A stretch of 64,000 nt of DNA, taken from assembly GCA_011390155.1 (NCBI GenBank), contig JAABSW010000005.1, positions 1 to 64,000 on the forward strand, read 5' to 3'. A model generated the notes under the pieces. The model was not told the origin of the DNA, searched no databases, and saw only the letters and a list, made by a program, of their open reading frames with translations. Origin of the DNA: Clostridiaceae bacterium (GTDB lineage Bacteria > Bacillota > Clostridia > Peptostreptococcales > Tindalliaceae). Of the stretch, positions 1 through 64,000 are shown piece by piece. The translations under genes were made by a program, and so were the position numbers. Within the stretch, counting starts at the first letter, position 1; the number at the start of each line of letters is the position of its first letter.

Positions 1-270
1 CAGAATAACCCACCCTTCATTTCTTTCATTGATGGTGTTGCCTCTGGTGCCGGCTATGCTGTTGTGCTGTTGGTCATCGCCTTCTTCCGGGAGCTGCTGG
101 GCTTTGGCAGCCTCTTCGGCATCAACGTACTGGGTGAAAACTGGGTAAACTGGGTCTTTATGATCATGCCTCCCGGCGCCTTTTTCATGCTGGGTGTCAT
201 CATCTGGTTAGCCAATACCTATATTCCTACCAAAGATGGTAAAGCACCCGCAACGGGAGGTGGAAACTAA
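1..270 (+). CDS. nqrD: Na+-translocating NADH:quinone reductase subunit D (3' part only)
   Basis: The reading frame is open from base 1 and ends with TAA at 268-270, so only the C-terminal 89 residues are present. They include a hydrophobic stretch with FRELLGFGS and a final membrane segment ending in WLANTYIP, as in the NqrD/RnfE family of integral membrane subunits. The downstream genes are nqrE and an nqrF with ferredoxin and flavin domains, which argues for NQR rather than Rnf, because Rnf lacks an NqrF-type subunit. NqrD and NqrE form the membrane core that carries electrons across the membrane during sodium pumping. The stop codon overlaps the nqrE start (TAATG), which points to translational coupling. 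Confidence 0.88.
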   Translation, partial: QNNPPFISFIDGVASGAGYAVVLLVIAFFRELLGFGSLFGINVLGENWVNWVFMIMPPGAFFMLGVIIWLANTYIPTKDGKAPATGGGN

Positions 271-860
271 TGCCAGATATTAACCCATTTGTCATTTTCA
301 TGGCTTCAATCTTCACCAACAATATGATCCTGGCCAATTTCCTGGGTATGTGTTCCTTTATCGCCGTATCAAAAGAAATTAAAACTGCATGGGGCCTGGG
401 CCAGGCGGTCACATTTGTACTGACAGGCACCTCCATTATTAACTACCTGATCTATCATTACGTACTGGTGCCCTTTAACTTGGAATACCTGCGGTTTATC
501 GTGTTCATCATCCTCATCGCTGCCTTTGTGCAATTGGTGGAAATGATTGTGGAACGATACCTGCCAACACTTTATTACTCTCTGGGAATCTTTCTCCCCC
601 TGATCACTGTAAACTGTGCCATACTGGGTGTGTCACTCTTTATGATCATCCGCCAGTATTCATTGTTGCAATCGGCTGCTTTCGGTATCGGCTCCGGTAT
701 TGGCTGGACCCTGGCTATTGTAGCCTTGGCAGGCATTCGGCAAAAAATTAAAAACGCACCCGTTCCCAAAGGGCTTGAAGGAGCCGGTATCACCTTGATC
801 ATCACCGGACTCATGGCCCTGGCCTTCATCGGGTTCTCAGGCATCGTCAGCGTACAATAA
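270..860 (+). CDS. nqrE: Na+-translocating NADH:quinone reductase subunit E
   Basis: This 196-residue, very hydrophobic protein has about six membrane segments and matches the NqrE/RnfA family over full length. Conserved cysteines are visible at residue 28 (LGMCSF) and residue 116 (TVNCAI). In NQR these residues of NqrD and NqrE hold an intramembrane iron centre (family knowledge). The start is ATG at 270, overlapping the nqrD stop, with GGGAGGTGG just upstream. The gene sits between nqrD and nqrF in the standard order. RnfA is a close paralogue, but the nqrF neighbour decides for NQR. Confidence 0.93.
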   Translation: MPDINPFVIFMASIFTNNMILANFLGMCSFIAVSKEIKTAWGLGQAVTFVLTGTSIINYLIYHYVLVPFNLEYLRFIVFIILIAAFVQLVEMIVERYLPTLYYSLGIFLPLITVNCAILGVSLFMIIRQYSLLQSAAFGIGSGIGWTLAIVALAGIRQKIKNAPVPKGLEGAGITLIITGLMALAFIGFSGIVSVQ

Positions 861-873
861 AGGAGGAATTCCC

Positions 874-1974
874 ATGGCAGTCATTGTGCAAACCGTTTTC
901 ATTATGTCAGCAATTGCAGGAATTCTAGCCCTTGCGTTAACGTTGGCCAACCTGTATATTGCCAATTATGGCGAATGTAAAATAGTGATAAACAACGATA
1001 AGGAATTGGTGGTGGATGGCGGTAGTACATTGCTCTCCACTCTGAATGAGATGGAAATATACTTGCCCTCCGCCTGTGGCGGGAAAGGTACCTGTGGACT
1101 TTGCACCTGTAAAATACTGGAGGGTGGTGGTCCCGTATTGCCAACAGAGACACCTTTTTTCACCAAAGAAGAACTGGAAGATAACATGCGTCTCTCCTGT
1201 CAGGTGAAAGTAAAGCAGGACATGCAACTGGGCATTCCGGAAGATTTACTGAACGCTAAAAAATACGAAGCCGTAGTGGAGTTTATTAAGGACGAAACAA
1301 ATACCATCAAATTGCTGAGGTTCAAAATAACAGATGGTCAGGAAATTGAATTTAAGGCAGGTCAGTACGTTCAACTGTTGGCGCCACCCTACCCTGGCAA
1401 CCCTGAATCAGTTTATCGGGCTTATTCTGTGGCGTCTTCTGCTCAGGAGAAGGATGCCATCGAATTGATCATTGGTTACGTGGCGGAGGGGTTGGTAACC
1501 ACTTACGTGCACCAGCATTTATCCAAAGGTGACGAAGTTTCCTTTAACGGTCCTTTTGGCGATTTCTACCTGCGAGACTCAGACTGCGAAATTATTATGG
1601 TGGCCATTGGTACCGGTATTGCCCCGATCCGAAGCATTCTGTACCAGATGAAAGACCAGCAGATTGAACGAAAAGCCACTTTCTTCTTCGGCGCACGCAC
1701 CCAAAAAGATTTGGTGTGTGCTGATGAAATGTATGAGTTTGAAAAAACCATTCCAAACTTCAATTTCAGACCTGTTCTTTCAAGGGAACCAGAGGATTCC
1801 GACTGGAAAGGTGACCGGGGCCGCGTTACCGACTCCATTCAGAAGTACATTGAGGAAGGCGTGGAGCAGGAAGCCTATATGTGCGGCAGCCCTGTAATGA
1901 TTGAATCAGCTGTTGGAGAACTGAAAAAGAAGCAAATTCCGGAGGAAAAGATTTATTACGACGAGTTTGGTTAG
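874..1974 (+). CDS. nqrF: Na+-translocating NADH:quinone reductase subunit F
   Basis: The 366-residue protein takes electrons from NADH into the NQR complex. It has an N-terminal membrane anchor (residues 4-30) and a plant-type [2Fe-2S] ferredoxin domain with Cys68, Cys74, Cys77 and Cys109. A flavin- and NAD-binding reductase domain follows, with RAYS at 182-185, GTGIAP at 246-251 and CGSP at 337-340. It is shorter than the roughly 408 residues of Vibrio NqrF. AGGAGG lies 7-8 bases before the ATG. It is the last gene of the operon and is followed by a terminator at 1992-2018. Confidence 0.95.
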   Translation: MAVIVQTVFIMSAIAGILALALTLANLYIANYGECKIVINNDKELVVDGGSTLLSTLNEMEIYLPSACGGKGTCGLCTCKILEGGGPVLPTETPFFTKEELEDNMRLSCQVKVKQDMQLGIPEDLLNAKKYEAVVEFIKDETNTIKLLRFKITDGQEIEFKAGQYVQLLAPPYPGNPESVYRAYSVASSAQEKDAIELIIGYVAEGLVTTYVHQHLSKGDEVSFNGPFGDFYLRDSDCEIIMVAIGTGIAPIRSILYQMKDQQIERKATFFFGARTQKDLVCADEMYEFEKTIPNFNFRPVLSREPEDSDWKGDRGRVTDSIQKYIEEGVEQEAYMCGSPVMIESAVGELKKKQIPEEKIYYDEFG

Positions 1975-1991
1975 GCCGACCTTCGCCCTGC

Positions 1992-2018
1992 CCTCTCCCA
2001 CCTGGGAGAGGGTTTTTA
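1992..2018 (+). terminator. Rho-independent terminator of the nqr operon
   Basis: A GC-rich hairpin (CCCTCTCCCA paired with GGGAGAGGG) is followed by five T on the plus strand, 17 bases after the nqrF stop. Confidence 0.85.
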
Positions 2019-2023
2019 AATGA

Positions 2024-2052
2024 AAAAAACACACAGGACTGAACCTGTGTGC
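2024..2052 (-). terminator. Terminator of the dap-lysC operon
   Basis: The stem CACACAGG/CCTGTGTG with a six-base loop is followed by a run of seven T on the minus strand, directly after lysC. It also has a weaker T-run on the plus strand, so it may stop transcription from both sides. Confidence 0.85.
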
Positions 2053-2058
2053 CTGTTT

Positions 2059-3291
2059 TTACTCTCTCTCAATCTCCTTTTCCGTCAAATCAAAACCCTC
2101 TCCAATGACCCGTATAGCCTTTTCCTCATCTGCCGAAGGAATGACCCAGGAGATGTTGATCTCGGATGTGGTGATCATTTTCACCTCAATGTCTTCCTGC
2201 TCTAACAAGTCAAACACCTTGCCTGCCACACCGGAGTGCGTACGCATGCCCATGCCCACGATGGACATTTTTACAATGTCTTCATTAATGCTCCAGTGGA
2301 TGGCCGCGTCTTCCTGTTGCCAGGTGTTCATCAAGTTTCGTGCCACAAGAATGTCTTCCCGGGGGATGGTGAAACTGATGTGCATCCGTTGATCACCATT
2401 CATCATCTGGGATATCATATCCACATTCACTTCTTTGTCTCCCATTTCATCAAAGATACGGCGCAGGCTTTTCATACCAACTGGCAGGTTCATGAGAATC
2501 ACCTGCACATCGGAGTGACTGGATGTCATTCCTGTGATTAAGCTGTCTTCCATTTTTCCATTCCCTCCTATGACAATCCGGGTGCCCGGTTCGTCGCTGA
2601 ATGTGGAGGCCACGTAAAGAGGCACTCCAAATTTATGTGCCAATTCCACTGACCGATGGTGCAATACTCCGGCTCCAAGACTGGCCATTTCCATCATCTC
2701 TTCTGAACTGATGGTTTCCAGCTTTTTTGCCCCAGGCAGTTTCCGGGGGTCCATGGTATAAATACCGTCCACGTCGGTATAAATCTCGCATTCTGCCCTT
2801 AATTTGGCTGCCAGTGCCACGGCTGAGGTGTCGCTGCCTCCACGTCCCAGGGTGGTGATTTCCTGGTTTTCCGACACGCCCTGAAAACCTGCCACCACCA
2901 CAATTTTATCCTTGGACAACGCTTGGTGAATACGGCTCACATCGATGTCCAGTATCCGTGCTTTTTGATGAAAGGCTGTGGTTTGTATGCCCAGCTGGGG
3001 CCCAGTAAAGGAAACGGCGTCTGCTCCCTTGTCCATCAGGGCCATGGCCAGTAGGGAGATGCTTATCTGTTCCCCTGTGGTCAACAGCATGTCCATTTCC
3101 CTGGGGTCAGGTTGGGAAGTGACTTGACTGGCCAATTGAATCAGGCTGTCGGTGCTTTTCCCCATGGCGGACACAATGATCACCATTTGGTTGTCTTCTC
3201 CTTGCCGTTTGATGATTTTTTCAGCTACCAGGCGGATCTTCTCAGGTGTGCCAACAGAGGTGCCGCCGTATTTCTGTACAATGATGCCCAT
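2059..3291 (-). CDS. lysC: Aspartate kinase, lysine-sensitive type, probably with an internal start for a beta subunit
   Basis: Aspartokinase phosphorylates aspartate in the first step toward lysine, threonine and methionine. The 410-residue protein has the N-terminal KYGGTSVG motif, a kinase domain with GRGGSDTSA near 150-158 and YTDVDGIYT near 171-179, and two C-terminal ACT domains for feedback. Length and layout match the Bacillus LysC/AskII group. An in-frame ATG at codon 247 (2551-2553) is preceded by AGGAGG at 2564-2569, as expected for the separately translated beta subunit known in that group. It is the last gene of the riboswitch-controlled operon and lies 2 bases after dapH. Confidence 0.95.
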   Translation of the reverse strand: MGIIVQKYGGTSVGTPEKIRLVAEKIIKRQGEDNQMVIIVSAMGKSTDSLIQLASQVTSQPDPREMDMLLTTGEQISISLLAMALMDKGADAVSFTGPQLGIQTTAFHQKARILDIDVSRIHQALSKDKIVVVAGFQGVSENQEITTLGRGGSDTSAVALAAKLRAECEIYTDVDGIYTMDPRKLPGAKKLETISSEEMMEMASLGAGVLHHRSVELAHKFGVPLYVASTFSDEPGTRIVIGGNGKMEDSLITGMTSSHSDVQVILMNLPVGMKSLRRIFDEMGDKEVNVDMISQMMNGDQRMHISFTIPREDILVARNLMNTWQQEDAAIHWSINEDIVKMSIVGMGMRTHSGVAGKVFDLLEQEDIEVKMITTSEINISWVIPSADEEKAIRVIGEGFDLTEKEIERE

Positions 3292-3293
3292 GA

Positions 3294-4007
3294 TTATTCT
3301 TCGTTTAACTGGCGGAGAGCATCCACCAGACCCGTTTTGGATTTTGTTTTATCATCAATTTTTTTGATGACCCTGGCCGGGGTACCTGCTACCACCACAT
3401 TGGCTGGCACATCTTCCGTAACGATAGCTCCTGCAGCGACCACTGAACCTTCTCCGATCCGTACCCCTTCCAACACCACTGCATTGGCACCAATCATTAC
3501 ATTGTCTTCCACAATCACCGGTGTGGCTGATGCCGGTTCCACCACGCCTGCAATAACAGCGCCTGCTCCCACATGGCAGTTCTTACCAATGATGCCCCTG
3601 CCACCTACCACAACGTTCATATCGATCATTGTGCCTTCACCAATCACCGCACCAATGTTGATGACAGCTCCCATCATGATGATGGCATTGTCTCCAATTT
3701 CCACCTTTTCCCGAATAAAAGAACCTGGTTCAATGCGGGCATTAAGCCCCTTGGTTTCCAACAGAGGGATGCCTGACATGTTCCGGTCATTTTCCACCAC
3801 CATGTCTTCAATGGCCTCGCCCAGATCCTTTAAAAAGCCTTCCACCGGTTTCCAATTACCAAAAAGGACCCCTGTATTGCCGCTGATAAATGCCTTGCCG
3901 GGAAAACCGCTCCAATCGATGGTGGTGAAATCACCTTTAATGTACACCTTAACCGGTGTTTTTTTTACACTATCATGAATGTATTGAATGATTTCCTGTG
4001 CTTCCAA
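3294..4007 (-). CDS. dapH: 2,3,4,5-tetrahydropyridine-2,6-dicarboxylate N-acetyltransferase
   Basis: This 237-residue enzyme acetylates tetrahydrodipicolinate in the acetylated branch of diaminopimelate synthesis. The N-terminal half is the DapH-specific domain ([21 protein letters not shown]). The second half is a left-handed beta helix of hexapeptide repeats, with runs such as [20 protein letters not shown] and [16 protein letters not shown]. Its presence implies the acetyl route rather than the succinyl or dehydrogenase routes; the later enzymes of that route are not in this window. It lies between dapB and lysC in the same operon. Confidence 0.95.
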
Positions 4008-4032
4008 TGATATGCCTCCTTCATCCTTCTGC

Positions 4033-4767
4033 CTATTTTTTTAGCCCCAAAACATGGGTCATGTCGTAACACCCAGGTTGTACCTGGGCGGCAAATTTAG
4101 CTGCTTCCAGGGCTCCCTTGGCAAACACAGACCGGTCGTTTGCCTCATGCACCAGAGTGATGCTTTCCAGCTCGTGGATAAACCAGGCTTCATGCCTGCC
4201 TATGATGTTGCCACCACGGAGACTGTGGATGCCGATTTCTCCTTTTTTCCTGGGAGCTTCCCCCACACGGCCGTAGACTTTGCTTCGTTCTTCTCCCAAG
4301 CCTTCTTCAATGGCTTCCACAATACGGCGGGCACTGCCTGAGGGTGCATCTTTTTTCCGGTTATGATGAGCTTCCACCACTTCAATGTCAACGGAATCTT
4401 TCAGGATCGCTGCCGCATCCTTTACCAATGAAAAAAGCAGGTTCATACCCAAGGACATGTTGGCTGAAAAAACCAGGGGAATTTCCTCCGCTGCTTTGTT
4501 AATCTGTTGAATCTGTTCATCGTTATAACCGGTTGTACCAATAACCAACGGGCATTTTCGTTTTAAACAAAACTGAAGCAGCCGATCCAGTGATTTAGGA
4601 TGAGAAAAATCCACCACCACGTCCGGTTTAATGCTCCAGGATTCTTCATCTTCATGGGATCCTATCCCCTGTACTTTAGACCAATAAGGATCTTCCTTGG
4701 CCATGGCAATGAGCATGCGACCCAATTTCCCGTTTTTGCCCCAAACCAGCAGGTTCATAACATTCAC
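4033..4767 (-). CDS. dapB: 4-hydroxy-tetrahydrodipicolinate reductase
   Basis: This 244-residue reductase turns the DapA product into tetrahydrodipicolinate using NAD(P)H. The nucleotide-binding loop is [12 protein letters not shown] near residues 7-18. The catalytic signature [16 protein letters not shown], with the paired histidines and the lysine, is present in the middle of the protein. The ATG is preceded by AAAAGAGGAGTGA. The gene is third in the asd-dapA-dapB-dapH-lysC operon. Confidence 0.95.
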
Positions 4768-4793
4768 TCCTCTTTTATCGGCATCTCATTTCT

Positions 4794-5669
4794 TTAGGAT
4801 AGTATGCCCAGGTTCACCATTTCTTTTCTAAGTTCTGCCGCTTTTCCCTCGTCCATTGGTGTCAGGGGCAGACGTAATTCATTTTCGATCATTCCCATCA
4901 TGGCCAGGGCAGCTTTGATGGGGATAGGATTGACTTCACTGAACAATAAGTTGAAAAGCTTTTTGGTTTTCAGCTGCAGGTCGATGGCTTCCTGTATGCG
5001 GCCTTCCATAAAAGCCTGGCATATGGCCTGGGTTTCAGCTGGAATCATATTGCCCATAACAGAAATGACCCCGTGGCCACCCACCGAATAGATGGGTAGA
5101 ATATTGTCATCATTGCCGGACCAAATCATAAATTCTTCAGGTACAAGGCGTTTTATTTCCAGGATCTGGGAAAGATTGCCGCTGGCTTCCTTGATGCCGA
5201 CCACATTGCCAATGGCAGCCAATTGTGCCACTGTGGCAGGTTCGATGTTCACACCGGTGCGACCAGGGACATTGTAAGCTATCACAGGCAGGTTAACAGC
5301 TTCTGCCACCGTTTTAAAGTGTTCCACCAGTCCCTTTTGGGTGCATTTGTTGTAATACGGCGTTACCAGCAGTACCCCATCAGCTCCCAGGGATTCAGCG
5401 GTTTGGGCGTATTTTTTTGCAACAGCGGTGTTGTTACTGCCCACACCCACCACAACAGGAACCCGCCCCTTGCATTTTTCCACCGTCAGGGTGATCACCT
5501 GGTTCCGTTCTTCTTCTGTCAATACTGAGGCTTCCCCTGTGGTTCCCAATGTCACCATGCATTGAATACCATTATTCATTTGAAAATCCATGAGTTTAGT
5601 GTAGGCTTCCAAATCCACAGTGCCATTCTTGAAGGGTGTGACAATCGCCACGCCTGTTCCTTTAAACAT
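4794..5669 (-). CDS. dapA: 4-hydroxy-tetrahydrodipicolinate synthase
   Basis: This 291-residue TIM-barrel aldolase condenses aspartate semialdehyde with pyruvate. The signatures GTTGEASVLTEEE, YNVPGRTG with the catalytic tyrosine, and GIKEASG with the Schiff-base lysine are all visible. A DapA-family paralogue at 61164-62117 has a diverged lysine region and a different context, so this copy is the biosynthetic one. It is second in the operon, after asd. Confidence 0.96.
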   Translation of the reverse strand: MFKGTGVAIVTPFKNGTVDLEAYTKLMDFQMNNGIQCMVTLGTTGEASVLTEEERNQVITLTVEKCKGRVPVVVGVGSNNTAVAKKYAQTAESLGADGVLLVTPYYNKCTQKGLVEHFKTVAEAVNLPVIAYNVPGRTGVNIEPATVAQLAAIGNVVGIKEASGNLSQILEIKRLVPEEFMIWSGNDDNILPIYSVGGHGVISVMGNMIPAETQAICQAFMEGRIQEAIDLQLKTKKLFNLLFSEVNPIPIKAALAMMGMIENELRLPLTPMDEGKAAELRKEMVNLGILS

Positions 5670-5703
5670 ATTCCATCATCCTCCCAAAGGTATTGGTTTA
5701 ATT

Positions 5704-6702
5704 TTACAGTTTCTGTTCTTCTATTTTTTCCAGAATCTGGACTGCATTGGTGGCCGCACCTTTTCGCAGGTTATCTGACACCACCCACATGGAGAGGGTG
5801 AAAGGATCGAACAAATCGCTGCGCAGACGGCCTACAAAAGTGTCATCTTTTCCTGCCGCCATCAGCGGGGTAGGGTATTCCAGGTTGGCGGGGTCATCCA
5901 TCACTACCACTCCCGGAGCCTGTATCAACAGCTCTCTCGCTTCATTCAAGTCAGGTTTTCGGTGAAATGTTACCGTCACTGATTCACTGTGACTGTAAAA
6001 AACCGGTACTCGAACGGTGGTAGCATTGACTTCAATGGTATCATCTTCCAGAATTTTCTGGGTTTCATACACCATTTTCAGTTCTTCTTTGGTATAACCG
6101 TTTTCGTTGAATACATCAATGTGTGGAAGGCAGTTACCTGCAATCCGCTTAGGGTAAACCTTGGGTATGCTGTCCGGGTCATTCAGCTGGTTTCCCAGTT
6201 CAACAATGGCTTTGTGTCCACTGCCGGACACTGCCTGGTAAGTGGATACCACAATACGTTTAATACCGTATTTCTGTTGCAAAGGTGCCAGCGCCACCAC
6301 CATTTGAATGGTGGAACAGTTGGGGTTGGCGATAATGCCTTTATAATTTTTCAGTACATGTGGGTTTACCTCTGGAACAACCAAAGGAATCCCTTCTTTC
6401 ATTCGCCAGGTGGAGGAATTGTCAATAACGGTGTTCCCTGCCTCTGCAGCGATGGCTGCATATTTTTCAGAAACACTTCCACCTGCAGAAAAAAGCAGGT
6501 AATCAAAGGATTCTTTCATGACTTCTTCCGTTAACAGTTCAACTGTAATCTCTTTGCCTTTCCACTCCAGAAGATGTCCTGCGGTTCTTTCAGATGCAAA
6601 GCAGCGCAGGCTTTTAATGTTCACATTTCTTTCATTCAGTATGGACAGCATGTTACGACCGACCGCCCCTGTTGCTCCAACTACTCCAACATTTAAACCC
6701 AT
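5704..6702 (-). CDS. asd: Aspartate-semialdehyde dehydrogenase
   Basis: This 332-residue enzyme reduces aspartyl phosphate to aspartate semialdehyde. The N-terminal NADP loop is VGATGAVGRN, and the active-site cysteine lies in NPNCSTIQM. The catalytic histidine region and the C-terminal dimer segment also fit the family. I chose the ATG at 6702 because GAGGAGG lies 8 bases upstream; a longer frame would run back through the riboswitch terminator. It is the first gene of the lysine-regulated operon. Confidence 0.95.
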   Translation of the reverse strand: MGLNVGVVGATGAVGRNMLSILNERNVNIKSLRCFASERTAGHLLEWKGKEITVELLTEEVMKESFDYLLFSAGGSVSEKYAAIAAEAGNTVIDNSSTWRMKEGIPLVVPEVNPHVLKNYKGIIANPNCSTIQMVVALAPLQQKYGIKRIVVSTYQAVSGSGHKAIVELGNQLNDPDSIPKVYPKRIAGNCLPHIDVFNENGYTKEELKMVYETQKILEDDTIEVNATTVRVPVFYSHSESVTVTFHRKPDLNEARELLIQAPGVVVMDDPANLEYPTPLMAAGKDDTFVGRLRSDLFDPFTLSMWVVSDNLRKGAATNAVQILEKIEEQKL

Positions 6703-6743
6703 GGCAAACGCCTCCTCTGTGTTTTCAAACTTTGTGTTGTAAA

Positions 6744-6771
6744 TAAAAAACTCCCGGTGTTTTCCCGGGAG
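6744..6771 (-). terminator. Terminator of the lysine riboswitch expression platform
   Basis: The stem CTCCCGG/CCGGGAG is followed by six T on the minus strand. It lies between the lysine aptamer and asd, where lysine-dependent premature termination is expected. Confidence 0.88.
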
Positions 6772-6832
6772 TGTGGCGCACAATCGAAATACAGGTTCAG
6801 CTGTTGTAAGCTCCTGCCATATTTCTTAGGCG

Positions 6833-7004
6833 AATAGCTCTCCACGGGGTAAACCCATGACAGTGGCCGGATTCTTCATCCGTACCTCCAGAGCCCGAAA
6901 TGGGATTCTTTCGTTCTCTTCGGCACGTTGACCTTTTGCGCCCAGCATTGGGAAAACCCTCCCTTGTTATCTGAACGTGACTCATTCGCGGTGCAGCCTC
7001 TATT
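6833..7004 (-). promoter_or_regulatory. Lysine riboswitch (L box)
   Basis: Read on the minus strand, this leader has the AGAGG-TGC opening, a CAACGTGCCGAAG block, a GCTGGGC block and GGAGAGCTATT near the 3' end. The closing helix AATAG/CTATT spans the stated ends. These are the recognised blocks of the lysine aptamer. With the promoter upstream, the terminator at 6744-6771 and a complete lysine pathway downstream, the regulatory role is clear: lysine binding should favour termination before asd. Confidence 0.93.
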
Positions 7005-7042
7005 CTTGCAATGTATTCACTTGTCAATGGAACTTGAGAAAC

Positions 7043-7072
7043 AGTGTATCACATCTGCAAAAAGACTGTCAA
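7043..7072 (-). promoter_or_regulatory. Sigma-A promoter of the lysine operon
   Basis: TTGACA (7067-7072) and TACACT (7043-7048) are separated by 18 bases on the minus strand, about 30 bases before the riboswitch aptamer begins. Confidence 0.8.
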
Positions 7073-7086
7073 CCGTTTATGCGCTT

Positions 7087-7914
7087 TCAACATTTATCCA
7101 ATTTATAAATATCGTTACGTCTATGTTTTAATAAAGGAAGTTGTTGTCGCACTGCTTCCTGTCGCTCAGGGCTTATTGGTGCTGAAATGATATTTTCTGT
7201 CTCGTCCGTTTCTGCCAGTACAGTACCCCAAGGGTCCACAATTTTGGAAAATCCGTAAGCATGGTACGTGGAATCCCTGTTCCTGGCCGGCGCTGCAGCA
7301 GCAAAATGCACCTGGTTGTCCACTGCCCGCATCTTAATGGTTTCGTGCCAATGAGCCGGTCCAGTGGTGGTATTAAAAGCAGCAGGGACCACAATGATCT
7401 CTGCTCCTTCCTGCACCATCAATCGCATCAATTCAGGGAATCGCATATCATAGCATATGGCCACGCCAAACCGTCCATAACTTGTGTCAAAAACGGTAAT
7501 ATCATTGCCTGGTGCCACGACAGAAGATTCCTGAAAAGAGATACCACCTGGAATGTCAACGTCAAAAAGGTGCATTTTTCGATGACGGCCAATACACTCA
7601 CCTTTTTCGTCGAATGTGTAAGACGTGTTGTAAACATGATCACCTTCTGCTTCTGCAATGGACCCTCCGATAATCACAATGCCCAGTTCTTTTGCCAGAG
7701 ATGCCAATCGTAGGGAAGACGGACCATTTTCCGGCTCTGCTGTTTCTTTCATGGATTCAATACTATAAGGTCCATTAAAAATTTCCGGTAATACCACCAC
7801 ATTTGCGCCTTCTTCTGTTGCTGCCTTTCGTATCATATGCTCTGCTTTATTCAAATTTGTTTCTTTCTTATCCACCACCATCATTTGGCATATGGAAAGG
7901 GTAAATGGTTTCAA
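7087..7914 (-). CDS. Carbon-nitrogen hydrolase, omega-amidase (Nit2) type
   Basis: The 275-residue protein belongs to the nitrilase superfamily, with the catalytic triad visible as Glu44 (LPEIFN), Lys113 (HRKMHLFD) and Cys154 (AICYDMRFPE). HLFDVDIPGGI and the overall length resemble omega-amidases, which hydrolyse alpha-ketoglutaramate or ketosuccinamate after glutamine or asparagine transamination. The exact substrate is inferred. Translation probably starts at TTG (7912-7914), with GGAGG 8 bases upstream. The gene ends just before the lysine-operon promoter and runs in the same direction, but is not part of that operon. Confidence 0.85.
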   Translation of the reverse strand: MKPFTLSICQMMVVDKKETNLNKAEHMIRKAATEEGANVVVLPEIFNGPYSIESMKETAEPENGPSSLRLASLAKELGIVIIGGSIAEAEGDHVYNTSYTFDEKGECIGRHRKMHLFDVDIPGGISFQESSVVAPGNDITVFDTSYGRFGVAICYDMRFPELMRLMVQEGAEIIVVPAAFNTTTGPAHWHETIKMRAVDNQVHFAAAAPARNRDSTYHAYGFSKIVDPWGTVLAETDETENIISAPISPERQEAVRQQLPLLKHRRNDIYKLDKC

Positions 7915-8053
7915 TCTGATTTCCTCCCATCTTTTCGGTGCATGCTACTTTGTCACTCTCTTTCTTTTCATCTTATCATGAATATGATAAACTGAATAAG
8001 CTAAACAATTACAGAATGCCATTGCCTATTCACATCAGAAAGGATTGAATTAC

Positions 8054-8791
8054 ATGATGCGTACCCTCTTTTGGTTTATCGACTTCGGCCTTTACCTGCT
8101 CTATATTTTCTTTCAGGCAAAAAAAGCAGAAAGATTGGAAAAAGCCGGCTTAAGAGAAGAAAAACGACAATTCACTCAAAAGGTTGGACAAAAATGGTCA
8201 AATCATCTCATCAAAAACGCTGGCAGCCGGGTTGTGTTAACCGGTGCTGAACATATTCCAGAATCGGGCCCTGTTTTAATTGTGAGTAACCACCAGAGCT
8301 ATTTTGACATTCCTTTGATGGTAAGCCAGATTCCTTTACCCATGGGCTTTGTTGCCAAACAGGAGTTGAAGAAGTGGCCGATCATTCACCGCTGGATGGA
8401 CCTGATTGAGTGTAGCTACATTGATCGAAAAGACATCCGTCAATCCCTCAGAGCCATACAAAAAGCTCAAAAAAGCCTGGAAACAGGCCAATCCATCGTT
8501 ATTTTCCCTGAAGGTACCCGAAGCAAGCGCAGAGAAATCAGTGCCTTTAAACCTGGCAGCTTAAAACTGGCACAAAAAGCCGGTGTACCTATACTCCCTG
8601 TCGCCATTGATGGTTCCTGGCAGGTTTATGAAGCCACTGGTCGTGTGACCCCAACCGAGATTAAAATGACAATTTTACCTTTAATCCCGGCAGAAGAAGT
8701 CATTGAGTCAACATCCAGTGATTTGATGATCCGCGTCTTTGATGAAATACGACATGAATTGGGCATGGATGGCCTGTTGTCTCATTCCTGA
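8054..8791 (+). CDS. plsC: 1-acyl-sn-glycerol-3-phosphate acyltransferase
   Basis: This membrane-associated enzyme (about 245 residues) makes phosphatidic acid. It begins with a hydrophobic segment (LFWFIDFGLYLLYIFF) and carries the acyltransferase motifs NHQSYFD (H-x4-D), with EGTRSKR further on. An in-frame TTG at 8045 directly abuts the AGAAAGGA box, so the ATG at 8054, 9 bases beyond it, is the better start. The 3' end overlaps the end of the convergent PilZ gene by 10 bases. It is one of the few plus-strand genes here and seems monocistronic. Confidence 0.9.
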   Translation: MMRTLFWFIDFGLYLLYIFFQAKKAERLEKAGLREEKRQFTQKVGQKWSNHLIKNAGSRVVLTGAEHIPESGPVLIVSNHQSYFDIPLMVSQIPLPMGFVAKQELKKWPIIHRWMDLIECSYIDRKDIRQSLRAIQKAQKSLETGQSIVIFPEGTRSKRREISAFKPGSLKLAQKAGVPILPVAIDGSWQVYEATGRVTPTEIKMTILPLIPAEEVIESTSSDLMIRVFDEIRHELGMDGLLSHS

Positions 8792-9156
8792 ATACTGTCC
8801 ATGAATTCGTCCATGATTTTATCATAATCACCGCTGTTGTAGGCCATAATGTTTTTCAGGTGTACAAAAGAATCAAGGTCAATGTGGTTAAAGTTAACTG
8901 CAATGGCTCCATTATCCTCCCATCGCACCACTTCTCCTTCGGCTTGCACTTTTAAATCTGAACTGTCCCCAGTCAAATCGATGGTAATTTCCACCTGATC
9001 CCCAGGATTCAGTTCGTTCATACCCTCGGTCATTTTGACATGCAGCCCTTTCAAACTCACATTATCCACCCTGCCAATATACGCCTGTGTCCCTTTTTTG
9101 ATTTGTGCATGAATGTGAAACAAAACCCTTGAAAGCTTCCTTTTTTCTTTCAACAT
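8782..9156 (-). CDS. PilZ-domain protein, probable cyclic-di-GMP receptor
   Basis: The 124-residue protein is a single PilZ domain. The two ligand-binding motifs are RKLSR (RxxxR, residues 6-10) and DNVSLKG (N/DxSxxG, residues 31-37), both intact. It should therefore bind cyclic di-GMP; the output is unknown. A diguanylate cyclase is encoded at 53891-55072, far away. A GAGGAG box precedes the ATG by 6 bases. Confidence 0.85.
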   Translation of the reverse strand: MLKEKRKLSRVLFHIHAQIKKGTQAYIGRVDNVSLKGLHVKMTEGMNELNPGDQVEITIDLTGDSSDLKVQAEGEVVRWEDNGAIAVNFNHIDLDSFVHLKNIMAYNSGDYDKIMDEFMDSIQE

Positions 9157-9178
9157 TATCCGCTCCTCTTATTTACCT

Positions 9179-9553
9179 TTATAACCACCAGGGAAAAATC
9201 AGATGTGCCAATACCAACAGAAATACCAGTATTCCCAAGGTCCTGTGAACCTTGCGCCACCCTTTTTTGAAGGCTTTTATTTTTTGTCCCGCCAATGCTA
9301 TCAGGGCCATTGCAATAAGGGCGAGTAGAATGAGTGAACCTGAATGCAGACTAATTTCCCCCAGGGCCACGTATCCATGTATGGAACCCACCAGGATCAT
9401 AAGAACACCCACAACAGGATGTATGATACGCATTTTTCTGTAAAGAGGAATCAATTTCTTGTTGGTTCTCATCTTTTCTTTCACAGGGTATATAGCGCCC
9501 ATAAGAACCACAAGTATTACATTAAGCCATCCCATGATTTGCCACAATGCCAT
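9179..9553 (-). CDS. Small four-helix membrane protein of unknown function
   Basis: About 124 residues with four predicted membrane segments and histidines in the later helices (IIHPVVGV, SIHGYV, KVHRTLGI, LAHLIF). This pattern resembles small cytochrome b561 or ferric-reductase-like membrane domains, so haem binding is possible but unproven. ATG at 9553 is preceded by GGGGG with about 7 bases spacing. Upstream in-frame ATGs exist but lack a good ribosome site. It lies between argD and the PilZ gene. Confidence 0.6.
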   Translation of the reverse strand: MALWQIMGWLNVILVVLMGAIYPVKEKMRTNKKLIPLYRKMRIIHPVVGVLMILVGSIHGYVALGEISLHSGSLILLALIAMALIALAGQKIKAFKKGWRKVHRTLGILVFLLVLAHLIFPWWL

Positions 9554-9626
9554 CACATAACCCCCTTCAGCCTTCATTTCACAATAATACCCTTTTTCGT
9601 TAATTACGAAACCTATTACATTCACG

Positions 9627-9660
9627 AAAAAAGCTGCAGAGAAAATCACCCCCCGCAGCT
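9627..9660 (-). terminator. Terminator of the argCJBD operon
   Basis: AGCTGC/GCAGCT form a stem around a 17-base loop that can partly pair, followed by six T on the minus strand. It lies 15 bases after argD. Confidence 0.7.
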
Positions 9661-9674
9661 AAAATTGGCGAAAT

Positions 9675-10889
9675 TTATTTGGCTTCTATTTCGCTAAAAA
9701 CTTGGTCCATGATCTTGACGCAATGGTCCAGTTCGTCTCTTGTTATGTTCATAGGTGGCACAAAACGCAGGATATTACCTGCGGTGCAATTGATGACCAA
9801 CCCTTTTTCAAAAGCCTTCTCTACCACCGGTGCACCTGGGAAACTAAGCTCCAGTCCCACCATTAACCCTTTTCCTTTGGTTCTTACTATGAAATCATAC
9901 TTTTCCACCAGCTTTTCCAGTTGATTCATAAAATAACTTCCGTTTGAAGAAGCCTTTTCAGGAATGTTGGTGTTGATGATTTCACTCACCACTGCTGTTC
10001 CTGCTGCACAAGCAAGTGGGTTGCCACCAAAAGTGGTGCCGTGATCTCCCGGTTTCCAGGCATCCGCCACTTTGTTTGTGGCTACAATGGCACCGATGGG
10101 AAAGCCGCCGGCCAAAGATTTTGCCAGGGTCATAATGTCTGGTGTAATACCATATTGTTCGTAAGCAAAGAGGGTACCCGTACGCCCAAAACCGCACTGA
10201 ATTTCATCCAGAATCATCAACAGGTTATGCTTATCTGCCAATTCACGCACCTTTTTCATAAAACCAGGTGTGGCAGCCGTGATGCCACCTTCACCCTGTA
10301 AGGGTTCCAGCATAATGGCACAGGTGTTGGGGGTAATGGCTTTTTCCAGGGCTTCTTCATCGTTAAAGGGAGTAAATTTGAAGCCCTTTGGCAATGGTTC
10401 AATGCCCACTTTATATTTGTCGTTGTTGGTCACACTAAGTGTACCCAAGGTGCGTCCGTGAAAAGAACTGGTCATGGCAATGATTTCATGCTTTTCTGGT
10501 CCATAGTGGGTAAACGCATATTTCCTGGCCAGTTTAATGGCCCCCTCGTTGGCTTCTGCTCCACTATTACCAAAAAATACTTTGTCCCCAAAAGAGTTTT
10601 CCGTCAGCAGTGTGGCCAGTTCCAGTTGAGGCTCGTTATAGAAATAGTTGGTGATATGAATTAACTTAGCAGCCTGGTCCTGGATGGCATTCACCAATAC
10701 GTCAGGACAATGTCCCAGTCCGCAGGCAGCCAATCCGCCCATCATATCCAAGTATTCCTTGCCTTCAGAATCTGTCAGGGTTCTGCCTTTTCCTGATGTA
10801 AAAACCACTTGGGTTCGTTTATAGGTGTTCATCAGCACATCGTCACTGGCTTTCATGATTTCTTCCTTTGTCATCTTTTCAAAATTCAC
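9675..10889 (-). CDS. argD: Acetylornithine aminotransferase
   Basis: This 404-residue class III PLP aminotransferase converts N-acetylglutamate semialdehyde to N-acetylornithine. Visible features are the phosphate-binding GNSGAEANEGAIKLARK, the ILDEIQCGFGRTG block with the conserved aspartate, and the PLP lysine in LAKSLAGGFPIGA. It starts at GTG (10889) after a GGAGGAG box with rather wide spacing. It is the last gene of argC-argJ-argB-argD. Such enzymes can also act as succinyldiaminopimelate or ornithine aminotransferases, but the operon indicates arginine synthesis. Confidence 0.94.
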   Translation of the reverse strand: MNFEKMTKEEIMKASDDVLMNTYKRTQVVFTSGKGRTLTDSEGKEYLDMMGGLAACGLGHCPDVLVNAIQDQAAKLIHITNYFYNEPQLELATLLTENSFGDKVFFGNSGAEANEGAIKLARKYAFTHYGPEKHEIIAMTSSFHGRTLGTLSVTNNDKYKVGIEPLPKGFKFTPFNDEEALEKAITPNTCAIMLEPLQGEGGITAATPGFMKKVRELADKHNLLMILDEIQCGFGRTGTLFAYEQYGITPDIMTLAKSLAGGFPIGAIVATNKVADAWKPGDHGTTFGGNPLACAAGTAVVSEIINTNIPEKASSNGSYFMNQLEKLVEKYDFIVRTKGKGLMVGLELSFPGAPVVEKAFEKGLVINCTAGNILRFVPPMNITRDELDHCVKIMDQVFSEIEAK

Positions 10890-10955
10890 GTTACTCGTCT
10901 CCTCCTTTAAGGGACTTTTTTTGTTGATATTACTCTGGTGGATGTACCATATTAG

Positions 10956-11840
10956 CTATTCACTGATGGTGGTGCCTTTACTTGAGTCAGAAAAGATCTC
11001 TTTCAGTAGTGAATGAGATTCGCGTCCGTCAATGATATGGGCCCGTCTGACCCCGTTGGCCACTGATTCCACACAGCAGTTCACCTTGGGAATCATACCT
11101 CCAGTGATCACGCCGGTTTCAATATAATGCTTCACTTCTTTGGGGCATAGTTCAGGAATCAAAACTTTCTCTGTGCCTTCTTCTTTCATGACACCCTCCA
11201 CGTCTGTTAAGAGGAGTTGTACGGACGCACCCAGGGCCACTGCCATTTTGCCAGCGGCTTCGTCAGCATTAATATTATACCTTTGTCCTTTGGTGTCAAT
11301 GCCGATGGAGGAAATAACAGGAACGTAATTATGTTCCAATAATTCAAAAATAAGTTCCGGGTTGATTTCGTCTATTTTACCCACAAAACCCAGTGCAGGG
11401 TCTTTTTGGCTGGCCCTGATCAAACCACCGTCCTGTCCACTGACACCAACGGATTTAATTCCATAACGTCCAATTCTGGCCACCAGGTCTTTGGCCACTT
11501 TTCCTGTTAATACCATTTCAGTAATTTCCATGGTTTCTTCATCTGTCACCCGCAGCCCTTTAACAAACCTGGTCTCTTTTCCAAGTCGTTCCAGCATGCC
11601 AGTAATTTCAGGCCCGCCTCCGTGCATCACCACGGGTTTAATGCCAACATATTTCATGAAAGCGATGTCTTTGATCACCTGGTTTTTTAACTCTTCGTTC
11701 ACCATGGCATTCCCACCATATTTAATTAAAACAATCTTCTGATGATACTGTTGGATGTATGGTAAACTTTGCAACAACAACTCCGGATCAAACTCAATCC
11801 CATTGCTGTTTGAGTTGTTGCCATTTATTTGCTCGCTCAC
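10956..11840 (-). CDS. argB: Acetylglutamate kinase
   Basis: This kinase (about 294 residues) phosphorylates N-acetylglutamate. IKYGGNAM and MHGGGPEI are the nucleotide and substrate loops, and NINADEAAGKMA is the family signature. I chose GTG at 11840, preceded by GGAGG with 8 bases spacing, over the upstream ATG at 11885, which has no good ribosome site. The stretch just after the start (GNNSNSNG) is low complexity. Feedback by arginine is common in the cyclic pathway, but sensitivity here cannot be judged by eye. Confidence 0.93.
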   Translation of the reverse strand: MSEQINGNNSNSNGIEFDPELLLQSLPYIQQYHQKIVLIKYGGNAMVNEELKNQVIKDIAFMKYVGIKPVVMHGGGPEITGMLERLGKETRFVKGLRVTDEETMEITEMVLTGKVAKDLVARIGRYGIKSVGVSGQDGGLIRASQKDPALGFVGKIDEINPELIFELLEHNYVPVISSIGIDTKGQRYNINADEAAGKMAVALGASVQLLLTDVEGVMKEEGTEKVLIPELCPKEVKHYIETGVITGGMIPKVNCCVESVANGVRRAHIIDGRESHSLLKEIFSDSSKGTTISE

Positions 11841-11915
11841 TGGTAGCTCCTCCTTATTTTGATGACCAGCCATTTGACTGATCATTCTTTGAACAGTCTA
11901 TTGAAGTCCTTTTTC

Positions 11916-13148
11916 TTAGCTGCGGTATGAACCATTTATTTTCACGTAGTCGTATGAAAAATCGCATCCCCATCCTCTGGCGAATGCTTCGCCGGCACCT
12001 GCCGTAATCCGAATTTTTATCAGCTTATCCTTTAAGACTTCAGCCACTTTATCTTCATCATAGTCCAATGGTAAACCTTTTTCCAACACTTGCACCCACT
12101 GTTCCTGGCCATTACCCAATGATAAGGCCACCTGGTTCAGGTCAAAGGCTGCACCCGAATAGCCCAGGCTGCAAATCATACGCCCCCAGTTTCCGTCTTC
12201 ACCAAAGATGGCGGTTTTTACCAGGTTGGAGTTTAGCACAGCCTTGGCTGCCATACGGGCATCTGCCTTGGTGGCAAACCCTTCTGTCACAGTTTCAATC
12301 AGTTTTGTGGCACCCTCACCGTCCTTGACGATGGAAACTGCCAAATGCTGGTTAACTGCGAAGAGAGCTTCTCTGAATTTACCTTCTTCAGGGTGGTTTT
12401 TATCAATGATATCATTACCGGCAGATCCTCCTGCCAATAGCATTACCGTGTCATTGGTGCTTGTGTCACCGTCCACTGTGATCATGTTATAGGTGTCAGC
12501 CACAATTTCAAGAAACATAGCTTTAAGGTAGGCAGGATCAACTGCAGCATCAGTGGTCACAAACCCCAGCATGGTGGCCATGTTGGGATTAATCATACCA
12601 GAACCCTTGGCCATGCCGCCAATGGTGATGGTTTTCCCATTAATGGTGGTGGAAACTGCCATCACTTTAGGATTAGTGTCAGTGGTCATAATGCCTTCTG
12701 CCGCCTTAGCTCCCCCTTCTTCACCGAGGGCTTCGGCAGCCTTTGGAATACCCGCCATCACTTTTTCCATGGGCAGGGGTAGTCCAATGACGCCTGTTGA
12801 AGCCAACGCCACCTGATGGGGTTTTAATGACAAGGCATTTGCTGCCTCTTGCTGCGTTAAACGGGCGTCTTCCAACCCTTTGTGCCCGGTGCAGGCGTTG
12901 GCATTACCGCTGTTTACCAAAACAGCCCTTACGTCCTGCTGTTGGAAAACCTCTCGACTGATCTGAACCGGTGCAGCCGCGGCCAGGTTTTGTGTAAAAA
13001 CTGCTGTTGCCACAGTGGGATATTCACTGTATAAGATCACCAGGTCGTCTTTGTCGGACTTCACGCCTGAATGAACACTTCCTGCCTTAAAACCTTTTGG
13101 ACTGGTGGCATTACCACCTGGGATTATTGTATAGGTCAAAATGTACAT
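11916..13148 (-). CDS. argJ: Bifunctional glutamate N-acetyltransferase / ornithine acetyltransferase
   Basis: The 410-residue precursor is cleaved autocatalytically before a threonine in the KGSGMINPNMATML block (ATMLGF junction), giving alpha and beta chains. It recycles the acetyl group from acetylornithine to glutamate; some members also use acetyl-CoA. GGNATSPKGFKAG near the N terminus and NSGNANACTG are family blocks. The ATG at 13148 directly abuts the GAGGAG box, so translation may begin at TTG 13139, three codons later. No separate argA is visible. Confidence 0.95.
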   Translation of the reverse strand: MYILTYTIIPGGNATSPKGFKAGSVHSGVKSDKDDLVILYSEYPTVATAVFTQNLAAAAPVQISREVFQQQDVRAVLVNSGNANACTGHKGLEDARLTQQEAANALSLKPHQVALASTGVIGLPLPMEKVMAGIPKAAEALGEEGGAKAAEGIMTTDTNPKVMAVSTTINGKTITIGGMAKGSGMINPNMATMLGFVTTDAAVDPAYLKAMFLEIVADTYNMITVDGDTSTNDTVMLLAGGSAGNDIIDKNHPEEGKFREALFAVNQHLAVSIVKDGEGATKLIETVTEGFATKADARMAAKAVLNSNLVKTAIFGEDGNWGRMICSLGYSGAAFDLNQVALSLGNGQEQWVQVLEKGLPLDYDEDKVAEVLKDKLIKIRITAGAGEAFARGWGCDFSYDYVKINGSYRS

Positions 13149-13220
13149 CTCCTCTTTACTATTTGTGATTGTTTTATTAACTTTTCTATACTGCTCGATA
13201 CTGCTATACTCATTCTGTTT

Positions 13221-14258
13221 TTAAGGCCAAATGGATAAGTGATCTAAACCAGTATCCTCTGGCATCCCCAGCATCAGGTTCATGTTTTGCACTGCTTCAC
13301 CGGAGGAACCTTTTATCAGGTTATCGATGGCGGACACTAAAATCAAGTTTCCACTTCGTTCATCAACTCTCCAGGCAATGTCACAGAAATTTGACCCTTT
13401 TACAGCCTTTGTTTCCGGCAATGCATCGTTACTCAGCAACCTGATGAAAGGCTTTTTGCCATAGTATGCCTGGTAGCAGTCTTCCACTTTTTTCAAGCTT
13501 AAGCCTGCTTCTACAGGTGTGACAACAGTACTGAGGATGCCACGGTCCATGGGCACAAGGTGTGGGGTAAACTGCAGTGTAATGTCACTGCCCGCTGCCA
13601 GACTGAGCTCCTGTTCAATTTCCGGGGTATGCCTGTGGGTTCCTATACCATAGGCTCTCACATTTTCATTAACCTGCGAAAATAAGTTAACAGGCGAAGG
13701 CTTTCTGCCTGCTCCTGATATACCTGTGTTTGAGTTGACCACCAAGTGCTTTCCGTCCACCAAACCCTCTTTCATTAACGGTAATAATGGTAACAGTATG
13801 CTGGTGGGAAAACAGCCTGGATTGGCTGTAAGGGTGGCTTTTTTTAATTTTTCTTCGTACCATTCAGGTAATCCATACACAGCTTTTTTTAACAGTTCTG
13901 GCCGTTGATGATCTGTCTGGTACCATTGTTCATAGGTTTTTTGGTCATTCAACCTGAAATCTGCTGAAAGATCTACGATTTTCATGCCTTTTTCATGCAT
14001 GGGTATGACCTTGTTCTGACTAACCCGGTGGGGCAACGCACAAAAAACCAGTTCTACGTCCTCCGGCAAATTGTCCGGATCCATAGACTGCGCCTTCATG
14101 GTAGCTTTTTCCCTCAAGTTAGGGTACACTTCGTCGAATTGTTGGTTTTCATAGGTGCGGGAATCAACAAATGCCAGTTCCACTTCGGGATGTTGCAATA
14201 AAATACGCACCAATTCAGCTCCCGTAAAACCCGTTGCACCCATTATGCCTACTTTCAT
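13221..14258 (-). CDS. argC: N-acetyl-gamma-glutamyl-phosphate reductase
   Basis: This 345-residue reductase makes N-acetylglutamate semialdehyde. The NADP loop is IMGATGFTGAEL, and the active-site cysteine lies in TANPGCFPTS. ATG 14258 was chosen because AAAGGAGG lies just upstream and all family conservation begins there. As first gene of argCJBD it lies behind the promoter at 14335-14363. Confidence 0.95.
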   Translation of the reverse strand: MKVGIMGATGFTGAELVRILLQHPEVELAFVDSRTYENQQFDEVYPNLREKATMKAQSMDPDNLPEDVELVFCALPHRVSQNKVIPMHEKGMKIVDLSADFRLNDQKTYEQWYQTDHQRPELLKKAVYGLPEWYEEKLKKATLTANPGCFPTSILLPLLPLMKEGLVDGKHLVVNSNTGISGAGRKPSPVNLFSQVNENVRAYGIGTHRHTPEIEQELSLAAGSDITLQFTPHLVPMDRGILSTVVTPVEAGLSLKKVEDCYQAYYGKKPFIRLLSNDALPETKAVKGSNFCDIAWRVDERSGNLILVSAIDNLIKGSSGEAVQNMNLMLGMPEDTGLDHLSIWP

Positions 14259-14285
14259 TAGCTTGTGACCTCCTTTGTGGTCGCT

Positions 14286-14299
14286 GGCGGTTAACCGCC
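14286..14299. repeat. Perfect 14-base palindrome in the argC leader
   Basis: GGCGGTTAACCGCC is a perfect palindrome between the argC promoter and its ribosome-binding site. It could be a protein-binding site or a small RNA hairpin; its role is unknown. Confidence 0.5.
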
Positions 14300-14315
14300 G
14301 AATTTTGGTCTTTTT

Positions 14316-14330
14316 ATGCAAAATTATTGA
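14316..14330. promoter_or_regulatory. Candidate ArgR/AhrC operator
   Basis: ATGCAAAATTATTGA resembles the arginine-repressor box (TGAATAATTATTCA type), agreeing at about 10 of 14 positions. It lies just downstream of the argC -10 element, so a bound repressor would cover the transcription start. This is a match by eye only. Confidence 0.4.
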
Positions 14331-14334
14331 CCTA

Positions 14335-14363
14335 ATTATATCACTTTTTGTTTATTTATGCAA
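14335..14363 (-). promoter_or_regulatory. Sigma-A promoter of argCJBD
   Basis: TTGCAT (14358-14363) and TATAAT (14335-14340) are exactly 17 bases apart on the minus strand, about 75 bases before the argC start. Confidence 0.8.
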
Positions 14364-14494
14364 ATTAGGCGTTAGGCACTAACCTTCAGACTTTTCAAAA
14401 CATTAACAAATCTGTTTTTATCAATAAAACAATCCTTCATAATCATTCTTGTATTTTATATTTATTTATATATATGTATAATTATCCAATGTTT

Positions 14495-14545
14495 AAAAAA
14501 TCCGGCCCACAACCACCTCAAGTGGTATCTGTGTCCGGATTTTTA
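14495..14545. terminator. Bidirectional terminator after the lytic transglycosylase gene
   Basis: AAAAATCCGG and CCGGATTTTT pair, with an inner hairpin ACCAC/GTGGT. Runs of T flank it on both strands. Confidence 0.75.
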
Positions 14546-14551
14546 TTGAAG

Positions 14552-15322
14552 TTAATCATATTCGCCATTGGATTCAAGGTAAGCCTTTTCCCATTTCAAG
14601 CTTTTTTCCATCACTCGACGACTATAGCCTGTTTCATAGGTGCCATTTCGCCGGTGGTAGCGAGACAAGCCCACCGGACCATAATTATATTCACTCAACA
14701 CCCTGGGCCAGTCCAACTCCATCTGTCTGTCAGCCAGTTCACGTAAGTAGCGCATGCCCAGGGTCAAGTTATACCAGGGTTCAAATATATCCTCCGGATT
14801 ATACTCAAAATGCCAGTTGCTCCCGTGGATTTGAAACAGGTGTCTTTCTGTGATGGGCGTGATCTGCATGTATCCACGGTCCCTGTCACGCCCCACCAGG
14901 TCAGCCTGGAATGTGCCTCCCGTTTCCTGGTCAATCAGGGCAAGCACAACCCATAGGGACAACCTCTGTTCACGACATCCCTGCAAGAGTATCCAGACTG
15001 TCTCTTCATCCATGGACGTCACTTCGCAGATAAACCGGTGCAAACTCTGTGTTTCTGCACTCATCACATGGTCCATCATAAAGGCTGGATGATTCTGGTT
15101 CAAGATATACAGGGGACGGCGGGGATCATCCATCTTCACCTGTCCTGTCTGGAATTTATACGTCCAGTCGCTTGGGGGTGTATTCACAGGAAATTCTTCA
15201 GGCAGTTCTTCCACCTGCTGCACATTTTCCCATACCGTCACAACCAACAACAGGAAAATCGTCGCACAACCAGCAATAATAGCTCTTCTCAAGGGAATCA
15301 TTGAGCGAAAATTGGGTTCCAT
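14552..15322 (-). CDS. Membrane-anchored lytic transglycosylase (SLT domain)
   Basis: About 256 residues: an N-terminal signal-anchor (IIAGCATIFLLLVVTVW), a linker, then an SLT/goose-lysozyme-like domain. The catalytic glutamate lies in ALIDQETGG, followed by GYMQITP and the GMRYLREL block, as in soluble lytic transglycosylases that cleave peptidoglycan glycan strands. Start ATG 15322 has AGGGAG 7 bases upstream; other ATGs at 15328 and 15301 are possible. The gene overlaps the end of the WG-repeat gene, so the two are probably translated in a coupled way. The exact wall target is unknown. Confidence 0.82.
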   Translation of the reverse strand: MEPNFRSMIPLRRAIIAGCATIFLLLVVTVWENVQQVEELPEEFPVNTPPSDWTYKFQTGQVKMDDPRRPLYILNQNHPAFMMDHVMSAETQSLHRFICEVTSMDEETVWILLQGCREQRLSLWVVLALIDQETGGTFQADLVGRDRDRGYMQITPITERHLFQIHGSNWHFEYNPEDIFEPWYNLTLGMRYLRELADRQMELDWPRVLSEYNYGPVGLSRYHRRNGTYETGYSRRVMEKSLKWEKAYLESNGEYD

Positions 15323-16125
15323 ACCCATTCTCCCTGCCGGTCGATGTAACCCATGCGGTCCACCACTTCAACCTGGGCAATACCTTCATAGAAAGGCCAC
15401 GCCTGGTTATACCGGGGTGAAATCAACCAGATTCCCGATGTATCCAGGTACCCCCATTGACCATCCTGGGCAGCAGGTGCCGCTCCTTCTGAAAAATACA
15501 TCACATCGTCGTATGCAGGCTCGATCACCAATTGTCCGTGACGATTGACAAAACCCCAGCGTTGCTCCAATTTCACCGCGGCCATTCCATCATAAAATGC
15601 CTGACCTTCGTCAAAACCTGCCGGGATTACAAGCTCACCGGATATATTAATGTATCCCACTTTCCCATTCTGTCGCACAGCCGCCAATCCTTCCTGGAAT
15701 GGGCCTGCCTCTTCAAATGTATTATCTATCACCAGCTGCCCTGCTGTGTTGATAAAACCCCAACGGTCGTCAATTCTTACTGCTAGCAACCGTTCTTCCA
15801 CCACCACAGACGCTGGTGCCTGTTCCGATGTTGGCTCAGTCATCCCCCGGGTTTCATCTGTATTCTCCTGGGTGTCAGCCTCATCAGCAATGGGGGTTTC
15901 CAACACCACTTCCCCAGGTTTTTCTTCCAATACAGCTGTCTCCCCTTGCCGACCCAGCACCAGCCAAAGGATCAGAGTTGTTAACAGTAACGCTGTTAAC
16001 ACCACTGCTGCAACCACAATCACAGCGGTTTTCTTTGGTACTGGCTGATTTAAATCAACGTTTTTAAAACGCTTTTTTTCATCACCCGTTTCTTCAGTCA
16101 GGTCTTTTTCCTCGTCCAGGGCCAT
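15298..16125 (-). CDS. WG-repeat protein with a single membrane anchor
   Basis: The 275-residue protein has a short charged cytoplasmic N terminus, one membrane helix at about 33-56 and an acidic linker. At least five WG (KWG) repeats follow, of the form WGFINTAGQLVI...PFQEGLAAV. Such beta-repeat domains are thought to bind proteins or wall components; no enzymatic motif is visible. It overlaps the following lytic transglycosylase gene by 25 bases, which suggests a cell-envelope role for the pair. AGGAGG precedes the ATG. Confidence 0.8.
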   Translation of the reverse strand: MALDEEKDLTEETGDEKKRFKNVDLNQPVPKKTAVIVVAAVVLTALLLTTLILWLVLGRQGETAVLEEKPGEVVLETPIADEADTQENTDETRGMTEPTSEQAPASVVVEERLLAVRIDDRWGFINTAGQLVIDNTFEEAGPFQEGLAAVRQNGKVGYINISGELVIPAGFDEGQAFYDGMAAVKLEQRWGFVNRHGQLVIEPAYDDVMYFSEGAAPAAQDGQWGYLDTSGIWLISPRYNQAWPFYEGIAQVEVVDRMGYIDRQGEWVWNPIFAQ

Positions 16126-16195
16126 ACGGTCACCTCCTATAGGTGATATTTATCCAAATTCAGAAGGTTTAAAAGAAAAACTTATTAAAACTGCT

Positions 16196-17806
16196 TTATT
16201 CAGCCTTCCAGCGTAGTTTTCCCCCCACCCAGGTGGATTTCACATTCACCGCGGCAATTTTTTCTGCTGTCAACTCATAGGGATTGCAGTTTAGGGTGAT
16301 AAAATCTGCCAGTTTTCCTGGTTCCAAAGTGCCTTTTAAATCCCCTTCTCCTGCTGCGACAGCAGACCCTAATGTGTGAATGGACATAGCTTCTTCCAGT
16401 GTTAATGCTTCCTTCAGGTTAAATCCTTCTGGTGGTTTACCTTCCAGATCACGTCGGGTAACAACTGCCTGTATACCCAGGAAAGGGTTGGGAATTTCCA
16501 CAGGACAATCTGACCCAGCTGTTAAAGGCACTCCAGCCTGTAACAGCGATTTCCAGGCATAGCTGCAGGCGGCTCTTTTTGCGCCCAGTCGGGGTTCAAC
16601 AATGGACCAGTCTGATGCTGTAAATAAAAACTGGACATCTGCAGTGACTCCAATAGCTGCCATGCGCTGGTAAAGGGCATCGTCACCAATCTGACAATGG
16701 ATGATGCGGTGATTCAGGGGCTGGTTCTTTCGTTGATACACTTTTTCATAGATGGTTACTGCCTGCTCCAGTGCAGCGTCGCCAATGGCGTGGAGGCATA
16801 TTTGCATGCCTTCCTCATCAGCTTTCATCACCATGGCTTCCACTGTTTCATCTGGGTACAACAGCATACCCTGGTTGCCCGGGTCGTCGGTATATGGCTC
16901 CCGCATGGCAGCTGTACGACCTCCCAGGGTTCCGTCCAGCCACATTTTCATGGGACCAATACGGTAATAGTTACTGCCGCCACCCGTTCTGTCTTCACCC
17001 TGTAACCAACGATTCAGGGCATCAGGGTCTGGCAGGGAAATTTTTTGGTATACACGAAGGGGTAGTTGGTCTTCTCTCTCCAGGGTTTGGTACGCCTCTT
17101 TAATATTCTGAAAATCACCACTATACCCCAGGTCATAGGAGTCTTCTGCATGAACTGACGTAACGCCATAAGATAACAGCGCTTCAGACGCTCTTAAGAT
17201 GGATTTCTTTAGCTCATTTAAACCTGGTTTTGGTGCCATCATTGTTTTAAACCATTCCAGTTCGTCTTCCAGAACAATTCCCTTTACCAGCCATTTTTTC
17301 AATGATTCCGGCATTTTATCATCTTCTGCGTATACGTTTCGCAAGCCCATTGTGTTTACTGTGGCAATGTGCCCGCACACCCGGAGTAACAGCAGCGGAT
17401 TTTCTGTGGTAATGGCGTCCAGGGCTTCCCTGGTGGGAAAAACAGGGTCTGCAAACAGATTTTGGTTCCATCCTCTGCCTATAATCCATTTGCCTGGCTC
17501 CGGTTTATTTTTTTCCATATAGTCACGACAAATCTCCTGCATTTTTACCACCGAATCTGCACCACTCAGATCAATGGATTCCAGCGAAAATCCGTAGGCC
17601 ATCAGATGAATGTGGCTGTCGACAAAACCTGGAAAGACAGGTTGGTGATCAAGGGACACTTCCCTGTCGGGTTCTCCAGCAAAAGCCAACACTTCTTCCC
17701 GGGTGCCCATGGAAGTGATCCGTTCTCCTTCCACCATCATGGCTGACACCTGCTCTCCTAATCCTGTATGGATGATCCCCTGGTGAAACAACACTTTTTC
17801 TAACAT
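16196..17806 (-). CDS. Amidohydrolase of the YtcJ-like family
   Basis: The 536-residue metal-dependent hydrolase has the N-terminal beta-sandwich, the metal motif VDSHIHLMAYG (HxH) near 60-70, and later ICLHAIGDAA and TAGSDCPVE with further metal ligands. Family members hydrolyse amide or ester bonds of N-substituted compounds, and several are exoenzyme-like with unknown substrates. AAAGGAG precedes the ATG. The gene runs in the same direction as the WG-repeat gene 70 bases downstream, with no clear terminator between them. The substrate cannot be named. Confidence 0.8.
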   Translation of the reverse strand: MLEKVLFHQGIIHTGLGEQVSAMMVEGERITSMGTREEVLAFAGEPDREVSLDHQPVFPGFVDSHIHLMAYGFSLESIDLSGADSVVKMQEICRDYMEKNKPEPGKWIIGRGWNQNLFADPVFPTREALDAITTENPLLLLRVCGHIATVNTMGLRNVYAEDDKMPESLKKWLVKGIVLEDELEWFKTMMAPKPGLNELKKSILRASEALLSYGVTSVHAEDSYDLGYSGDFQNIKEAYQTLEREDQLPLRVYQKISLPDPDALNRWLQGEDRTGGGSNYYRIGPMKMWLDGTLGGRTAAMREPYTDDPGNQGMLLYPDETVEAMVMKADEEGMQICLHAIGDAALEQAVTIYEKVYQRKNQPLNHRIIHCQIGDDALYQRMAAIGVTADVQFLFTASDWSIVEPRLGAKRAACSYAWKSLLQAGVPLTAGSDCPVEIPNPFLGIQAVVTRRDLEGKPPEGFNLKEALTLEEAMSIHTLGSAVAAGEGDLKGTLEPGKLADFITLNCNPYELTAEKIAAVNVKSTWVGGKLRWKAE

Positions 17807-17828
17807 AAGCTGTCACTCCTTTTTTGTG

Positions 17829-17857
17829 AAAAACCCTGCCGTAAGGGCAGGGTTTTT
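17829..17857. terminator. Terminator after the STAS gene
   Basis: AAAAACCCTGCC and GGCAGGGTTTTT form a symmetric hairpin with T-runs on both strands, between the STAS gene and the amidohydrolase start. Confidence 0.85.
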
Positions 17858-17860
17858 GAT

Positions 17861-18175
17861 TCATGCCTCAACCTGAAACAATTCAGTGAGGTTGACAATG
17901 TTAAACAACTCCCTGATTTCTTTCCGGGCACCTTTGATGCGCATTTTTTTATTCTTTCGAACCAGATTTTTATAGAGTCCGATGAGATAAGTGATGCCGG
18001 TGGAATCAATGTAGTTTACTTTTTCCATATCAATGACCACTTCCTGGTAAGCGTCGTACTGGTCTAACAGACTGTAGGACTGCTGCAACAAATCATTTAA
18101 ATAATTGGCAGTAGGTTCTTCTATAAAACAAAGTGTGATGGTTTGGTCGTTCTGTTTAGATAATATGATCAGCAC
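17861..18175 (-). CDS. STAS-domain protein, anti-sigma-factor-antagonist type
   Basis: About 100 residues forming one STAS domain. The phosphorylatable serine motif appears as YIDSTGITYL in the middle, as in SpoIIAA/RsbV-like switch proteins. No kinase or sigma partner is encoded nearby. The start is unclear: there is no ATG before about codon 50, and AGGAGG overlaps the GTG at 18175. The in-frame ATA at 18164-18166 lies 8 bases after AGGAGG and CTG at 18170-18172 lies 2 bases after it. The gene follows kbl by 13 bases and is probably co-transcribed with it. Confidence 0.78.
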   Translation of the reverse strand: MLIILSKQNDQTITLCFIEEPTANYLNDLLQQSYSLLDQYDAYQEVVIDMEKVNYIDSTGITYLIGLYKNLVRKNKKMRIKGARKEIRELFNIVNLTELFQVEA

Positions 18176-18188
18176 CTCCTAAGTATTA

Positions 18189-19385
18189 CTACCGGGAAGA
18201 CATGGAAAAATGACGGTATGCTTGTTCAAAGGCTGTCAGCGCTTTATCCAGGTCTTCTCTTGAATGAGCCGCAGAGATCTGGGTACGTATTCTGGCTTTG
18301 CCTTCCGGCACTACCGGGAAGAAAAAACCTATTACATAGACGCCCAGGGTCAATAAATAATCAGCCATTTCCTGGGATAGTAACGCGTCGCCCAACATAA
18401 TGGGCACAATGGGGTGTTCGCCTGGTATGATGTCATAACCAATCTCTTCAATTCTTTGGCGGAAGTACGCAGTATTATCTGCCAACCGATCCCGGTACTC
18501 CGTTGATTCAGTCAGCATAGACAATACTTCCAGGGATGCAAAAGCAATGGCCGGTGCCAGGGTGTTGGAAAACAGATAGGGACGGCTTCGCTGGCGAAGC
18601 AGGTCAATAATAGCTTTCCGGCCGCTTGTGTAGCCTCCGCTGGCGCCGCCAAGGGCTTTACCCAGTGTTCCGGTAATGAGATCTACCCGGCCCATCACAT
18701 CACAGTGTTCATGGGTGCCTCGACCGGTTTTGCCCATGAACCCCACTGCATGAGAGTCGTCCACCATGACCAGGGCGTCATACTTCTCTGCCAGGTCACA
18801 AATACCTTGCAAATTGGCAATGATGCCGTCCATGGAAAAAACCCCGTCAGTGGCAATCATGGTAATTCCTCCAGGTTGCCGCTGCTTCAGTTTTTCCTCA
18901 AGGTCTTCCATATTATTGTTTTTATAAACCAGCTTCTTGGCTTTACAAAGCCTGACGCCATCAATAATACTGGCATGATTCAGTGCGTCGCTGATGATGG
19001 TGTCTTTATCTGACAGGAGTGTTTCAAACAAACCACCATTAGCATCAAAGCAGGATGAATAGAGAATAGTATCTTCCGTTTTTAAAAAAGAGGTGAGCTT
19101 TGCTTCAAGGTCTTTATGCACCGACTGGGTACCGCAAATAAACCGTACCGACGAAAGTCCATAGCCCCACTTATCATAACTTTTTTTAGCCGCTTCAATC
19201 ACCCTGGGGTTGTTGGACAATCCCAGATAATTGTTGGCACACATGTTGATAATGTCTTTTACTTTGGTGGTTTCAATAATGGATTGCTGAGGACCAGCCA
19301 GAATTCGTTCATTTTTATAAAGGCCTTTTTCCTGAATGCCTTCCAGGATTGACTCATAATTTTTTTGAATATCAGGTGTGTACAA
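18189..19385 (-). CDS. kbl: Glycine C-acetyltransferase (2-amino-3-ketobutyrate CoA ligase)
   Basis: This 398-residue PLP enzyme of the alpha-oxoamine synthase family splits 2-amino-3-ketobutyrate with CoA into glycine and acetyl-CoA. [14 protein letters not shown] lies near the N terminus, [20 protein letters not shown] in the middle, and the PLP lysine in GTLGKALGG. It starts at TTG 19385, preceded by GGAGG with 8 bases spacing. It directly follows tdh, which makes its substrate. Confidence 0.94.
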
Positions 19386-19410
19386 CAGTATTGCCTCCTT
19401 TAGGTATTTT

Positions 19411-20442
19411 TTAGTCTTCCCAATCCAACACCACTTTACCCGACTGACCGGAGGCCATTACCTGGAAAGCTTCCTCATACTGAGTATAATGGTAACGGTG
19501 TGTGATAATGGGCGATATATCCAGTCCTGATTGAATCATAGAAGTCATTTTATACCAGGTTTCGTACATTTCACGGCCATAGATACCTTTGATGGTAAGC
19601 CCATTGAACACAACGGTGTTCCAGTTGATAACTGTGCCAGGCTGCTGTATGCCCAACACAGCCATTTTACCACCATGACACATGTTGTTGATCATACTGT
19701 TAAAGGCAGAGGCATTGCCGGACATCTCCAACCCTACGTCAAAACCTTCTTTCATGCCCAACTCTTTAAAGGTTTCTTCCACGCTTGTTTTTGTTACATT
19801 AATGGCCCGGGTAGCACCCATTTTACGCGCCAGTTCCAGTCGATATTCATTCACATCTGTCACCACCACAAAGCGTGCTCCTGCATGCCTGGCCACCGCA
19901 GCTGCCATGATCCCAATGGGTCCGGCGCCTGTGATGAGCACATCTTCCCCCAGGACATCGAAACTGAGTGCTGTGTGAACAGCATTGCCGAAGGGGTCAA
20001 AGCAACTGAGCACCTCAAGGGGTATTGTTGGGTCACAATGCCATACATTGGTCACCGGAATGGATAAATAGTTGGCAAAAGCACCGGGACGGTTCACACC
20101 AACCCCGCTGGTGTTCATGCATAAGTGACGCCTTCCTGCTAAACAGTTCCGGCATCTTCCACAGACCACATGGCCTTCACCGGAAACAATTTCACCAATC
20201 TCCACGTCATGAACATTTTCTCCCATGGCCACTACTTCACCCACAAATTCATGGCCAATGGTCATGGGCACAGGAATGGTTTTCTGGGACCAGTCATCCC
20301 AATTGTAGATGTGGATATCGGTACCGCAAATGGATGTTTTTTTTATTTTTATCAACACATCATTTTTACCGATTTCAGGAACCGGTACATCTTCCAGCCA
20401 AATACCCGGCTCACGGTGTTTTTTCACCAATGCTTTCATCAT
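19411..20442 (-). CDS. tdh: L-threonine 3-dehydrogenase
   Basis: This zinc-dependent medium-chain dehydrogenase (about 343 residues) oxidises threonine to 2-amino-3-ketobutyrate. [11 protein letters not shown] with the catalytic cysteine, GHEFVGEV and the structural zinc cysteines in [15 protein letters not shown] are visible. The NAD loop is [10 protein letters not shown]. Two adjacent ATGs at 20442 and 20439 follow GGAGG. With kbl it forms the threonine-to-glycine and acetyl-CoA pathway. Confidence 0.95.
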
Positions 20443-20474
20443 CTTCCTCCGCTCCTTTTGGATGCTGTTATGCA

Positions 20475-20675
20475 CTACATTTCCATTTCTTCAATGGTCG
20501 TCAAGTTATTATTCAATTCATCCAGTTGATTTTCAAGTTCCTCTTTTATTTCTTCCAGGTCTTGGATCATCTCATCATCTTTCATGTACATGTGGCATAA
20601 TGTGATGGCACGTTTTAAGGCATAGATATGATTCTTAAGTTGATCTCGTTTGATTAAGATTTCCTTCAGTTTCAT
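20475..20675 (-). CDS. Small acidic coiled-coil protein of unknown function
   Basis: A 66-residue protein made almost wholly of charged heptads ([20 protein letters not shown], then [20 protein letters not shown]), so it should form a coiled coil. I do not recognise a family. The ATG at 20675 has an AGGTG box 6 bases upstream; an upstream GTG start would overlap that box. It lies 32 bases before tdh on the same strand and could be the first gene of the tdh operon. Confidence 0.65.
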
Positions 20676-20734
20676 TTTTTTCACCTCACCTTTTCCAGAA
20701 TCAATGCGCTTGTTCCCTTATCTTACCTACATAG

Positions 20735-20740
20735 ATTATA
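20735..20740 (-). promoter_or_regulatory. Possible -10 element before the coiled-coil/tdh/kbl genes
   Basis: TATAAT lies about 60 bases before the coiled-coil gene on the minus strand. A weak -35 (TTTTAA) lies 17 bases further upstream, so the assignment is tentative. Confidence 0.4.
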
Positions 20741-20770
20741 ACCCAGTTCCCTGACAATTAAAAGACAAAA

Positions 20771-20802
20771 GAAAAACCCAAAACCTTTTATGGCTTTGGG
20801 TT
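20771..20802 (-). terminator. Terminator after the Cys-rich gene
   Basis: AACCCAAA pairs with TTTGGGTT, followed by a T-run on the minus strand. It separates the Cys-rich gene from the coiled-coil gene. Confidence 0.7.
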
Positions 20803-20826
20803 GATTACCTTCGTGGCATCCGTTTT

Positions 20827-21117
20827 TTATTGGAATTCTTCACAATGCCAGACTCCGCCAGGAATGGTTTTGTGAGCACACTGGTTTTTATGTTCACAAG
20901 TGGCACACAATCCAAGCGCAGGGGTTGCTTTCATTTCCTCCCGATAATCCACTGACACACTGGCAACCGGCATGCTTTCATACTCATCACATCCATATAG
21001 ATTACTGCCACCATGATGGGTCATGGCACAATCTTCCTGGTGACTGCAATTCAAACACATACCTGTTACGTTTTTTTTATGATCCATTACCTTCATGTCT
21101 TTTTTTGCGTTCATCAT
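20827..21117 (-). CDS. Protein with two four-cysteine repeats, unknown function
   Basis: The 96-residue protein has two copies of the pattern C-x2-C-x5-C-x(11-12)-C: Cys21, 24, 30, 43 and Cys71, 74, 80, 92. Each repeat ends in YGCDEYE or WHCEEF, so each probably binds a metal or an iron-sulfur cluster. I do not recognise a named family with certainty. GGAGG precedes the first of two ATGs by 8 bases. A candidate sigma-54 promoter lies 69 bases upstream, next to a sigma-54 activator gene, so nitrogen- or metabolite-controlled expression is plausible. Confidence 0.72.
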   Translation of the reverse strand: MMNAKKDMKVMDHKKNVTGMCLNCSHQEDCAMTHHGGSNLYGCDEYESMPVASVSVDYREEMKATPALGLCATCEHKNQCAHKTIPGGVWHCEEFQ

Positions 21118-21185
21118 CGCTTATTCCTCCTTACATCAATGCTCTTTCAGCCGATGGATTTACATTTCCTTACCTCTTTATATTA

Positions 21186-21201
21186 TGCATAATCCATGCC
21201 A
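21186..21201 (-). promoter_or_regulatory. Candidate sigma-54 promoter of the Cys-rich gene
   Basis: Minus-strand TGGCATGGATTATGCA agrees with TGGCAYRNNNNTTGCW at all fixed positions but one, with GG and GC correctly 10 bases apart. It lies 69 bases before the Cys-rich gene and next to a sigma-54 activator gene. Confidence 0.6.
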
Positions 21202-21290
21202 GCTTTTAAACAAAGTAGCTGAACCCGTATAACTTATGGTGTTACTCAATCTCAGCTTTTTTTCTGTTGAAATCGTCCTATTTAGCGCAT

Positions 21291-21316
21291 AAAAAAACCG
21301 GGTCATTATGACCCGG
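21291..21316 (-). terminator. Terminator of the two-component operon
   Basis: CCGGGTCAT/ATGACCCGG form a near-perfect stem followed by seven T on the minus strand, 18 bases after the response-regulator gene. Confidence 0.88.
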
Positions 21317-21333
21317 CGCGTCTTTTTGTCTCT

Positions 21334-22668
21334 CTATTCCTCCAGAACCCCTTCTATCTTCCGCCTCAGGGTTTTACGATCGATGCCCAAAATGGCAGCA
21401 GCTTTGGTTTTGTTTCCCCCTGTATAATTCAATACATCGATGATGTATTCCTGTTCCACCTGGTCAAGGGTTCGTTCAAATCCCTTGCTGATACTGATTC
21501 CGCTCTTCATAAAAGAAGGCAGGTCTGACGGGGTAATGGTGTCATGGTCACAGACAATCACAAGTCGCTGTATTAAATTTTCAAGTTCCCTCACATTACC
21601 AGGCCATTCATACTGTTTAAAAATCTGTAGCACTTCAGGTGAAATGACAGGTGACGGATTGCCTGTGTTCTGCGCAAATTTTTTCAGGAAATGGTTTGAA
21701 AGCAGCACCACGTCATCCTCTCGTTCACGCAGGGGTGGAATTTGAATGTTGATCACGTTCAAGCGATAATATAAATCTTCACGAAAACGTCCCTGCTTCA
21801 CTTGCTCGCGTAATCTTTTGTTGGTGGCGGCAATCAACCGAACATCCACTTGCCGTGCTTGCTGAGAGCCAACCATCATCACCTTTCGGTCTTCCATTAC
21901 TCTGAGCAGTTTAACCTGCATGTTCACACTGGTTTCTCCTATTTCGTCAAGGAACAATGTGCCACCGTCTGCCGTGATAAAGAAACCAGCCCTGGTTTCC
22001 TGAGCACCTGTGAAGGCGCCTTTCATGTAGCCAAAAAGTTCACTTTCCAACAAAGTTTCCGGTATGGCGCCGCAATTAACAGGAACAAAGGGGGCCTTTG
22101 CCCTGGCACTGTGGTAATGAATGGCCCTGGCCACAAGTTCTTTGCCGGTGCCACTTTCCCCACTGACCAGTACTGTCACAGGGTTAACCGCCGATTTGTC
22201 AATTAAATGAAACACCTCCACCATGGCCTCTGATGAAGCCACGATGCCATAGCGGCCATGATCCTGCATGTTTTTACTGGCCATTTTCCGGGTACGGATT
22301 TGTTCCATCACCCGGTTTAAACAGTTGAAAAATTCTTCGTCTGTGAAAGGTTTTGTTAAGTATTCTTCGGCACCGCTTTTCACGGCTTCCACAGCACTTT
22401 CAACAGTGGGATACCCGGTGATCATAATAATTTTCGTTTCCTTATTCCTGTCGCGCAAATGCTTGATCAGGTCAAGACCTGATAACCGGGGCATTTTATA
22501 GTCTGTAATCACCAAATCCATCTTCGTGGTTTCCATTGTCTTAATGGCACTTTCAACAGAATTGGCCAGGTGCACTCGAAAACCTTTTCCTTTTAGTTTT
22601 CGGTCTAACAGTTCCAGCATATCAGCAGAATCATCCACCACTAATATGTTTTCCTTGTATTGACTCAT
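21334..22668 (-). CDS. Sigma-54-dependent response regulator (NtrC/AtoC type)
   Basis: The protein (about 444 residues) has a receiver domain (LVVDDSADM and the phosphoacceptor aspartate in LVITDYKMP), then a AAA+ domain with Walker A GESGTGKE. The sigma-54 contact loop GAFTGA and Walker [11 protein letters not shown] are intact, and a C-terminal Fis-type helix-turn-helix ([22 protein letters not shown]) ends it. All parts needed to activate sigma-54 RNA polymerase are present. The start overlaps the stop of the kinase gene (ATGA), so the two are one operon. The likely nearby target is the sigma-54 promoter at 21186-21201. Confidence 0.93.
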
Positions 22669-24311
22669 GGAGAACACTCCTCTTCCGTTGATTTTATAGG
22701 TAACCGAATCATAAACGCCGTTCCTTCTCCCGGTTTGCTTTCCACATCAATGATACCGTTGTGGGAAGCAACGATGCCATGAACCACCGACAATCCCAAT
22801 CCTGTCCCTTCCTGCACATCCTTTGTGGTGTAAAAGGGAAGGAAAATTTTCTGTCGAACTTCCTCCGGCATACCTGTGCCAGTGTCCGCGATACGGATCA
22901 GCACATAATGGTCATCTGAAGAAGTTTCAATGATGAACAACCCGCCCTGGGGCATGGCATGCATACTGTTCACTGCCAAATTGACAATGATCTGATGAAT
23001 CTGGCCAGGGTCTGCCACAATTTCCGGTAATGGTTGCTGGTAGTGCCGGGTAAGTTGAATTGCATTTTTTACAAAACGGTTTTCAAGGAAAAACAGACCT
23101 TCTTCAATGATTTTATTCACATCGATGCGGCTTTTTCTGGGTGGCATCTGCCTGGAAAAAAGCATAAGTTTTCGTATGATTTCCCTGGCGTGAAGAGTGG
23201 CCTTGATGATTTTTCCCACATCCTGTTGGGCTAAATCTTCTAATTGGCTTTCCTGCAACAACTGGCTGAATCCTAATATCGAACCCAAAGGTTCATTGAT
23301 TTCATGGGCAACGCCTGCAGAAAGCTGCCCAATGGTGGCCAGCCGATCTGCATGAAGTAGTTGTGCCTGCAATCTTCTACTCAGTTCTTCAGCTTCTTTC
23401 CGTTCCAGCAACAAAGCAATTTGATTTGCCACGGTTTGTAACAACTTTTCCTCTTCCTTAAGAAAAATATCGTCGTAGAAATCAATTTGACCTGTTGCAT
23501 AAAACACATCCAACGTTCCTAAGTAGCGGTTGACCGAGGCCACCGGAACAGAAAGTTTTATCTCACTCTCCTGAAATCCATCACTGATAAAACATTGCTC
23601 TTCCAGGCACATGCGGGCTGTGGCTATTTCTGGAAATTGCATGGCTGCCGGCAACATCATGACTACCCGATGCAATACTTCCTCTTTGCTAATGTCTGGC
23701 AACGAGGCCACATGTGACAGTTCGTATAGGCATGACAGCTCCTTAACCCTCTCCTGGCAGGCATGATGGGCGTATTGATGTTCGAAGGCTTCTGCCAATG
23801 CCTGACTCATGCCTTGGAAAAGCACCAATCGGTTCTCATCAAAACTTTTGTCATTTTTTTGTTTAAGCACCACCAACCCCATTTTATCATGTTGGTAGAT
23901 AAATGACACGATCATCACTTCATTGATTTTTACTTCCCTTCGATTATCCTGCTGCTGCCGTTGAAATTGATAACAATTTCCTTCGTGATTCACATGCCAA
24001 TGATCAATACCCTGGTCGTCACAATAGGTTTTGAAAAAATCGTATACCCATTCTCCAGATTGTCTGTCAGCACTCCACACACTGCCCATGGATACCAGAG
24101 GGTTCTGCTGACATAACCGAAGAGCAGGCTTTCCGCCCGCTCCCCAGGTCAATTGATATAATTTTAAGTCATGGTAAAAAAACAGCTCTGTTTCGTCTGC
24201 ATCTGTTTCTTTTTTAATCATGTTAAAGATGGTATGAACGAACTGCAGTCGGCTAATTTCGCTACCGGCGGCCTGAAGCAGTTGATAAGCAAACCCTATG
24301 AAGCGGTCCAC
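22665..24311 (-). CDS. Cytosolic sensor histidine kinase (NtrB-like), partner of the adjacent regulator
   Basis: About 548 residues with no membrane segment, so it senses an internal signal. The N-terminal 190 residues are not assigned; a GAF-like region covers about 200-320. A HisKA domain follows (LSAGVAHEINEPLGSILGF, phosphoacceptor histidine), then a HATPase with NLAVNSMHAM, ADTGTGMP and GTGLGLSVVHG. GTG 24311 is preceded by GAGGAGG at 8 bases and is preferred to GTG 24338. It overlaps the response regulator gene by 4 bases. The ligand is unknown; neighbours for threonine and glutamate metabolism hint at amino-acid sensing. Confidence 0.88.
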   Translation of the reverse strand: MDRFIGFAYQLLQAAGSEISRLQFVHTIFNMIKKETDADETELFFYHDLKLYQLTWGAGGKPALRLCQQNPLVSMGSVWSADRQSGEWVYDFFKTYCDDQGIDHWHVNHEGNCYQFQRQQQDNRREVKINEVMIVSFIYQHDKMGLVVLKQKNDKSFDENRLVLFQGMSQALAEAFEHQYAHHACQERVKELSCLYELSHVASLPDISKEEVLHRVVMMLPAAMQFPEIATARMCLEEQCFISDGFQESEIKLSVPVASVNRYLGTLDVFYATGQIDFYDDIFLKEEEKLLQTVANQIALLLERKEAEELSRRLQAQLLHADRLATIGQLSAGVAHEINEPLGSILGFSQLLQESQLEDLAQQDVGKIIKATLHAREIIRKLMLFSRQMPPRKSRIDVNKIIEEGLFFLENRFVKNAIQLTRHYQQPLPEIVADPGQIHQIIVNLAVNSMHAMPQGGLFIIETSSDDHYVLIRIADTGTGMPEEVRQKIFLPFYTTKDVQEGTGLGLSVVHGIVASHNGIIDVESKPGEGTAFMIRLPIKSTEEECSP

Positions 24312-24350
24312 ACAGGCCACCTCCTCTTCTATTTTCACTCACTGCGGTTA

Positions 24351-25682
24351 TTATACCAGTCCTCTGTCCATCATGGCATTGGCAACCTTTAGGAACCCTG
24401 CGATATTGGCTCCTTTCACGTAATCAATGTAAGTACCCTCCCTACCATGTTCCACACATTGTTCGTGGATAGAGCTCATGATGCCTCTTAGTTTTTGATC
24501 CACTTCATCCCTTGTCCAATTCATGCGCAGACTGTTCTGTGACATTTCAAGTCCGGAGGTTGCCACACCGCCAGCATTGGCGGCTTTGCCCGGTCCAAAC
24601 AACAGTTGATTCTTATGGAATACTTCAACCGCTTGGGGCATAGAAGGCATGTTGGCCCCTTCAGATACACACAGGCATCCATTATTGACCAGTGCTTTTG
24701 CTTCCTCTTCATTTACCTCGTTTTGAGTAGCACAGGGAAGCGCCACTTCACAAGGCACATGCCAGGGACGTTGTCCCTGATGGAATTCGACACCATAAAC
24801 TTTTGCATATTCACTGATACGTCCTCTTTTTTCATTTTTCAACTCTTTTAAATAATCCAGTTTATCACCCGTAATGCCGTCTGGATCATAAATAAAACCA
24901 CTGGAATCTGATGCAGTCACTGCTTTACCACCCAACTCAGTCACCTTTTCGATGGCAAACTGTGCCACGTTGCCTGAGCCTGATATAACCACTGCTTTAC
25001 CTTCCAGAGAGTTGCCTCTGGTTTTCAGCATTTCTTCAGCAAAATAGGTGCAACCATACCCTGTTGCCTCTGGTCTGATCAAACTGCCACCCCACTCAAG
25101 ACCTTTGCCGGTAAACACACCGGTAAATTCATTTTTAATTTTACTATACATACCAAAAAGATAACCAATTTCCCGTTTACCAACACCAATATCTCCAGCA
25201 GGAACATCCGTGTTAGGCCCTATATGACGATAAAGTTCTAACATAAAGTTCTGACAAAAACGCATCACCTCGTCGTCTGATTTTCCTTTTGGATCAAAGT
25301 CTGAACCACCCTTGCCGCCACCCATTGGTAGAGTGGTCAGGCTGTTTTTAAAGATCTGTTCAAAACCCAAAAACTTCAGAATGGACAAGTTGACCGTTGG
25401 ATGAAATCTCAATCCACCCTTGTAAGGCCCAATGGCGCTGTTGAATTCAATCCGGTACCCACGGTTAACCTGAATCTCTCCACTGTCATCCATCCAGGTG
25501 ACCCTAAACTTAACTTCTCGCTCCGGTTCCACCATACGATCAAGAATTTTATTTCTGAACAACTTAGGATTGCTTTCGTACATTGGCCAGATGGATTCCA
25601 CTACTTCATGCACCGCCTGTAAAAACTCAGGCTGGTTTGGATTGACAGCTGCTACCCGATTCATAAATTCATGCATTGACAT
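24351..25682 (-). CDS. gdhA: Glutamate dehydrogenase, hexameric, probably NADP-specific
   Basis: This 443-residue enzyme interconverts glutamate and 2-oxoglutarate plus ammonia. GGLRFHPTVN, the catalytic lysine block PMGGGKGGSDFDPKGKSD and PAGDIGVGKREIG are typical of the NADP-type bacterial group. SGSGNVAQFA is the nucleotide loop. ATG 25682 was chosen because GGAGG lies 7 bases upstream; the frame continues upstream without family similarity. It provides the nitrogen link for amino-acid metabolism and sits beside the two-component genes. Confidence 0.95.
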   Translation of the reverse strand: MSMHEFMNRVAAVNPNQPEFLQAVHEVVESIWPMYESNPKLFRNKILDRMVEPEREVKFRVTWMDDSGEIQVNRGYRIEFNSAIGPYKGGLRFHPTVNLSILKFLGFEQIFKNSLTTLPMGGGKGGSDFDPKGKSDDEVMRFCQNFMLELYRHIGPNTDVPAGDIGVGKREIGYLFGMYSKIKNEFTGVFTGKGLEWGGSLIRPEATGYGCTYFAEEMLKTRGNSLEGKAVVISGSGNVAQFAIEKVTELGGKAVTASDSSGFIYDPDGITGDKLDYLKELKNEKRGRISEYAKVYGVEFHQGQRPWHVPCEVALPCATQNEVNEEEAKALVNNGCLCVSEGANMPSMPQAVEVFHKNQLLFGPGKAANAGGVATSGLEMSQNSLRMNWTRDEVDQKLRGIMSSIHEQCVEHGREGTYIDYVKGANIAGFLKVANAMMDRGLV

Positions 25683-25881
25683 TGGCTTTCCTCCCTTTGT
25701 GTTATGATGCCGTTTTGAGACAACCGCAAATCGAGATATTATGCCCCACATATATAATATTACGGGTCATATTTCCCTACTCATTTTATCATAACTGTTG
25801 GATTCAATAAAATCAATGCTCTTTCACACTAAATACCGGGTTATTTTTCCTCAATTTTAGATTTATTTCATTTTCTTTGCC

Positions 25882-26826
25882 TTATACAAGGGAGTGAAAT
25901 CTTTCAATCAGCCGTATACCTTCCTCATAATAAGCAGGCGCCTGTCCATGCGTCCAACTGCAAATAACAACCCCTTTACAAAGTAAATAGTAAGGTAGTC
26001 GCTGGTAAAACGACTCTTCCACCCCCAGGTGCTTTTGGTATCCCCTGAAGAAGGATTCTTCCCGATTGGCGTCACCCATTAGATACCTGGCATAGATACC
26101 CGCCAAATCAATTTCCCGGTTGCCCGGGTAGCTTTGTTCGAAATCAATGATTCCACTAATTTTCCACTGTCCTCCCTTTTGATTAACCAAAATATTTCGG
26201 CCATCATAATCATGGTGTGTCAGTCGGGCAACCTGGATTGAATCGATAAGGGAATAATTTTTTCTGATGATGGATACCGCTCTGTTTAGTAATACCTGGT
26301 CGGGCAGTTTCTGGCTTTGCAGGTGACGGATCACATATTCACTGCTGCGTACAAACTCAGTGAAATAATGTTGAAAGTTATGGAGACTCTCTCCTTTTTC
26401 ATTCCAATGTCCAAAAAACGGAAAAGTTGCTGCCCGGTGAACTTTTCCCAGTTCATTGCCCATAGCTTCAAACATGCGCTGTTTTTCTTCTTCACTCATC
26501 TGATCCCATACCCTGTCTAGGATCTTGCCAGGAAAGAAAGTAGACAGCAACCACTCAGTGCCATCTGGAAAAGTACCGGCATCAACTATCACAGCACATT
26601 TGACCCCAGTGTTGGCCAACAGATTCAGAGAGGCGATTTCACGAGCCCTACGATTTTTCTTGCAGTATAGTTTTAATACTAAGGGTGCCAAACTGGTTCG
26701 TGTTACTTGGTATACCAAATGACGACCCAGTTCATGGTTGCCAATGGGCTTTAATCCAAAATCATTGCTTCCCAGAATGCTTGCAGTATGTGCGTGTATT
26801 ACATCAGGCGTATACGTTAGCATCAT
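25882..26826 (-). CDS. Phosphotransferase of the APH / choline-kinase-like family
   Basis: About 314 residues with the kinase-like motifs THHDYDGRNIL (catalytic HxDxxxxN) and ISGIIDFEQ (metal-binding DFE), typical of aminoglycoside phosphotransferase-like small-molecule kinases. Start at ATG 26826 (or 26823) follows a GGGGG box. Such proteins phosphorylate sugars, amino acids, choline or antibiotics. The neighbourhood gives no substrate, so resistance should not be assumed. Confidence 0.75.
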   Translation of the reverse strand: MMLTYTPDVIHAHTASILGSNDFGLKPIGNHELGRHLVYQVTRTSLAPLVLKLYCKKNRRAREIASLNLLANTGVKCAVIVDAGTFPDGTEWLLSTFFPGKILDRVWDQMSEEEKQRMFEAMGNELGKVHRAATFPFFGHWNEKGESLHNFQHYFTEFVRSSEYVIRHLQSQKLPDQVLLNRAVSIIRKNYSLIDSIQVARLTHHDYDGRNILVNQKGGQWKISGIIDFEQSYPGNREIDLAGIYARYLMGDANREESFFRGYQKHLGVEESFYQRLPYYLLCKGVVICSWTHGQAPAYYEEGIRLIERFHSLV

Positions 26827-26996
26827 GGGCACCCCCTTTTCTTGTATACCAAAGATATTACCCCCGCAACCCCGAAGCTCAATCATCATAAACAAAATTC
26901 TGCTTGGATTTGCCTTTTTGTCAACTGATTTGAACACATTTTTTTCGCCAACACCTTTTCCAATTCTCGGTTCTATGGTAGAATATGATGTACCTT

Positions 26997-27072
26997 GCTA
27001 GTATGGCTCAGCTGGCAGAGCAGCTCATTCGTAATGAGCAGGTCGCCGGTTCGAATCCGGCTACTAGCTCCA
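26997..27072 (+). tRNA. tRNA-Thr (anticodon CGT)
   Basis: The cloverleaf is complete: acceptor GCTAGTA/TACTAGC, anticodon stem GCTCA/TGAGC with loop TTCGTAA (anticodon CGT, reading ACG), T-arm GCCGG-TTCGAAT-CCGGC, discriminator T and encoded CCA. It stands alone on the plus strand among minus-strand genes and is followed by its own terminator. Confidence 0.96.
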
Positions 27073-27080
27073 GTAACCAT

Positions 27081-27113
27081 AAGACCCTGCCAAGAAACCG
27101 TGGCAGGGTCTTT
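27081..27113 (+). terminator. Terminator of the tRNA-Thr gene
   Basis: AAGACCCTGCCA and TGGCAGGGTCTT form a 12-base-pair stem followed by a T-rich tail on the plus strand. The hairpin also lies just after the convergent glutaminase gene. Confidence 0.85.
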
Positions 27114-27125
27114 GTTGTTACTCAA

Positions 27126-28070
27126 TTAAAATATGTTCAAATCCCATTCTGCTGAAAGAGATTCTAACAATTTCCAACCACCAAGGCTGTTACCTTTAGA
27201 ATCCAGGGCAGGTCCCATAACGCCAATTCCAAGTAACCGTGGGGATACGGTCATAATCCCACCTCCCACACCACTTTTTCCCGGCATACCCACATCTACT
27301 GCAAATTCCCCAGATCCATCATATAAACCACAAGTGGCCATAACCGCTTTCACAATGCGTGCTGTTTTAGGGTCAAAAAGAGTTTTACCTGTTACCGGTG
27401 ATACACCTTCTTTGGCCAAAGTGGCCGCCATGACAGCAATGTCCCGGCAATTTACTTCGATGGAACACAGCCTGAAGTAGGCATCCAACAAGTCTTCCAC
27501 ATCCACTGTTATGATCCCCGTGCCTTTCATAAAGTACGCCAGGGCTCTGTTCCTGTCACCAGTGCGCTTCTCCGAAAGATAAACCTCTTCGTTCACTTTT
27601 AGGTTTTCATTCCCTGTCATATCTCGAATCATGGTGAAAATGCGCTGAAACTTGTCTTCGATGGTGGTACCCTTTACCATTGAAATACTGGCGATGGCAC
27701 CAGAATTAATCATAGCGTTCAGGGGTTTGTGTTCATTTTTAGTTTCCAGGTTCACAATGGAATTAAACCCATCTGCCGTGGGCGCCACACTAATTTTTTT
27801 CGTTAATTCGTCAAAATCATTGTCCAGCAAAACACAGATAAAGTAAGCCACCTTAGAAATGCTCTGGATGGTAAAGGGAGCCTGCCAGTCACCAGCCTGC
27901 CATTGGGTGCCGTCCACTTCACAGATGCTGATGCCTAACAGGCCTGGGTCTTGTTTAGACAATTCAGGAATGTAAGTGGCAACAGCACCTTGTTTCGTCC
28001 AGTGACGATTTTCTTCAATCAATTGCTCCAGCTTATCCTGCATGGATGTTTCAATATGAACACGTTTCAT
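27126..28070 (-). CDS. glsA: Glutaminase
   Basis: This beta-lactamase-like fold enzyme (about 314 residues) hydrolyses glutamine to glutamate and ammonia. The catalytic S-x-x-K is in QSISK, and NAMINSGAI, ERIFTM-like and SGEFAVDVGMPGKSGVGGG blocks match the GlsA family. ATG 28070 has GGGAGG about 8 bases upstream, better than the upstream GTG. Together with glutamate dehydrogenase nearby, it fits a cell that gains ammonia and 2-oxoglutarate from glutamine. Confidence 0.95.
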   Translation of the reverse strand: MKRVHIETSMQDKLEQLIEENRHWTKQGAVATYIPELSKQDPGLLGISICEVDGTQWQAGDWQAPFTIQSISKVAYFICVLLDNDFDELTKKISVAPTADGFNSIVNLETKNEHKPLNAMINSGAIASISMVKGTTIEDKFQRIFTMIRDMTGNENLKVNEEVYLSEKRTGDRNRALAYFMKGTGIITVDVEDLLDAYFRLCSIEVNCRDIAVMAATLAKEGVSPVTGKTLFDPKTARIVKAVMATCGLYDGSGEFAVDVGMPGKSGVGGGIMTVSPRLLGIGVMGPALDSKGNSLGGWKLLESLSAEWDLNIF

Positions 28071-28113
28071 TGCTGTCACCCTCCCATATTATCATCTATC
28101 ATTCTTTGAAAAC

Positions 28114-28722
28114 TCACTTTCCCTCACTTTGTTCCAGTTCCTGTTTCATATTACGGTAACATTTCCGGCACACTGGTTTATATTCATTGTCGCCCATGAC
28201 TATTTGCTCACCGGAAAACACTGGATGGCCATCAACCAACCGCAGGTTCATGGACGCTTTGTTCGTGCAGTATTCGCATACCGTTTCAATTTCCTTTAAT
28301 GTGTCTGCATAAATGAGCAGCGCTTTACTACCGGGAAACAGTTCACCTTTAAAATCGTTTTTTAATCCATAGCAAATCACTGGAATGTCTTCATGATCAA
28401 CTAATTCTGTGAGATGAAGGATCATTTCCTCCGATAAAAACTGTGCTTCATCCACTAAAATACAATCCGGCCGTTCTTCCCGTGCCAGACGGCAGATGTC
28501 CACCCGTTCTATGAGCCACGCTTCCGCTTCCAAACCAATACGGGTGGTAATTTTCCCCTTTAACTGTTCTTCAAAAGACCCTTCTTCCAGGTACCGGGTA
28601 TCAACCTCTGAAGTAAACAACAGTGTTTTATAGCCTCTTTCCCTGTATGCATGATCTGTTTTTAACAAATCAAGTGATTTTCCGCTTTTCATTGTGGAAT
28701 GAGTGAATGTTAACTGGGCCAA
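28114..28722 (-). CDS. tdk: Thymidine kinase
   Basis: This 202-residue salvage kinase makes dTMP from thymidine. The P-loop reads HSTMKSGKS, like the SAMNAGKS form of the E. coli-type enzyme, and the Walker B is ILVDEAQF. The zinc site is CEYC with the later CRKC, and the substrate lasso lies in between. It overlaps no other gene and diverges from a small membrane-protein gene on the plus strand. Confidence 0.94.
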   Translation of the reverse strand: MAQLTFTHSTMKSGKSLDLLKTDHAYRERGYKTLLFTSEVDTRYLEEGSFEEQLKGKITTRIGLEAEAWLIERVDICRLAREERPDCILVDEAQFLSEEMILHLTELVDHEDIPVICYGLKNDFKGELFPGSKALLIYADTLKEIETVCEYCTNKASMNLRLVDGHPVFSGEQIVMGDNEYKPVCRKCYRNMKQELEQSEGK

Positions 28723-28911
28723 CGAATGATCCTCCTTGTTAATCGCAATGTATTTTCAATCAGTTTCTTACTCTCTAAGCCTATAGAACGATGTGTTCAC
28801 TGTCAAGAAAAAATCTTTCCCTTCTTTTGTTTCATCAAGTATCATGATAAGATCATAGTTAGAGCAACCATTCTGTGCACAGACCAATTAGGGTGCAAAG
28901 GAGGATTATCC

Positions 28912-29076
28912 ATGGGCTTATCAAAAAAAACAATGCTGACAGTGATTATGCTCGTGTCCGTAATCCTTTGGGGTACTATCCAATTAGGCTGGTTTCGTGG
29001 AGTGGAAGTCTACCTGCTCCCACTGCTCATTGTCCTATGGATGTTTTTTATTTTGCAATGGACTCGAAAACGTTAA
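28912..29076 (+). CDS. Small two-helix membrane protein, unknown function
   Basis: A 54-residue protein with two predicted membrane helices (TMLTVIMLVSVILWGTI and VYLLPLLIVLWMFFIL) and a basic C terminus. ATG 28912 has an AGGAGG box 7 bases upstream, which favours a real gene. Its last four bases overlap the convergent GH3 gene. No family is recognised. Confidence 0.6.
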   Translation: MGLSKKTMLTVIMLVSVILWGTIQLGWFRGVEVYLLPLLIVLWMFFILQWTRKR

Positions 29077-30350
29077 TCATCTCTCGTTTCGGGAAACATT
29101 ATCTTTTCTTTCATTTTTAATTTCAGGATGCGGGTCACAGCCTGGTCCAATTGATCTTCTGCTAGAAATCCTTGAGCTACGGCTTCTACAATGGCTTTGT
29201 GTGCCTCCCCAGGGTTTTCGGGCATGAGAAGAAGGTCCACTCCTGCTGCCAGGGCTTTCACGGCAGCCTCCCCTGATGTCCAGTGCCGTCTGATAGCACC
29301 CATTTCCAATGCATCGGAAATCACAACTCCCTGATAACCCCATTTACCTCGCAGTATATCTGTTATCAGTACAGAGGACAGAGTTGCCGGCACACCTTCA
29401 TCCAACAGCTGCAACTGAATATGGCCCGTCATGATCACCGGCATGTTCAGAGAGACGCCTCTTCGAAAAGGAAGGAATTCCACCTCTTCTAATCGTTCCA
29501 GAGGATGATTCACAACAACGGCTTCCAGGTGTGTGTCCAGGTCTGTGTCTCCATGACCAGGGAAGTGTTTTAATACGGGAATGACTCCCTCCAGCTGCAT
29601 GCCTCTTGCCATGGCCATGGCCATGTTGGCCACCAGTTCAGGGTCCTCTCCAAAGGAGCGGTCACCAATCACCGGATTCTGCGGATTGCTGTCCACATCA
29701 GCCACCGGAGCCATGTTCATGTTAAAACCCAGTGCGTTTAGTTCTTTCCCCAGTATTTTTCCTGTTTCCAGTGCTTTCTCGACGTCTTTCGATTGCCCCA
29801 GTTCTCTGGCTGATGGCGTTATAGAAAAATCCATTTCTCCCACAGTCAACCGGCTGACCCTGCCCCCTTCCTGGTCCACGGCCAGGAACAAGGGTATACC
29901 TGTTTCTGACTGCATCTGTGCAATTAGGTTCTGTACCTGCTGGTTGTTATGTATGTTTTCGCTGAACAGAATAATACCACCAGGTTTAAGCTCCTGGAAT
30001 ATTCTCTTGTCCTCTTCCTCCAGTTCCAGCAAAGGCTCACCTTCCTGGTTATGGCGCAAGGCAAGAAACAGCACCTGCCCTGCCTTTTCTTCCAGAGACA
30101 TTTTTGCCACCTGCTGTTTGATGACTTCTTCAGTTGTTTTTTCCCTTGCTGGCTCTTGCATTTCTTCCTCCACTGCTTCTTCAATCTCCATGACCTCATC
30201 TTTATTATTCCCTTCAACCGGTTCATGGGTTTGAGCACAGCCAGGGAGAAAGAACACCGATATGAGAATCAACGCTGTTATCCACTTCATCCAGCGTTTT
30301 CCTGGGTCAGACCACAAAGATAATTTTGAATGCCTCGTTGTATTCAACAC
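29073..30350 (-). CDS. nagZ: Beta-N-acetylhexosaminidase, GH3 lipoprotein (NagZ type)
   Basis: The 425-residue protein has an N-terminal signal with lipobox FLPGC, an acidic linker, and a GH3 domain. KHFPGHGDTDLDTHLE holds the catalytic histidine and VVISDALEMGAI the nucleophile aspartate, as in enzymes that remove GlcNAc from wall muropeptides. It is anchored outside the membrane, as in Bacillus NagZ. GTG 30350 has AAGGAAG 7 bases upstream; an internal ATG at 30292 also exists. A muropeptide-recycling role is inferred. Confidence 0.9.
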   Translation of the reverse strand: MLNTTRHSKLSLWSDPGKRWMKWITALILISVFFLPGCAQTHEPVEGNNKDEVMEIEEAVEEEMQEPAREKTTEEVIKQQVAKMSLEEKAGQVLFLALRHNQEGEPLLELEEEDKRIFQELKPGGIILFSENIHNNQQVQNLIAQMQSETGIPLFLAVDQEGGRVSRLTVGEMDFSITPSARELGQSKDVEKALETGKILGKELNALGFNMNMAPVADVDSNPQNPVIGDRSFGEDPELVANMAMAMARGMQLEGVIPVLKHFPGHGDTDLDTHLEAVVVNHPLERLEEVEFLPFRRGVSLNMPVIMTGHIQLQLLDEGVPATLSSVLITDILRGKWGYQGVVISDALEMGAIRRHWTSGEAAVKALAAGVDLLLMPENPGEAHKAIVEAVAQGFLAEDQLDQAVTRILKLKMKEKIMFPETRDD

Positions 30351-30475
30351 TACATTTCTTCCTTTCCCTTACGCTAAAGAGCCTCAATGGGGTTTATTAA
30401 TACGTTACTGAATATAGTGACCTTACTGATGAAAAAACATCCATTTGGGTATTAATAATTTTGGAGGTCGATCAT

Positions 30476-31720
30476 ATGAACACCGTTCATCTTACCATGG
30501 TTCAAATGAATATTAAAAAAGGGGATCTTGAGGCCAACTGCAAAACCATTGAACGGCTGCTGGAGAATAGAGATCAACCAGCAGACGCCATCATGCTGCC
30601 GGAAATGTGGTCCGTTGGATTTGATTATCGTCATTTAAAAGAGCATGGGCAGTATCTATCTCATGCTTTGTCATTTTTAAACCGTTTGGCCAGAAAACAC
30701 AACGCTTTTATCATGGGTGGCAGTGTACCTGAATATAAAGGCGACCGGCTTTACAACACCACCTATGTACTGAACCCTGATGGTTCATCTCAAAACCGTT
30801 ATCGAAAAATCCACTTGGTGGGCCAGCGTCACCTGGAAGGCAAATTGTTTCATCGTGGAAGCTACATACCACTTTTTCACATAAATGAATTGCCCTTTGG
30901 TGTGGCCAACTGTTACGATGTCATGTTTCCTGAACTGGCAAGGGGCATTGCCCTAAAGGGCGGCGAATTGATCATGGTACCTGCCCAGTACTCAAACCCT
31001 TTCTTTGACCAGTGGATGACCCTTCTCCGGGCCAGGGCCATGGAAAACCAGGTGTTTGTGGCGGCTGTGAACCGGGTGGGGGTCAACTACTTCGGCCATT
31101 CCTGCCTCATCTCGCCTACGGGGAAAATGTTGCACGAGTCAGATGACAAAGAACGTCTGGTGGAAGTCTCTTACCATCCTGAGGAAGTTCATCAGCGCAG
31201 GGCTGTACGTCACCATGCCCTGCAGCTTCACCAGCCGGCCCTGATGAAATCCATCTACCCCCAGAACTTTATCGGGGTGGGAGGCCTTGTGGAACGGGAT
31301 GGCCGGATTCTCATGGTACGTCAAAACTACGGCCCCATCAAAGGATTGTGGCTCTTTCCCGGTGGTCACCTGGACAAAGGAGAATCTCCCGGCATAGGCG
31401 CAGCACGGGAAATTTTTGAGGAAACCAATGTCAAGAGCCAGGCGGTAGAGCTTTTGGCTGTTAGAAACCTTCGGATCAAAAAAGGAGTGGTGGATAGTTA
31501 CCAAGTGTTTCGCATGGATGACTTGGGCGGCGAACCCAAAGCAGACGGCTTTGAGAACACAGAGGCGGCCTTTTTATCCCCGGAGGAAATTTTCCATCGG
31601 CGACCTGTCACCCATTTGGCAAAAGTCATCGCTGAAAAATATTTTAGTGGTGAAAAGATGGGCCTGGAACTGAACCAGGAATTCATCAAGTATGATGAGA
31701 ATTATCAACTCTATCTATAA
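30476..31720 (+). CDS. Nitrilase-superfamily hydrolase fused to a Nudix domain
   Basis: The 414-residue protein joins two enzymes. Residues about 1-250 are a carbon-nitrogen hydrolase with Glu43 (LPEMW), Lys111 (YRKIHL) and Cys146 (ANCYDVMFPE). Residues about 262-390 are a Nudix hydrolase with a complete box starting at Gly297, with Glu303, Arg311, Glu312 and EE at 315-316; asparagine replaces the usual glycine near the end. TTGGAGG precedes the ATG. The joint substrate is unknown; a nucleotide-linked amide or nitrile compound that both domains act on in turn is possible. A separate nitrilase is at 7087-7914. Confidence 0.85.
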   Translation: MNTVHLTMVQMNIKKGDLEANCKTIERLLENRDQPADAIMLPEMWSVGFDYRHLKEHGQYLSHALSFLNRLARKHNAFIMGGSVPEYKGDRLYNTTYVLNPDGSSQNRYRKIHLVGQRHLEGKLFHRGSYIPLFHINELPFGVANCYDVMFPELARGIALKGGELIMVPAQYSNPFFDQWMTLLRARAMENQVFVAAVNRVGVNYFGHSCLISPTGKMLHESDDKERLVEVSYHPEEVHQRRAVRHHALQLHQPALMKSIYPQNFIGVGGLVERDGRILMVRQNYGPIKGLWLFPGGHLDKGESPGIGAAREIFEETNVKSQAVELLAVRNLRIKKGVVDSYQVFRMDDLGGEPKADGFENTEAAFLSPEEIFHRRPVTHLAKVIAEKYFSGEKMGLELNQEFIKYDENYQLYL

Positions 31721-31746
31721 ACAGGATTCTTTTTATCCATAGTATG

Positions 31747-31801
31747 GCCCCGGCAATTGATTCGTCCACCAAGGACACATTGCCGGGGCTTTTGTTTCTT
31801 T
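31747..31801 (+). terminator. Terminator of the nitrilase-Nudix gene
   Basis: GCCCCGGCAAT and ATTGCCGGGGC form an 11-base-pair stem followed by a T-rich tail on the plus strand. It lies between convergent genes. Confidence 0.85.
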
Positions 31802-31803
31802 TT

Positions 31804-33036
31804 TTATGATGGGTAGGCCCCTTCCCATACAATGTTTCGATACTGCTCAGGGTCAGTGTCTCCTTCAGTGCTGATGATCAGGATCCTTGATTCCTGGTTA
31901 ACTCCAAGTTGATTTTGCAATGACTTCAGTGTTTCATTGGTCATCAGTTCAGCCAAAAATCCTACACCGATGGCACCCGATTCACCTGAAACTACTTGCT
32001 GATCTCCCTGCAACGGCGCTGCCAGAATCCGCATGCCCCGTGCTGTCAATTCATCTGGGCAGGAAACAAAGGCACTGGCGTAAGTTCTGAGAATTTTCCA
32101 GCCAATTTCATTGGGTTCTCCGCAAGCTAAGCCAGCCATGATGGTTTCCATGTGACCTGTCACCGCATGAGGTTTTCCGTCATCAATGACAGCTGTACGA
32201 TAATAACAGTCTGCCTGGGTTGGCTCCAATACCACGGTTTTTGGTCGGTTTTCTTTCCAGGCCTGCGCCAGGTAACCCTGGATCCCTCCGGCAAAAGTTC
32301 CAACCCCAGCCTGAAGAAAAACATGTGTGGGTGGCAATTCATTATTTGCTTCCAACGTTTCTTTCACTTCGTCCATTAACACAGCATAACCTTGCATGAT
32401 CCACACAGGAATTTCTTCATACCCTTCCCAGACAGTGTCCTGCACCATGATCCCGCCATGAACCTGGGCGTATTCATTAGCATGCCGCACCGCATCGTCA
32501 TAGTTCAACTCAGTAATGGACGCTTCAGCTCCTTCATCCTGGACCATCTTCAACCGATGAGCTGAAGATCCCTTTGGCATGAACACCACAGACTTCTGCC
32601 CCAACTGACGCGCAGCCCAGGCAATGCCCCGGCCATGGTTACCGTCTGTGGCTGTGACAAAAAGAAGATCTCCTACACTATCTTTCACATCTTTAGAAAT
32701 CAGTTGCTGGTAAGTCATGTCTTGTACCTTCACTCCCAGCTTCTGGCAGATGACATTGGCCACAGCATAAATGCCTCCCAACACTTTAAAGGAATTAAGG
32801 CCAAATCTCTTTGATTCATTTTTTACATAAACCCTGTCCAGTCCCAGGTAATACGCCAGTTTTTCCAGCTTTACCAAAGGTGTGGGTTCATAATTGTCGA
32901 TACTTTTCACCAGTTGCCTGGCTGATCTGATCACCCTGGGGTGAAGCATGGCGGCAGGTCCATTTTCACCCACTTCATCCACTCTGTGCCTGTTCATGAC
33001 CCACTGTGTCGCATCATTTACTTTTGTCACCATCAT
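31804..33036 (-). CDS. dpaL: Diaminopropionate ammonia-lyase
   Basis: This 410-residue fold-type II PLP enzyme turns 2,3-diaminopropionate into pyruvate and two ammonia. The family opening YEPTPLVKLEKLA, the PLP lysine in FGLNSFKVLGG, the ATDGNHGRG block and the glycine-rich SGESGAIGVG phosphate loop are visible. Length fits the family. It gives the host another amino-acid degradation route. A terminator lies upstream, so it is transcribed separately from tyrS. Confidence 0.92.
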   Translation of the reverse strand: MMVTKVNDATQWVMNRHRVDEVGENGPAAMLHPRVIRSARQLVKSIDNYEPTPLVKLEKLAYYLGLDRVYVKNESKRFGLNSFKVLGGIYAVANVICQKLGVKVQDMTYQQLISKDVKDSVGDLLFVTATDGNHGRGIAWAARQLGQKSVVFMPKGSSAHRLKMVQDEGAEASITELNYDDAVRHANEYAQVHGGIMVQDTVWEGYEEIPVWIMQGYAVLMDEVKETLEANNELPPTHVFLQAGVGTFAGGIQGYLAQAWKENRPKTVVLEPTQADCYYRTAVIDDGKPHAVTGHMETIMAGLACGEPNEIGWKILRTYASAFVSCPDELTARGMRILAAPLQGDQQVVSGESGAIGVGFLAELMTNETLKSLQNQLGVNQESRILIISTEGDTDPEQYRNIVWEGAYPS

Positions 33037-33054
33037 ACCTCCTCCAATCCTCCT

Positions 33055-33088
33055 GAAAAAACACCCTCTCCCGAAACAGAAGAGGGTT
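33055..33088 (-). terminator. Terminator after tyrS
   Basis: AACCCTCTTC and GGGAGAGGGT pair around a short loop, followed by six T on the minus strand. Confidence 0.8.
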
Positions 33089-33105
33089 GAAAATCCTGTT
33101 TATAT

Positions 33106-34329
33106 CTAGACCAGGGTGACACGATGGTATATTTTTTTGCCCTTTCTCACGATCATTTGACCTTCAGCAAACTGAGATAAGGTAATTTGATGATCAATGG
33201 CTGCGACTTTCTCATCTCCAATGGAGATGCCCCCCTGTTGCACCAGGCGTCTTGCTTCTGAACGACTTGATGCCAACCCAGTTTCTGTCAGTAAAGTGAG
33301 AATGTCCATGCCTTCTTCCACTACTTTACTGGTTAATTCAGTGGTAGGCATGTCTTCGGAAACGCCGCCTGCAAAAGCTGTTCTGGCAGCTTCCTGAGCG
33401 AGTTGGGCCGCCTCATCTCCATGAACAATTTTTGTCGTTTCAAAGGCAAGAACTTCCTTGGCTTTGTTCAGTGCTGCCCCCTCTACACTGCACAAATCCC
33501 TGATTTCATCAAGGGGTAGGAATGTTAGCAGCTTCAGTGTTTTTTCAACGTCTCTGTCATCCACATTGCGCAGGTATTGGTAAAACTCGTAAGGCGACGT
33601 TTTATCCGCATCCAGCCACAGGGCTCCCGATTCTGTCTTCCCCATTTTCTTGCCTTCACTGGTGGTCAACAGCTGGAATGTAAGGGCAAAGGCGTTTCCA
33701 TTTTCCACCTTGCGAATCAATTCGTAACCAGCTAAAATATTTGACCATTGGTCATCGCCACCCATCTGCAACTGGCAGCCATAACGGCGGTAAAGTTCAA
33801 GGAAATCATAAGCCTGCATGATCATGTAGTTGAATTCAAGGAAGGTAAGTCCCTGGTCCAAACGGGCTTTGTAACATTCAGCTGCCAACATGCGGTTAAT
33901 GTTAAAATGTGCCCCAATGGCGCGTAAGAATTCGATGTAGTTTAGTTCCAGGAGCCATTCTGCGTTATCCACAACCTGGCCTTTTCCTTCGCCAAACTCC
34001 AAAAAACGTTCAAATTGGGCTTTAAACCGCAAGGCATTGTTTTGAATCTGATCCCTGGTTAACATTTTGCGCATGTCTGTCTTTCCAGAAGGGTCTCCCA
34101 CCATAGTGGTACCGCCGCCCAAAAGCACAATCGGTCGGTGGCCTGCCTGTTGCAGGTGCATCATCACCATGATCTGCACGTAGTGACCCAGATGAAGGCT
34201 CTCTGCCGTGGCATCAAAGCCGATGTAAAAACCAACAGATTGTTCATCCAACAGTTTACGCAGTTCATCCTCATGGGTTACCTGGGCTACATAGCCCCTT
34301 TCATTCAAAACATCAAACACGTTAGACAT
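33106..34329 (-). CDS. tyrS: Tyrosyl-tRNA synthetase
   Basis: This 407-residue class I synthetase charges tRNA-Tyr. The HIGH motif appears as LHLGHY, the KMSKS loop as KKMGKT, and the C-terminal S4-like RNA-binding domain follows (EARRLVQQGGI). GGAGGAG precedes the ATG. It lies 14 bases after the ZapA-like gene and shares its strand with pheS-pheT, so it may be carried on the same long transcript. No T-box of its own is visible. Confidence 0.96.
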   Translation of the reverse strand: MSNVFDVLNERGYVAQVTHEDELRKLLDEQSVGFYIGFDATAESLHLGHYVQIMVMMHLQQAGHRPIVLLGGGTTMVGDPSGKTDMRKMLTRDQIQNNALRFKAQFERFLEFGEGKGQVVDNAEWLLELNYIEFLRAIGAHFNINRMLAAECYKARLDQGLTFLEFNYMIMQAYDFLELYRRYGCQLQMGGDDQWSNILAGYELIRKVENGNAFALTFQLLTTSEGKKMGKTESGALWLDADKTSPYEFYQYLRNVDDRDVEKTLKLLTFLPLDEIRDLCSVEGAALNKAKEVLAFETTKIVHGDEAAQLAQEAARTAFAGGVSEDMPTTELTSKVVEEGMDILTLLTETGLASSRSEARRLVQQGGISIGDEKVAAIDHQITLSQFAEGQMIVRKGKKIYHRVTLV

Positions 34330-34343
34330 CGCCGCTTCTCCTC

Positions 34344-34922
34344 CTATTGTCCACCAGGCTGGTTCATTTCAAGCTGTTCTCCTGTCTTCTCTTCTTTAGC
34401 ATGTTCACTCTGTATCTTTTGCAGCTCTGCCACTTTTACCTGGTTGTCATATAATTGTTCCTGCAAGTCTTTGATCACTTGCTGGGCTTTCTTCAGTTCT
34501 TCATCTTTACTGTTTGACTGTTTGAGAGACTCCTGTTGGAATTTTCGCAGCTTTTCCTGCTCTTCCTTCAGGTTATTCAGTCGTTTTTGCAGGTTTCTGG
34601 TGTAATCTTTTTCCTGTTGAAGTGAATTGGTCTTTTGTTCCAGATCATTTTTCAATGCTGCAACATCATGATCTGTCGGTGGCGCTGATTTTTCAAGTTC
34701 GTTGTATGCGTCTTTCATCTTAATGAGTTCATCTGCCATGTTGATGGAGGTAAGCACCGCCACCTGGGACAGGCTCAATTGTCGGTTAAGCTTGCTGATT
34801 TGAAGCATTTTTTCGTCCACATAAGTGCCCACCCGAAGAAGGTATTCCTTTGGTTCTGTGCCGGCAATGGGATATTCCTGTCCATTGATCCGCATTAACA
34901 CACGGTTCTTTTTATCTGTCAC
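34344..34922 (-). CDS. ZapA-like cell-division protein with a long coiled coil
   Basis: The 192-residue protein begins with a ZapA-type domain (VLMRINGQEYPIAGTEPKEYLLRVGTYVDEKM) that binds FtsZ filaments in relatives. About 110 residues of glutamine- and lysine-rich coiled coil follow, longer than classic ZapA. It follows pheT on the same strand, an arrangement common in Firmicutes. The FtsZ role is inferred from the N-terminal domain. Confidence 0.82.
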   Translation of the reverse strand: MTDKKNRVLMRINGQEYPIAGTEPKEYLLRVGTYVDEKMLQISKLNRQLSLSQVAVLTSINMADELIKMKDAYNELEKSAPPTDHDVAALKNDLEQKTNSLQQEKDYTRNLQKRLNNLKEEQEKLRKFQQESLKQSNSKDEELKKAQQVIKDLQEQLYDNQVKVAELQKIQSEHAKEEKTGEQLEMNQPGGQ

Positions 34923-35001
34923 AGCTTCTCACCCCTCGACCAATTTAATGCCCTCATTATAACATACCTTTGTTCCTGTGAAAAGAAAGCAGGAAGCGGA
35001 C

Positions 35002-37404
35002 TTAAGCCCGCAGCACTGCCTTGAGGCTGTTCTTCAGTTCTGCCACAATGGTATCGTACTGTTTGTTCACTTCTTTGTCTTTCAGGGTTCGTTCAGCATG
35101 TCGGAATGTGACAGTATAAGCCACGCTTTTCTTTCCTTCTCCCACCTGTGCCCCCTGGTAAACATCAAAGAGCTGGCAGGTTTCCATCAGCTCGCCGCCC
35201 TGTTCCTGAATGATCTTTTCAATCTCCCTCACAGGGGTGTTTGCATCAACCACCACTGCCAGATCTCGAACAATGGCCGGGTAGCGGGGAAGCGATTTAT
35301 ACAGGGGCTCAATGTTTGCCAGACTCAGTAACCTGTCTCCGTTAATTTCTGCCAACACTGCACGCTCACTGCCCAGGTCATAGTTTTCAGCCACAAGAGG
35401 ATGTACTTCACCCAGAGTTCCCAATAACTGATCCCCCACATACACAGTGGCACATCGTCCCGGGTGGAAGGTGGAATGATTGATTTCCCGTTGGAAGGTT
35501 AATGTTTCAATACCCAGGCGGTTACACAAGTGGACAATCATACCTTTCATGGTAAAGAAATCATTCTCTTCACCAAACATGCCCATGACCAACTCAGTCA
35601 CTTCCAGGGGCAGTACTGCCTGGTCTTCCCCAAGTTGACCGTAAAACACCTGTCCCATTTCATAGAAACGGCCTGCAGGGACAGAACGATTGATGTTCCT
35701 GCTTACGACCTCCATCATGTTTGGCAGCATGGTGGTGCGCATGACACTGGTTTCATCACCTAGAGGATTCAGTAATTTGACAAATTCACGTTTAAAACTG
35801 TTTTCCGACAGGCAGATTTTATCCACGCCTGAAGGACTGACAAAAGAGTAAGTGGCCGTTTCATAGCATCCCATAACGCTCATGGTTTTCTTGACCTCTT
35901 CCTCCATTTTTTGTCTGTGTGATAATCCACCCACCATGATGTCGCCTTTCATCAGGGTGGCTTTAATGTTATCAAAACCATAAATACGGCCAATTTCTTC
36001 AATAAAATCGGCTTCCTGTTCCAGGTCCAGACGGAAAGTGGGCACTGTGATGTGAATGAAATCATCTTTATACGTCGCACCGATTTCCAGCTTGTGAAGA
36101 ATGTTAACCATATCTTCCGATGTCATGTTTGTTCCCAGCAGGTCATTGACACGGTAAGGACGAAGGCTTTCCTGGCGGGGGCTGACAGGGTGGGGGTACA
36201 CATCGATGATGCCTGGGCACACATCCCCAGCTTCCAATTCTTCCAGCAATTGACAGGCACGATTGGCTGCAAACAGTGACAGTTCCGGGTCCTGTCCTTT
36301 TTCAAAACGTGAAGATGCTTCAGTACGTAATCCTAACTGTTGAGAGGTTTTGCGGATGCGGTCTGCATCAAAGTTGGCAGACTCCAGGATAATGGCCATG
36401 GTTTCCGGCGTTACCTCAGAGTTTTCGCCCCCCATGACACCGGCAATTCCCAGTACTTTTTCCGGGTCAGTGATAAGGGTCATGGTGTTTTTCAAGGTAC
36501 GCAATGTGCCATCCAGTGTTTTTGTCTGCTCACCTTCAGCGGCTTTACGCACAATTATGGTCTGGTCTTTTACGAAACTTGCGTCAAAGGCATGAAGGGG
36601 TTGACCGGTTTCCAGCATCACATAATTGGTCACGTCCACCACATTGTTGATGGGTCGTACCCCTGCATGAATCAGGCGTTGCTGCATCCACTGGGGTGAC
36701 TGTTTAATGGTGATGTTCTCCACACGTCTGGCCACATAGCGGGGGCAGCCTTCAGGATCTTCAATTTTTACTGAAGCTTTGTCCGTCCACTGACTGCCAG
36801 TTTCTTTCAGCTGTATTTCTGGCATTTTCATGGTGGTGTTAAGTGTGGCCGCCGTTTCTCTGGCCATTCCCAACACACTGAGACAATCGGGCCGGTTGGA
36901 AGTAATTTCAAATTCAATGACGTCTTCGATCAATGGCAAGGTGTCAATAAACATGACCCCGGGTGTTGCTTCATCCAAAATCCAGATACCATCCTTCATA
37001 CTTTCAGGAATCAGGTTTTTCGGAACACCCAACTCATCATGGGAGCACATCATACCCTGGGACATTTCACCCCGCAGGTCTTCCGCCACAATGGTGAGAC
37101 CATTGGGTAATTCTGTGCCGTCAAGGGCCACAGGAACGGTATCGCCTTCACGGATGTTGGTGGCACCCGTCACAATTTGCAGTCGTTCGTCTGTGCCAAT
37201 GTCAATGCTTGTTACCACCAGCTTGTCTGCGTTGGGGTGGGATTTGATAGATTCAATACGCCCAATCACTAACTTATCAAGCTTATCACCCCAGGTTTTA
37301 ATTTCTTCTACTTTCGAACCGGACATGGTCATTTTGTCCGCCAGTTCTTTTGTATCAACGTTAACAGTTACGTATTCCTGTAACCATTTCATAGGTACCA
37401 GCAT
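35002..37404 (-). CDS. pheT: Phenylalanyl-tRNA synthetase beta subunit
   Basis: The 800-residue subunit pairs with PheS in an alpha2-beta2 enzyme. It has an N-terminal tRNA-binding OB domain (HPNADKLVVTSIDIG), the B3/B4 editing region, B5 domain and a C-terminal FDX-ACB anticodon-binding domain. ATG 37404 has GGAGG 7 bases upstream. A stand-alone B3/B4 protein is encoded at 53167-53874. Expression should follow the pheS T-box. Confidence 0.96.
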   Translation of the reverse strand: MLVPMKWLQEYVTVNVDTKELADKMTMSGSKVEEIKTWGDKLDKLVIGRIESIKSHPNADKLVVTSIDIGTDERLQIVTGATNIREGDTVPVALDGTELPNGLTIVAEDLRGEMSQGMMCSHDELGVPKNLIPESMKDGIWILDEATPGVMFIDTLPLIEDVIEFEITSNRPDCLSVLGMARETAATLNTTMKMPEIQLKETGSQWTDKASVKIEDPEGCPRYVARRVENITIKQSPQWMQQRLIHAGVRPINNVVDVTNYVMLETGQPLHAFDASFVKDQTIIVRKAAEGEQTKTLDGTLRTLKNTMTLITDPEKVLGIAGVMGGENSEVTPETMAIILESANFDADRIRKTSQQLGLRTEASSRFEKGQDPELSLFAANRACQLLEELEAGDVCPGIIDVYPHPVSPRQESLRPYRVNDLLGTNMTSEDMVNILHKLEIGATYKDDFIHITVPTFRLDLEQEADFIEEIGRIYGFDNIKATLMKGDIMVGGLSHRQKMEEEVKKTMSVMGCYETATYSFVSPSGVDKICLSENSFKREFVKLLNPLGDETSVMRTTMLPNMMEVVSRNINRSVPAGRFYEMGQVFYGQLGEDQAVLPLEVTELVMGMFGEENDFFTMKGMIVHLCNRLGIETLTFQREINHSTFHPGRCATVYVGDQLLGTLGEVHPLVAENYDLGSERAVLAEINGDRLLSLANIEPLYKSLPRYPAIVRDLAVVVDANTPVREIEKIIQEQGGELMETCQLFDVYQGAQVGEGKKSVAYTVTFRHAERTLKDKEVNKQYDTIVAELKNSLKAVLRA

Positions 37405-37442
37405 GGTTATTCCTCCATTCAATCAGTTTTCGTTGGCTGTGC

Positions 37443-38462
37443 TTAAAATTGGGACAGAAAACGCAGGTCGTTTTCATATAACAGGCGTATGTCATCAATG
37501 CCGTATTTTTGCATGGCAATTCGGTCTATGCCCATACCAAAAGCCCAACCACTGTAAATTTCAGGGTCAATGCCGCAGTTGCGCAGTACATTGGGGTGAA
37601 CCATACCAGCTCCCAATAATTCAATCCAGCCGCTGCCCTTACACATACTGCAACCATCACCACCACATTTAAAACAGGTCACATCCACTTCAGCACTGGG
37701 TTCTGTAAAGGGGAAATAATGTGGCCGAAATTTAATCTGTGTGTGTTCTCCAAAAAGGTGTCTGGCAAAGATTTCAAGGCTTCCTTTTAAATCACCAAGG
37801 GTGCTTCCTTTGTCCACCACCAGACCTTCCAACTGGTTAAACATAGGGGAGTGAGTGGCGTCCGGCGTGTCGTTTCGGAAACATCGGCCGGGAGAGATCA
37901 CCCGAATGGGGGGTTTCGTGTTCATCATGGTGCGTACCTGAACCGGTGAAGTTTGTGTGCGTAAAATCACTTTTTCATTGATGTAGAATGTATCGGACAT
38001 CTCCCGGGAGGGATGGTTTTTTGGGGCATTCAGCATATCAAAGTTATTGACCACCGTTTCCACTTCAGGTCCTTCCACCACACTGAAACCCATGCCGATA
38101 AAAACTGACTTCAACTCGTCCAGTGCCTGGGTCAGTGGATGCTTGGTACCATGGCCAAAAGATTCGCCCGGCATGGTGATATCAATGGTTTCATTGGCGA
38201 TACGCGCATCCATCTCCAAGCGACCAATACGTTTTCTGGCTTCGTTCATGGCACTTTCAACCTGCTCCCGCACCTGGTTGGCCACCTGTCCCATATGAGG
38301 TCGTTCTTCTTTAGGCAGGCTGCCCATACTGCGCAACAGTTCGGTTAGCGCTCCTTTTTTACCCAGGTATTTTACCCGGAGGTTATCCAGTTCCTTGACA
38401 TCCTTTGCTTCTGCCAGGGCTTCTGTCGCCTCTTTGCCTAATAAGTGAAGCTTTTCTTCCAT
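37443..38462 (-). CDS. pheS: Phenylalanyl-tRNA synthetase alpha subunit
   Basis: The 339-residue catalytic subunit has an N-terminal coiled coil, class II motif 2 ([22 protein letters not shown]) and motif 3 near the C terminus ([11 protein letters not shown]). ATG 38462 has GGGAAGGAG about 9 bases upstream. It lies directly behind the T-box leader at 38505-38794 and overlaps no other gene. Confidence 0.96.
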
Positions 38463-38504
38463 TACCTTCGACTCCTTCCCATTTAACATCTAAAATTTGC
38501 AATA

Positions 38505-38794
38505 AAAAAACCCTTCGTCTCGAAAGGGACGAAAGGTATTCCGCGGTACCACCCTTATAACTGGCCAATGTATGCTTTCTAGCAAGGTTGACCAATCTCT
38601 TAAATGCCTTAACGCGGCTTATCGGCACAACCTACTCTCTCATTTCTGACAGTGCAGAATCTGATGTCAGTTGTGCAGCTCCTGAGTGAACTTCCACTAT
38701 GTTTTGGTCCAGATGCTTCCAGCCAAGGCATCTCTCTCTTGAAGACCAGCTTATAGTGTACTCTCTCATTCTTTGCTGATAAGATGTTTGATTA
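38505..38794 (-). promoter_or_regulatory. T-box leader of pheS-pheT
   Basis: On the minus strand the leader carries the T-box AGGGTGGTACCGCG (38542-38555) followed by a terminator hairpin CCTTTCGTC/GACGAAGGG with seven T (about 38505-38535). A stem I loop near 38741-38743 reads TTC, a phenylalanine codon, the expected specifier. Uncharged tRNA-Phe should stabilise the antiterminator and allow pheS-pheT expression. The leader fills the gap before pheS. Confidence 0.95.
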
Positions 38795-38800
38795 AACTTG

Positions 38801-38829
38801 ATTATATCATAGGAAAACAGAGATAACAA
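38801..38829 (-). promoter_or_regulatory. Promoter of the pheS-pheT T-box transcript
   Basis: TTGTTA (38824-38829) and TATAAT (38801-38806) are 17 bases apart on the minus strand, just before stem I. Confidence 0.75.
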
Positions 38830-38856
38830 CCCCACACACCATGATGCTGAAGCACA

Positions 38857-39678
38857 TCATCTTTTGGAACACCCAATGGACTCTGCGATGTGAAACATTA
38901 AAATACTGCCGGCAATGGCAGCGTTTAATGACTGCAACTGTCCTCTCATGGGGATTGTTACACGGGTTTCCATTTTATTCAACAGCGATTGATCAATGCC
39001 ATTGGCTTCATTACCAATCACCAATGCCAAGGGCAGCTGGTATGGAATTTTTGCATAACTTCGTCCCTGTTCCAGGGCTGCTGCCACCAGGTGAACATTG
39101 GCATCGAGTAAAAACTGACAGTCTGATTCCTCTGTTGACAGCTCAATAACCGGCAGGTGCAACACAGCCCCTGTGGCAGCTCTCAAAGCCTTGCTGTTGT
39201 AAGGATCAGTTGAACCTTTCGTCAGAAAAACACCCGATACCCCTGCTGCTTCTGCGGATCTGATCAACGTCCCCAAGTTTCCAGGATCCTGGATGCGGTC
39301 CAATACCAGCCAAAACCCTTTAACTTGTTGAATTATTGTTTCCACCTCATGAACGGGTTGGGAAAATACCGCTAATAATCCCTGGGGCGTTTCCGTTTCT
39401 GCCAATTTTTTCATCAGTCCATCTGGTACCTGGTAACCGCTCACATTCAGTTGAAGCATATCTGTTATTGTATCATCATCGTCGCTCTGATTTAAAAAGT
39501 GGTCACTCACGACAAACAAGTCCGGGACCCACCCAGCATCCAGTGCATCTTTAACACCCCTTACACCTTCCAGCACAAACAACCCTGTGGCTTTTCTATT
39601 TTTTCGCTGTTGCAGGGATATAATCTGTTTGCACACACTATTTGATTGACTGGTGACAAATTGTAATGACATACTCAT
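38857..39678 (-). CDS. SpoU/TrmH-family RNA 2'-O-methyltransferase
   Basis: The 273-residue protein has an N-terminal RNA-binding substrate domain and a C-terminal SPOUT methyltransferase domain. The three family motifs are visible: QDPGNLGTLIRSAEAAG, LVIGNEANGID and IPMRGQLQSLNAAIAGSI. It resembles 23S rRNA methyltransferases of the RlmB/YsgA type. Exact target nucleotide is inferred. It sits upstream of pheS on the same strand, as in many Firmicutes. Confidence 0.88.
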   Translation of the reverse strand: MSMSLQFVTSQSNSVCKQIISLQQRKNRKATGLFVLEGVRGVKDALDAGWVPDLFVVSDHFLNQSDDDDTITDMLQLNVSGYQVPDGLMKKLAETETPQGLLAVFSQPVHEVETIIQQVKGFWLVLDRIQDPGNLGTLIRSAEAAGVSGVFLTKGSTDPYNSKALRAATGAVLHLPVIELSTEESDCQFLLDANVHLVAAALEQGRSYAKIPYQLPLALVIGNEANGIDQSLLNKMETRVTIPMRGQLQSLNAAIAGSILMFHIAESIGCSKR

Positions 39679-39752
39679 TACTCCTCATATATAGTTGTAG
39701 TCAGTGGCGCTATTTATCATCTAGTCATGTCAGTTTTTCTTTGCGTGGATAG

Positions 39753-40403
39753 TTATACCTTCTCCTGAACACGCTGTAAATCATCATTGGACCCCACCAC
39801 TACCAGTACATCGCCCCTGTGTATGACAGTGTTTGCCTCAGGGGCAACATTGATATCTTCGCCATGCTTGATCGCCATGACACTGATACCAAATTTTGCA
39901 CGAATGTTGATGTCCATGAGCGAGCGGTCCTGCCACTTTTCTGGTGCTGTGATTTCCATGATGCTATAATCTGCCGCCAGTTCAATATAATCCAATATAT
40001 TCGTAGATGTTAAATTGTAGGCTAACCTCACGCCCATATCTCTTTCAGGAAAGATGACCCGGTCAGCACCGATTTTATACAGCACCTTGGCATGAAGTTC
40101 GTCCTGGGCTTTCGCCACCACATATTTAACACCCAGTTCCTTCACCACCAGTGTGGCCATAATAGACGCTTTGATTTCAGACCCAATGGCCACAATGGCC
40201 ACATCAATGTTTCTCATTCCCACCGCACGTAAGGCAGCTTCATCTTTCACATCAATGCTTGCCGAATGGGTAACAAATTCGGAGATATGTTGCACAATGT
40301 CAGGATCTTCATCGATGGCCAAGACATCGTAACCATTTTTATAGAGGGTTTTTGCCACTGCCGAACCGAACCGACCACAACCAATCACAGCGAATTGTTT
40401 CAT
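39753..40403 (-). CDS. Potassium-uptake regulatory subunit, KtrA type
   Basis: This 216-residue cytosolic protein has an RCK_N domain (GCGRFGSAVAKTLYKNGYDVLAID) and an RCK_C domain. RCK rings bind nucleotides and gate the membrane subunit. It lies 32 bases downstream of a KtrB-like gene, so the two form a KtrAB system. The longer double-domain TrkA at 47141-48520 belongs to a separate system. Confidence 0.88.
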   Translation of the reverse strand: MKQFAVIGCGRFGSAVAKTLYKNGYDVLAIDEDPDIVQHISEFVTHSASIDVKDEAALRAVGMRNIDVAIVAIGSEIKASIMATLVVKELGVKYVVAKAQDELHAKVLYKIGADRVIFPERDMGVRLAYNLTSTNILDYIELAADYSIMEITAPEKWQDRSLMDINIRAKFGISVMAIKHGEDINVAPEANTVIHRGDVLVVVGSNDDLQRVQEKV

Positions 40404-40435
40404 TGTAACGCTCCCTTCTTAAAACAACTAACAAT

Positions 40436-41815
40436 TTATCCAACAATCACTTTTTCTTCTGGATACTGAACAAGATTTTTGTAATTTTGCTGTCTGTTTG
40501 CCAGTGCAAAGGCAATGGTTAAGGTGCCCACACGACCAGTAAACATAGTGAAAATGAGTAGTAACTTACCTGGATTACTCAGTTGCGAAGTGACCCCGGT
40601 GGACAGTCCCACAGTGCCCAATGCAGAGGCAACCTCAAAAAGAATGTCCATAAATTCAAATTGTGATTCAATGGCTGTCATGGCCGTGGTGATAATAATA
40701 AGAAGGATCATGGCAAAAACTGCTATCGTGATAGCACGGTTAACAATACTGTATGATATGTCACGTTTAAAAATGCCCACACGGTCTTTGCCCTGAATAA
40801 CCGTTAATGCCATGATGAGGATAATACCGAAAGTCACAGTCTTAATACCTCCTGCAGTGGAAGCTGGTGAACCACCAATGAACATGAAAATAATCGTTAA
40901 TAATTTAGAAGCATTTGTTAGTCCAGCCGTATCCACCGTGTTGAAACCAGCCGTTCGTGTGGTTAACGACTGAAAAAAGCTGGCCATTACTTTATTGGGC
41001 ATTGACAGCCCACCTAATGTTGCTGCGTTGTTCCATTCGAAGAATAGAAAAAGCATGGTTCCAGTGGTCAGTAAAAAGAGCGTCATGGTCAACACAATTT
41101 TAGTGTGTAGGGTAAAACGTTTCTTTTTGTGATTACTAACCACATCCACTATAACGGCAAATCCAATACCACCAAGTATGACCAGTGTCCCAACGGTAAG
41201 TGTAACCAGTGGGTCTGTAACATAGGGGGTAAGGCTCCTGCCATTTCCTATCAAGTCAAATCCAGCGTTACAAAAGGCGGAGACAGAATGAAAGATTGAA
41301 TAACCAATCCCTGTTAACACACCATACTCAGGTATGAACCGAAAGGATAATAACAGTGCTCCAATAGACTCCAGAAAAAAAGTTAACCCCAACATGTACA
41401 GCGAAAACTTCACAACACCAGACAGAGTGTTTTGGTTAACAGCCTGCTGAATGATCAATCGTTCTTTCAGTGAGATCCTTTTACCCAGAATAACCGCAAA
41501 CAACGTTGCCATACTCATAAAACCTATGCCACCGATTTGAATTAAAAACAAGATCACCGTTTTACCAAACAACGTCCAGTGGGTACCTGTGTCCACCACA
41601 ACAAGTCCCGTCACACAAACGGCAGAAGTCGCCGTAAACAAGGCATTGACAAAACCAACAGACTGGTTATCCAGTGAAGCGGCTGGCATTACTAATAACA
41701 TTGTTCCAATGAGTATGACAGCGGCAAAACCAAATACCAAAATGCGGGGCGGGCTCATTAAGTTATCTTTTGAAAGGATTGATGTAATGTTTGTTTTCAG
41801 ATCTTTTAGATTCAT
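40436..41815 (-). CDS. Potassium-uptake membrane subunit, KtrB type
   Basis: The 459-residue membrane protein has the fourfold pore arrangement of the TrkH/KtrB/HKT superfamily, with pore loops such as TSAVCVTGL, CNAGFDLIGN, TRTAGFNTVD and ALGTVGLSTGV. Coupling with sodium is known for KtrB relatives. ATG 41815 has AAGGAAG 7 bases upstream; the frame upstream lacks similarity. It is the first gene of a two-gene system with the RCK subunit. Confidence 0.88.
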   Translation of the reverse strand: MNLKDLKTNITSILSKDNLMSPPRILVFGFAAVILIGTMLLVMPAASLDNQSVGFVNALFTATSAVCVTGLVVVDTGTHWTLFGKTVILFLIQIGGIGFMSMATLFAVILGKRISLKERLIIQQAVNQNTLSGVVKFSLYMLGLTFFLESIGALLLSFRFIPEYGVLTGIGYSIFHSVSAFCNAGFDLIGNGRSLTPYVTDPLVTLTVGTLVILGGIGFAVIVDVVSNHKKKRFTLHTKIVLTMTLFLLTTGTMLFLFFEWNNAATLGGLSMPNKVMASFFQSLTTRTAGFNTVDTAGLTNASKLLTIIFMFIGGSPASTAGGIKTVTFGIILIMALTVIQGKDRVGIFKRDISYSIVNRAITIAVFAMILLIIITTAMTAIESQFEFMDILFEVASALGTVGLSTGVTSQLSNPGKLLLIFTMFTGRVGTLTIAFALANRQQNYKNLVQYPEEKVIVG

Positions 41816-41928
41816 CGCCAAACTTCCTTTGTCGTAAAATATATGATATGTCTCTGCACATTCCAAGTTCACTATACCAGAATTTCCAATGGATGCATAG
41901 TGTGAAATGTCCATTGTACAGTAACAAC

Positions 41929-41970
41929 GAAAATCGGCCTTTTCATACAGGTGACTGCATGAAAAGGCCG
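41929..41970 (-). terminator. Terminator of the infC-rpmI-rplT operon
   Basis: CGGCCTTTTCAT and ATGAAAAGGCCG form a 12-base-pair stem followed by a short T-run on the minus strand, 22 bases after rplT. Confidence 0.8.
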
Positions 41971-41991
41971 CTTCTGTTCTGTATATGGTTT

Positions 41992-42351
41992 TTACGCGTT
42001 GAGTTTTTGCTTGGCCACATCAACCAACTGGGTGAAGCCTTCTTTGTCATAAATGGCCATTTCTGACAACATTTTACGGTTCATTTCTATGCCAGCTAAC
42101 TTCAAACCGTTCATGAAACGCGAATATGAAATACCGTTCATGCGTGCAGCTGCATTGATTCGTGTGATCCACAGTTTTCTGTAATCACGTTTCTTCAATT
42201 TTCTGCCTTTGTATGCATGGCTCAATGCTTTTATCACTGTTTGGTTTGCAGTTTTAAACAGTTTGCTGCGGGCACCCCGAAAGCCTTTCGCCAGTTTTAA
42301 TATTTTCTTATGCTTTTTTTTGGCATTTACTGCCTTCTTTACTCTTGCCAT
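41992..42351 (-). CDS. rplT: 50S ribosomal protein L20
   Basis: The 119-residue protein matches L20 throughout, beginning [26 protein letters not shown] and with [17 protein letters not shown]20 is needed for early 50S assembly and in Firmicutes represses its own operon by binding the infC leader (known). It ends the infC-rpmI-rplT operon. Confidence 0.98.
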
Positions 42352-42389
42352 TGTGTGTTAATCCTCCTCTATCGACTTTCTGTCTTCGC

Positions 42390-42581
42390 TTATTGAATCA
42401 TATGACGGATGGCTTTCATTTCGCCTTTAAATACCGTGGTGGCTTTGCGCAAGTTACGTTTACGCTTAGCGGATTTTTTGGTCAGGATATGCTTTTTAAA
42501 TGCTTTTGCACGCTTGATAAATCCTGATTTAGTTTTCTTGAAACGCTTAGCAGCGCCACGGTGAGTCTTCATTTTTGGCAT
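42390..42581 (-). CDS. rpmI: 50S ribosomal protein L35
   Basis: The 63-residue basic protein starts [24 protein letters not shown], the L35 signature. It lies in the usual place between infC and rplT. Confidence 0.98.
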
Positions 42582-42621
42582 TGGGTTTTCCTCCTTGTGT
42601 TCGTGTTCAATTCAATTGTGC

Positions 42622-43128
42622 TTATGCCTTGGGGGTCATAAACATGATCAGTTGACGGCCTTCCATTTTGGATGCCTTTTCCACGTTCCCCGCTTCATCC
42701 AGCATTTCTTTAAACTTATCCATCACTTTTTGACCCAAACCAATGTTGGCTAACTGCCGGCCTCTGAAACGAAGGGTTACCTTCACCTTGTCTCCCGCCT
42801 TCAGAAACTTAATGGCCTGGCTGGCTTTTACCTGCATGTCGTGTTCCTCAATGTTGGGACTAAGCCGAATTTCTTTGACATTCACCACTTTTTGGTTCTT
42901 CTTTGCCTCTTTTTCACGTTTGGCCTGTTCGTATTTATATTTTCCGTAGTCCATGATGCGGCAAACCGGTGGTTTTGCTGTGGGGGCAATTTTAACTAAG
43001 TCAAGATTTTTTTCAATTGCCATCTGCTGGGCTTCCTTACCGGAAACAACACCCAGTTGTTCTCCTTCAGCGTCAATGAGCCTTACTTCTTTGTCTCTGA
43101 TTTCTTCGTTAATTTGCAATTCTTTAAT
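42622..43128 (-). CDS. infC: Translation initiation factor IF-3
   Basis: The 168-residue factor binds the 30S subunit and checks the start codon. INEEIR and IRDKEVRLIDAEGEQLG open the N domain, and the C domain holds KEIRLSPNIEEHD and RFRGRQL. The best start is ATT (43126-43128), 7 bases after GGGAGGTG. No ATG or GTG fits that ribosome site. A non-AUG start used for self-control is known in infC of other bacteria. The gene follows an L20-type leader with its own terminator. Confidence 0.95.
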   Translation of the reverse strand: MKELQINEEIRDKEVRLIDAEGEQLGVVSGKEAQQMAIEKNLDLVKIAPTAKPPVCRIMDYGKYKYEQAKREKEAKKNQKVVNVKEIRLSPNIEEHDMQVKASQAIKFLKAGDKVKVTLRFRGRQLANIGLGQKVMDKFKEMLDEAGNVEKASKMEGRQLIMFMTPKA

Positions 43129-43167
43129 CGTATGACACCTCCCTGAATATGGTTGAATGTGCGACAA

Positions 43168-43345
43168 TAAAAAAGCGGATAAGTCATAGACCTATCCGCT
43201 TCTGTTTTCTCATAAACCTGTTACCATTTTCATAAAACGCAACTACCTCTTGGGCATGGTTTATCAAAATGACCAGTCATGAACCCTGTCGAGTCGCTGC
43301 CGCAGGGTGAGAAACGGATCGTTCTACTTTTTGTTCCTGACAATT
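43168..43345 (-). promoter_or_regulatory. L20-type leader of infC-rpmI-rplT with terminator
   Basis: The minus-strand transcript starts near 43343 and runs about 175 bases before a terminator (stem GCGGATA/TATCCGC at 43175-43199, six T to 43168) just ahead of infC. Position, operon and length match the L20 leader that stops transcription when ribosomal protein L20 is in excess. I recognise it by context and layout, not by an aligned consensus. Confidence 0.75.
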
Positions 43346-43349
43346 AAAT

Positions 43350-43378
43350 AGTATAACAGGTCACAGCACTGCTGTCAA
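43350..43378 (-). promoter_or_regulatory. Sigma-A promoter of the infC operon
   Basis: TTGACA (43373-43378) and TATACT (43350-43355) are 17 bases apart on the minus strand, close after the thrS 3' end. Confidence 0.85.
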
Positions 43379-43392
43379 GGGATCTTTTGGGG

Positions 43393-45330
43393 TTAAACCT
43401 GAGGTATGGCTTCTTCTGGAAGGGCTTTGGAGTTGATTTCTTCCTTCAGTTGTCCCACTAATTCACCAATGGCCACAGCCCCCATTTCCCCAAGGTCACG
43501 GCTTCTCACATTCACTTTGTTTTCTTCAATTTCCCGGTCACCCATGATCAGCATGTAGGGCACTTTCTGCACCTGGGCTTCACGAATTTTATAACCCACT
43601 TTTTCGCTTCGGTCATCCAGTTCTACCCTGATCCCTTCAGCGGCCAGTTTGTCCCGCAGGGCTTCAGCTGCTTCAATGTGTTTCTCGGAGATGGGGAGGA
43701 TACGCGCTTGCACAGGTGCTAACCATAAAGGAAACTTGCCGGCAAAGTGTTCAATCAATATACCAATGAACCTCTCTATACTGCCGAAAATCACACGGTG
43801 AATCATGATGGGCCGGTGCTTTTCACCATCTGCTCCCACGTAACTAATGTCAAAACGTTGTGGCATCTGGAAATCCAACTGTATAGTGCCACATTGCCAG
43901 GTACGTCCGATGCAGTCTTCCAGGTGGAAGTCAATCTTAGGGCCATAAAAGGCACCATCACCCTCGTTGATCTTGTAATCCACACCGCGGGACTCCAAAG
44001 CTTCTCGCAGGGCATCTGTCGCCAGGTCCCACTCTGCTTCTGTCCCCATGGAATCTTCCGGTCGTGTGGATAATTCCACATGGTATTTAAAGCCAAACTT
44101 TTTGTATACAAAATCAACGAAATCGATGACACCGATGATCTCTTCCTTAATTTGCTCCGGCAGCATGAAGATGTGGGCATCATCCTGTGTAAAGCAACGC
44201 ACACGCATTAGTCCATGAAGTACGCCAGACATTTCGTGTCGATGAACCAATCCCAACTCTCCCATACGCAGGGGAAAATCACGGTAACTGTACATTTTTC
44301 GTTTATATACCAGAATGGACCCCGGGCAGTTCATGGGTTTGACAGCGTAGTTGCCCTCATCAATCTGCGTAAAGTACATGTTTTCCTTGTAGTGATCCCA
44401 ATGACCTGATTGGTGCCACAAGTCCTCATTTAGAATAATGGGTGTTTTTATTTCATCGTAGCCGCGCTTCACATGTTCCTGACGCCAAAAATTTTCCAGT
44501 TCATTCCGAATGACCATGCCTTTGGGATGGAAGAAGGGAAAGCCCGGGCCTTCATCCTGGATGCTGAAGAGATCCATTTCTTTTCCTATTTTTCGGTGGT
44601 CCCGTTTCTTAGCTTCTTCCATTTTGTCCAAATAAGCCTGCAACTCCCCTTTTTTCTCAAAAGCTGTGCCATAAATCCGTTGCAGCATCTTGTTTTTTTC
44701 GCTGCCCCGCCAGTAAGCGCCGGCAACACTCATGAGTTTTACCGCCTTCACCCTTCCAGTAGAAGGGACGTGAGGGCCGGCACATAAATCAACGAACTCC
44801 CCCTGCTGATAAAAAGAGATATGAGCGTCTTCCGGAAGGTCTTCTATCAACTCCACCTTGTAGTCTTCTCCATGTTTCTTAACAAATTCAATGGCTTCAT
44901 CCCTGGGTAGTTCAAATTTCGAAACCTTCAAATCCTCTTTAATGATTTTCTTCATTTCAGCTTCAATTTTTTCCAGGTCTTCAGGTGTAAAAGGATGATC
45001 TGTGTCAATGTCGTAATAAAAACCGTCCTTAATGGCTGGTCCAATGGCCAGTTTGGCCTCCGGGTATAAGCGTTTTACTGCCTGGGCTAAAATGTGGGAT
45101 CCTGTGTGACGCAGAAATATTTTCCCATTTTCATCTTCAAATTTAACCAGGTTCAGGTCCACATCTTTTTCAATGGGTGTTAAATAGTCCGCCGGTTTTC
45201 CGTCAATTTCACCGCCCACTGCAGCTCTGGCCAACCCTGGGCTTATATCTTCAGCCACCTGTTGCACTGTAACTCCCTTGGGATATTCCCGTACTGTTCC
45301 GTCTTTCAATGTTACTTTAATTGTTGACAT
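43393..45330 (-). CDS. thrS: Threonyl-tRNA synthetase
   Basis: This 645-residue class II synthetase has an N-terminal TGS domain, an editing domain with HTGSHILAQ and a catalytic core with zinc ligands including MNCPGSI. An anticodon-binding domain ends the protein. ATG 45330 follows AGGAGG; the frame upstream is the T-box leader. Expression should respond to uncharged tRNA-Thr through that leader. Confidence 0.97.
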   Translation of the reverse strand: MSTIKVTLKDGTVREYPKGVTVQQVAEDISPGLARAAVGGEIDGKPADYLTPIEKDVDLNLVKFEDENGKIFLRHTGSHILAQAVKRLYPEAKLAIGPAIKDGFYYDIDTDHPFTPEDLEKIEAEMKKIIKEDLKVSKFELPRDEAIEFVKKHGEDYKVELIEDLPEDAHISFYQQGEFVDLCAGPHVPSTGRVKAVKLMSVAGAYWRGSEKNKMLQRIYGTAFEKKGELQAYLDKMEEAKKRDHRKIGKEMDLFSIQDEGPGFPFFHPKGMVIRNELENFWRQEHVKRGYDEIKTPIILNEDLWHQSGHWDHYKENMYFTQIDEGNYAVKPMNCPGSILVYKRKMYSYRDFPLRMGELGLVHRHEMSGVLHGLMRVRCFTQDDAHIFMLPEQIKEEIIGVIDFVDFVYKKFGFKYHVELSTRPEDSMGTEAEWDLATDALREALESRGVDYKINEGDGAFYGPKIDFHLEDCIGRTWQCGTIQLDFQMPQRFDISYVGADGEKHRPIMIHRVIFGSIERFIGILIEHFAGKFPLWLAPVQARILPISEKHIEAAEALRDKLAAEGIRVELDDRSEKVGYKIREAQVQKVPYMLIMGDREIEENKVNVRSRDLGEMGAVAIGELVGQLKEEINSKALPEEAIPQV

Positions 45331-45382
45331 GAATAATTCCTCCTTACCATACCAATAATAATTATACCAAATATTAAATGCA

Positions 45383-45644
45383 TCAAAAAACCCTTCTCTC
45401 CCTGGGATCAGGGCGAAAAGGGCTCGCGGTTCCACCTGAATTAACTGTGTAGCTTTTACTGCTATCAACAGCTATCTCATAACGATGATAACGGCATCAC
45501 CGGCTTTCCATTTAAGAAAGCAGCTTGCCAGGTGGTATCGGCCATTTCCTTCTATAAAAACGCTCTCAGCCAAGGCGCTTTCTCTCTGAACAGAGGATCA
45601 TGGTGATTTGTCCTGGATCATTGCATGTATTTGCGATTTGATTG
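45383..45644 (-). promoter_or_regulatory. T-box leader of thrS
   Basis: On the minus strand the T-box appears as AGGTGGAACCGCG (45425-45437), followed by a terminator stem CCCTTTTCGCCCT/AGGGAGAGAAGGG and six T (45383-45422). Stem I lies 5' of this. A threonine specifier codon could not be fixed by eye; ACC near the stem I loop is one candidate. It fills the gap upstream of thrS. Confidence 0.93.
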
Positions 45645-45650
45645 AACTTC

Positions 45651-45679
45651 ATTATACGCCTGTCTATGTAACCTGTCAA
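45651..45679 (-). promoter_or_regulatory. Consensus sigma-A promoter of thrS
   Basis: Perfect TTGACA (45674-45679) and TATAAT (45651-45656) with 17-base spacing on the minus strand, directly before the T-box leader. Confidence 0.92.
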
Positions 45680-45714
45680 GTCTCCTGGATGCCTCATTTT
45701 ATATCATTTCCTCT

Positions 45715-47163
45715 TTACGCCCGCTCTTTCCAAAAGTCTGGTGTCATAAGAATAAACACCGTAAATAACTCCAGCCTTCCCATTAACATCAGCACAGACA
45801 TTAAACCCTTTGCCGGCATACTGAAATCAGCATAATTTTGGGTAGGTCCGACAAACCCAAAACCTGGTCCAATGTTGCCCAGAGTAGCCGCAACCGCACT
45901 AAATGCACTGATTATATCAATGTTTTCCAGCGTCAGAAGCATGGTACCGGCCGCCATGATCAGCAAATACAACACATAAAAGCTGGTGACACTTGCTATC
46001 ACATCCGCTTCCAACAACCGTTTATGAATCTTAACAGGGAGCATGGCACGTGGATGTAGAATGTGCATGATTTCCCTCTTTACCAATTTTACAAGCACCA
46101 GTAATCTGATGACTTTAATGGACCCACCTGTTGAACCGGCACATCCTCCCACAAACATGAGAAAGAACAACACCGACTGGCTGAACACGGGCCATTGTTC
46201 GTAATCCACTGTGGCATAGCCTGTTGTTGTCATAATGGAAGCCACCTGGAAAAAAGAATGTCTTAGCGTTGTAAACACACTGCCATGAAAAACCCATTGT
46301 AGATCAAAGAATATCAGCATGGTGGCGGTAATGATAATCAGAAGATAGAAACGCAATTCTTCATTCTGGAAAACATCTGATAATCGTTTCCGATACGCTG
46401 CATAATAAAGGGAAAAATTCACACCGGAGGCCACCATAAAAATGGCAATCACCCACTGTACATAAGCACTGGAATAGCCACCGATGCTGCTATTAAGTGT
46501 TGAAAATCCTCCGGTTCCCACTGTGCCAAAAGTATGTACAAGGGCTTCATATAATGATAATCCGCCAAACATCAGCAAAACAGTTTCCAGCACTGTGATC
46601 CCAAAGTATGCAGTATAAAGAATGACAGCCGTGTGCTTCATTTTAGGCGCAAGTTTATCTGCCACAGGACCAGGGGTTTCTGCCTTAAAGATTTGAAACC
46701 CTCCCACACCCAGGGCCGGTAACACTGCCAGGGTTAGCACCAAAATGCCCATGCCACCAAGCCAGTGAGTAAAGGAACGCCAAAAAAGAATCCCTTTGTC
46801 CAGCGATTCAATATCATGTAAGATAGTGGCACCGGTCGTGGTTAACCCTGAAACTGTTTCAAAGAAGGCATCCATATAACTGGGAATTGCCCCTGACAAA
46901 TAGAAGGGCAGGGCACCAAAGGCAGATACCGCCACCCATCCGCCTGCCACAATGATCAGGGCTTCCTTGGCCCTGATATCACGGGATGAGTGGGTAAAAC
47001 GTGTCAAAATCCCTCCCACCACCAGTGTCAGCAGCATGACTCCCAAAAATACCAGGGAACTGGTTTCATCATAATAAACTCCAGCCATAAAAGCAGGCAG
47101 GAACATGGCTGCTTCAAAGATCAACAGACTTCCGATGACTTTAGCGATTATTCCATAGTTCAC
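45715..47163 (-). CDS. trkH: Trk-type potassium-uptake membrane protein
   Basis: The 482-residue membrane protein has the TrkH pore repeats, for example TVSGLTTTGATIL, GTVGTGGFST, MTTTGYATVDY and ATLGNIGPGFG. It starts at GTG 47163, preceded by GGAGAGG at 8 bases. The start lies inside trkA (23-base overlap), so both are translated from one message. It differs clearly from the KtrB-type gene at 40436. Confidence 0.92.
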   Translation of the reverse strand: MNYGIIAKVIGSLLIFEAAMFLPAFMAGVYYDETSSLVFLGVMLLTLVVGGILTRFTHSSRDIRAKEALIIVAGGWVAVSAFGALPFYLSGAIPSYMDAFFETVSGLTTTGATILHDIESLDKGILFWRSFTHWLGGMGILVLTLAVLPALGVGGFQIFKAETPGPVADKLAPKMKHTAVILYTAYFGITVLETVLLMFGGLSLYEALVHTFGTVGTGGFSTLNSSIGGYSSAYVQWVIAIFMVASGVNFSLYYAAYRKRLSDVFQNEELRFYLLIIITATMLIFFDLQWVFHGSVFTTLRHSFFQVASIMTTTGYATVDYEQWPVFSQSVLFFLMFVGGCAGSTGGSIKVIRLLVLVKLVKREIMHILHPRAMLPVKIHKRLLEADVIASVTSFYVLYLLIMAAGTMLLTLENIDIISAFSAVAATLGNIGPGFGFVGPTQNYADFSMPAKGLMSVLMLMGRLELFTVFILMTPDFWKERA

Positions 47164-48520
47164 TGAGTAATCCTCTCCTGGGTGGTAAAAAATATTTTTC
47201 AACGTTTGACATTTCACTACTGAGCATGAACACAACAACCCGGTCTCCCGGCTGAATGTGTGTCATACCGTCGGGAATAAGTACATTTCCTTCACGTAAT
47301 ACCGCCCCAATAATGATGCCTTTCGGTAAATCAAGGTATTGCAGTTGGTCTCTGGTTACATAAGCTTCAGGCTGAATTATAAGTTCAAGGGCTTCGGCTG
47401 CACCCCCCAGCAGTAACGAGATGGAAGCCACCTTACCTCCCAGAACATACCTGAGAATCTCACCTGCAGTGATGGTGACAGGGTTTATCGCTACATCCAC
47501 ACCAAGCTTTTCAATGATGGGAATGTAATTGGGTCGACTGACTTTAGAGATAACATGTTGCATGCCAAACTGCTTTGCCAGTAGTGCCAATAACAGGTTT
47601 TCTTCGTCCAAGCCGGTTAAACAGACCAGGGCATCGGCATCAAAAACATTTTCTTCTTTAAGTAAACTCAGGTCAGTTCCGTCTCCATTGATGATCAAGG
47701 CGTTTCCAAAGTTTTCAGCCAAGTATTTACATCTTTCCCGGTTCTGCTCAATAATTTTAATACTGATCCCCAGGTCCGTCAAATATTCTGCCAGATAGTA
47801 ACCCAGCCGCCCTCCACCTAATATGACAACACTGTTAATTTCCTTTTTCTCCATGGGTACGCCGCATCGGCCGGAGAAGCTGGCAACATCTTCACTTTCT
47901 CCAATGAGGTACAAAACGTCAGTTCCTTCAATCATCGTATCACCATAAGGAATGATCACTTCACCTTCACGGGCAATGGCGGCCACCAGCACCTTTTCCT
48001 GTATGTCCAGATCTTTTAACTTAATGCCCGCTATGTCACACATACTGTTAACGTGAACATCCGCCAATGAAATGCGCCCCTGGGCAAAATCTTCCATATG
48101 AATAACCATGTCCCGCATCAGGTAGTTTTTAATTTCAATGGCTGTGCTGTGTTCCGGGTTGACGATGAAATCAATCTCCATTTCCTTCTTAATAAAATCA
48201 GATTGGCGTGAGTATTCCGGATTTCTGACTCGGGCAATGGATCGGTTGCACCCCATACGTTTTGCTAAAAACGCAATGAGTATATTGGTTTCATCATCAT
48301 CTGTCACCGCAATGGTTAAGTCCATTTCACCAATGCTGGCTTTGTTCAAACTGCTTAATTCCACACCATTGTGCTGATACGCCATAACATCCAATTGGTC
48401 AGTGGTCTTCTGAAGTGCCGTTTGTTTCTGGTCCATCACAGTCACGTCATTGTCTTTGATGGAAAAGGCGTCAGCCAATTGAAATCCCAATTTCCCCATG
48501 CCTATGATTAACACTTTCAT
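47141..48520 (-). CDS. trkA: Trk potassium-uptake NAD-binding protein
   Basis: The 459-residue cytosolic protein is a tandem of two RCK_N/RCK_C units: GMGKLGFQLADAF at the N terminus and LGGGRLGYYLAEYL near residue 240. It gates TrkH in response to nucleotides. It overlaps trkH and is the first gene of the pair. Confidence 0.94.
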   Translation of the reverse strand: MKVLIIGMGKLGFQLADAFSIKDNDVTVMDQKQTALQKTTDQLDVMAYQHNGVELSSLNKASIGEMDLTIAVTDDDETNILIAFLAKRMGCNRSIARVRNPEYSRQSDFIKKEMEIDFIVNPEHSTAIEIKNYLMRDMVIHMEDFAQGRISLADVHVNSMCDIAGIKLKDLDIQEKVLVAAIAREGEVIIPYGDTMIEGTDVLYLIGESEDVASFSGRCGVPMEKKEINSVVILGGGRLGYYLAEYLTDLGISIKIIEQNRERCKYLAENFGNALIINGDGTDLSLLKEENVFDADALVCLTGLDEENLLLALLAKQFGMQHVISKVSRPNYIPIIEKLGVDVAINPVTITAGEILRYVLGGKVASISLLLGGAAEALELIIQPEAYVTRDQLQYLDLPKGIIIGAVLREGNVLIPDGMTHIQPGDRVVVFMLSSEMSNVEKYFLPPRRGLLSELWNNR

Positions 48521-48623
48521 TCCACTAATCTCCTCTATTCACTCATAATCCTATTGCTAAATCAGCGTTATTCTGTCTATGAATTTTATCATACCTGATT
48601 GCACAATCACAAGCAACTAAGCC

Positions 48624-48654
48624 AAAACTGGGAAGGACTTTTAGTCCTTCCCAG
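48624..48654 (-). terminator. Terminator after the SurA-like lipoprotein gene
   Basis: CTGGGAAGGACT and AGTCCTTCCCAG form a perfect 12-base-pair stem with a three-base loop, followed by four T on the minus strand. Confidence 0.8.
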
Positions 48655-48681
48655 AAAATTACCGCAAACAGCACACCATCA

Positions 48682-49437
48682 TTACATTAGTTTTTCAATC
48701 TCACTGGATTCCATCAGCTCATCCACATAAGCCATCATGGCTTCTTGTTGTTTTTCTTGCAACAGCTGTAAACGCAACTCTTCCTTGATCTCTTCATAGG
48801 GTGGCAGGGCCATGGCAGCTTTTTCCTCGTCTGTCAATTCTTCTCCGCCTTCTTCCATCATTTCCATTTGCGCCTGAAACTGTTCTTCATACGACGCGTA
48901 CATTGTTTCAATGTCTTCTTCTCCCACTTCGATTTCTTCGACAACACTTTCCAACAAAGATTCGATGGTCATTTCTGTTTTTAAGGTTTCTTTTAACTCG
49001 GCTTCTGTAAACATGGTATTTTCTAATATTTCCTGAAATTCTTCCTCTGTGTCAAACTGACTCTTCAGTCCTTCAAATTCTGCATCAACTTCTTCGTCTG
49101 ACACTGTCAGGTTTTGTGTTTCAGCTTCCTGGATTAGCACGGCCTGCTGAATCAGGTGATCCAATACACTTTCCTCCACCTGAAGACGAAGCTCATCTCC
49201 TTCTTCTCCGCTGAAATCCATTCCCTGCTGCTCATAAGACCACATCATACGTTCAATCACTTGCTGAAACTGTGTCTCATAAATGGGTTCGCCATTAACT
49301 GAAGCAACCGGTACTCCCATGTCAACTTCTTCCTCAGCAGGTTCTTCCGTTGAAGCTGGAGATCCGCATGCTGAAATAAGCAATATTGCTACCAGTAATA
49401 AAACCCATAGGCTTTTCTTGTTAATCATGTATTTCAT
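48682..49437 (-). CDS. SurA N-terminal-like lipoprotein, extracytoplasmic chaperone candidate
   Basis: The 251-residue protein has a signal peptide with lipobox ISACGS, then an acidic linker and a SurA/PrsA N-terminal-like domain starting VASVNGEPIYETQFQQVI. It lacks a parvulin-type rotamase domain. It may hold secreted proteins during folding, as SurA and PrsA do. It is very rich in glutamate. Confidence 0.8.
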   Translation of the reverse strand: MKYMINKKSLWVLLLVAILLISACGSPASTEEPAEEEVDMGVPVASVNGEPIYETQFQQVIERMMWSYEQQGMDFSGEEGDELRLQVEESVLDHLIQQAVLIQEAETQNLTVSDEEVDAEFEGLKSQFDTEEEFQEILENTMFTEAELKETLKTEMTIESLLESVVEEIEVGEEDIETMYASYEEQFQAQMEMMEEGGEELTDEEKAAMALPPYEEIKEELRLQLLQEKQQEAMMAYVDELMESSEIEKLM

Positions 49438-49509
49438 GGTAAAACTCCTCTCGATATCACATTTAAATTTACCGGCTTATGGTATCATACAAACCTGTTT
49501 TTTGCAAAT

Positions 49510-49531
49510 GAAAAGCACCTGTTACAAGGTG
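49510..49531 (-). terminator. Terminator of the C_GCxxG_C_C gene
   Basis: GCACCT and AGGTGC form a short hairpin followed by four T on the minus strand, overlapping the 3' end of the gene. Confidence 0.65.
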
Positions 49532-49953
49532 CCTTTAGACTTAACTGAGAAGCCTTCTTCACTTAGAAGCTCTTCCAGAACTTCCGCTGCCTCCATCACA
49601 ATAACTTTACATTTTACCGGGTCTTCTTCCCTGAATTGTTCTTTAAGTATTTTGCAATTTGTGGTACCTTTTCGTTTTTCATACCTTCTTAAAAGATCTG
49701 CCACCGTCTCTTTCATTTTATCGTTTTCGTGGGCACGGTCTTGTACCAGCATGATCCCCAACACTAAAATGGCGCCTGTCAACGCACCGCAGGTTTCTTC
49801 CACAGCCATCCCACCTCCAAAACCGGCGCTGGCGTGTAATGTCTCCTTCGACAGGTTCAGTTGATACGCTTCATTGGCAGCATGCACAATGGTTTCTGCA
49901 CAATTCAAATCATAATCTGGTGTATAATAGGAAGCAGCGATTTCATCCAACAT
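49522..49953 (-). CDS. C_GCxxG_C_C family protein
   Basis: The 143-residue protein has the family's spaced cysteines: Cys18 (NCAETI), Cys55 (ETCGALTGAI), Cys100 (TNCKIL) and Cys115 (VKCKVIV), with a glycine-rich GFGGGMA. Members occur widely in anaerobes and are thought to be redox or metal-binding, but their reaction is unsettled. The gene is monocistronic with its own terminator. Confidence 0.85.
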   Translation of the reverse strand: MLDEIAASYYTPDYDLNCAETIVHAANEAYQLNLSKETLHASAGFGGGMAVEETCGALTGAILVLGIMLVQDRAHENDKMKETVADLLRRYEKRKGTTNCKILKEQFREEDPVKCKVIVMEAAEVLEELLSEEGFSVKSKGTL

Positions 49954-50144
49954 TTATGTTTCCTCCCTTACTCTTGGGGTATAACCCTGAAATCATCGTG
50001 TCATATGTCAAAAAATAGAAAAGCCATTACAAAAATCTGCTTAATGTGATAACTTTTAGCTAAAGTTATATCCATTTATTTTGTGACAGATATGGTGACC
50101 GTCTATAAAGGCTTTGTATATTCTATGTGAAAGGTGGTATGAAC

Positions 50145-51305
50145 ATGAATTTTGTCATTATTTCCCCACATTTTCCCCCCAATTACCATCATTTTTGGGC
50201 TGCACTGAAAGCAAGAGGTGTCAAGACCCTGGGGATCGGTGAAGATTATTATGATACGCTTTCACAGGAAGTTCGCAGTTCACTTACAGAATACTATCAA
50301 GTGGACAGCATGATGGATTATGAACAAATGGTTCGTGCCTGTGGTCATTTTACCTATCGATACGGAAAAATCGATCGCATAGAGTCTCATAATGAGTTTT
50401 GGCTGGAAACCGATGCAAAACTTCGAACGGACTTTAATGTGCCCGGACTAAAAATTAACGAAATGTTTCCTTTGAAATATAAATCAGGCATGAAGCCAGT
50501 CTTTCAAAAAATCGGCATCCCCACCGCTCCAGGTATGTTGGTGAAAGACACGGCTAATGTCAACGCTTTTATTCGTGATCACGGGTATCCGGTGATTGCC
50601 AAACCGGACAACGGTGTTGGCGCTTATGCCACTTATAAGCTGCATGATGATAGTGAGTTGAACTTATTTTTAAAAAATAAACTGCCAGTAGATTACTTTA
50701 TCGAATCATTTATTGAGGGAGTCATCCATTCCTTTGACGGAATGACAAACAGCGCAGGCCAAATCGTCTTATCATCAGGGTTGGTTTATGGTATCAATGT
50801 GATGGAATCTGTTAATGAAGATTTGGACATGTTTATATATATTCCCAGAGAATTATCTCCTAAAATCGTGGATGCTGGAGAAAAAACCATTGAGGCTTTT
50901 GGATTAAAAGAAAGGTTTTTTCATCTTGAATTTTTTGTCACAAAGCAAGGTGAAATTGTAGCGCTGGAACTGAATGCACGCCCTCCTGGCGGCATGATTG
51001 TCGACATGATTAACTATGCCAATGATATCAATGTCTATGAACTTTATGCTCAGATGATCACCGAAGGAACTGTTCAAACAGAAATACACCGGCCATACAA
51101 CTGCTTCTATTTGGGCCGCAAGCACAAATTCCACTATGTTCTCACACCCGAAGAAGTGGCCGCCCAATACCCAGGCCAGGTCGTTTTTCATGGTCCCATA
51201 TCAGATGCCTTTGCTGCAGCCATGGGAAATTATGCCATTATTTACCGGTCTCTTACAGAAAAGGAAGGGTTATTGATACAGCAGATAGCCATGGAAAAAC
51301 GTTAA
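50145..51305 (+). CDS. ATP-grasp enzyme, carboxylate-amine ligase-like
   Basis: About 386 residues. A pre-ATP-grasp region (FVIISPHFPPNYHHFWAALKARG) leads into an ATP-grasp fold with PVIAKPDNGVGAYATYKL for nucleotide binding and FHLEFFVTKQGEIVALELNARPPGGMI for the metal ligands. Such enzymes join a carboxylate to an amine or a thiol with ATP. No biosynthetic partners are nearby. ATG 50145 has AAGGTGG 7 bases upstream; an ATG six bases earlier is less likely. Confidence 0.78.
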   Translation: MNFVIISPHFPPNYHHFWAALKARGVKTLGIGEDYYDTLSQEVRSSLTEYYQVDSMMDYEQMVRACGHFTYRYGKIDRIESHNEFWLETDAKLRTDFNVPGLKINEMFPLKYKSGMKPVFQKIGIPTAPGMLVKDTANVNAFIRDHGYPVIAKPDNGVGAYATYKLHDDSELNLFLKNKLPVDYFIESFIEGVIHSFDGMTNSAGQIVLSSGLVYGINVMESVNEDLDMFIYIPRELSPKIVDAGEKTIEAFGLKERFFHLEFFVTKQGEIVALELNARPPGGMIVDMINYANDINVYELYAQMITEGTVQTEIHRPYNCFYLGRKHKFHYVLTPEEVAAQYPGQVVFHGPISDAFAAAMGNYAIIYRSLTEKEGLLIQQIAMEKR

Positions 51306-52087
51306 TCAGAAGTCGCCTTTACCCTTATAAAACCATACAGCAGCATAATGATTCCCACACCGGCCATGATGACAACAGGCAATCCCATTTCTGGTGAATT
51401 CATTCGTTTATACAGAATGCCAACGAAGGTCCAAAGCAATACGCCAGCATAAATAACATCTCGCTTTATGATCAATACCAGTAATCCCAGGATCATTGCA
51501 ACAAATACCATTGTGGATGCCCAGGCCACACCTAAGGTGGTCATGGCATCAAAACCCCGGTGAATTAAAAACACTGTGAGGTTGGCCAATGTTGCAGCTG
51601 TGATCCATCCCAAATATAGCCGGAAAGGAGCATGCATTGACCAGAAATCCAATAAGCTGGGGGCTCTTCTTCCAGCCAAATGACCATCCCGCAGACGTAA
51701 ATAGATGATCACCAGACTGGCCAGTAACAATAACATGATGATAAAAGACAAGGTAATGTATAAAAAGTGCCAGGCTACGATCCATGCAATGTTCATTAAA
51801 CATGAGAAGAAAAACAAATAACCAATTTTTTCTATTTCTACCGGCAGGCTCCTATAGCTGAAATAATAGGCAGTCTGCCTTAAAATGAAAAAGCCCAGGA
51901 ACAGATAAATAGCCCCCCAAATGCCAAAGGTAAAGCCAGCAGGCGTAAAATAATTCGGGTATAGATCAGAAATATCCCCTGTGGTGATGCCGTTTAACGG
52001 CAAGGCATTGGCCAATCCATTGACAACAATGACCAATATGTAACCTAACATATTCAGCACAATTATATTACCGCCATATTTTTTCAC
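51302..52087 (-). CDS. Multi-pass membrane protein, TspO/MBR-like
   Basis: About 261 residues with seven or eight membrane segments. The block YFTPAGFTFGIWGAIYLFLG near the N terminus is typical of tryptophan-rich TspO-related proteins, which bind tetrapyrroles or lipids in characterised members. Similarity beyond that block is weak. It starts at GTG 52087 after AAAGGGG at 7 bases. Its last bases overlap the convergent ATP-grasp gene by four bases. Confidence 0.6.
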   Translation of the reverse strand: MKKYGGNIIVLNMLGYILVIVVNGLANALPLNGITTGDISDLYPNYFTPAGFTFGIWGAIYLFLGFFILRQTAYYFSYRSLPVEIEKIGYLFFFSCLMNIAWIVAWHFLYITLSFIIMLLLLASLVIIYLRLRDGHLAGRRAPSLLDFWSMHAPFRLYLGWITAATLANLTVFLIHRGFDAMTTLGVAWASTMVFVAMILGLLVLIIKRDVIYAGVLLWTFVGILYKRMNSPEMGLPVVIMAGVGIIMLLYGFIRVKATSD

Positions 52088-52183
52088 ACTGCCACCCCTT
52101 TGTATCATCTCTTCTATCCATTACATTGTAACGCATTGAGTCGATATTTCAAAGCGTTATATGGAGAAAACTATTTATTCTGT

Positions 52184-52213
52184 AAAATGGCCCGCACTGG
52201 TGCGGGCCATTTT
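52184..52213. terminator. Bidirectional terminator after the MORN gene
   Basis: AAAATGGCCCGCAC and GTGCGGGCCATTTT form a long perfect palindrome with T-runs on both strands, 23 bases after the MORN gene. Confidence 0.85.
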
Positions 52214-52235
52214 ACTATGTTACTTCTATTCTCTT

Positions 52236-52808
52236 TCATTTCACTGTTTCAAGATGTATGTGTTCATTTATTATAGATTTAGGCTTAACCAGTTTTCCTT
52301 CCCTCCAAATACCGCTTTCAACAGAACCATCCGGCCATATATAAATGCCTTCCCCGTGAAACCAATCATTTAGAAATTCTCCTTTATAACAATAGCCACC
52401 AGGTGATTTGAACGTACCTTTGCCGCACCTAACACCATTCTCCCAATTTCCTTCAGAAAAGGCACCGTGCTTCCACTTTTTAATGCCGTCGCCATGGGGT
52501 ACATCGTCCTTGAACCCACCCTCATAGACATCACCATCAAACCAGTGGTATTCTCCTTTGCCATGCATAAATCCAAACTGGAAATCTCCTCTGTACCAGT
52601 CGCCGTTGCGGCGCTTCAGATGTCCTTTTCCGTGAGGCACTCCTTTGTTCAACTCACCAGTGTACACTCCGTCTTCCCAATCGATGGTGCCATAAGCATT
52701 CTCTTTATTGCTCTTGTTGTGACCACTTTCCTGAATCTCCTGTCCATATTCGCTACGTGTTGTGACTTTCTGATGATCTTCAACTGATAAGGTTTCTTCT
52801 TTTTTCAT
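52236..52808 (-). CDS. MORN-repeat protein
   Basis: The 190-residue protein has a polar N terminus of about 40 residues and then about six MORN repeats (forms such as GVPHGKGHLKRRNGDWYRGDF). MORN repeats form elongated beta sheets that bind lipids or proteins; no signal peptide is visible. A promoter with TTGGCG (52875-52880) and TATAAA (52853-52858), 16 bases apart, lies upstream. ATG 52808 has AAAGGAG upstream. Role unknown. Confidence 0.85.
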   Translation of the reverse strand: MKKEETLSVEDHQKVTTRSEYGQEIQESGHNKSNKENAYGTIDWEDGVYTGELNKGVPHGKGHLKRRNGDWYRGDFQFGFMHGKGEYHWFDGDVYEGGFKDDVPHGDGIKKWKHGAFSEGNWENGVRCGKGTFKSPGGYCYKGEFLNDWFHGEGIYIWPDGSVESGIWREGKLVKPKSIINEHIHLETVK

Positions 52809-52852
52809 GACCCTCACTCCTTTGAATACCATATCATCGCCAATTCCAAGTA

Positions 52853-52880
52853 TTTATATGATGGAGGAGGCTGACGCCAA
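52853..52880 (-). promoter_or_regulatory. Likely promoter of the MORN gene
   Basis: Minus-strand TTGGCG (52875-52880) and TATAAA (52853-52858) are 16 bases apart. Transcription would begin near 52845, so it would not include the structured repeat further upstream. Confidence 0.55.
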
Positions 52881-52898
52881 CACCTCTCCCTATCTTTC

Positions 52899-53150
52899 CT
52901 GTTACCTTACTTTAACAGGATTAGAATGCGTTATCTTAAAATAGATGCCTCAAATGTACATTTGGTGGCAGGTACTTAGTTTGTTCATCCAGGGATGTAG
53001 CTCCGCTTATCTCCTTTTTGAAGAAGAGAGAACCCTCGGGGTGATAGTTATCAGATAAATAGAATAATGTAAATATACCCAATTGAAAATGATTCTAACT
53101 ATCAAAGTCCTGGAATTTTCAGAATATTCCAGGACTTTTGTCTTATTATT
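52899..53150 (+). ncRNA. Copy 1 of a structured repeat, candidate small RNA
   Basis: No gene occupies this stretch of over 300 bases. It holds a hairpin CCTGTTA/TAACAGG (52899-52920) and AGAATGCGTTATC (52923-52935). Next come an inserted hairpin with arms TGCCTCAAATGT/ACATTTG-GGCA (52946-52970) and the 73-base core (52987-53059). The core matches copy 2 without gaps at 58 of 73 positions. TTATCT (52931-52936) and AGATAA (53053-53058) can close the structure. A hairpin AAAGTCCTGGAAT/ATTCCAGGACTTT (53104-53138) with a plus-strand T-rich tail follows, although no plus-strand gene precedes it. No known family was recognised. Confidence 0.55.
53104..53150 (+). terminator. Terminator-like hairpin after structured repeat copy 1
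   Basis: A 13-base-pair stem is followed on the plus strand by TTTTGTCTTATTATT. On the minus strand, after the B3/B4 gene, the T-run is only three bases, so the plus-strand reading is stronger; both are possible. Confidence 0.7.
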
Positions 53151-53166
53151 CGATTACGATTATAAT

Positions 53167-53874
53167 TCATGATTTAAATACAATTTCCATGTTATCCGGA
53201 CTAACCAGGTAGTTTTCGCAGGATCCTCCAAAATCAAAAATCACCATCTCAGTTATGGCTGCCATGGCTTCAACGAGGGAATCCTCTGGGTCCTCTGCCA
53301 TGCCCACCAGTTGAAAGATGATATGGTGACTGTCGAGAGTTGTTTTCCCCAGTTCACTTTGCCGCCAAATCCACTTTCTTGTCTGCACCTGGTTGCCACT
53401 GGTAAACACCAGCTCTCCCTCTTCCACCTTCTCTTCCTCCGTCTGGCCAAAAGGCAGGAATATCTCATTTCCTGTGCTGAACTGAACGGACAAATCTTCT
53501 TGAATATCCCCAAGATCATGGGCCCCCAGGGTAATCAAATACTCCAGAGATACTGCGTTACACAGGTCTACCAAAGCGTTAATCACCGGTAGTTGATCAC
53601 CTTTAAGAACACGTTTTACCATTGATTCAACAGAAACCGGAAATCGATTAGGATTAATGCCCGCCTTTTTCATGGTATCACGGTACAACGCAATGTTACT
53701 AATATCCCTTAATTCTTCTGGCTTTATTTTTCCACGAACATTTTCTTCTGCCCTACGTAATCGCATCTCATCCTCCTTGGTCGAAGAGCGATTTTTAATA
53801 TCCTTGCCGATGATAATGCCAAACCGCAGCCTGGGATCCAGTGCAAACACCTCTGGTGATACTGAATATTTCAT
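53167..53874 (-). CDS. Stand-alone B3/B4-domain protein (PheRS editing-domain-like)
   Basis: The 235-residue protein resembles the B3/B4 region of phenylalanyl-tRNA synthetase beta (INALVDLCNAVSLEYLITLGAHDLGDI, then SCENY near the end). In PheT this region clears wrongly charged tRNA. Stand-alone forms occur in many bacteria and are thought to act on mischarged tRNA, but their substrate is unsettled. AGGAGAGG precedes the ATG. It lies next to the diguanylate cyclase gene. Confidence 0.82.
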   Translation of the reverse strand: MKYSVSPEVFALDPRLRFGIIIGKDIKNRSSTKEDEMRLRRAEENVRGKIKPEELRDISNIALYRDTMKKAGINPNRFPVSVESMVKRVLKGDQLPVINALVDLCNAVSLEYLITLGAHDLGDIQEDLSVQFSTGNEIFLPFGQTEEEKVEEGELVFTSGNQVQTRKWIWRQSELGKTTLDSHHIIFQLVGMAEDPEDSLVEAMAAITEMVIFDFGGSCENYLVSPDNMEIVFKS

Positions 53875-53890
53875 GCGAACACCTCTCCTT

Positions 53891-55072
53891 TTACTCGAAA
53901 CTTTCCAGGGTCAGCATCTTATACGTATAGCCGTAAGATCTGTTTCTGCCCTGTTCCTTGCCCCAATATAGCGCCGTATCTGCTTTACGTATGTAGTCAT
54001 CTAATTCAAGGGATTTATGATCGTACGCAGCAGCTCCTACTGTGATGGTCAGCCGGTGATCTGTCACTCCATCATTAAAATCATGTTGTTCCACCATGAT
54101 TCTTATTTTTTCTGCCATTATCAATGTTCCCCTCATGTCGGTGTCTGGCAGTAATAAAATAAATTCTTCGCCACCCCATCTGGCAGCGGTGTCTTGTTCT
54201 CGTTTGATTTTCAGCAGTAATTCTGCCAATGCCTGTAGCACATAATCACCACACTGGTGACCATATTTGTCGTTGAATTTCTTAAAATGATCCACGTCTA
54301 AAAGAATGATTCCAAAAGATCGCTGGCTTCTATTTGCCAGTTTAAGCTGATATTTCATTTTTTCTGTAATGTCGCGACGGTTAGGTAAATTTGTCAACAC
54401 ATCGTATCGAGATAAGTACTCCAGTTCTACATTGGCTTTCTTCAGTGCTTCTGCCATTTTTGTCACGCGTTTTCGTTCAGCAACATAAGTATGAGTAAAC
54501 ACCATAAAGAGTACGATGACCCCTATGGTAGACCCTATTAATCCGTATAAATTACTATAATTCAACAGTTTTGCGTCAGTAATGGCTATAATCTGGGTAC
54601 TTTCAGAAAGATCCAGGGTAATCATCCATAGGGTTGAAGCAGATAGCAAAGCCAGAAACAACCATCTTAAAAGTCCCTGGTGAAGGGCCATGAGCACAAC
54701 AGCTAAAAAAGGAATAAAAAAAGGGAAACCACCAAACAGTCCACCATGTGCCGTCCATATGTAGGGTACAACGCCCAGGCAGGTAAAAAAAGAAGCCAGC
54801 AAAATAGAACCTTTAAACCGTCCGTATTGAACTGAATACCAGAAAAGCACCGCCAATACCATTAGAATGAAAAGAGGCGGCATGATTCTCTGAAGAGGCG
54901 ACCTTAAGTATATATTTGCCAAACCCGATATTAAGGTAATCAACATGCCAATGAGTAGCAACGCCAGAAAAATTCTCTGTTCCAACGTGTTATCACCTTG
55001 CCTGATTTGTTGACTGTTTTTGAACGGCTTTTTACTTAAGTTACCTTTGCCTGATAAAGTTTGTTTTTTCAT
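53891..55072 (-). CDS. Membrane diguanylate cyclase (GGDEF)
   Basis: About 393 residues: six or seven membrane helices from about 35 to 205, a short linker coiled coil, then a GGDEF domain. The active site reads RWGGEEF, and REQD lies five residues before it, so the inhibitory I-site (RxxD) is intact. It should make cyclic di-GMP from two GTP. ATG 55072 follows AGGGAG at 7 bases; ATG 55102 is an alternative. The PilZ protein at 8782 is a possible receptor. Confidence 0.9.
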   Translation of the reverse strand: MKKQTLSGKGNLSKKPFKNSQQIRQGDNTLEQRIFLALLLIGMLITLISGLANIYLRSPLQRIMPPLFILMVLAVLFWYSVQYGRFKGSILLASFFTCLGVVPYIWTAHGGLFGGFPFFIPFLAVVLMALHQGLLRWLFLALLSASTLWMITLDLSESTQIIAITDAKLLNYSNLYGLIGSTIGVIVLFMVFTHTYVAERKRVTKMAEALKKANVELEYLSRYDVLTNLPNRRDITEKMKYQLKLANRSQRSFGIILLDVDHFKKFNDKYGHQCGDYVLQALAELLLKIKREQDTAARWGGEEFILLLPDTDMRGTLIMAEKIRIMVEQHDFNDGVTDHRLTITVGAAAYDHKSLELDDYIRKADTALYWGKEQGRNRSYGYTYKMLTLESFE

Positions 55073-55307
55073 CAGCTGTCTCCCTGGTTGTTGACTTAAC
55101 ATTGGCCAACCCTCACTTGAACGATTCACACATTCCGGTTTAACACATACACAACGCCAGTTCTTATTAATAGTTATTCGATAAAAAAAACAATAATCCT
55201 TCTTTTCTGCGTAAATCATAAAAACCCTTTTCCAGACAAAATAATGCCCAATAAAACAGAGTTGCTGTTTTGCTGGGCGATGGTTTGTGACAATTTCCTT
55301 TATTAAC

Positions 55308-55889
55308 TTATTCCTGACATCGAATGATTTCCTTAATCATGTCCGGCTTTATTTCCCAGATATTGGCCTGCACACGAAAAACATCCCACCGGTCAATGTC
55401 AAAAATACGCACCCAGCTGTCAATAATTTGTTTCCGTTCCTGGGGATAAAAATGTGCTGTTCTTTTTTCGAAAAAGGAGTAAATGTCTTTATGTCCCCGA
55501 CGTTTCATTTCTTCCCTGTACGCACCATCATCAGCTTCATCTGTTGGTATATATAAATGATTCAGTACATAATCCCATTTAACACTGTCAAAGTAAATAA
55601 TCTCCGACTCATCCACTTCGACCACATACACCACTGTTTCTTCAGTCGGCCGGAGCATGTTTTCTTCACTGACAGAGCACCAAATAGGGTATTCCACACC
55701 CTCCGGTTTCGGGACACGTTGAGATGCTGCTTTGACAAACCACTGGTACAGTTCAGAGATGTATTCAGATATGATGTCAAATTTTTCGGTTATATGGTCC
55801 TGTGTGATCCGAATGACACCGTTCTTATTCAGTTCATCCAGGCTTTTCAGGTCTTGCCTGGTCCAGAGTGTCACTTTCTTTTGAGTCAT
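55308..55889 (-). CDS. DUF3841-like protein
   Basis: The 193-residue soluble protein starts with LWTRQDLKSLDELNKNGVIR and has the ICSVSEENMLRPTEE-like and YLYIPTDEADDGAYREEMKRRG-like blocks of the uncharacterised DUF3841 family. It contains no enzymatic motif I know. It lies downstream of the DJ-1 gene on the same strand. Confidence 0.7.
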   Translation of the reverse strand: MTQKKVTLWTRQDLKSLDELNKNGVIRITQDHITEKFDIISEYISELYQWFVKAASQRVPKPEGVEYPIWCSVSEENMLRPTEETVVYVVEVDESEIIYFDSVKWDYVLNHLYIPTDEADDGAYREEMKRRGHKDIYSFFEKRTAHFYPQERKQIIDSWVRIFDIDRWDVFRVQANIWEIKPDMIKEIIRCQE

Positions 55890-55920
55890 ATCAATCTTCT
55901 CCTTCTGTTTCTGTTCTTCA

Positions 55921-56511
55921 CTAGAAACCCATCAGATGCTTTACCTTGTTACAGTTTTCACTGCTTGTCAGTTTTTCCAATAACAGAAACGCCACCTCCA
56001 TGGCTGTGGAGGGATTAAAGGAAGTGATGACATTCTTATCCACCACAACGGACTGATCTCCCAACACATTCACCCCATAAGAGGCCAGCTGGTGCTGCCG
56101 CTTGCGGTTGTTCAGATTGTATGTGGTTCCGTTGCGCCCCATCAAAACACCGCTGCGTCCCAACAATAGCGATGCCACACAAACGGTGGCGATGAGCTTA
56201 CCCTGTTGATCAAACTCGCGGATAAATGCCATCACTTCTTCCCTAAACCCATCTTCATAAAAACCAGCCTCTTCAAAGCCACCAGGGATGGCAAGGGCGT
56301 CAAAGTCTTCCACCCGTACTTGTTCCAGCCGTTTCTCCGGGATCACAGTAAAATTCCAAGTACATTTCAGTTGTTCCCTGGTGCCAACCGTCACCAAGTC
56401 TGTAGAGCCATCTCCTTCAAAAAGGTTCCATCCCAACACATCGGTAAACACACTGGCTTCCAGAGCTTCAAAACCGTTTATCAACAACAGGCACACCTTT
56501 TTCACATCCAT
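55921..56511 (-). CDS. DJ-1/PfpI-family protein
   Basis: The 196-residue alpha/beta protein has the family nucleophile Cys111 in ATVCVASLLLG and the conserved Glu15 (GFEALE). Family members act as glyoxalases, chaperones, deglycases or proteases, so the activity cannot be named. It ends the row with the DUF697 gene, 11 bases downstream of its end. Confidence 0.88.
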   Translation of the reverse strand: MDVKKVCLLLINGFEALEASVFTDVLGWNLFEGDGSTDLVTVGTREQLKCTWNFTVIPEKRLEQVRVEDFDALAIPGGFEEAGFYEDGFREEVMAFIREFDQQGKLIATVCVASLLLGRSGVLMGRNGTTYNLNNRKRQHQLASYGVNVLGDQSVVVDKNVITSFNPSTAMEVAFLLLEKLTSSENCNKVKHLMGF

Positions 56512-56522
56512 CGCCCCCGATT

Positions 56523-57527
56523 CTATTCAGTCTCTTTTCCCTGATCTTTTGAAGCACTTCCAGGGCCCCTAAAGATACCTGTAAACATGTTTTTACCATG
56601 ATGGTACATATTGCCTGCTCCTTTTTTGGAAAGGTTCATGGCCGCCCGTCGAATGTAACCAGCGTTTTCTGACACAATAGTCCCTAGCAACCTTGCCGCC
56701 TGCAGAGAAGCAGAGCGTTTAATGCGTCTACGCTCGACTCGCACCAGACTTCCCATGTATTGCTGGGCAATAAAACCGACCCGTAATGTTAAAAAAGCAT
56801 TGGCCGTTCCCTGTATGGCTGAGTTCACTAAAATATTAACCGCTGCATTCACCCCTGGCACAAAGGACCCCAACATAGATCCAAAGAGGGTTGTAATCAT
56901 GGGTTCCATTTGTTCATCCAACACGTCCAAATCTTCGATTTCCCTGGCCAGCAGCACTGTGGCGGCCACATTGATGTATAACCTGATGAAATCTTTTGGA
57001 TTAGGCCTTTGATGGTAGATAGTGGCGATTTGCCACACCATCTTTGTGGCGCTGACCATAACAAAAAGGCCATCCAGGCTTCCGTTTTGAGACACGGCAG
57101 TGGTTAAAAAAACCTGGGAAGCAGTCCGTTTGGTCAACTTCTCAGTCTCCTTGTTCAATTCCCCCAGTTTATCCAATAACAAAGCCTCATCAGCGTCTGC
57201 TGGGATGGGTAATAACCCTTTTTCCTCCAGAATTTTGTTCCTGTTCAGATGTAGGATTAGATGCTGCTGATACTTTTTCTGAGCTTCTTCATCTTCTTCT
57301 GGGGGCAGTGCCATTGCCCTGGGCAGTTTGATGTACATAAACACAGGATACCCAATGGTATAACCAGCCACCGCCAACACTGCCAACACAAAGATCCAAC
57401 CCACCCAAGGGTGGACCAGGTTGATCCGTTGTTGCAGCGACAGTACCTGGCTGATGAAAATAATGACTGTCAGAAACAATAAGCCAACACCAAATAATTT
57501 TAATGACCGCAGGGTTTTATCCGTCAT
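56523..57527 (-). CDS. DUF697-domain membrane protein
   Basis: About 334 residues with two N-terminal membrane helices (LFGVGLLFLTVIIFISQVL and WIFVLAVLAVAGYTIGYPVF), an acidic linker and a C-terminal region of hydrophobic helices typical of DUF697 (YcjF-like). No GTPase domain is present in this protein. ATG 57527 has AAAGGAG 7 bases upstream. Copy 2 of the structured repeat ends just before the ribosome-binding site, so it may sit in this gene's leader. Function is unknown. Confidence 0.7.
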   Translation of the reverse strand: MTDKTLRSLKLFGVGLLFLTVIIFISQVLSLQQRINLVHPWVGWIFVLAVLAVAGYTIGYPVFMYIKLPRAMALPPEEDEEAQKKYQQHLILHLNRNKILEEKGLLPIPADADEALLLDKLGELNKETEKLTKRTASQVFLTTAVSQNGSLDGLFVMVSATKMVWQIATIYHQRPNPKDFIRLYINVAATVLLAREIEDLDVLDEQMEPMITTLFGSMLGSFVPGVNAAVNILVNSAIQGTANAFLTLRVGFIAQQYMGSLVRVERRRIKRSASLQAARLLGTIVSENAGYIRRAAMNLSKKGAGNMYHHGKNMFTGIFRGPGSASKDQGKETE

Positions 57528-57557
57528 CAACAGGCTCCTTTCATGTTACGTCTCCCC

Positions 57558-57681
57558 TTTATCCGATGACTACCACCGCTAAGACTCCCTCTTCTGCAAG
57601 AGGAAGATAAGCGGTGCTACGTCCCTGGATAACGCATTCTTAGCTTCTGATGGAGTTAAAACTCCACCAGAAGCTAAGAAT
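57558..57681 (-). ncRNA. Copy 2 of the structured repeat, candidate small RNA or leader
   Basis: Read on the minus strand: a 21-base-pair hairpin with a four-base loop (57681-57636, one G-U pair), AGAATGCGTTATC (57640-57628), then the 73-base core (57630-57558). The closing stem is TTATCC (57632-57627) with GGATAA (57564-57559), and inner stems CACCGCT/AGCGGTG and CCTCTT/AAGAGG. The hairpin contains the rnhA stop codon (57674-57676). The core ends about 30 bases before the DUF697 gene. It runs opposite to copy 1. Confidence 0.55.
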
Positions 57682-58165
57682 CCTTTTTATAACCTTCATC
57701 CTCCGGTAAATTGTCCTGACTGGCCGCCAGTTTTACCAACTCATCGCATCGTTCATTTTCTGGATGACCACTGTGACCCTTCACCCACAAAAATGCTATG
57801 TCATGTGGTTCAATCAGCTTAAGCAGTTTTTCCCACAAATCAATGTTTTCTGCCATGTCTTTTTTGTTGCGTTTCCATCCATTGCTTTTCCACCGTTTCG
57901 CCCAACCTTTTGTCACACCGTCCACCAGATATTTTGAATCGCTGTATAATGTAATTTCGCAGGGATACTTTAGCATTTCCAACGCCGTTATACAGGCTGT
58001 CATCTCCATTCTGTTGTTGGTGGTATGCTGGTATCCGCCGGAAATTTCTTTTTTGTGACCGCCATGGACCAAAATGGCAGCGTAGCCTCCCCGACCAGGG
58101 TTACCAAGGGCGCCTCCGTCTGTGTATATTTCGACTTTTTTCAAGTTGTCTTCCCCACTTTCCAT
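57674..58165 (-). CDS. rnhA: Ribonuclease HI
   Basis: The 163-residue enzyme cuts RNA in RNA-DNA hybrids. The first acidic residue lies in [11 protein letters not shown], the glutamate in NRMEMTA, the aspartate in [11 protein letters not shown] and the last in [17 protein letters not shown] is also present. GGGAGG precedes the ATG by 7 bases. The stop codon lies in the arm of structured repeat copy 2, so the C terminus may have been shaped by that element. Confidence 0.95.
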
Positions 58166-58183
58166 GTTTAGTCCTCCCTACAA

Positions 58184-58228
58184 AAAAGCCCCGCTCATCA
58201 GTAGAATTTCCACCAATGAGACAGAGCT
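58184..58228 (-). terminator. Terminator of the copper-amine-oxidase-like gene and capA
   Basis: AGCTCTG-CTCAT and ATGAGCGGGGCT pair with a single bulge, followed by six T on the minus strand. Confidence 0.75.
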
Positions 58229-58340
58229 CATTTCAGGAACTGGTTGTCTACAATTCCTAGTATACCATGATTTCTTTTCCGCGACAGCCTTTGTCAACAT
58301 ATCTTTCCAGGTATTAACGCTGCTGATTTGCTTAACACTG

Positions 58341-58760
58341 CTATGGATGCTGTTCAAACAGAATGGTGCTTGAATGGTAATCCCAATCAACGGTGGCACC
58401 AATGCATTCCGCCATAAAACTGGCTGTTACCATGGTTCTGCCCCGTACTATGGTGGCAGGTAAATCCATAGGGCTCAACTGACCATTCACACTGGCATTT
58501 GTCTCACCAATGTCAACAATAATTTCGTTATCCTGGTAATTCATTTTCACCAACCTGGCTTCAGAATCCCAAATAACCTCTGCCCCAACTTGTCTGCCTA
58601 CAGCGCTTAATGGCACCACAAACCATCCATTCATCAACAAGGGCGCCACATCGGATGAAACAGTTTCTCCATTAATGGTCATTCTTTCAACCCTGGCAGA
58701 TGCTGTGTTTGCCATCAGCAAAACCAGTAATAAAGTGATGGATATAATTCGTTTTATCAT
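58341..58760 (-). CDS. Secreted protein with a copper-amine-oxidase N-terminal-like domain
   Basis: The 139-residue protein has a signal peptide (SITLLLVLLMANTASA) and one stalk-type domain (VVPLSAVGRQVGAEVIWDSEARLVKMNY, then FMAECIGATVDWDYHSSTI). Such domains occur in many Firmicutes surface proteins and bind wall or partner proteins; this one has no enzymatic part. It follows the capA-like gene on the same strand and shares its terminator. Confidence 0.82.
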   Translation of the reverse strand: MIKRIISITLLLVLLMANTASARVERMTINGETVSSDVAPLLMNGWFVVPLSAVGRQVGAEVIWDSEARLVKMNYQDNEIIVDIGETNASVNGQLSPMDLPATIVRGRTMVTASFMAECIGATVDWDYHSSTILFEQHP

Positions 58761-58770
58761 TTCCTGCTCC

Positions 58771-60066
58771 TCATCTCAATAGTTCCAAAGGTGTCAGGTT
58801 TCCATTATCTTCCACATTCACCGAATGACTTAACTGGTTCAGCCTATCAATAATCCTTTGACTTTTTCCGTCTTCCAACAGTGAATATACTTTCCCGAAT
58901 TTAATCCTGCCAAAATGCAACCGGGCTTCATGAATTTTTTCTCTGTTCATTACTATTTCCAATGCGGCTGTATCATTGGCCACTGGTGTGTGGCTTGTGG
59001 TGAAAACAAAATTTCCCATGGAGTGAGCTGTAAACTGCTTTTCTCCATCCCATTCAATAGCTTGCAGTACATGGGGATGAGTGCCTATCACCAAATTGAC
59101 CCCCAGGTTTCTTAATTCTTTTTCCAGTACTCTTTGGCTGCTTGTGGGGTGATCGGCCAGTTCTTCTCCCCAGTGAATCTTGGAAATAGTGTAATCCACT
59201 TTGTTAACCCAGGGTTCTATGTAACTCATCAGCTTATCAATGTTGTATGCTTCTGCCATGCCTGGCTTATTTTTACCCGCTCGCCAGTCTGTCGTAGGCA
59301 TTACCTGAGAAGCACCAAAAATGGCTAAGGAAACACCGTTTATCTCGATTACATGAGGTGCATATGCCTGTTCAATGTTTTCCCCCACACCTACATAGGC
59401 ATATCCTAGTTCATCCAGGGCTTGCATGGTTTCAGATAGAGGAGCGTCCATACCATGGTTGTTGGCAAGAGAAAATACAATTTTGTCACTGTAGGGTTCA
59501 AACAGGGATAAATAGATGGGGTCTGATTGAAAAGGAAAGGTTTTATCCATTAAAATTCTGCTGGTACCAATGGACGTTTCAAGGTTGGCAACAATCAAAT
59601 CAGCCTTTTTCAACAATGAATCGAAATCTTCCAGTGTATATTCCATGCCGTGCTTGTCCAAAGCGCGGGCCATGTTGTCTGCCATCATACAATCTCCAAG
59701 AAACACAACCCTGACAGTGTTTGCCTCTTCATTTTCCAGCTGGTGGGATCCATCCTCATCCATTTTTTCAGGAGAAGGTCGATCTTCTGGTTCAACATTC
59801 GTATCATCTAGCTCGACATCAGGCTCTTCAATCACTTCGCCAGTATTTTCAGGCTCTGCATCTAAATCTTCTGACCTTTCATGGTATACACTTTCCTGGA
59901 CTGTCATGTCTTCTGAATAGCTTTGATAACTATCCAATAGATTAGTCCATGCAACGCTGGCTTTTTGTGACATAAACAAAATGACCTGAATCGTCATAAG
60001 GTTCACCAACAGTATAACTGTCATCAATAACATACTCAGCAATTTTCTTTTTTCAAAATATTTCAT
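58771..60066 (-). CDS. CapA-family protein (poly-gamma-glutamate synthesis-like)
   Basis: The 431-residue protein has an N-terminal signal-anchor, a long acidic low-complexity linker, and the metallophosphatase-like CapA domain with VFLGDCMMAD, NLETSIGT, SLANNHGMDA and GTHPHVLQ. CapA is part of capsule machinery in Bacillus, but capB and capC are absent here, so a capsule cannot be claimed. It lies 10 bases upstream of the copper-amine-oxidase-like gene. Confidence 0.88.
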   Translation of the reverse strand: MKYFEKRKLLSMLLMTVILLVNLMTIQVILFMSQKASVAWTNLLDSYQSYSEDMTVQESVYHERSEDLDAEPENTGEVIEEPDVELDDTNVEPEDRPSPEKMDEDGSHQLENEEANTVRVVFLGDCMMADNMARALDKHGMEYTLEDFDSLLKKADLIVANLETSIGTSRILMDKTFPFQSDPIYLSLFEPYSDKIVFSLANNHGMDAPLSETMQALDELGYAYVGVGENIEQAYAPHVIEINGVSLAIFGASQVMPTTDWRAGKNKPGMAEAYNIDKLMSYIEPWVNKVDYTISKIHWGEELADHPTSSQRVLEKELRNLGVNLVIGTHPHVLQAIEWDGEKQFTAHSMGNFVFTTSHTPVANDTAALEIVMNREKIHEARLHFGRIKFGKVYSLLEDGKSQRIIDRLNQLSHSVNVEDNGNLTPLELLR

Positions 60067-60228
60067 AGGTCACCTCTCTACAACCATGATGCTAAACTAT
60101 TCATTAGTATATATGAAATCATTCACTTATGCCAGTATTGGCCTTCTAATGACAATCATTTCCCCGTTGAACCGTTTGCTGCATACCTCCACCGGGTATA
60201 TCTGAAATACAAATGAAAGGATGATCCT

Positions 60229-61098
60229 ATGAAAAACTATCATGAAATATCATATACTCACGCAACACATGTGCAATTAAAAGTTCTTTATTTGGAAGAA
60301 ACGAGTGTTTTTTATCAAAATATCATTGGTTTACAAATACTGAACAAGAAAGATGATCACATTCAGCTAAGCGCTGATGGGACAAATGTTTTAATAACCC
60401 TGGTTCATAAAGACAACTTCATCGCCAAGCCAAGTGGCCACACTGGTTTATACCACATGGCATTACTGATGCCAGACAGACTACGGCTAGGGCTCTTTCT
60501 TAAGAATCTGCAAAGGGCATCGTATCCACTGATCGGTGCCTCACATCATGGTGTCAGCGAAGCCTTGTATCTGGAGGATCCCGAAGGAAATGGCATTGAA
60601 GTCTACGCCGATACCCCGGACAAAACCTGGGCCCGGCATGAAGATGATCACCAGCAACTGGAAATGGTGACTCGACAACTGGACCTGGATTCTCTTATTG
60701 AGGTGGCCAAAAAAGCTGAATGGACAGGTGCTCCACCAGAAATGATCCTAGGCCACATTCATCTTCATGTTGCCGATTTAAAGAAATCAGAAGCATTTTA
60801 CGGAGCCTTGGGTTTTTCCATGATACAAACCATTCCAGGCCAGGCAACCTTTGTTTCCACTGGTGGTTATCACCATCACATTGGTTTTAATGTATGGAAT
60901 GGAAAAGGAGCTCCTGCTCCACCTAAAAATGCGGCAGGCATGGATTTCTTCACACTCCTGTTTTCTGACAAGGAAATGTTGGATGCTGCTATAAAAAATG
61001 CAACCGCATTAGGGTATGAGGCGTATCATAACAATGAAGATATATACCTCTATGACCCTTCAATGAACCTAATCCAGTGTCATATCGCTTCCAAATAA
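60229..61098 (+). CDS. Two-domain glyoxalase/extradiol-dioxygenase-fold protein
   Basis: The 289-residue protein is a tandem of two vicinal-oxygen-chelate domains (first with HVQLKVLYLEETSVFYQ and NGIEVYAD, second with HIHLHVADLKKSEAFYG and HHHIGFNVW). It resembles catechol 2,3-dioxygenase-like proteins such as CatE/YfiE, with metal-binding histidines visible. The last metal ligand position reads IQCHI rather than the usual glutamate, so catalysis is uncertain. It is the only plus-strand gene of this part. Confidence 0.8.
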   Translation: MKNYHEISYTHATHVQLKVLYLEETSVFYQNIIGLQILNKKDDHIQLSADGTNVLITLVHKDNFIAKPSGHTGLYHMALLMPDRLRLGLFLKNLQRASYPLIGASHHGVSEALYLEDPEGNGIEVYADTPDKTWARHEDDHQQLEMVTRQLDLDSLIEVAKKAEWTGAPPEMILGHIHLHVADLKKSEAFYGALGFSMIQTIPGQATFVSTGGYHHHIGFNVWNGKGAPAPPKNAAGMDFFTLLFSDKEMLDAAIKNATALGYEAYHNNEDIYLYDPSMNLIQCHIASK

Positions 61099-61100
61099 GA

Positions 61101-61128
61101 AAAGCAGACCCATTAAAAAGGCCTGCTT
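61101..61128. terminator. Terminator between the glyoxalase-like and DapA-family genes
   Basis: AAAGCAG-CC and GGCCTGCTTT pair with one mismatch, with T-runs at both ends; it serves the convergent genes. Confidence 0.65.
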
Positions 61129-61163
61129 TAATGTGTAGACAAATGTAAAGAAAATAAACGTGA

Positions 61164-62117
61164 TTACAGTAGTCCAATAATCTCCATGACAGCACGAAGC
61201 TCTTCAGTTCTGATGTCATCGATGGGTTCCATCACGACTTTGCAGTCGTCATGCTCAATCACGCCCATCCACTTCAGAGCCCGTTTGTAACACTGTGGGT
61301 ATTGCAATACATTGGCAAATGCAATGGCATTCAGTGGTGCTACTTTATCATGAAAAATCTTGCGGGCCGACTCCACATTGCCTTGTTGTAAGAACTCAAA
61401 CATATCGCTCTGCTCCCTGGGAAGCACACAACTGGCAGCGGAAGTCATTCCTTTAGCACCATAACGCAGCATCAAATAGTTCATCTGGTCATGACCAGCC
61501 CAAGCTTGGACCCTTCCATCAGTTGCTCCCTCGTACATGGCTATTTTGGCTGGATATGGTAAAAATAGTTTTGCACAATGCAGCGTTGGCAGATGATCCG
61601 CCAGTTTTTTCAGTAGAGGCAACGAAATTTCGATACCTGCACCGCCATCGTATACCATCAGTGGTAAATCTGTGGCATTTCCAATGTACTTGATATGCCT
61701 AAAAATACCTTCTGCACCATGAGGATGATAGTAAGGCCCAGTGGTAAAGATATAGTCTGCTCCCACGCTTTCCGCATGTTTGGCCAACAGTGAACTCACA
61801 TCACTGGCCGAGTCGTTGACGCCTACCCCTACCGGTACGCGGCCGGCGGTTTGATCCACCACAATTTCCACAAATTGTTTTCTTTCTGCTTCTGTCATGG
61901 CGAAGACTTCCCCGGTGCTTCCAAGGGTCAGGATGCCATGTACTCCTTTATCGATGACAAAGTCCACCAGGCTCCGGGTAGAGGCTTCATCAATGCTGCC
62001 GTCCGGTTTCATGGGCGTGATTGTCAGTACGTGATTTCCAAATAATTTTGCTTTCTTTTCCTGAAGTGTTTCCACACTCATCCCTCCATTTTCATTTGTA
62101 AGGTAGTTCTTCGACAT
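61164..62117 (-). CDS. DapA-family aldolase/lyase paralogue
   Basis: The 317-residue TIM-barrel protein has the family block LTLGSTGEVFAMTEAER, the active-site tyrosine in LMVYDGG, and a lysine in HCAKLFLPY where DapA has IKEASG. It is therefore a catabolic or specialised pyruvate-type lyase rather than lysine-pathway DapA. Possible starts are ATG 62117 or GTG/ATG near 62081 with GGAGGG upstream. It closes an operon with an MFS carrier and an amino-acid dehydrogenase, so it likely cleaves or makes a transported keto acid. Confidence 0.82.
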   Translation of the reverse strand: MSKNYLTNENGGMSVETLQEKKAKLFGNHVLTITPMKPDGSIDEASTRSLVDFVIDKGVHGILTLGSTGEVFAMTEAERKQFVEIVVDQTAGRVPVGVGVNDSASDVSSLLAKHAESVGADYIFTTGPYYHPHGAEGIFRHIKYIGNATDLPLMVYDGGAGIEISLPLLKKLADHLPTLHCAKLFLPYPAKIAMYEGATDGRVQAWAGHDQMNYLMLRYGAKGMTSAASCVLPREQSDMFEFLQQGNVESARKIFHDKVAPLNAIAFANVLQYPQCYKRALKWMGVIEHDDCKVVMEPIDDIRTEELRAVMEIIGLL

Positions 62118-62119
62118 TA

Positions 62120-63412
62120 TTATTTTTTTCCTTCCGCCATTAGCACGGCCTGGGGCAACCTGTTAAGCAACATCATGGCGATGGGTACCAGCAAGGCTCC
62201 TGCTCCAAGCATGGCAAAGGGCAGCCCCCAGTGAACTGCCATGGTAGGGTCAGTAAGCCCTGGATTAATCACTTCCAGTAGTTTTCCAAAAATTGTTGGT
62301 GATAAAATAGTCATGAAATAACCAAAAGCAGACTGGACTCCCAATGCAGTGGCTCGAATGGAAACATCCGTCATTTCCGTTAATCCCGCTTTAAAGATAC
62401 CAGAATCAGCAACGACCCAGAACCCAATCCATAAACCCACTATTGTAACAAGTGAGAGGGGTTTCCCATAGAGATTTCCCAAAATGAACTGACCAACCAG
62501 GCTGAAGAAAGCGCACACTGTGATGGTTTTGATTCGTCCGATTTTGTCTGCAACGATGCCGAATAAGTAGACGGCTGGTGCCCCCAGCATAATGATCATG
62601 GCTGCCAGTCTTCCACCCAGGGCAACAGCCTCCATCTGGGGCATGCCTGTTGCTAAAGCACTGGCCACCATAAAGGGACCGATCCATCCCCAAAAGGCAT
62701 AAAGTTCCCACATATGACCCATATAACCCAGGGTAATAATCGCTGGGCCTTTATAACCCCCGCCTGGAGAAGGTATAGCCCGGTTTGTGTTCATCTGTAA
62801 TGTTTCTTTCGTTTCTTTTTCTTTTGGAGTTGTTGCAATTTGTTGATCAGCAGCTGGTTTTTCCTCCACTAAAGTAAACATTACCCAAGCAGCCAGAAAT
62901 GCCGGCAAAGAGGTGGCCATCATGCCTGTCTTCCACCCATAGGTTGAAGCCAGAGGAGCTGCCACAAAATACCCCCCTGCATAAGCCAAGGTTAACGCTG
63001 CAGTGTAACCTCCAATGACCCGACCACGTCTTCCTGGTGGAAACCAGTTGGCCAAAATGGCCATACCAGGCACATAAATGGCACCTGCCGACAAACCGGT
63101 AAGCAACCTGAGCAACAGGATACTGGTAAAACCCTGGGCCAGCCAAACAAAAAGAGTGGCAGAAACAGCTGTTAACAACGTAGCCCAGGCAGCCACTTTT
63201 TTAGGTCCGATGATATCTGCCAGTTTTCCTGTGATCAACACCACCACCACGTATCCTGTCTGGAAAGCAGAAAGTATATAACCAGTTTGGCTGGAGGTCA
63301 GGTCAAATTCCCGGGCCAAATAGGGTAGCACCGCTGAAAAATTGTACCAGGGCAGGTACCCCAGGATCATTGCAAAAACCAACAGCCCGAATATTCGTTT
63401 TTCTCCCTTCAT
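62120..63412 (-). CDS. MFS transporter
   Basis: The 430-residue protein has about twelve membrane helices in two halves, with GKLADIIGPKKVA between helices 2 and 3 and a hydrophilic middle loop. This is the layout of major facilitator proteins of the nitrate/oxalate or sugar-phosphate type. The substrate is unknown. It overlaps the dehydrogenase gene (ATGA) and is followed after 2 bases by the DapA-family gene. Confidence 0.9.
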   Translation of the reverse strand: MKGEKRIFGLLVFAMILGYLPWYNFSAVLPYLAREFDLTSSQTGYILSAFQTGYVVVVLITGKLADIIGPKKVAAWATLLTAVSATLFVWLAQGFTSILLLRLLTGLSAGAIYVPGMAILANWFPPGRRGRVIGGYTAALTLAYAGGYFVAAPLASTYGWKTGMMATSLPAFLAAWVMFTLVEEKPAADQQIATTPKEKETKETLQMNTNRAIPSPGGGYKGPAIITLGYMGHMWELYAFWGWIGPFMVASALATGMPQMEAVALGGRLAAMIIMLGAPAVYLFGIVADKIGRIKTITVCAFFSLVGQFILGNLYGKPLSLVTIVGLWIGFWVVADSGIFKAGLTEMTDVSIRATALGVQSAFGYFMTILSPTIFGKLLEVINPGLTDPTMAVHWGLPFAMLGAGALLVPIAMMLLNRLPQAVLMAEGKK

Positions 63413-64000
63413 TTTTCCAGAAAGTAGCTCTTTCGTTTAATGGCGCTGTCAATACGCTGTTGTGCCAGCTTCATGGCCGCTTCCTGTGTGGTGATGTTTC
63501 CGGCAGCTGCCATTCGGAACACCTGGGTAATGGAGTTGCCAATTCCGGCTACCTGACCATAGGCTCTCTCCCGATGATACCCAATGAATTGATGAGAATT
63601 ATTGATGACACCGCCGGCACTCATGATAAAATCGACAGCGTAGGCGATACCAGCTTCTTTCAACATGGCTGCATGACGCTCTTCATCTGCCAGCTGGTTA
63701 TTGGCAGAACCTGCCACCAATTTGCATTTTAGCCGTGGAATGGTGTCATCATTCAAGATACCGCCCAGTGCACATGGTGAAAAGATATCTACGTCTTGGT
63801 CATAAATATCATCCGGTTTGACAACTTCCACGGGCAATTTATTGCTCAATGCTTTTACAGCATCTTCATTCACATCGGAGATAATCACCTGGACTCCTTC
63901 GTCCACCAGGTATTTGGCTAAAACAGAGCCGATGTTGCCGATACCCTGGATGGATACTTTTTTTCCTTTCAGAGACGCATCTTCAAAAACCTCCCGAACA
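63409..64000 (-). CDS. Leucine/phenylalanine/valine-type dehydrogenase (5' end outside window)
   Basis: The frame is open to the window edge, so only the C-terminal part is present. It contains the Rossmann loop IQGIGNIGSVLAKYL, then DVDIFSPCALGGILNDDTI and LVAGSANNQL, which mark the Leu/Phe/Val dehydrogenase group. These enzymes deaminate branched-chain or aromatic amino acids with NAD. Its stop overlaps the MFS start by four bases. Confidence 0.88.
   Translation of the reverse strand, partial: VREVFEDASLKGKKVSIQGIGNIGSVLAKYLVDEGVQVIISDVNEDAVKALSNKLPVEVVKPDDIYDQDVDIFSPCALGGILNDDTIPRLKCKLVAGSANNQLADEERHAAMLKEAGIAYAVDFIMSAGGVINNSHQFIGYHRERAYGQVAGIGNSITQVFRMAAAGNITTQEAAMKLAQQRIDSAIKRKSYFLEK

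Follow-up and report, generated by a model that had tools for sequence, protein, structure and literature searches.

Genes and Repeat Copies in the Window

The window, a stretch of 64,000 nucleotides from the draft genome of a Clostridiaceae bacterium (contig JAABSW010000005.1), carries two copies of a structured repeat. Copy 1 is located between minus-strand genes for a MORN-repeat protein (52236-52832) and a B3/4-domain protein (53167-53874). The neighbors of copy 2, also both on the minus strand, encode RNase HI (rnhA, 57674-58165) and a DUF697 protein (56523-57530). The following features were assigned:

52911..53059, plus strand: copy 1, 149 nt, degenerate and without hairpin A (B+C form), from consensus and model match
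52911..52929, plus strand: left terminus of copy 1, TTTAACAGG, with remnant ATTAGAATGC, placed side by side with full copies
52931..52936, plus strand: 5' side of the copy 1 closing stem, TTATCT (helix 1 of the 14-sequence alignment)
52937..52991, plus strand: element B, 55 nt, nested and with a hairpin of its own, exactly missing from the 133-nt form
52984..53059, plus strand: decayed hairpin C domain of copy 1 (model R2, 30.2 bits, E 1.6e-4); the model match shares its first 8 bases with the end of B
53053-53058, plus strand: 3' side of the copy 1 closing stem, AGATAA
53055-53059, plus strand: right flank ATAAA of copy 1
53104..53138, no strand assigned: terminator-like hairpin outside the element, with an equal fold on both strands
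57558..57690, minus strand: copy 2, intact at 133 nt with hairpins A and C (A+C form), matched by model R1 at 146 bits (E 4e-34)
57634..57690, minus strand: in copy 2, the left end together with hairpin A, matched by model R3 at 61.3 bits (E 7e-12)
57558..57633, minus strand: hairpin C domain of copy 2, terminating in GGATAAA (model R2, 86.4 bits, E 3.4e-18)

The alignment on which the original prediction was built was reproduced. In an ungapped alignment of the 73-base core of copy 1 (52987-53059) with the reverse complement of 57558-57630, 58/73 positions are identical, and 11 of the 15 differences are transitions. The closing stem reads TTATCT/AGATAA in copy 1 and TTATCC/GGATAA in copy 2. 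By BLAST in the same genome, copy 1 is 83% identical to the 188-nt consensus over positions 49-188 of the latter (E 1.8e-34), and it was matched by covariance model R1 in the 64-kb window at 29.4 bits (E 4.8e-5). Compared with full copies, it has lost the 38 nt of hairpin A that separate ATT from AGAATGC. The approximately 51 extra bases with a hairpin that had been noticed in this copy are real and represent the 55-nt element B (52937-52991). Since B explains the 55-nt size difference exactly, the extra bases are taken to be a nested mobile element. Copy 1 is evidently an old, dead copy, which has lost hairpin A and carries B.

The hairpin at 53104-53138 had been read as an orphan plus-strand terminator. 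It exists; however, it is not an orphan. It is symmetric (-18.4 kcal/mol on each strand) and follows the minus-strand gene at 53167-53874, whose stop codon precedes it by about 30 bases. Because this gene ends beside it, no plus-strand gene is required. A strict terminator scan scored no terminator at 53104-53138, the hairpin loop exceeding the length that the scan permits. Elsewhere in the window, a lysine riboswitch (6827-7010, minus strand) and a T-box leader (38522-38782, minus strand) were identified above the Rfam gathering score.

Architecture and Distribution

Two copies had been seen initially; BLAST searches revealed dozens in the same genome and more in related Clostridia. In the 2.72 Mb draft genome, 47 matches were obtained with the core and 56 with the 188-nt unit, some of these matches being parts of a single copy. 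Intact copies have two sizes, 133 and 188 nt, the larger form consisting of the 133-nt unit plus B. The order of parts in the 133-nt unit is ATAAA (or ATCAA), hairpin A, a linker with TTAT, and a long interrupted hairpin C ending in GGATAAA. When intact copies were compared, their ends were found to be fixed (ATAAACAGG...CATCGG-ATAAA). Terminal inverted repeats are absent, as the left end is ATAAACAGG and the right end CATCGGATAAA. Boundary profiles gave ATAAA at 43/58 left and 59/73 right boundaries in family f1, and at 30/32 left and 27/34 right boundaries in family f3; the sequence beyond was random in both.

Several reduced forms were observed. Hairpin C is missing from L044, and hairpin A from L041 and copy 1 of the window. 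In ends-only forms of about 38 nt, the two ends are joined at their common TCTTAGC. No copy among those listed carried cargo between its ends, as a composite element would. No copy among the 32 tested sits within an ORF of at least 100 aa, and five overlap an ORF end. A form with hairpin A only (L063, G000:C58:30329-30392) carries ATAAACAGGATTC at each end and is almost a perfect palindrome. Head-to-tail tandem copies were detected at L182 (G013:C4) and L318 (G007); at the latter, the adjacent copies have one ATAAA in common.

Module B is 55-57 nt long in other families of the order (TAAGTAGATGG...hairpin...TTTGTTCACCTA) and starts with TAAGTAG ahead of its hairpin. In the family of the window's genome it sits between A and C. 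It was also found at other sites in four genomes (G047, G102, G107, and G130). In the other families it occurs alone or in tandem (L207), within the hairpin C loop (L194, L196, and L197), or within hairpin A (L204). In the uninterrupted cases that were readable, it is inserted between CA and G. B is a second, independent mobile element nested in the 133-nt unit. At L092 (G130), from 1501, B is directly 3' of the CCA end of an apparent tRNA gene.

Model R1, whose E-values are rough, found the element in 46 of 394 genomes of the order, with 10 family labels, and in 35 of 391 genomes drawn from the class. Carriers include Tindallia sp. CSSed165cm_299 and Clostridiaceae bacterium LH_M71, which, judging from matching coordinates, appear to be G006 and G001, respectively; first-look candidates numbered 143 and 160 in two genomes. 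Rfam 15 returned no family at the gathering score, and nothing meaningful was matched at E-values up to 10. Zero matches were obtained in plasmids (PLSDB) and phages (INPHARED). Among IMG/VR viral contigs, two specific patterns were unmatched, and of 34 contigs with a short 16-base pattern 0 fit the model. No published description of the element was found among open-licence papers. The original prediction of an undescribed structured repeat has held up, given the many copies, the lack of an Rfam match, and the covariation of stems between families, and the element family is apparently undescribed.

Evidence of Movement

An empty site corresponding to copy 2 was identified in a relative (G001), in which GATGAAGATTATATAGGGGAGGCGTAA is found in place of GATGAAGGTT-ATAAA...element...ATAAA-GGGGAGACGTAA; the match to the left flank there is short, spanning 49 nt close to a contig end. 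The C-terminus of RNase HI is EDEDYIGEA* in G001 and EDEGYKKDS* in the window's genome, where the final rnhA codons and the stop (YKKDS*) come from copy 2, from the segment with its left end and hairpin A. In another member of the Clostridia (G632), two full elements (L398:2072-2199 and 2672-2799) break comM/yifB. The comM frame is restored across the junctions with one ATAAA (EFNKKTLDALRQP and YHKFLRVARTFAD), and the restored protein matches YifB over the entire stretch and is ungapped at both junctions relative to the solved ComM (8rxd).

Highly similar copies with unrelated flanks were observed in G194 (8 copies, 97-99% alike) and G073 (99-100% alike). Nearly all of the 8 copies read in G194 have ATCAA on the left and ATAAA on the right; in the exception, the right-hand ATAAA comes after a changed GG. 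The difference between the two words argues against a simple duplication of the target. In G006, a copy is present inside a transposase-like ORF, for which the Pfam assignment is weak, with ATAAA as the left word and ATGAA as the right word. A search for a paralogous empty site for this insertion returned just the occupied copy.

Based on these genome comparisons and the precise empty sites, the repeat is mobile DNA that has recently spread. Most copies have ATAAA on both sides, as would be the case if the repeat were a classical MITE and a DDE transposase had duplicated ATAAA as its target. However, terminal inverted repeats are absent, the target word is fixed and not variable, and the flanking words in G194 are systematically unequal (ATCAA left, ATAAA right); we consider a MITE very unlikely.

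Fold and Covariation

Near-terminal palindromes are present at both ends, hairpins A and C being conserved with compensatory changes. In a 10-sequence alignment of five families, 18 of 38 pairs were changed on both sides; this was reached in 0/500 shuffles, a control that does not remove relatedness, and slid controls, which retain relatedness, gave far lower counts (2-10). In a 14-sequence alignment, both-side changes were found in 16/25 pairs of hairpin C and 7/15 pairs of hairpin A (equaled in 0/500 shuffles). The stem of hairpin A retains a mismatch, which is GT, AC, or AA depending on the lineage. Within one genome the pairs erode. Non-standard pairs were GT 60 (23 fixed) vs. AC 17 in f1, and GT 40 vs. 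AC 33 in f3. These pairs show no consistent preference for one strand. Covariation between families together with erosion within genomes fits selection of the fold during transposition, and not for each resident copy.

It had been suggested that the repeat is a plus-strand RNA with its own terminator. Strong covariation between families and the stable fold of the plus-orientation strand could indeed indicate a structured RNA, either a cis-regulatory element or a small RNA, which has been duplicated in the genome. However, copies are dispersed at unrelated loci with precise empty sites, hairpin-deleted and ends-only forms exist, erosion proceeds without a consistent strand preference, and no Rfam match was obtained. 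We consider an RNA function very unlikely, and the empty sites show the repeat to be mobile DNA.

Proposed Mode of Transposition

The repeat is probably a non-autonomous PATE-like mobile DNA element that inserts precisely at ATAAA, and the proposed mover is a single-strand transposase acting in trans. Upon insertion, the target word ATAAA would stay on one side and the element would supply an equivalent word on the other. The bottom strand may be written as TTTAT / CCGATGAC - hairpin C - GGATAA - hairpin A - CTGTTTAT /, with TTTAT as the 5' target and TTTAT or TTGAT as the final word. The same layout is found in transposons of the IS200/IS605 type, which a Y1 (HUH) transposase moves in single-stranded form. 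The transposase would recognize the hairpins. The GGATAA ahead of hairpin A may pair with the TTTAT words, making the TTAT/GATAA pairing guide-like. In IS608, guide sequences pair with target words.

Half-models of the element ends were searched at 71 Y1 loci, and no transposase gene flanked by the ends was found. The only strong matches at these loci were the two comM elements, a few hundred bases past a RAYT-like gene. With the hairpin C model, the best match to the left end of an IS605 element, upstream of tnpA, is weak (18.4 bits, E 0.17) and is in the expected place and orientation. The window's genome has one IS200-type tnpA. Its IS605 tnpA/tnpB was rejected as a parent, as the ends differ from those of the element. 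Among the carriers, G202 and G748 have no Y1 gene, and G194 and G446 have fragments only.

Recent copies in genomes without an intact Y1 gene could indicate that the element is moved by another enzyme acting on folded strands, such as a tyrosine recombinase (integrase/attC-like) or a nuclease-ligase. The conserved internal loops of the fold and, in G194, a right insertion word different from the left terminal word are in line with this. However, no candidate enzyme was found, the ends are by eye unlike integron R boxes, and the layout matches IS605 logic well, so that we regard this as quite unlikely. The broader reading, a class-wide gene-less folded mobile DNA with a non-Y1 enzyme working on folded single strands at ATAAA, appears doubtful.

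RAYT (REP-associated tyrosine transposase) proteins are a further candidate source, the repeats then being REP-like. RAYT-like Y1 proteins of 240-340 aa are encoded in most carriers, the two G632 elements are just downstream of a RAYT-like ORF, and the TAAGTAG before the hairpin of B resembles GTAG-tagged REPs (PMC3733652). On the other hand, the element flanks no scanned RAYT locus, the window's genome has no RAYT-like match, and the A-C unit, at 133 nt, is far above REP length. Moreover, GTAG repeats have been reported in Proteobacteria, Cyanobacteria, Chloroflexi, and PVC, and not in Firmicutes (PMC3733652). An origin from RAYT activity is therefore considered unlikely, and the comM neighborhood apart, no RAYT locus was found to be a flanked partner. 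At that locus, the RAYT-like ORF (L398:1411-2130) continues in frame into a comM fragment, and G632 comM seems to contain a RAYT and two hairpin elements. RAYT-like genes were also observed beside GGGGTCAGGCTTGAATAATT / AATTATTCAAGCCTGACCCC sequences at L140 (G003) and L143 (G004); these resemble the TIR-flanked RAYTs described previously (PMC3733652).

Comparison with Known Systems

Abundant elements of this kind shape intergenic regions, gene 3' ends (rnhA), and gene loss (comM) in many Clostridia, and can be misread as regulatory RNAs. The combination of a strict architecture, recent copies, and a missing transposase makes the family a test case for movement in trans of gene-less single-strand elements.

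MITEs are recognized by terminal inverted repeats and a target duplication in common with an autonomous transposon, and the element does not have this combination. GTAG REPs are marked by GTAG at the base of a 20-40 nt hairpin together with a RAYT gene flanked by the repeat, and this combination was not observed at the RAYT loci scanned. GTAG REP/RAYT systems (PMC3733652) are alike in their many-copy hairpin repeats and in the RAYT-like genes of most carriers, but differ from the present element in its two hairpins, fixed ATAAA ends, and lack of a RAYT-flanking pair. The tiny B nested in a larger element recalls SMR-A in the PATEs of Haloquadratum; however, SMRs have inverted terminal repeats (PMC3119063), and B has one hairpin. 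IS200/IS605 elements have one-strand subterminal imperfect hairpins, a fixed T-rich insertion word, and no true target duplication, as seen here, but the Clostridia element has no transposase gene and the hairpins are only weakly alike.

The PATEs of Haloquadratum walsbyi (PMC3119063) are similar in the lack of terminal inverted repeats, the near-terminal palindromes, the short target word, the ends-only, core-deleted forms between short direct repeats, and the small repeats nested inside. A fixed target word of 4-6 nt with precise empty sites, as in PATEs, was found in the ATAAA profile and at rnhA and comM. It has been shown that Haloquadratum PATEs move although tnpA genes are broken (PMC3119063), and the puzzle of movement despite broken or missing transposase genes recurs here. 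Haloquadratum PATEs have palindromes in common with resident IS605 transposons (PMC3119063), which was not found for the Clostridia element. The latter belongs to another domain of life and, in contrast to PATEs, represents one covarying architecture across much of a bacterial class.
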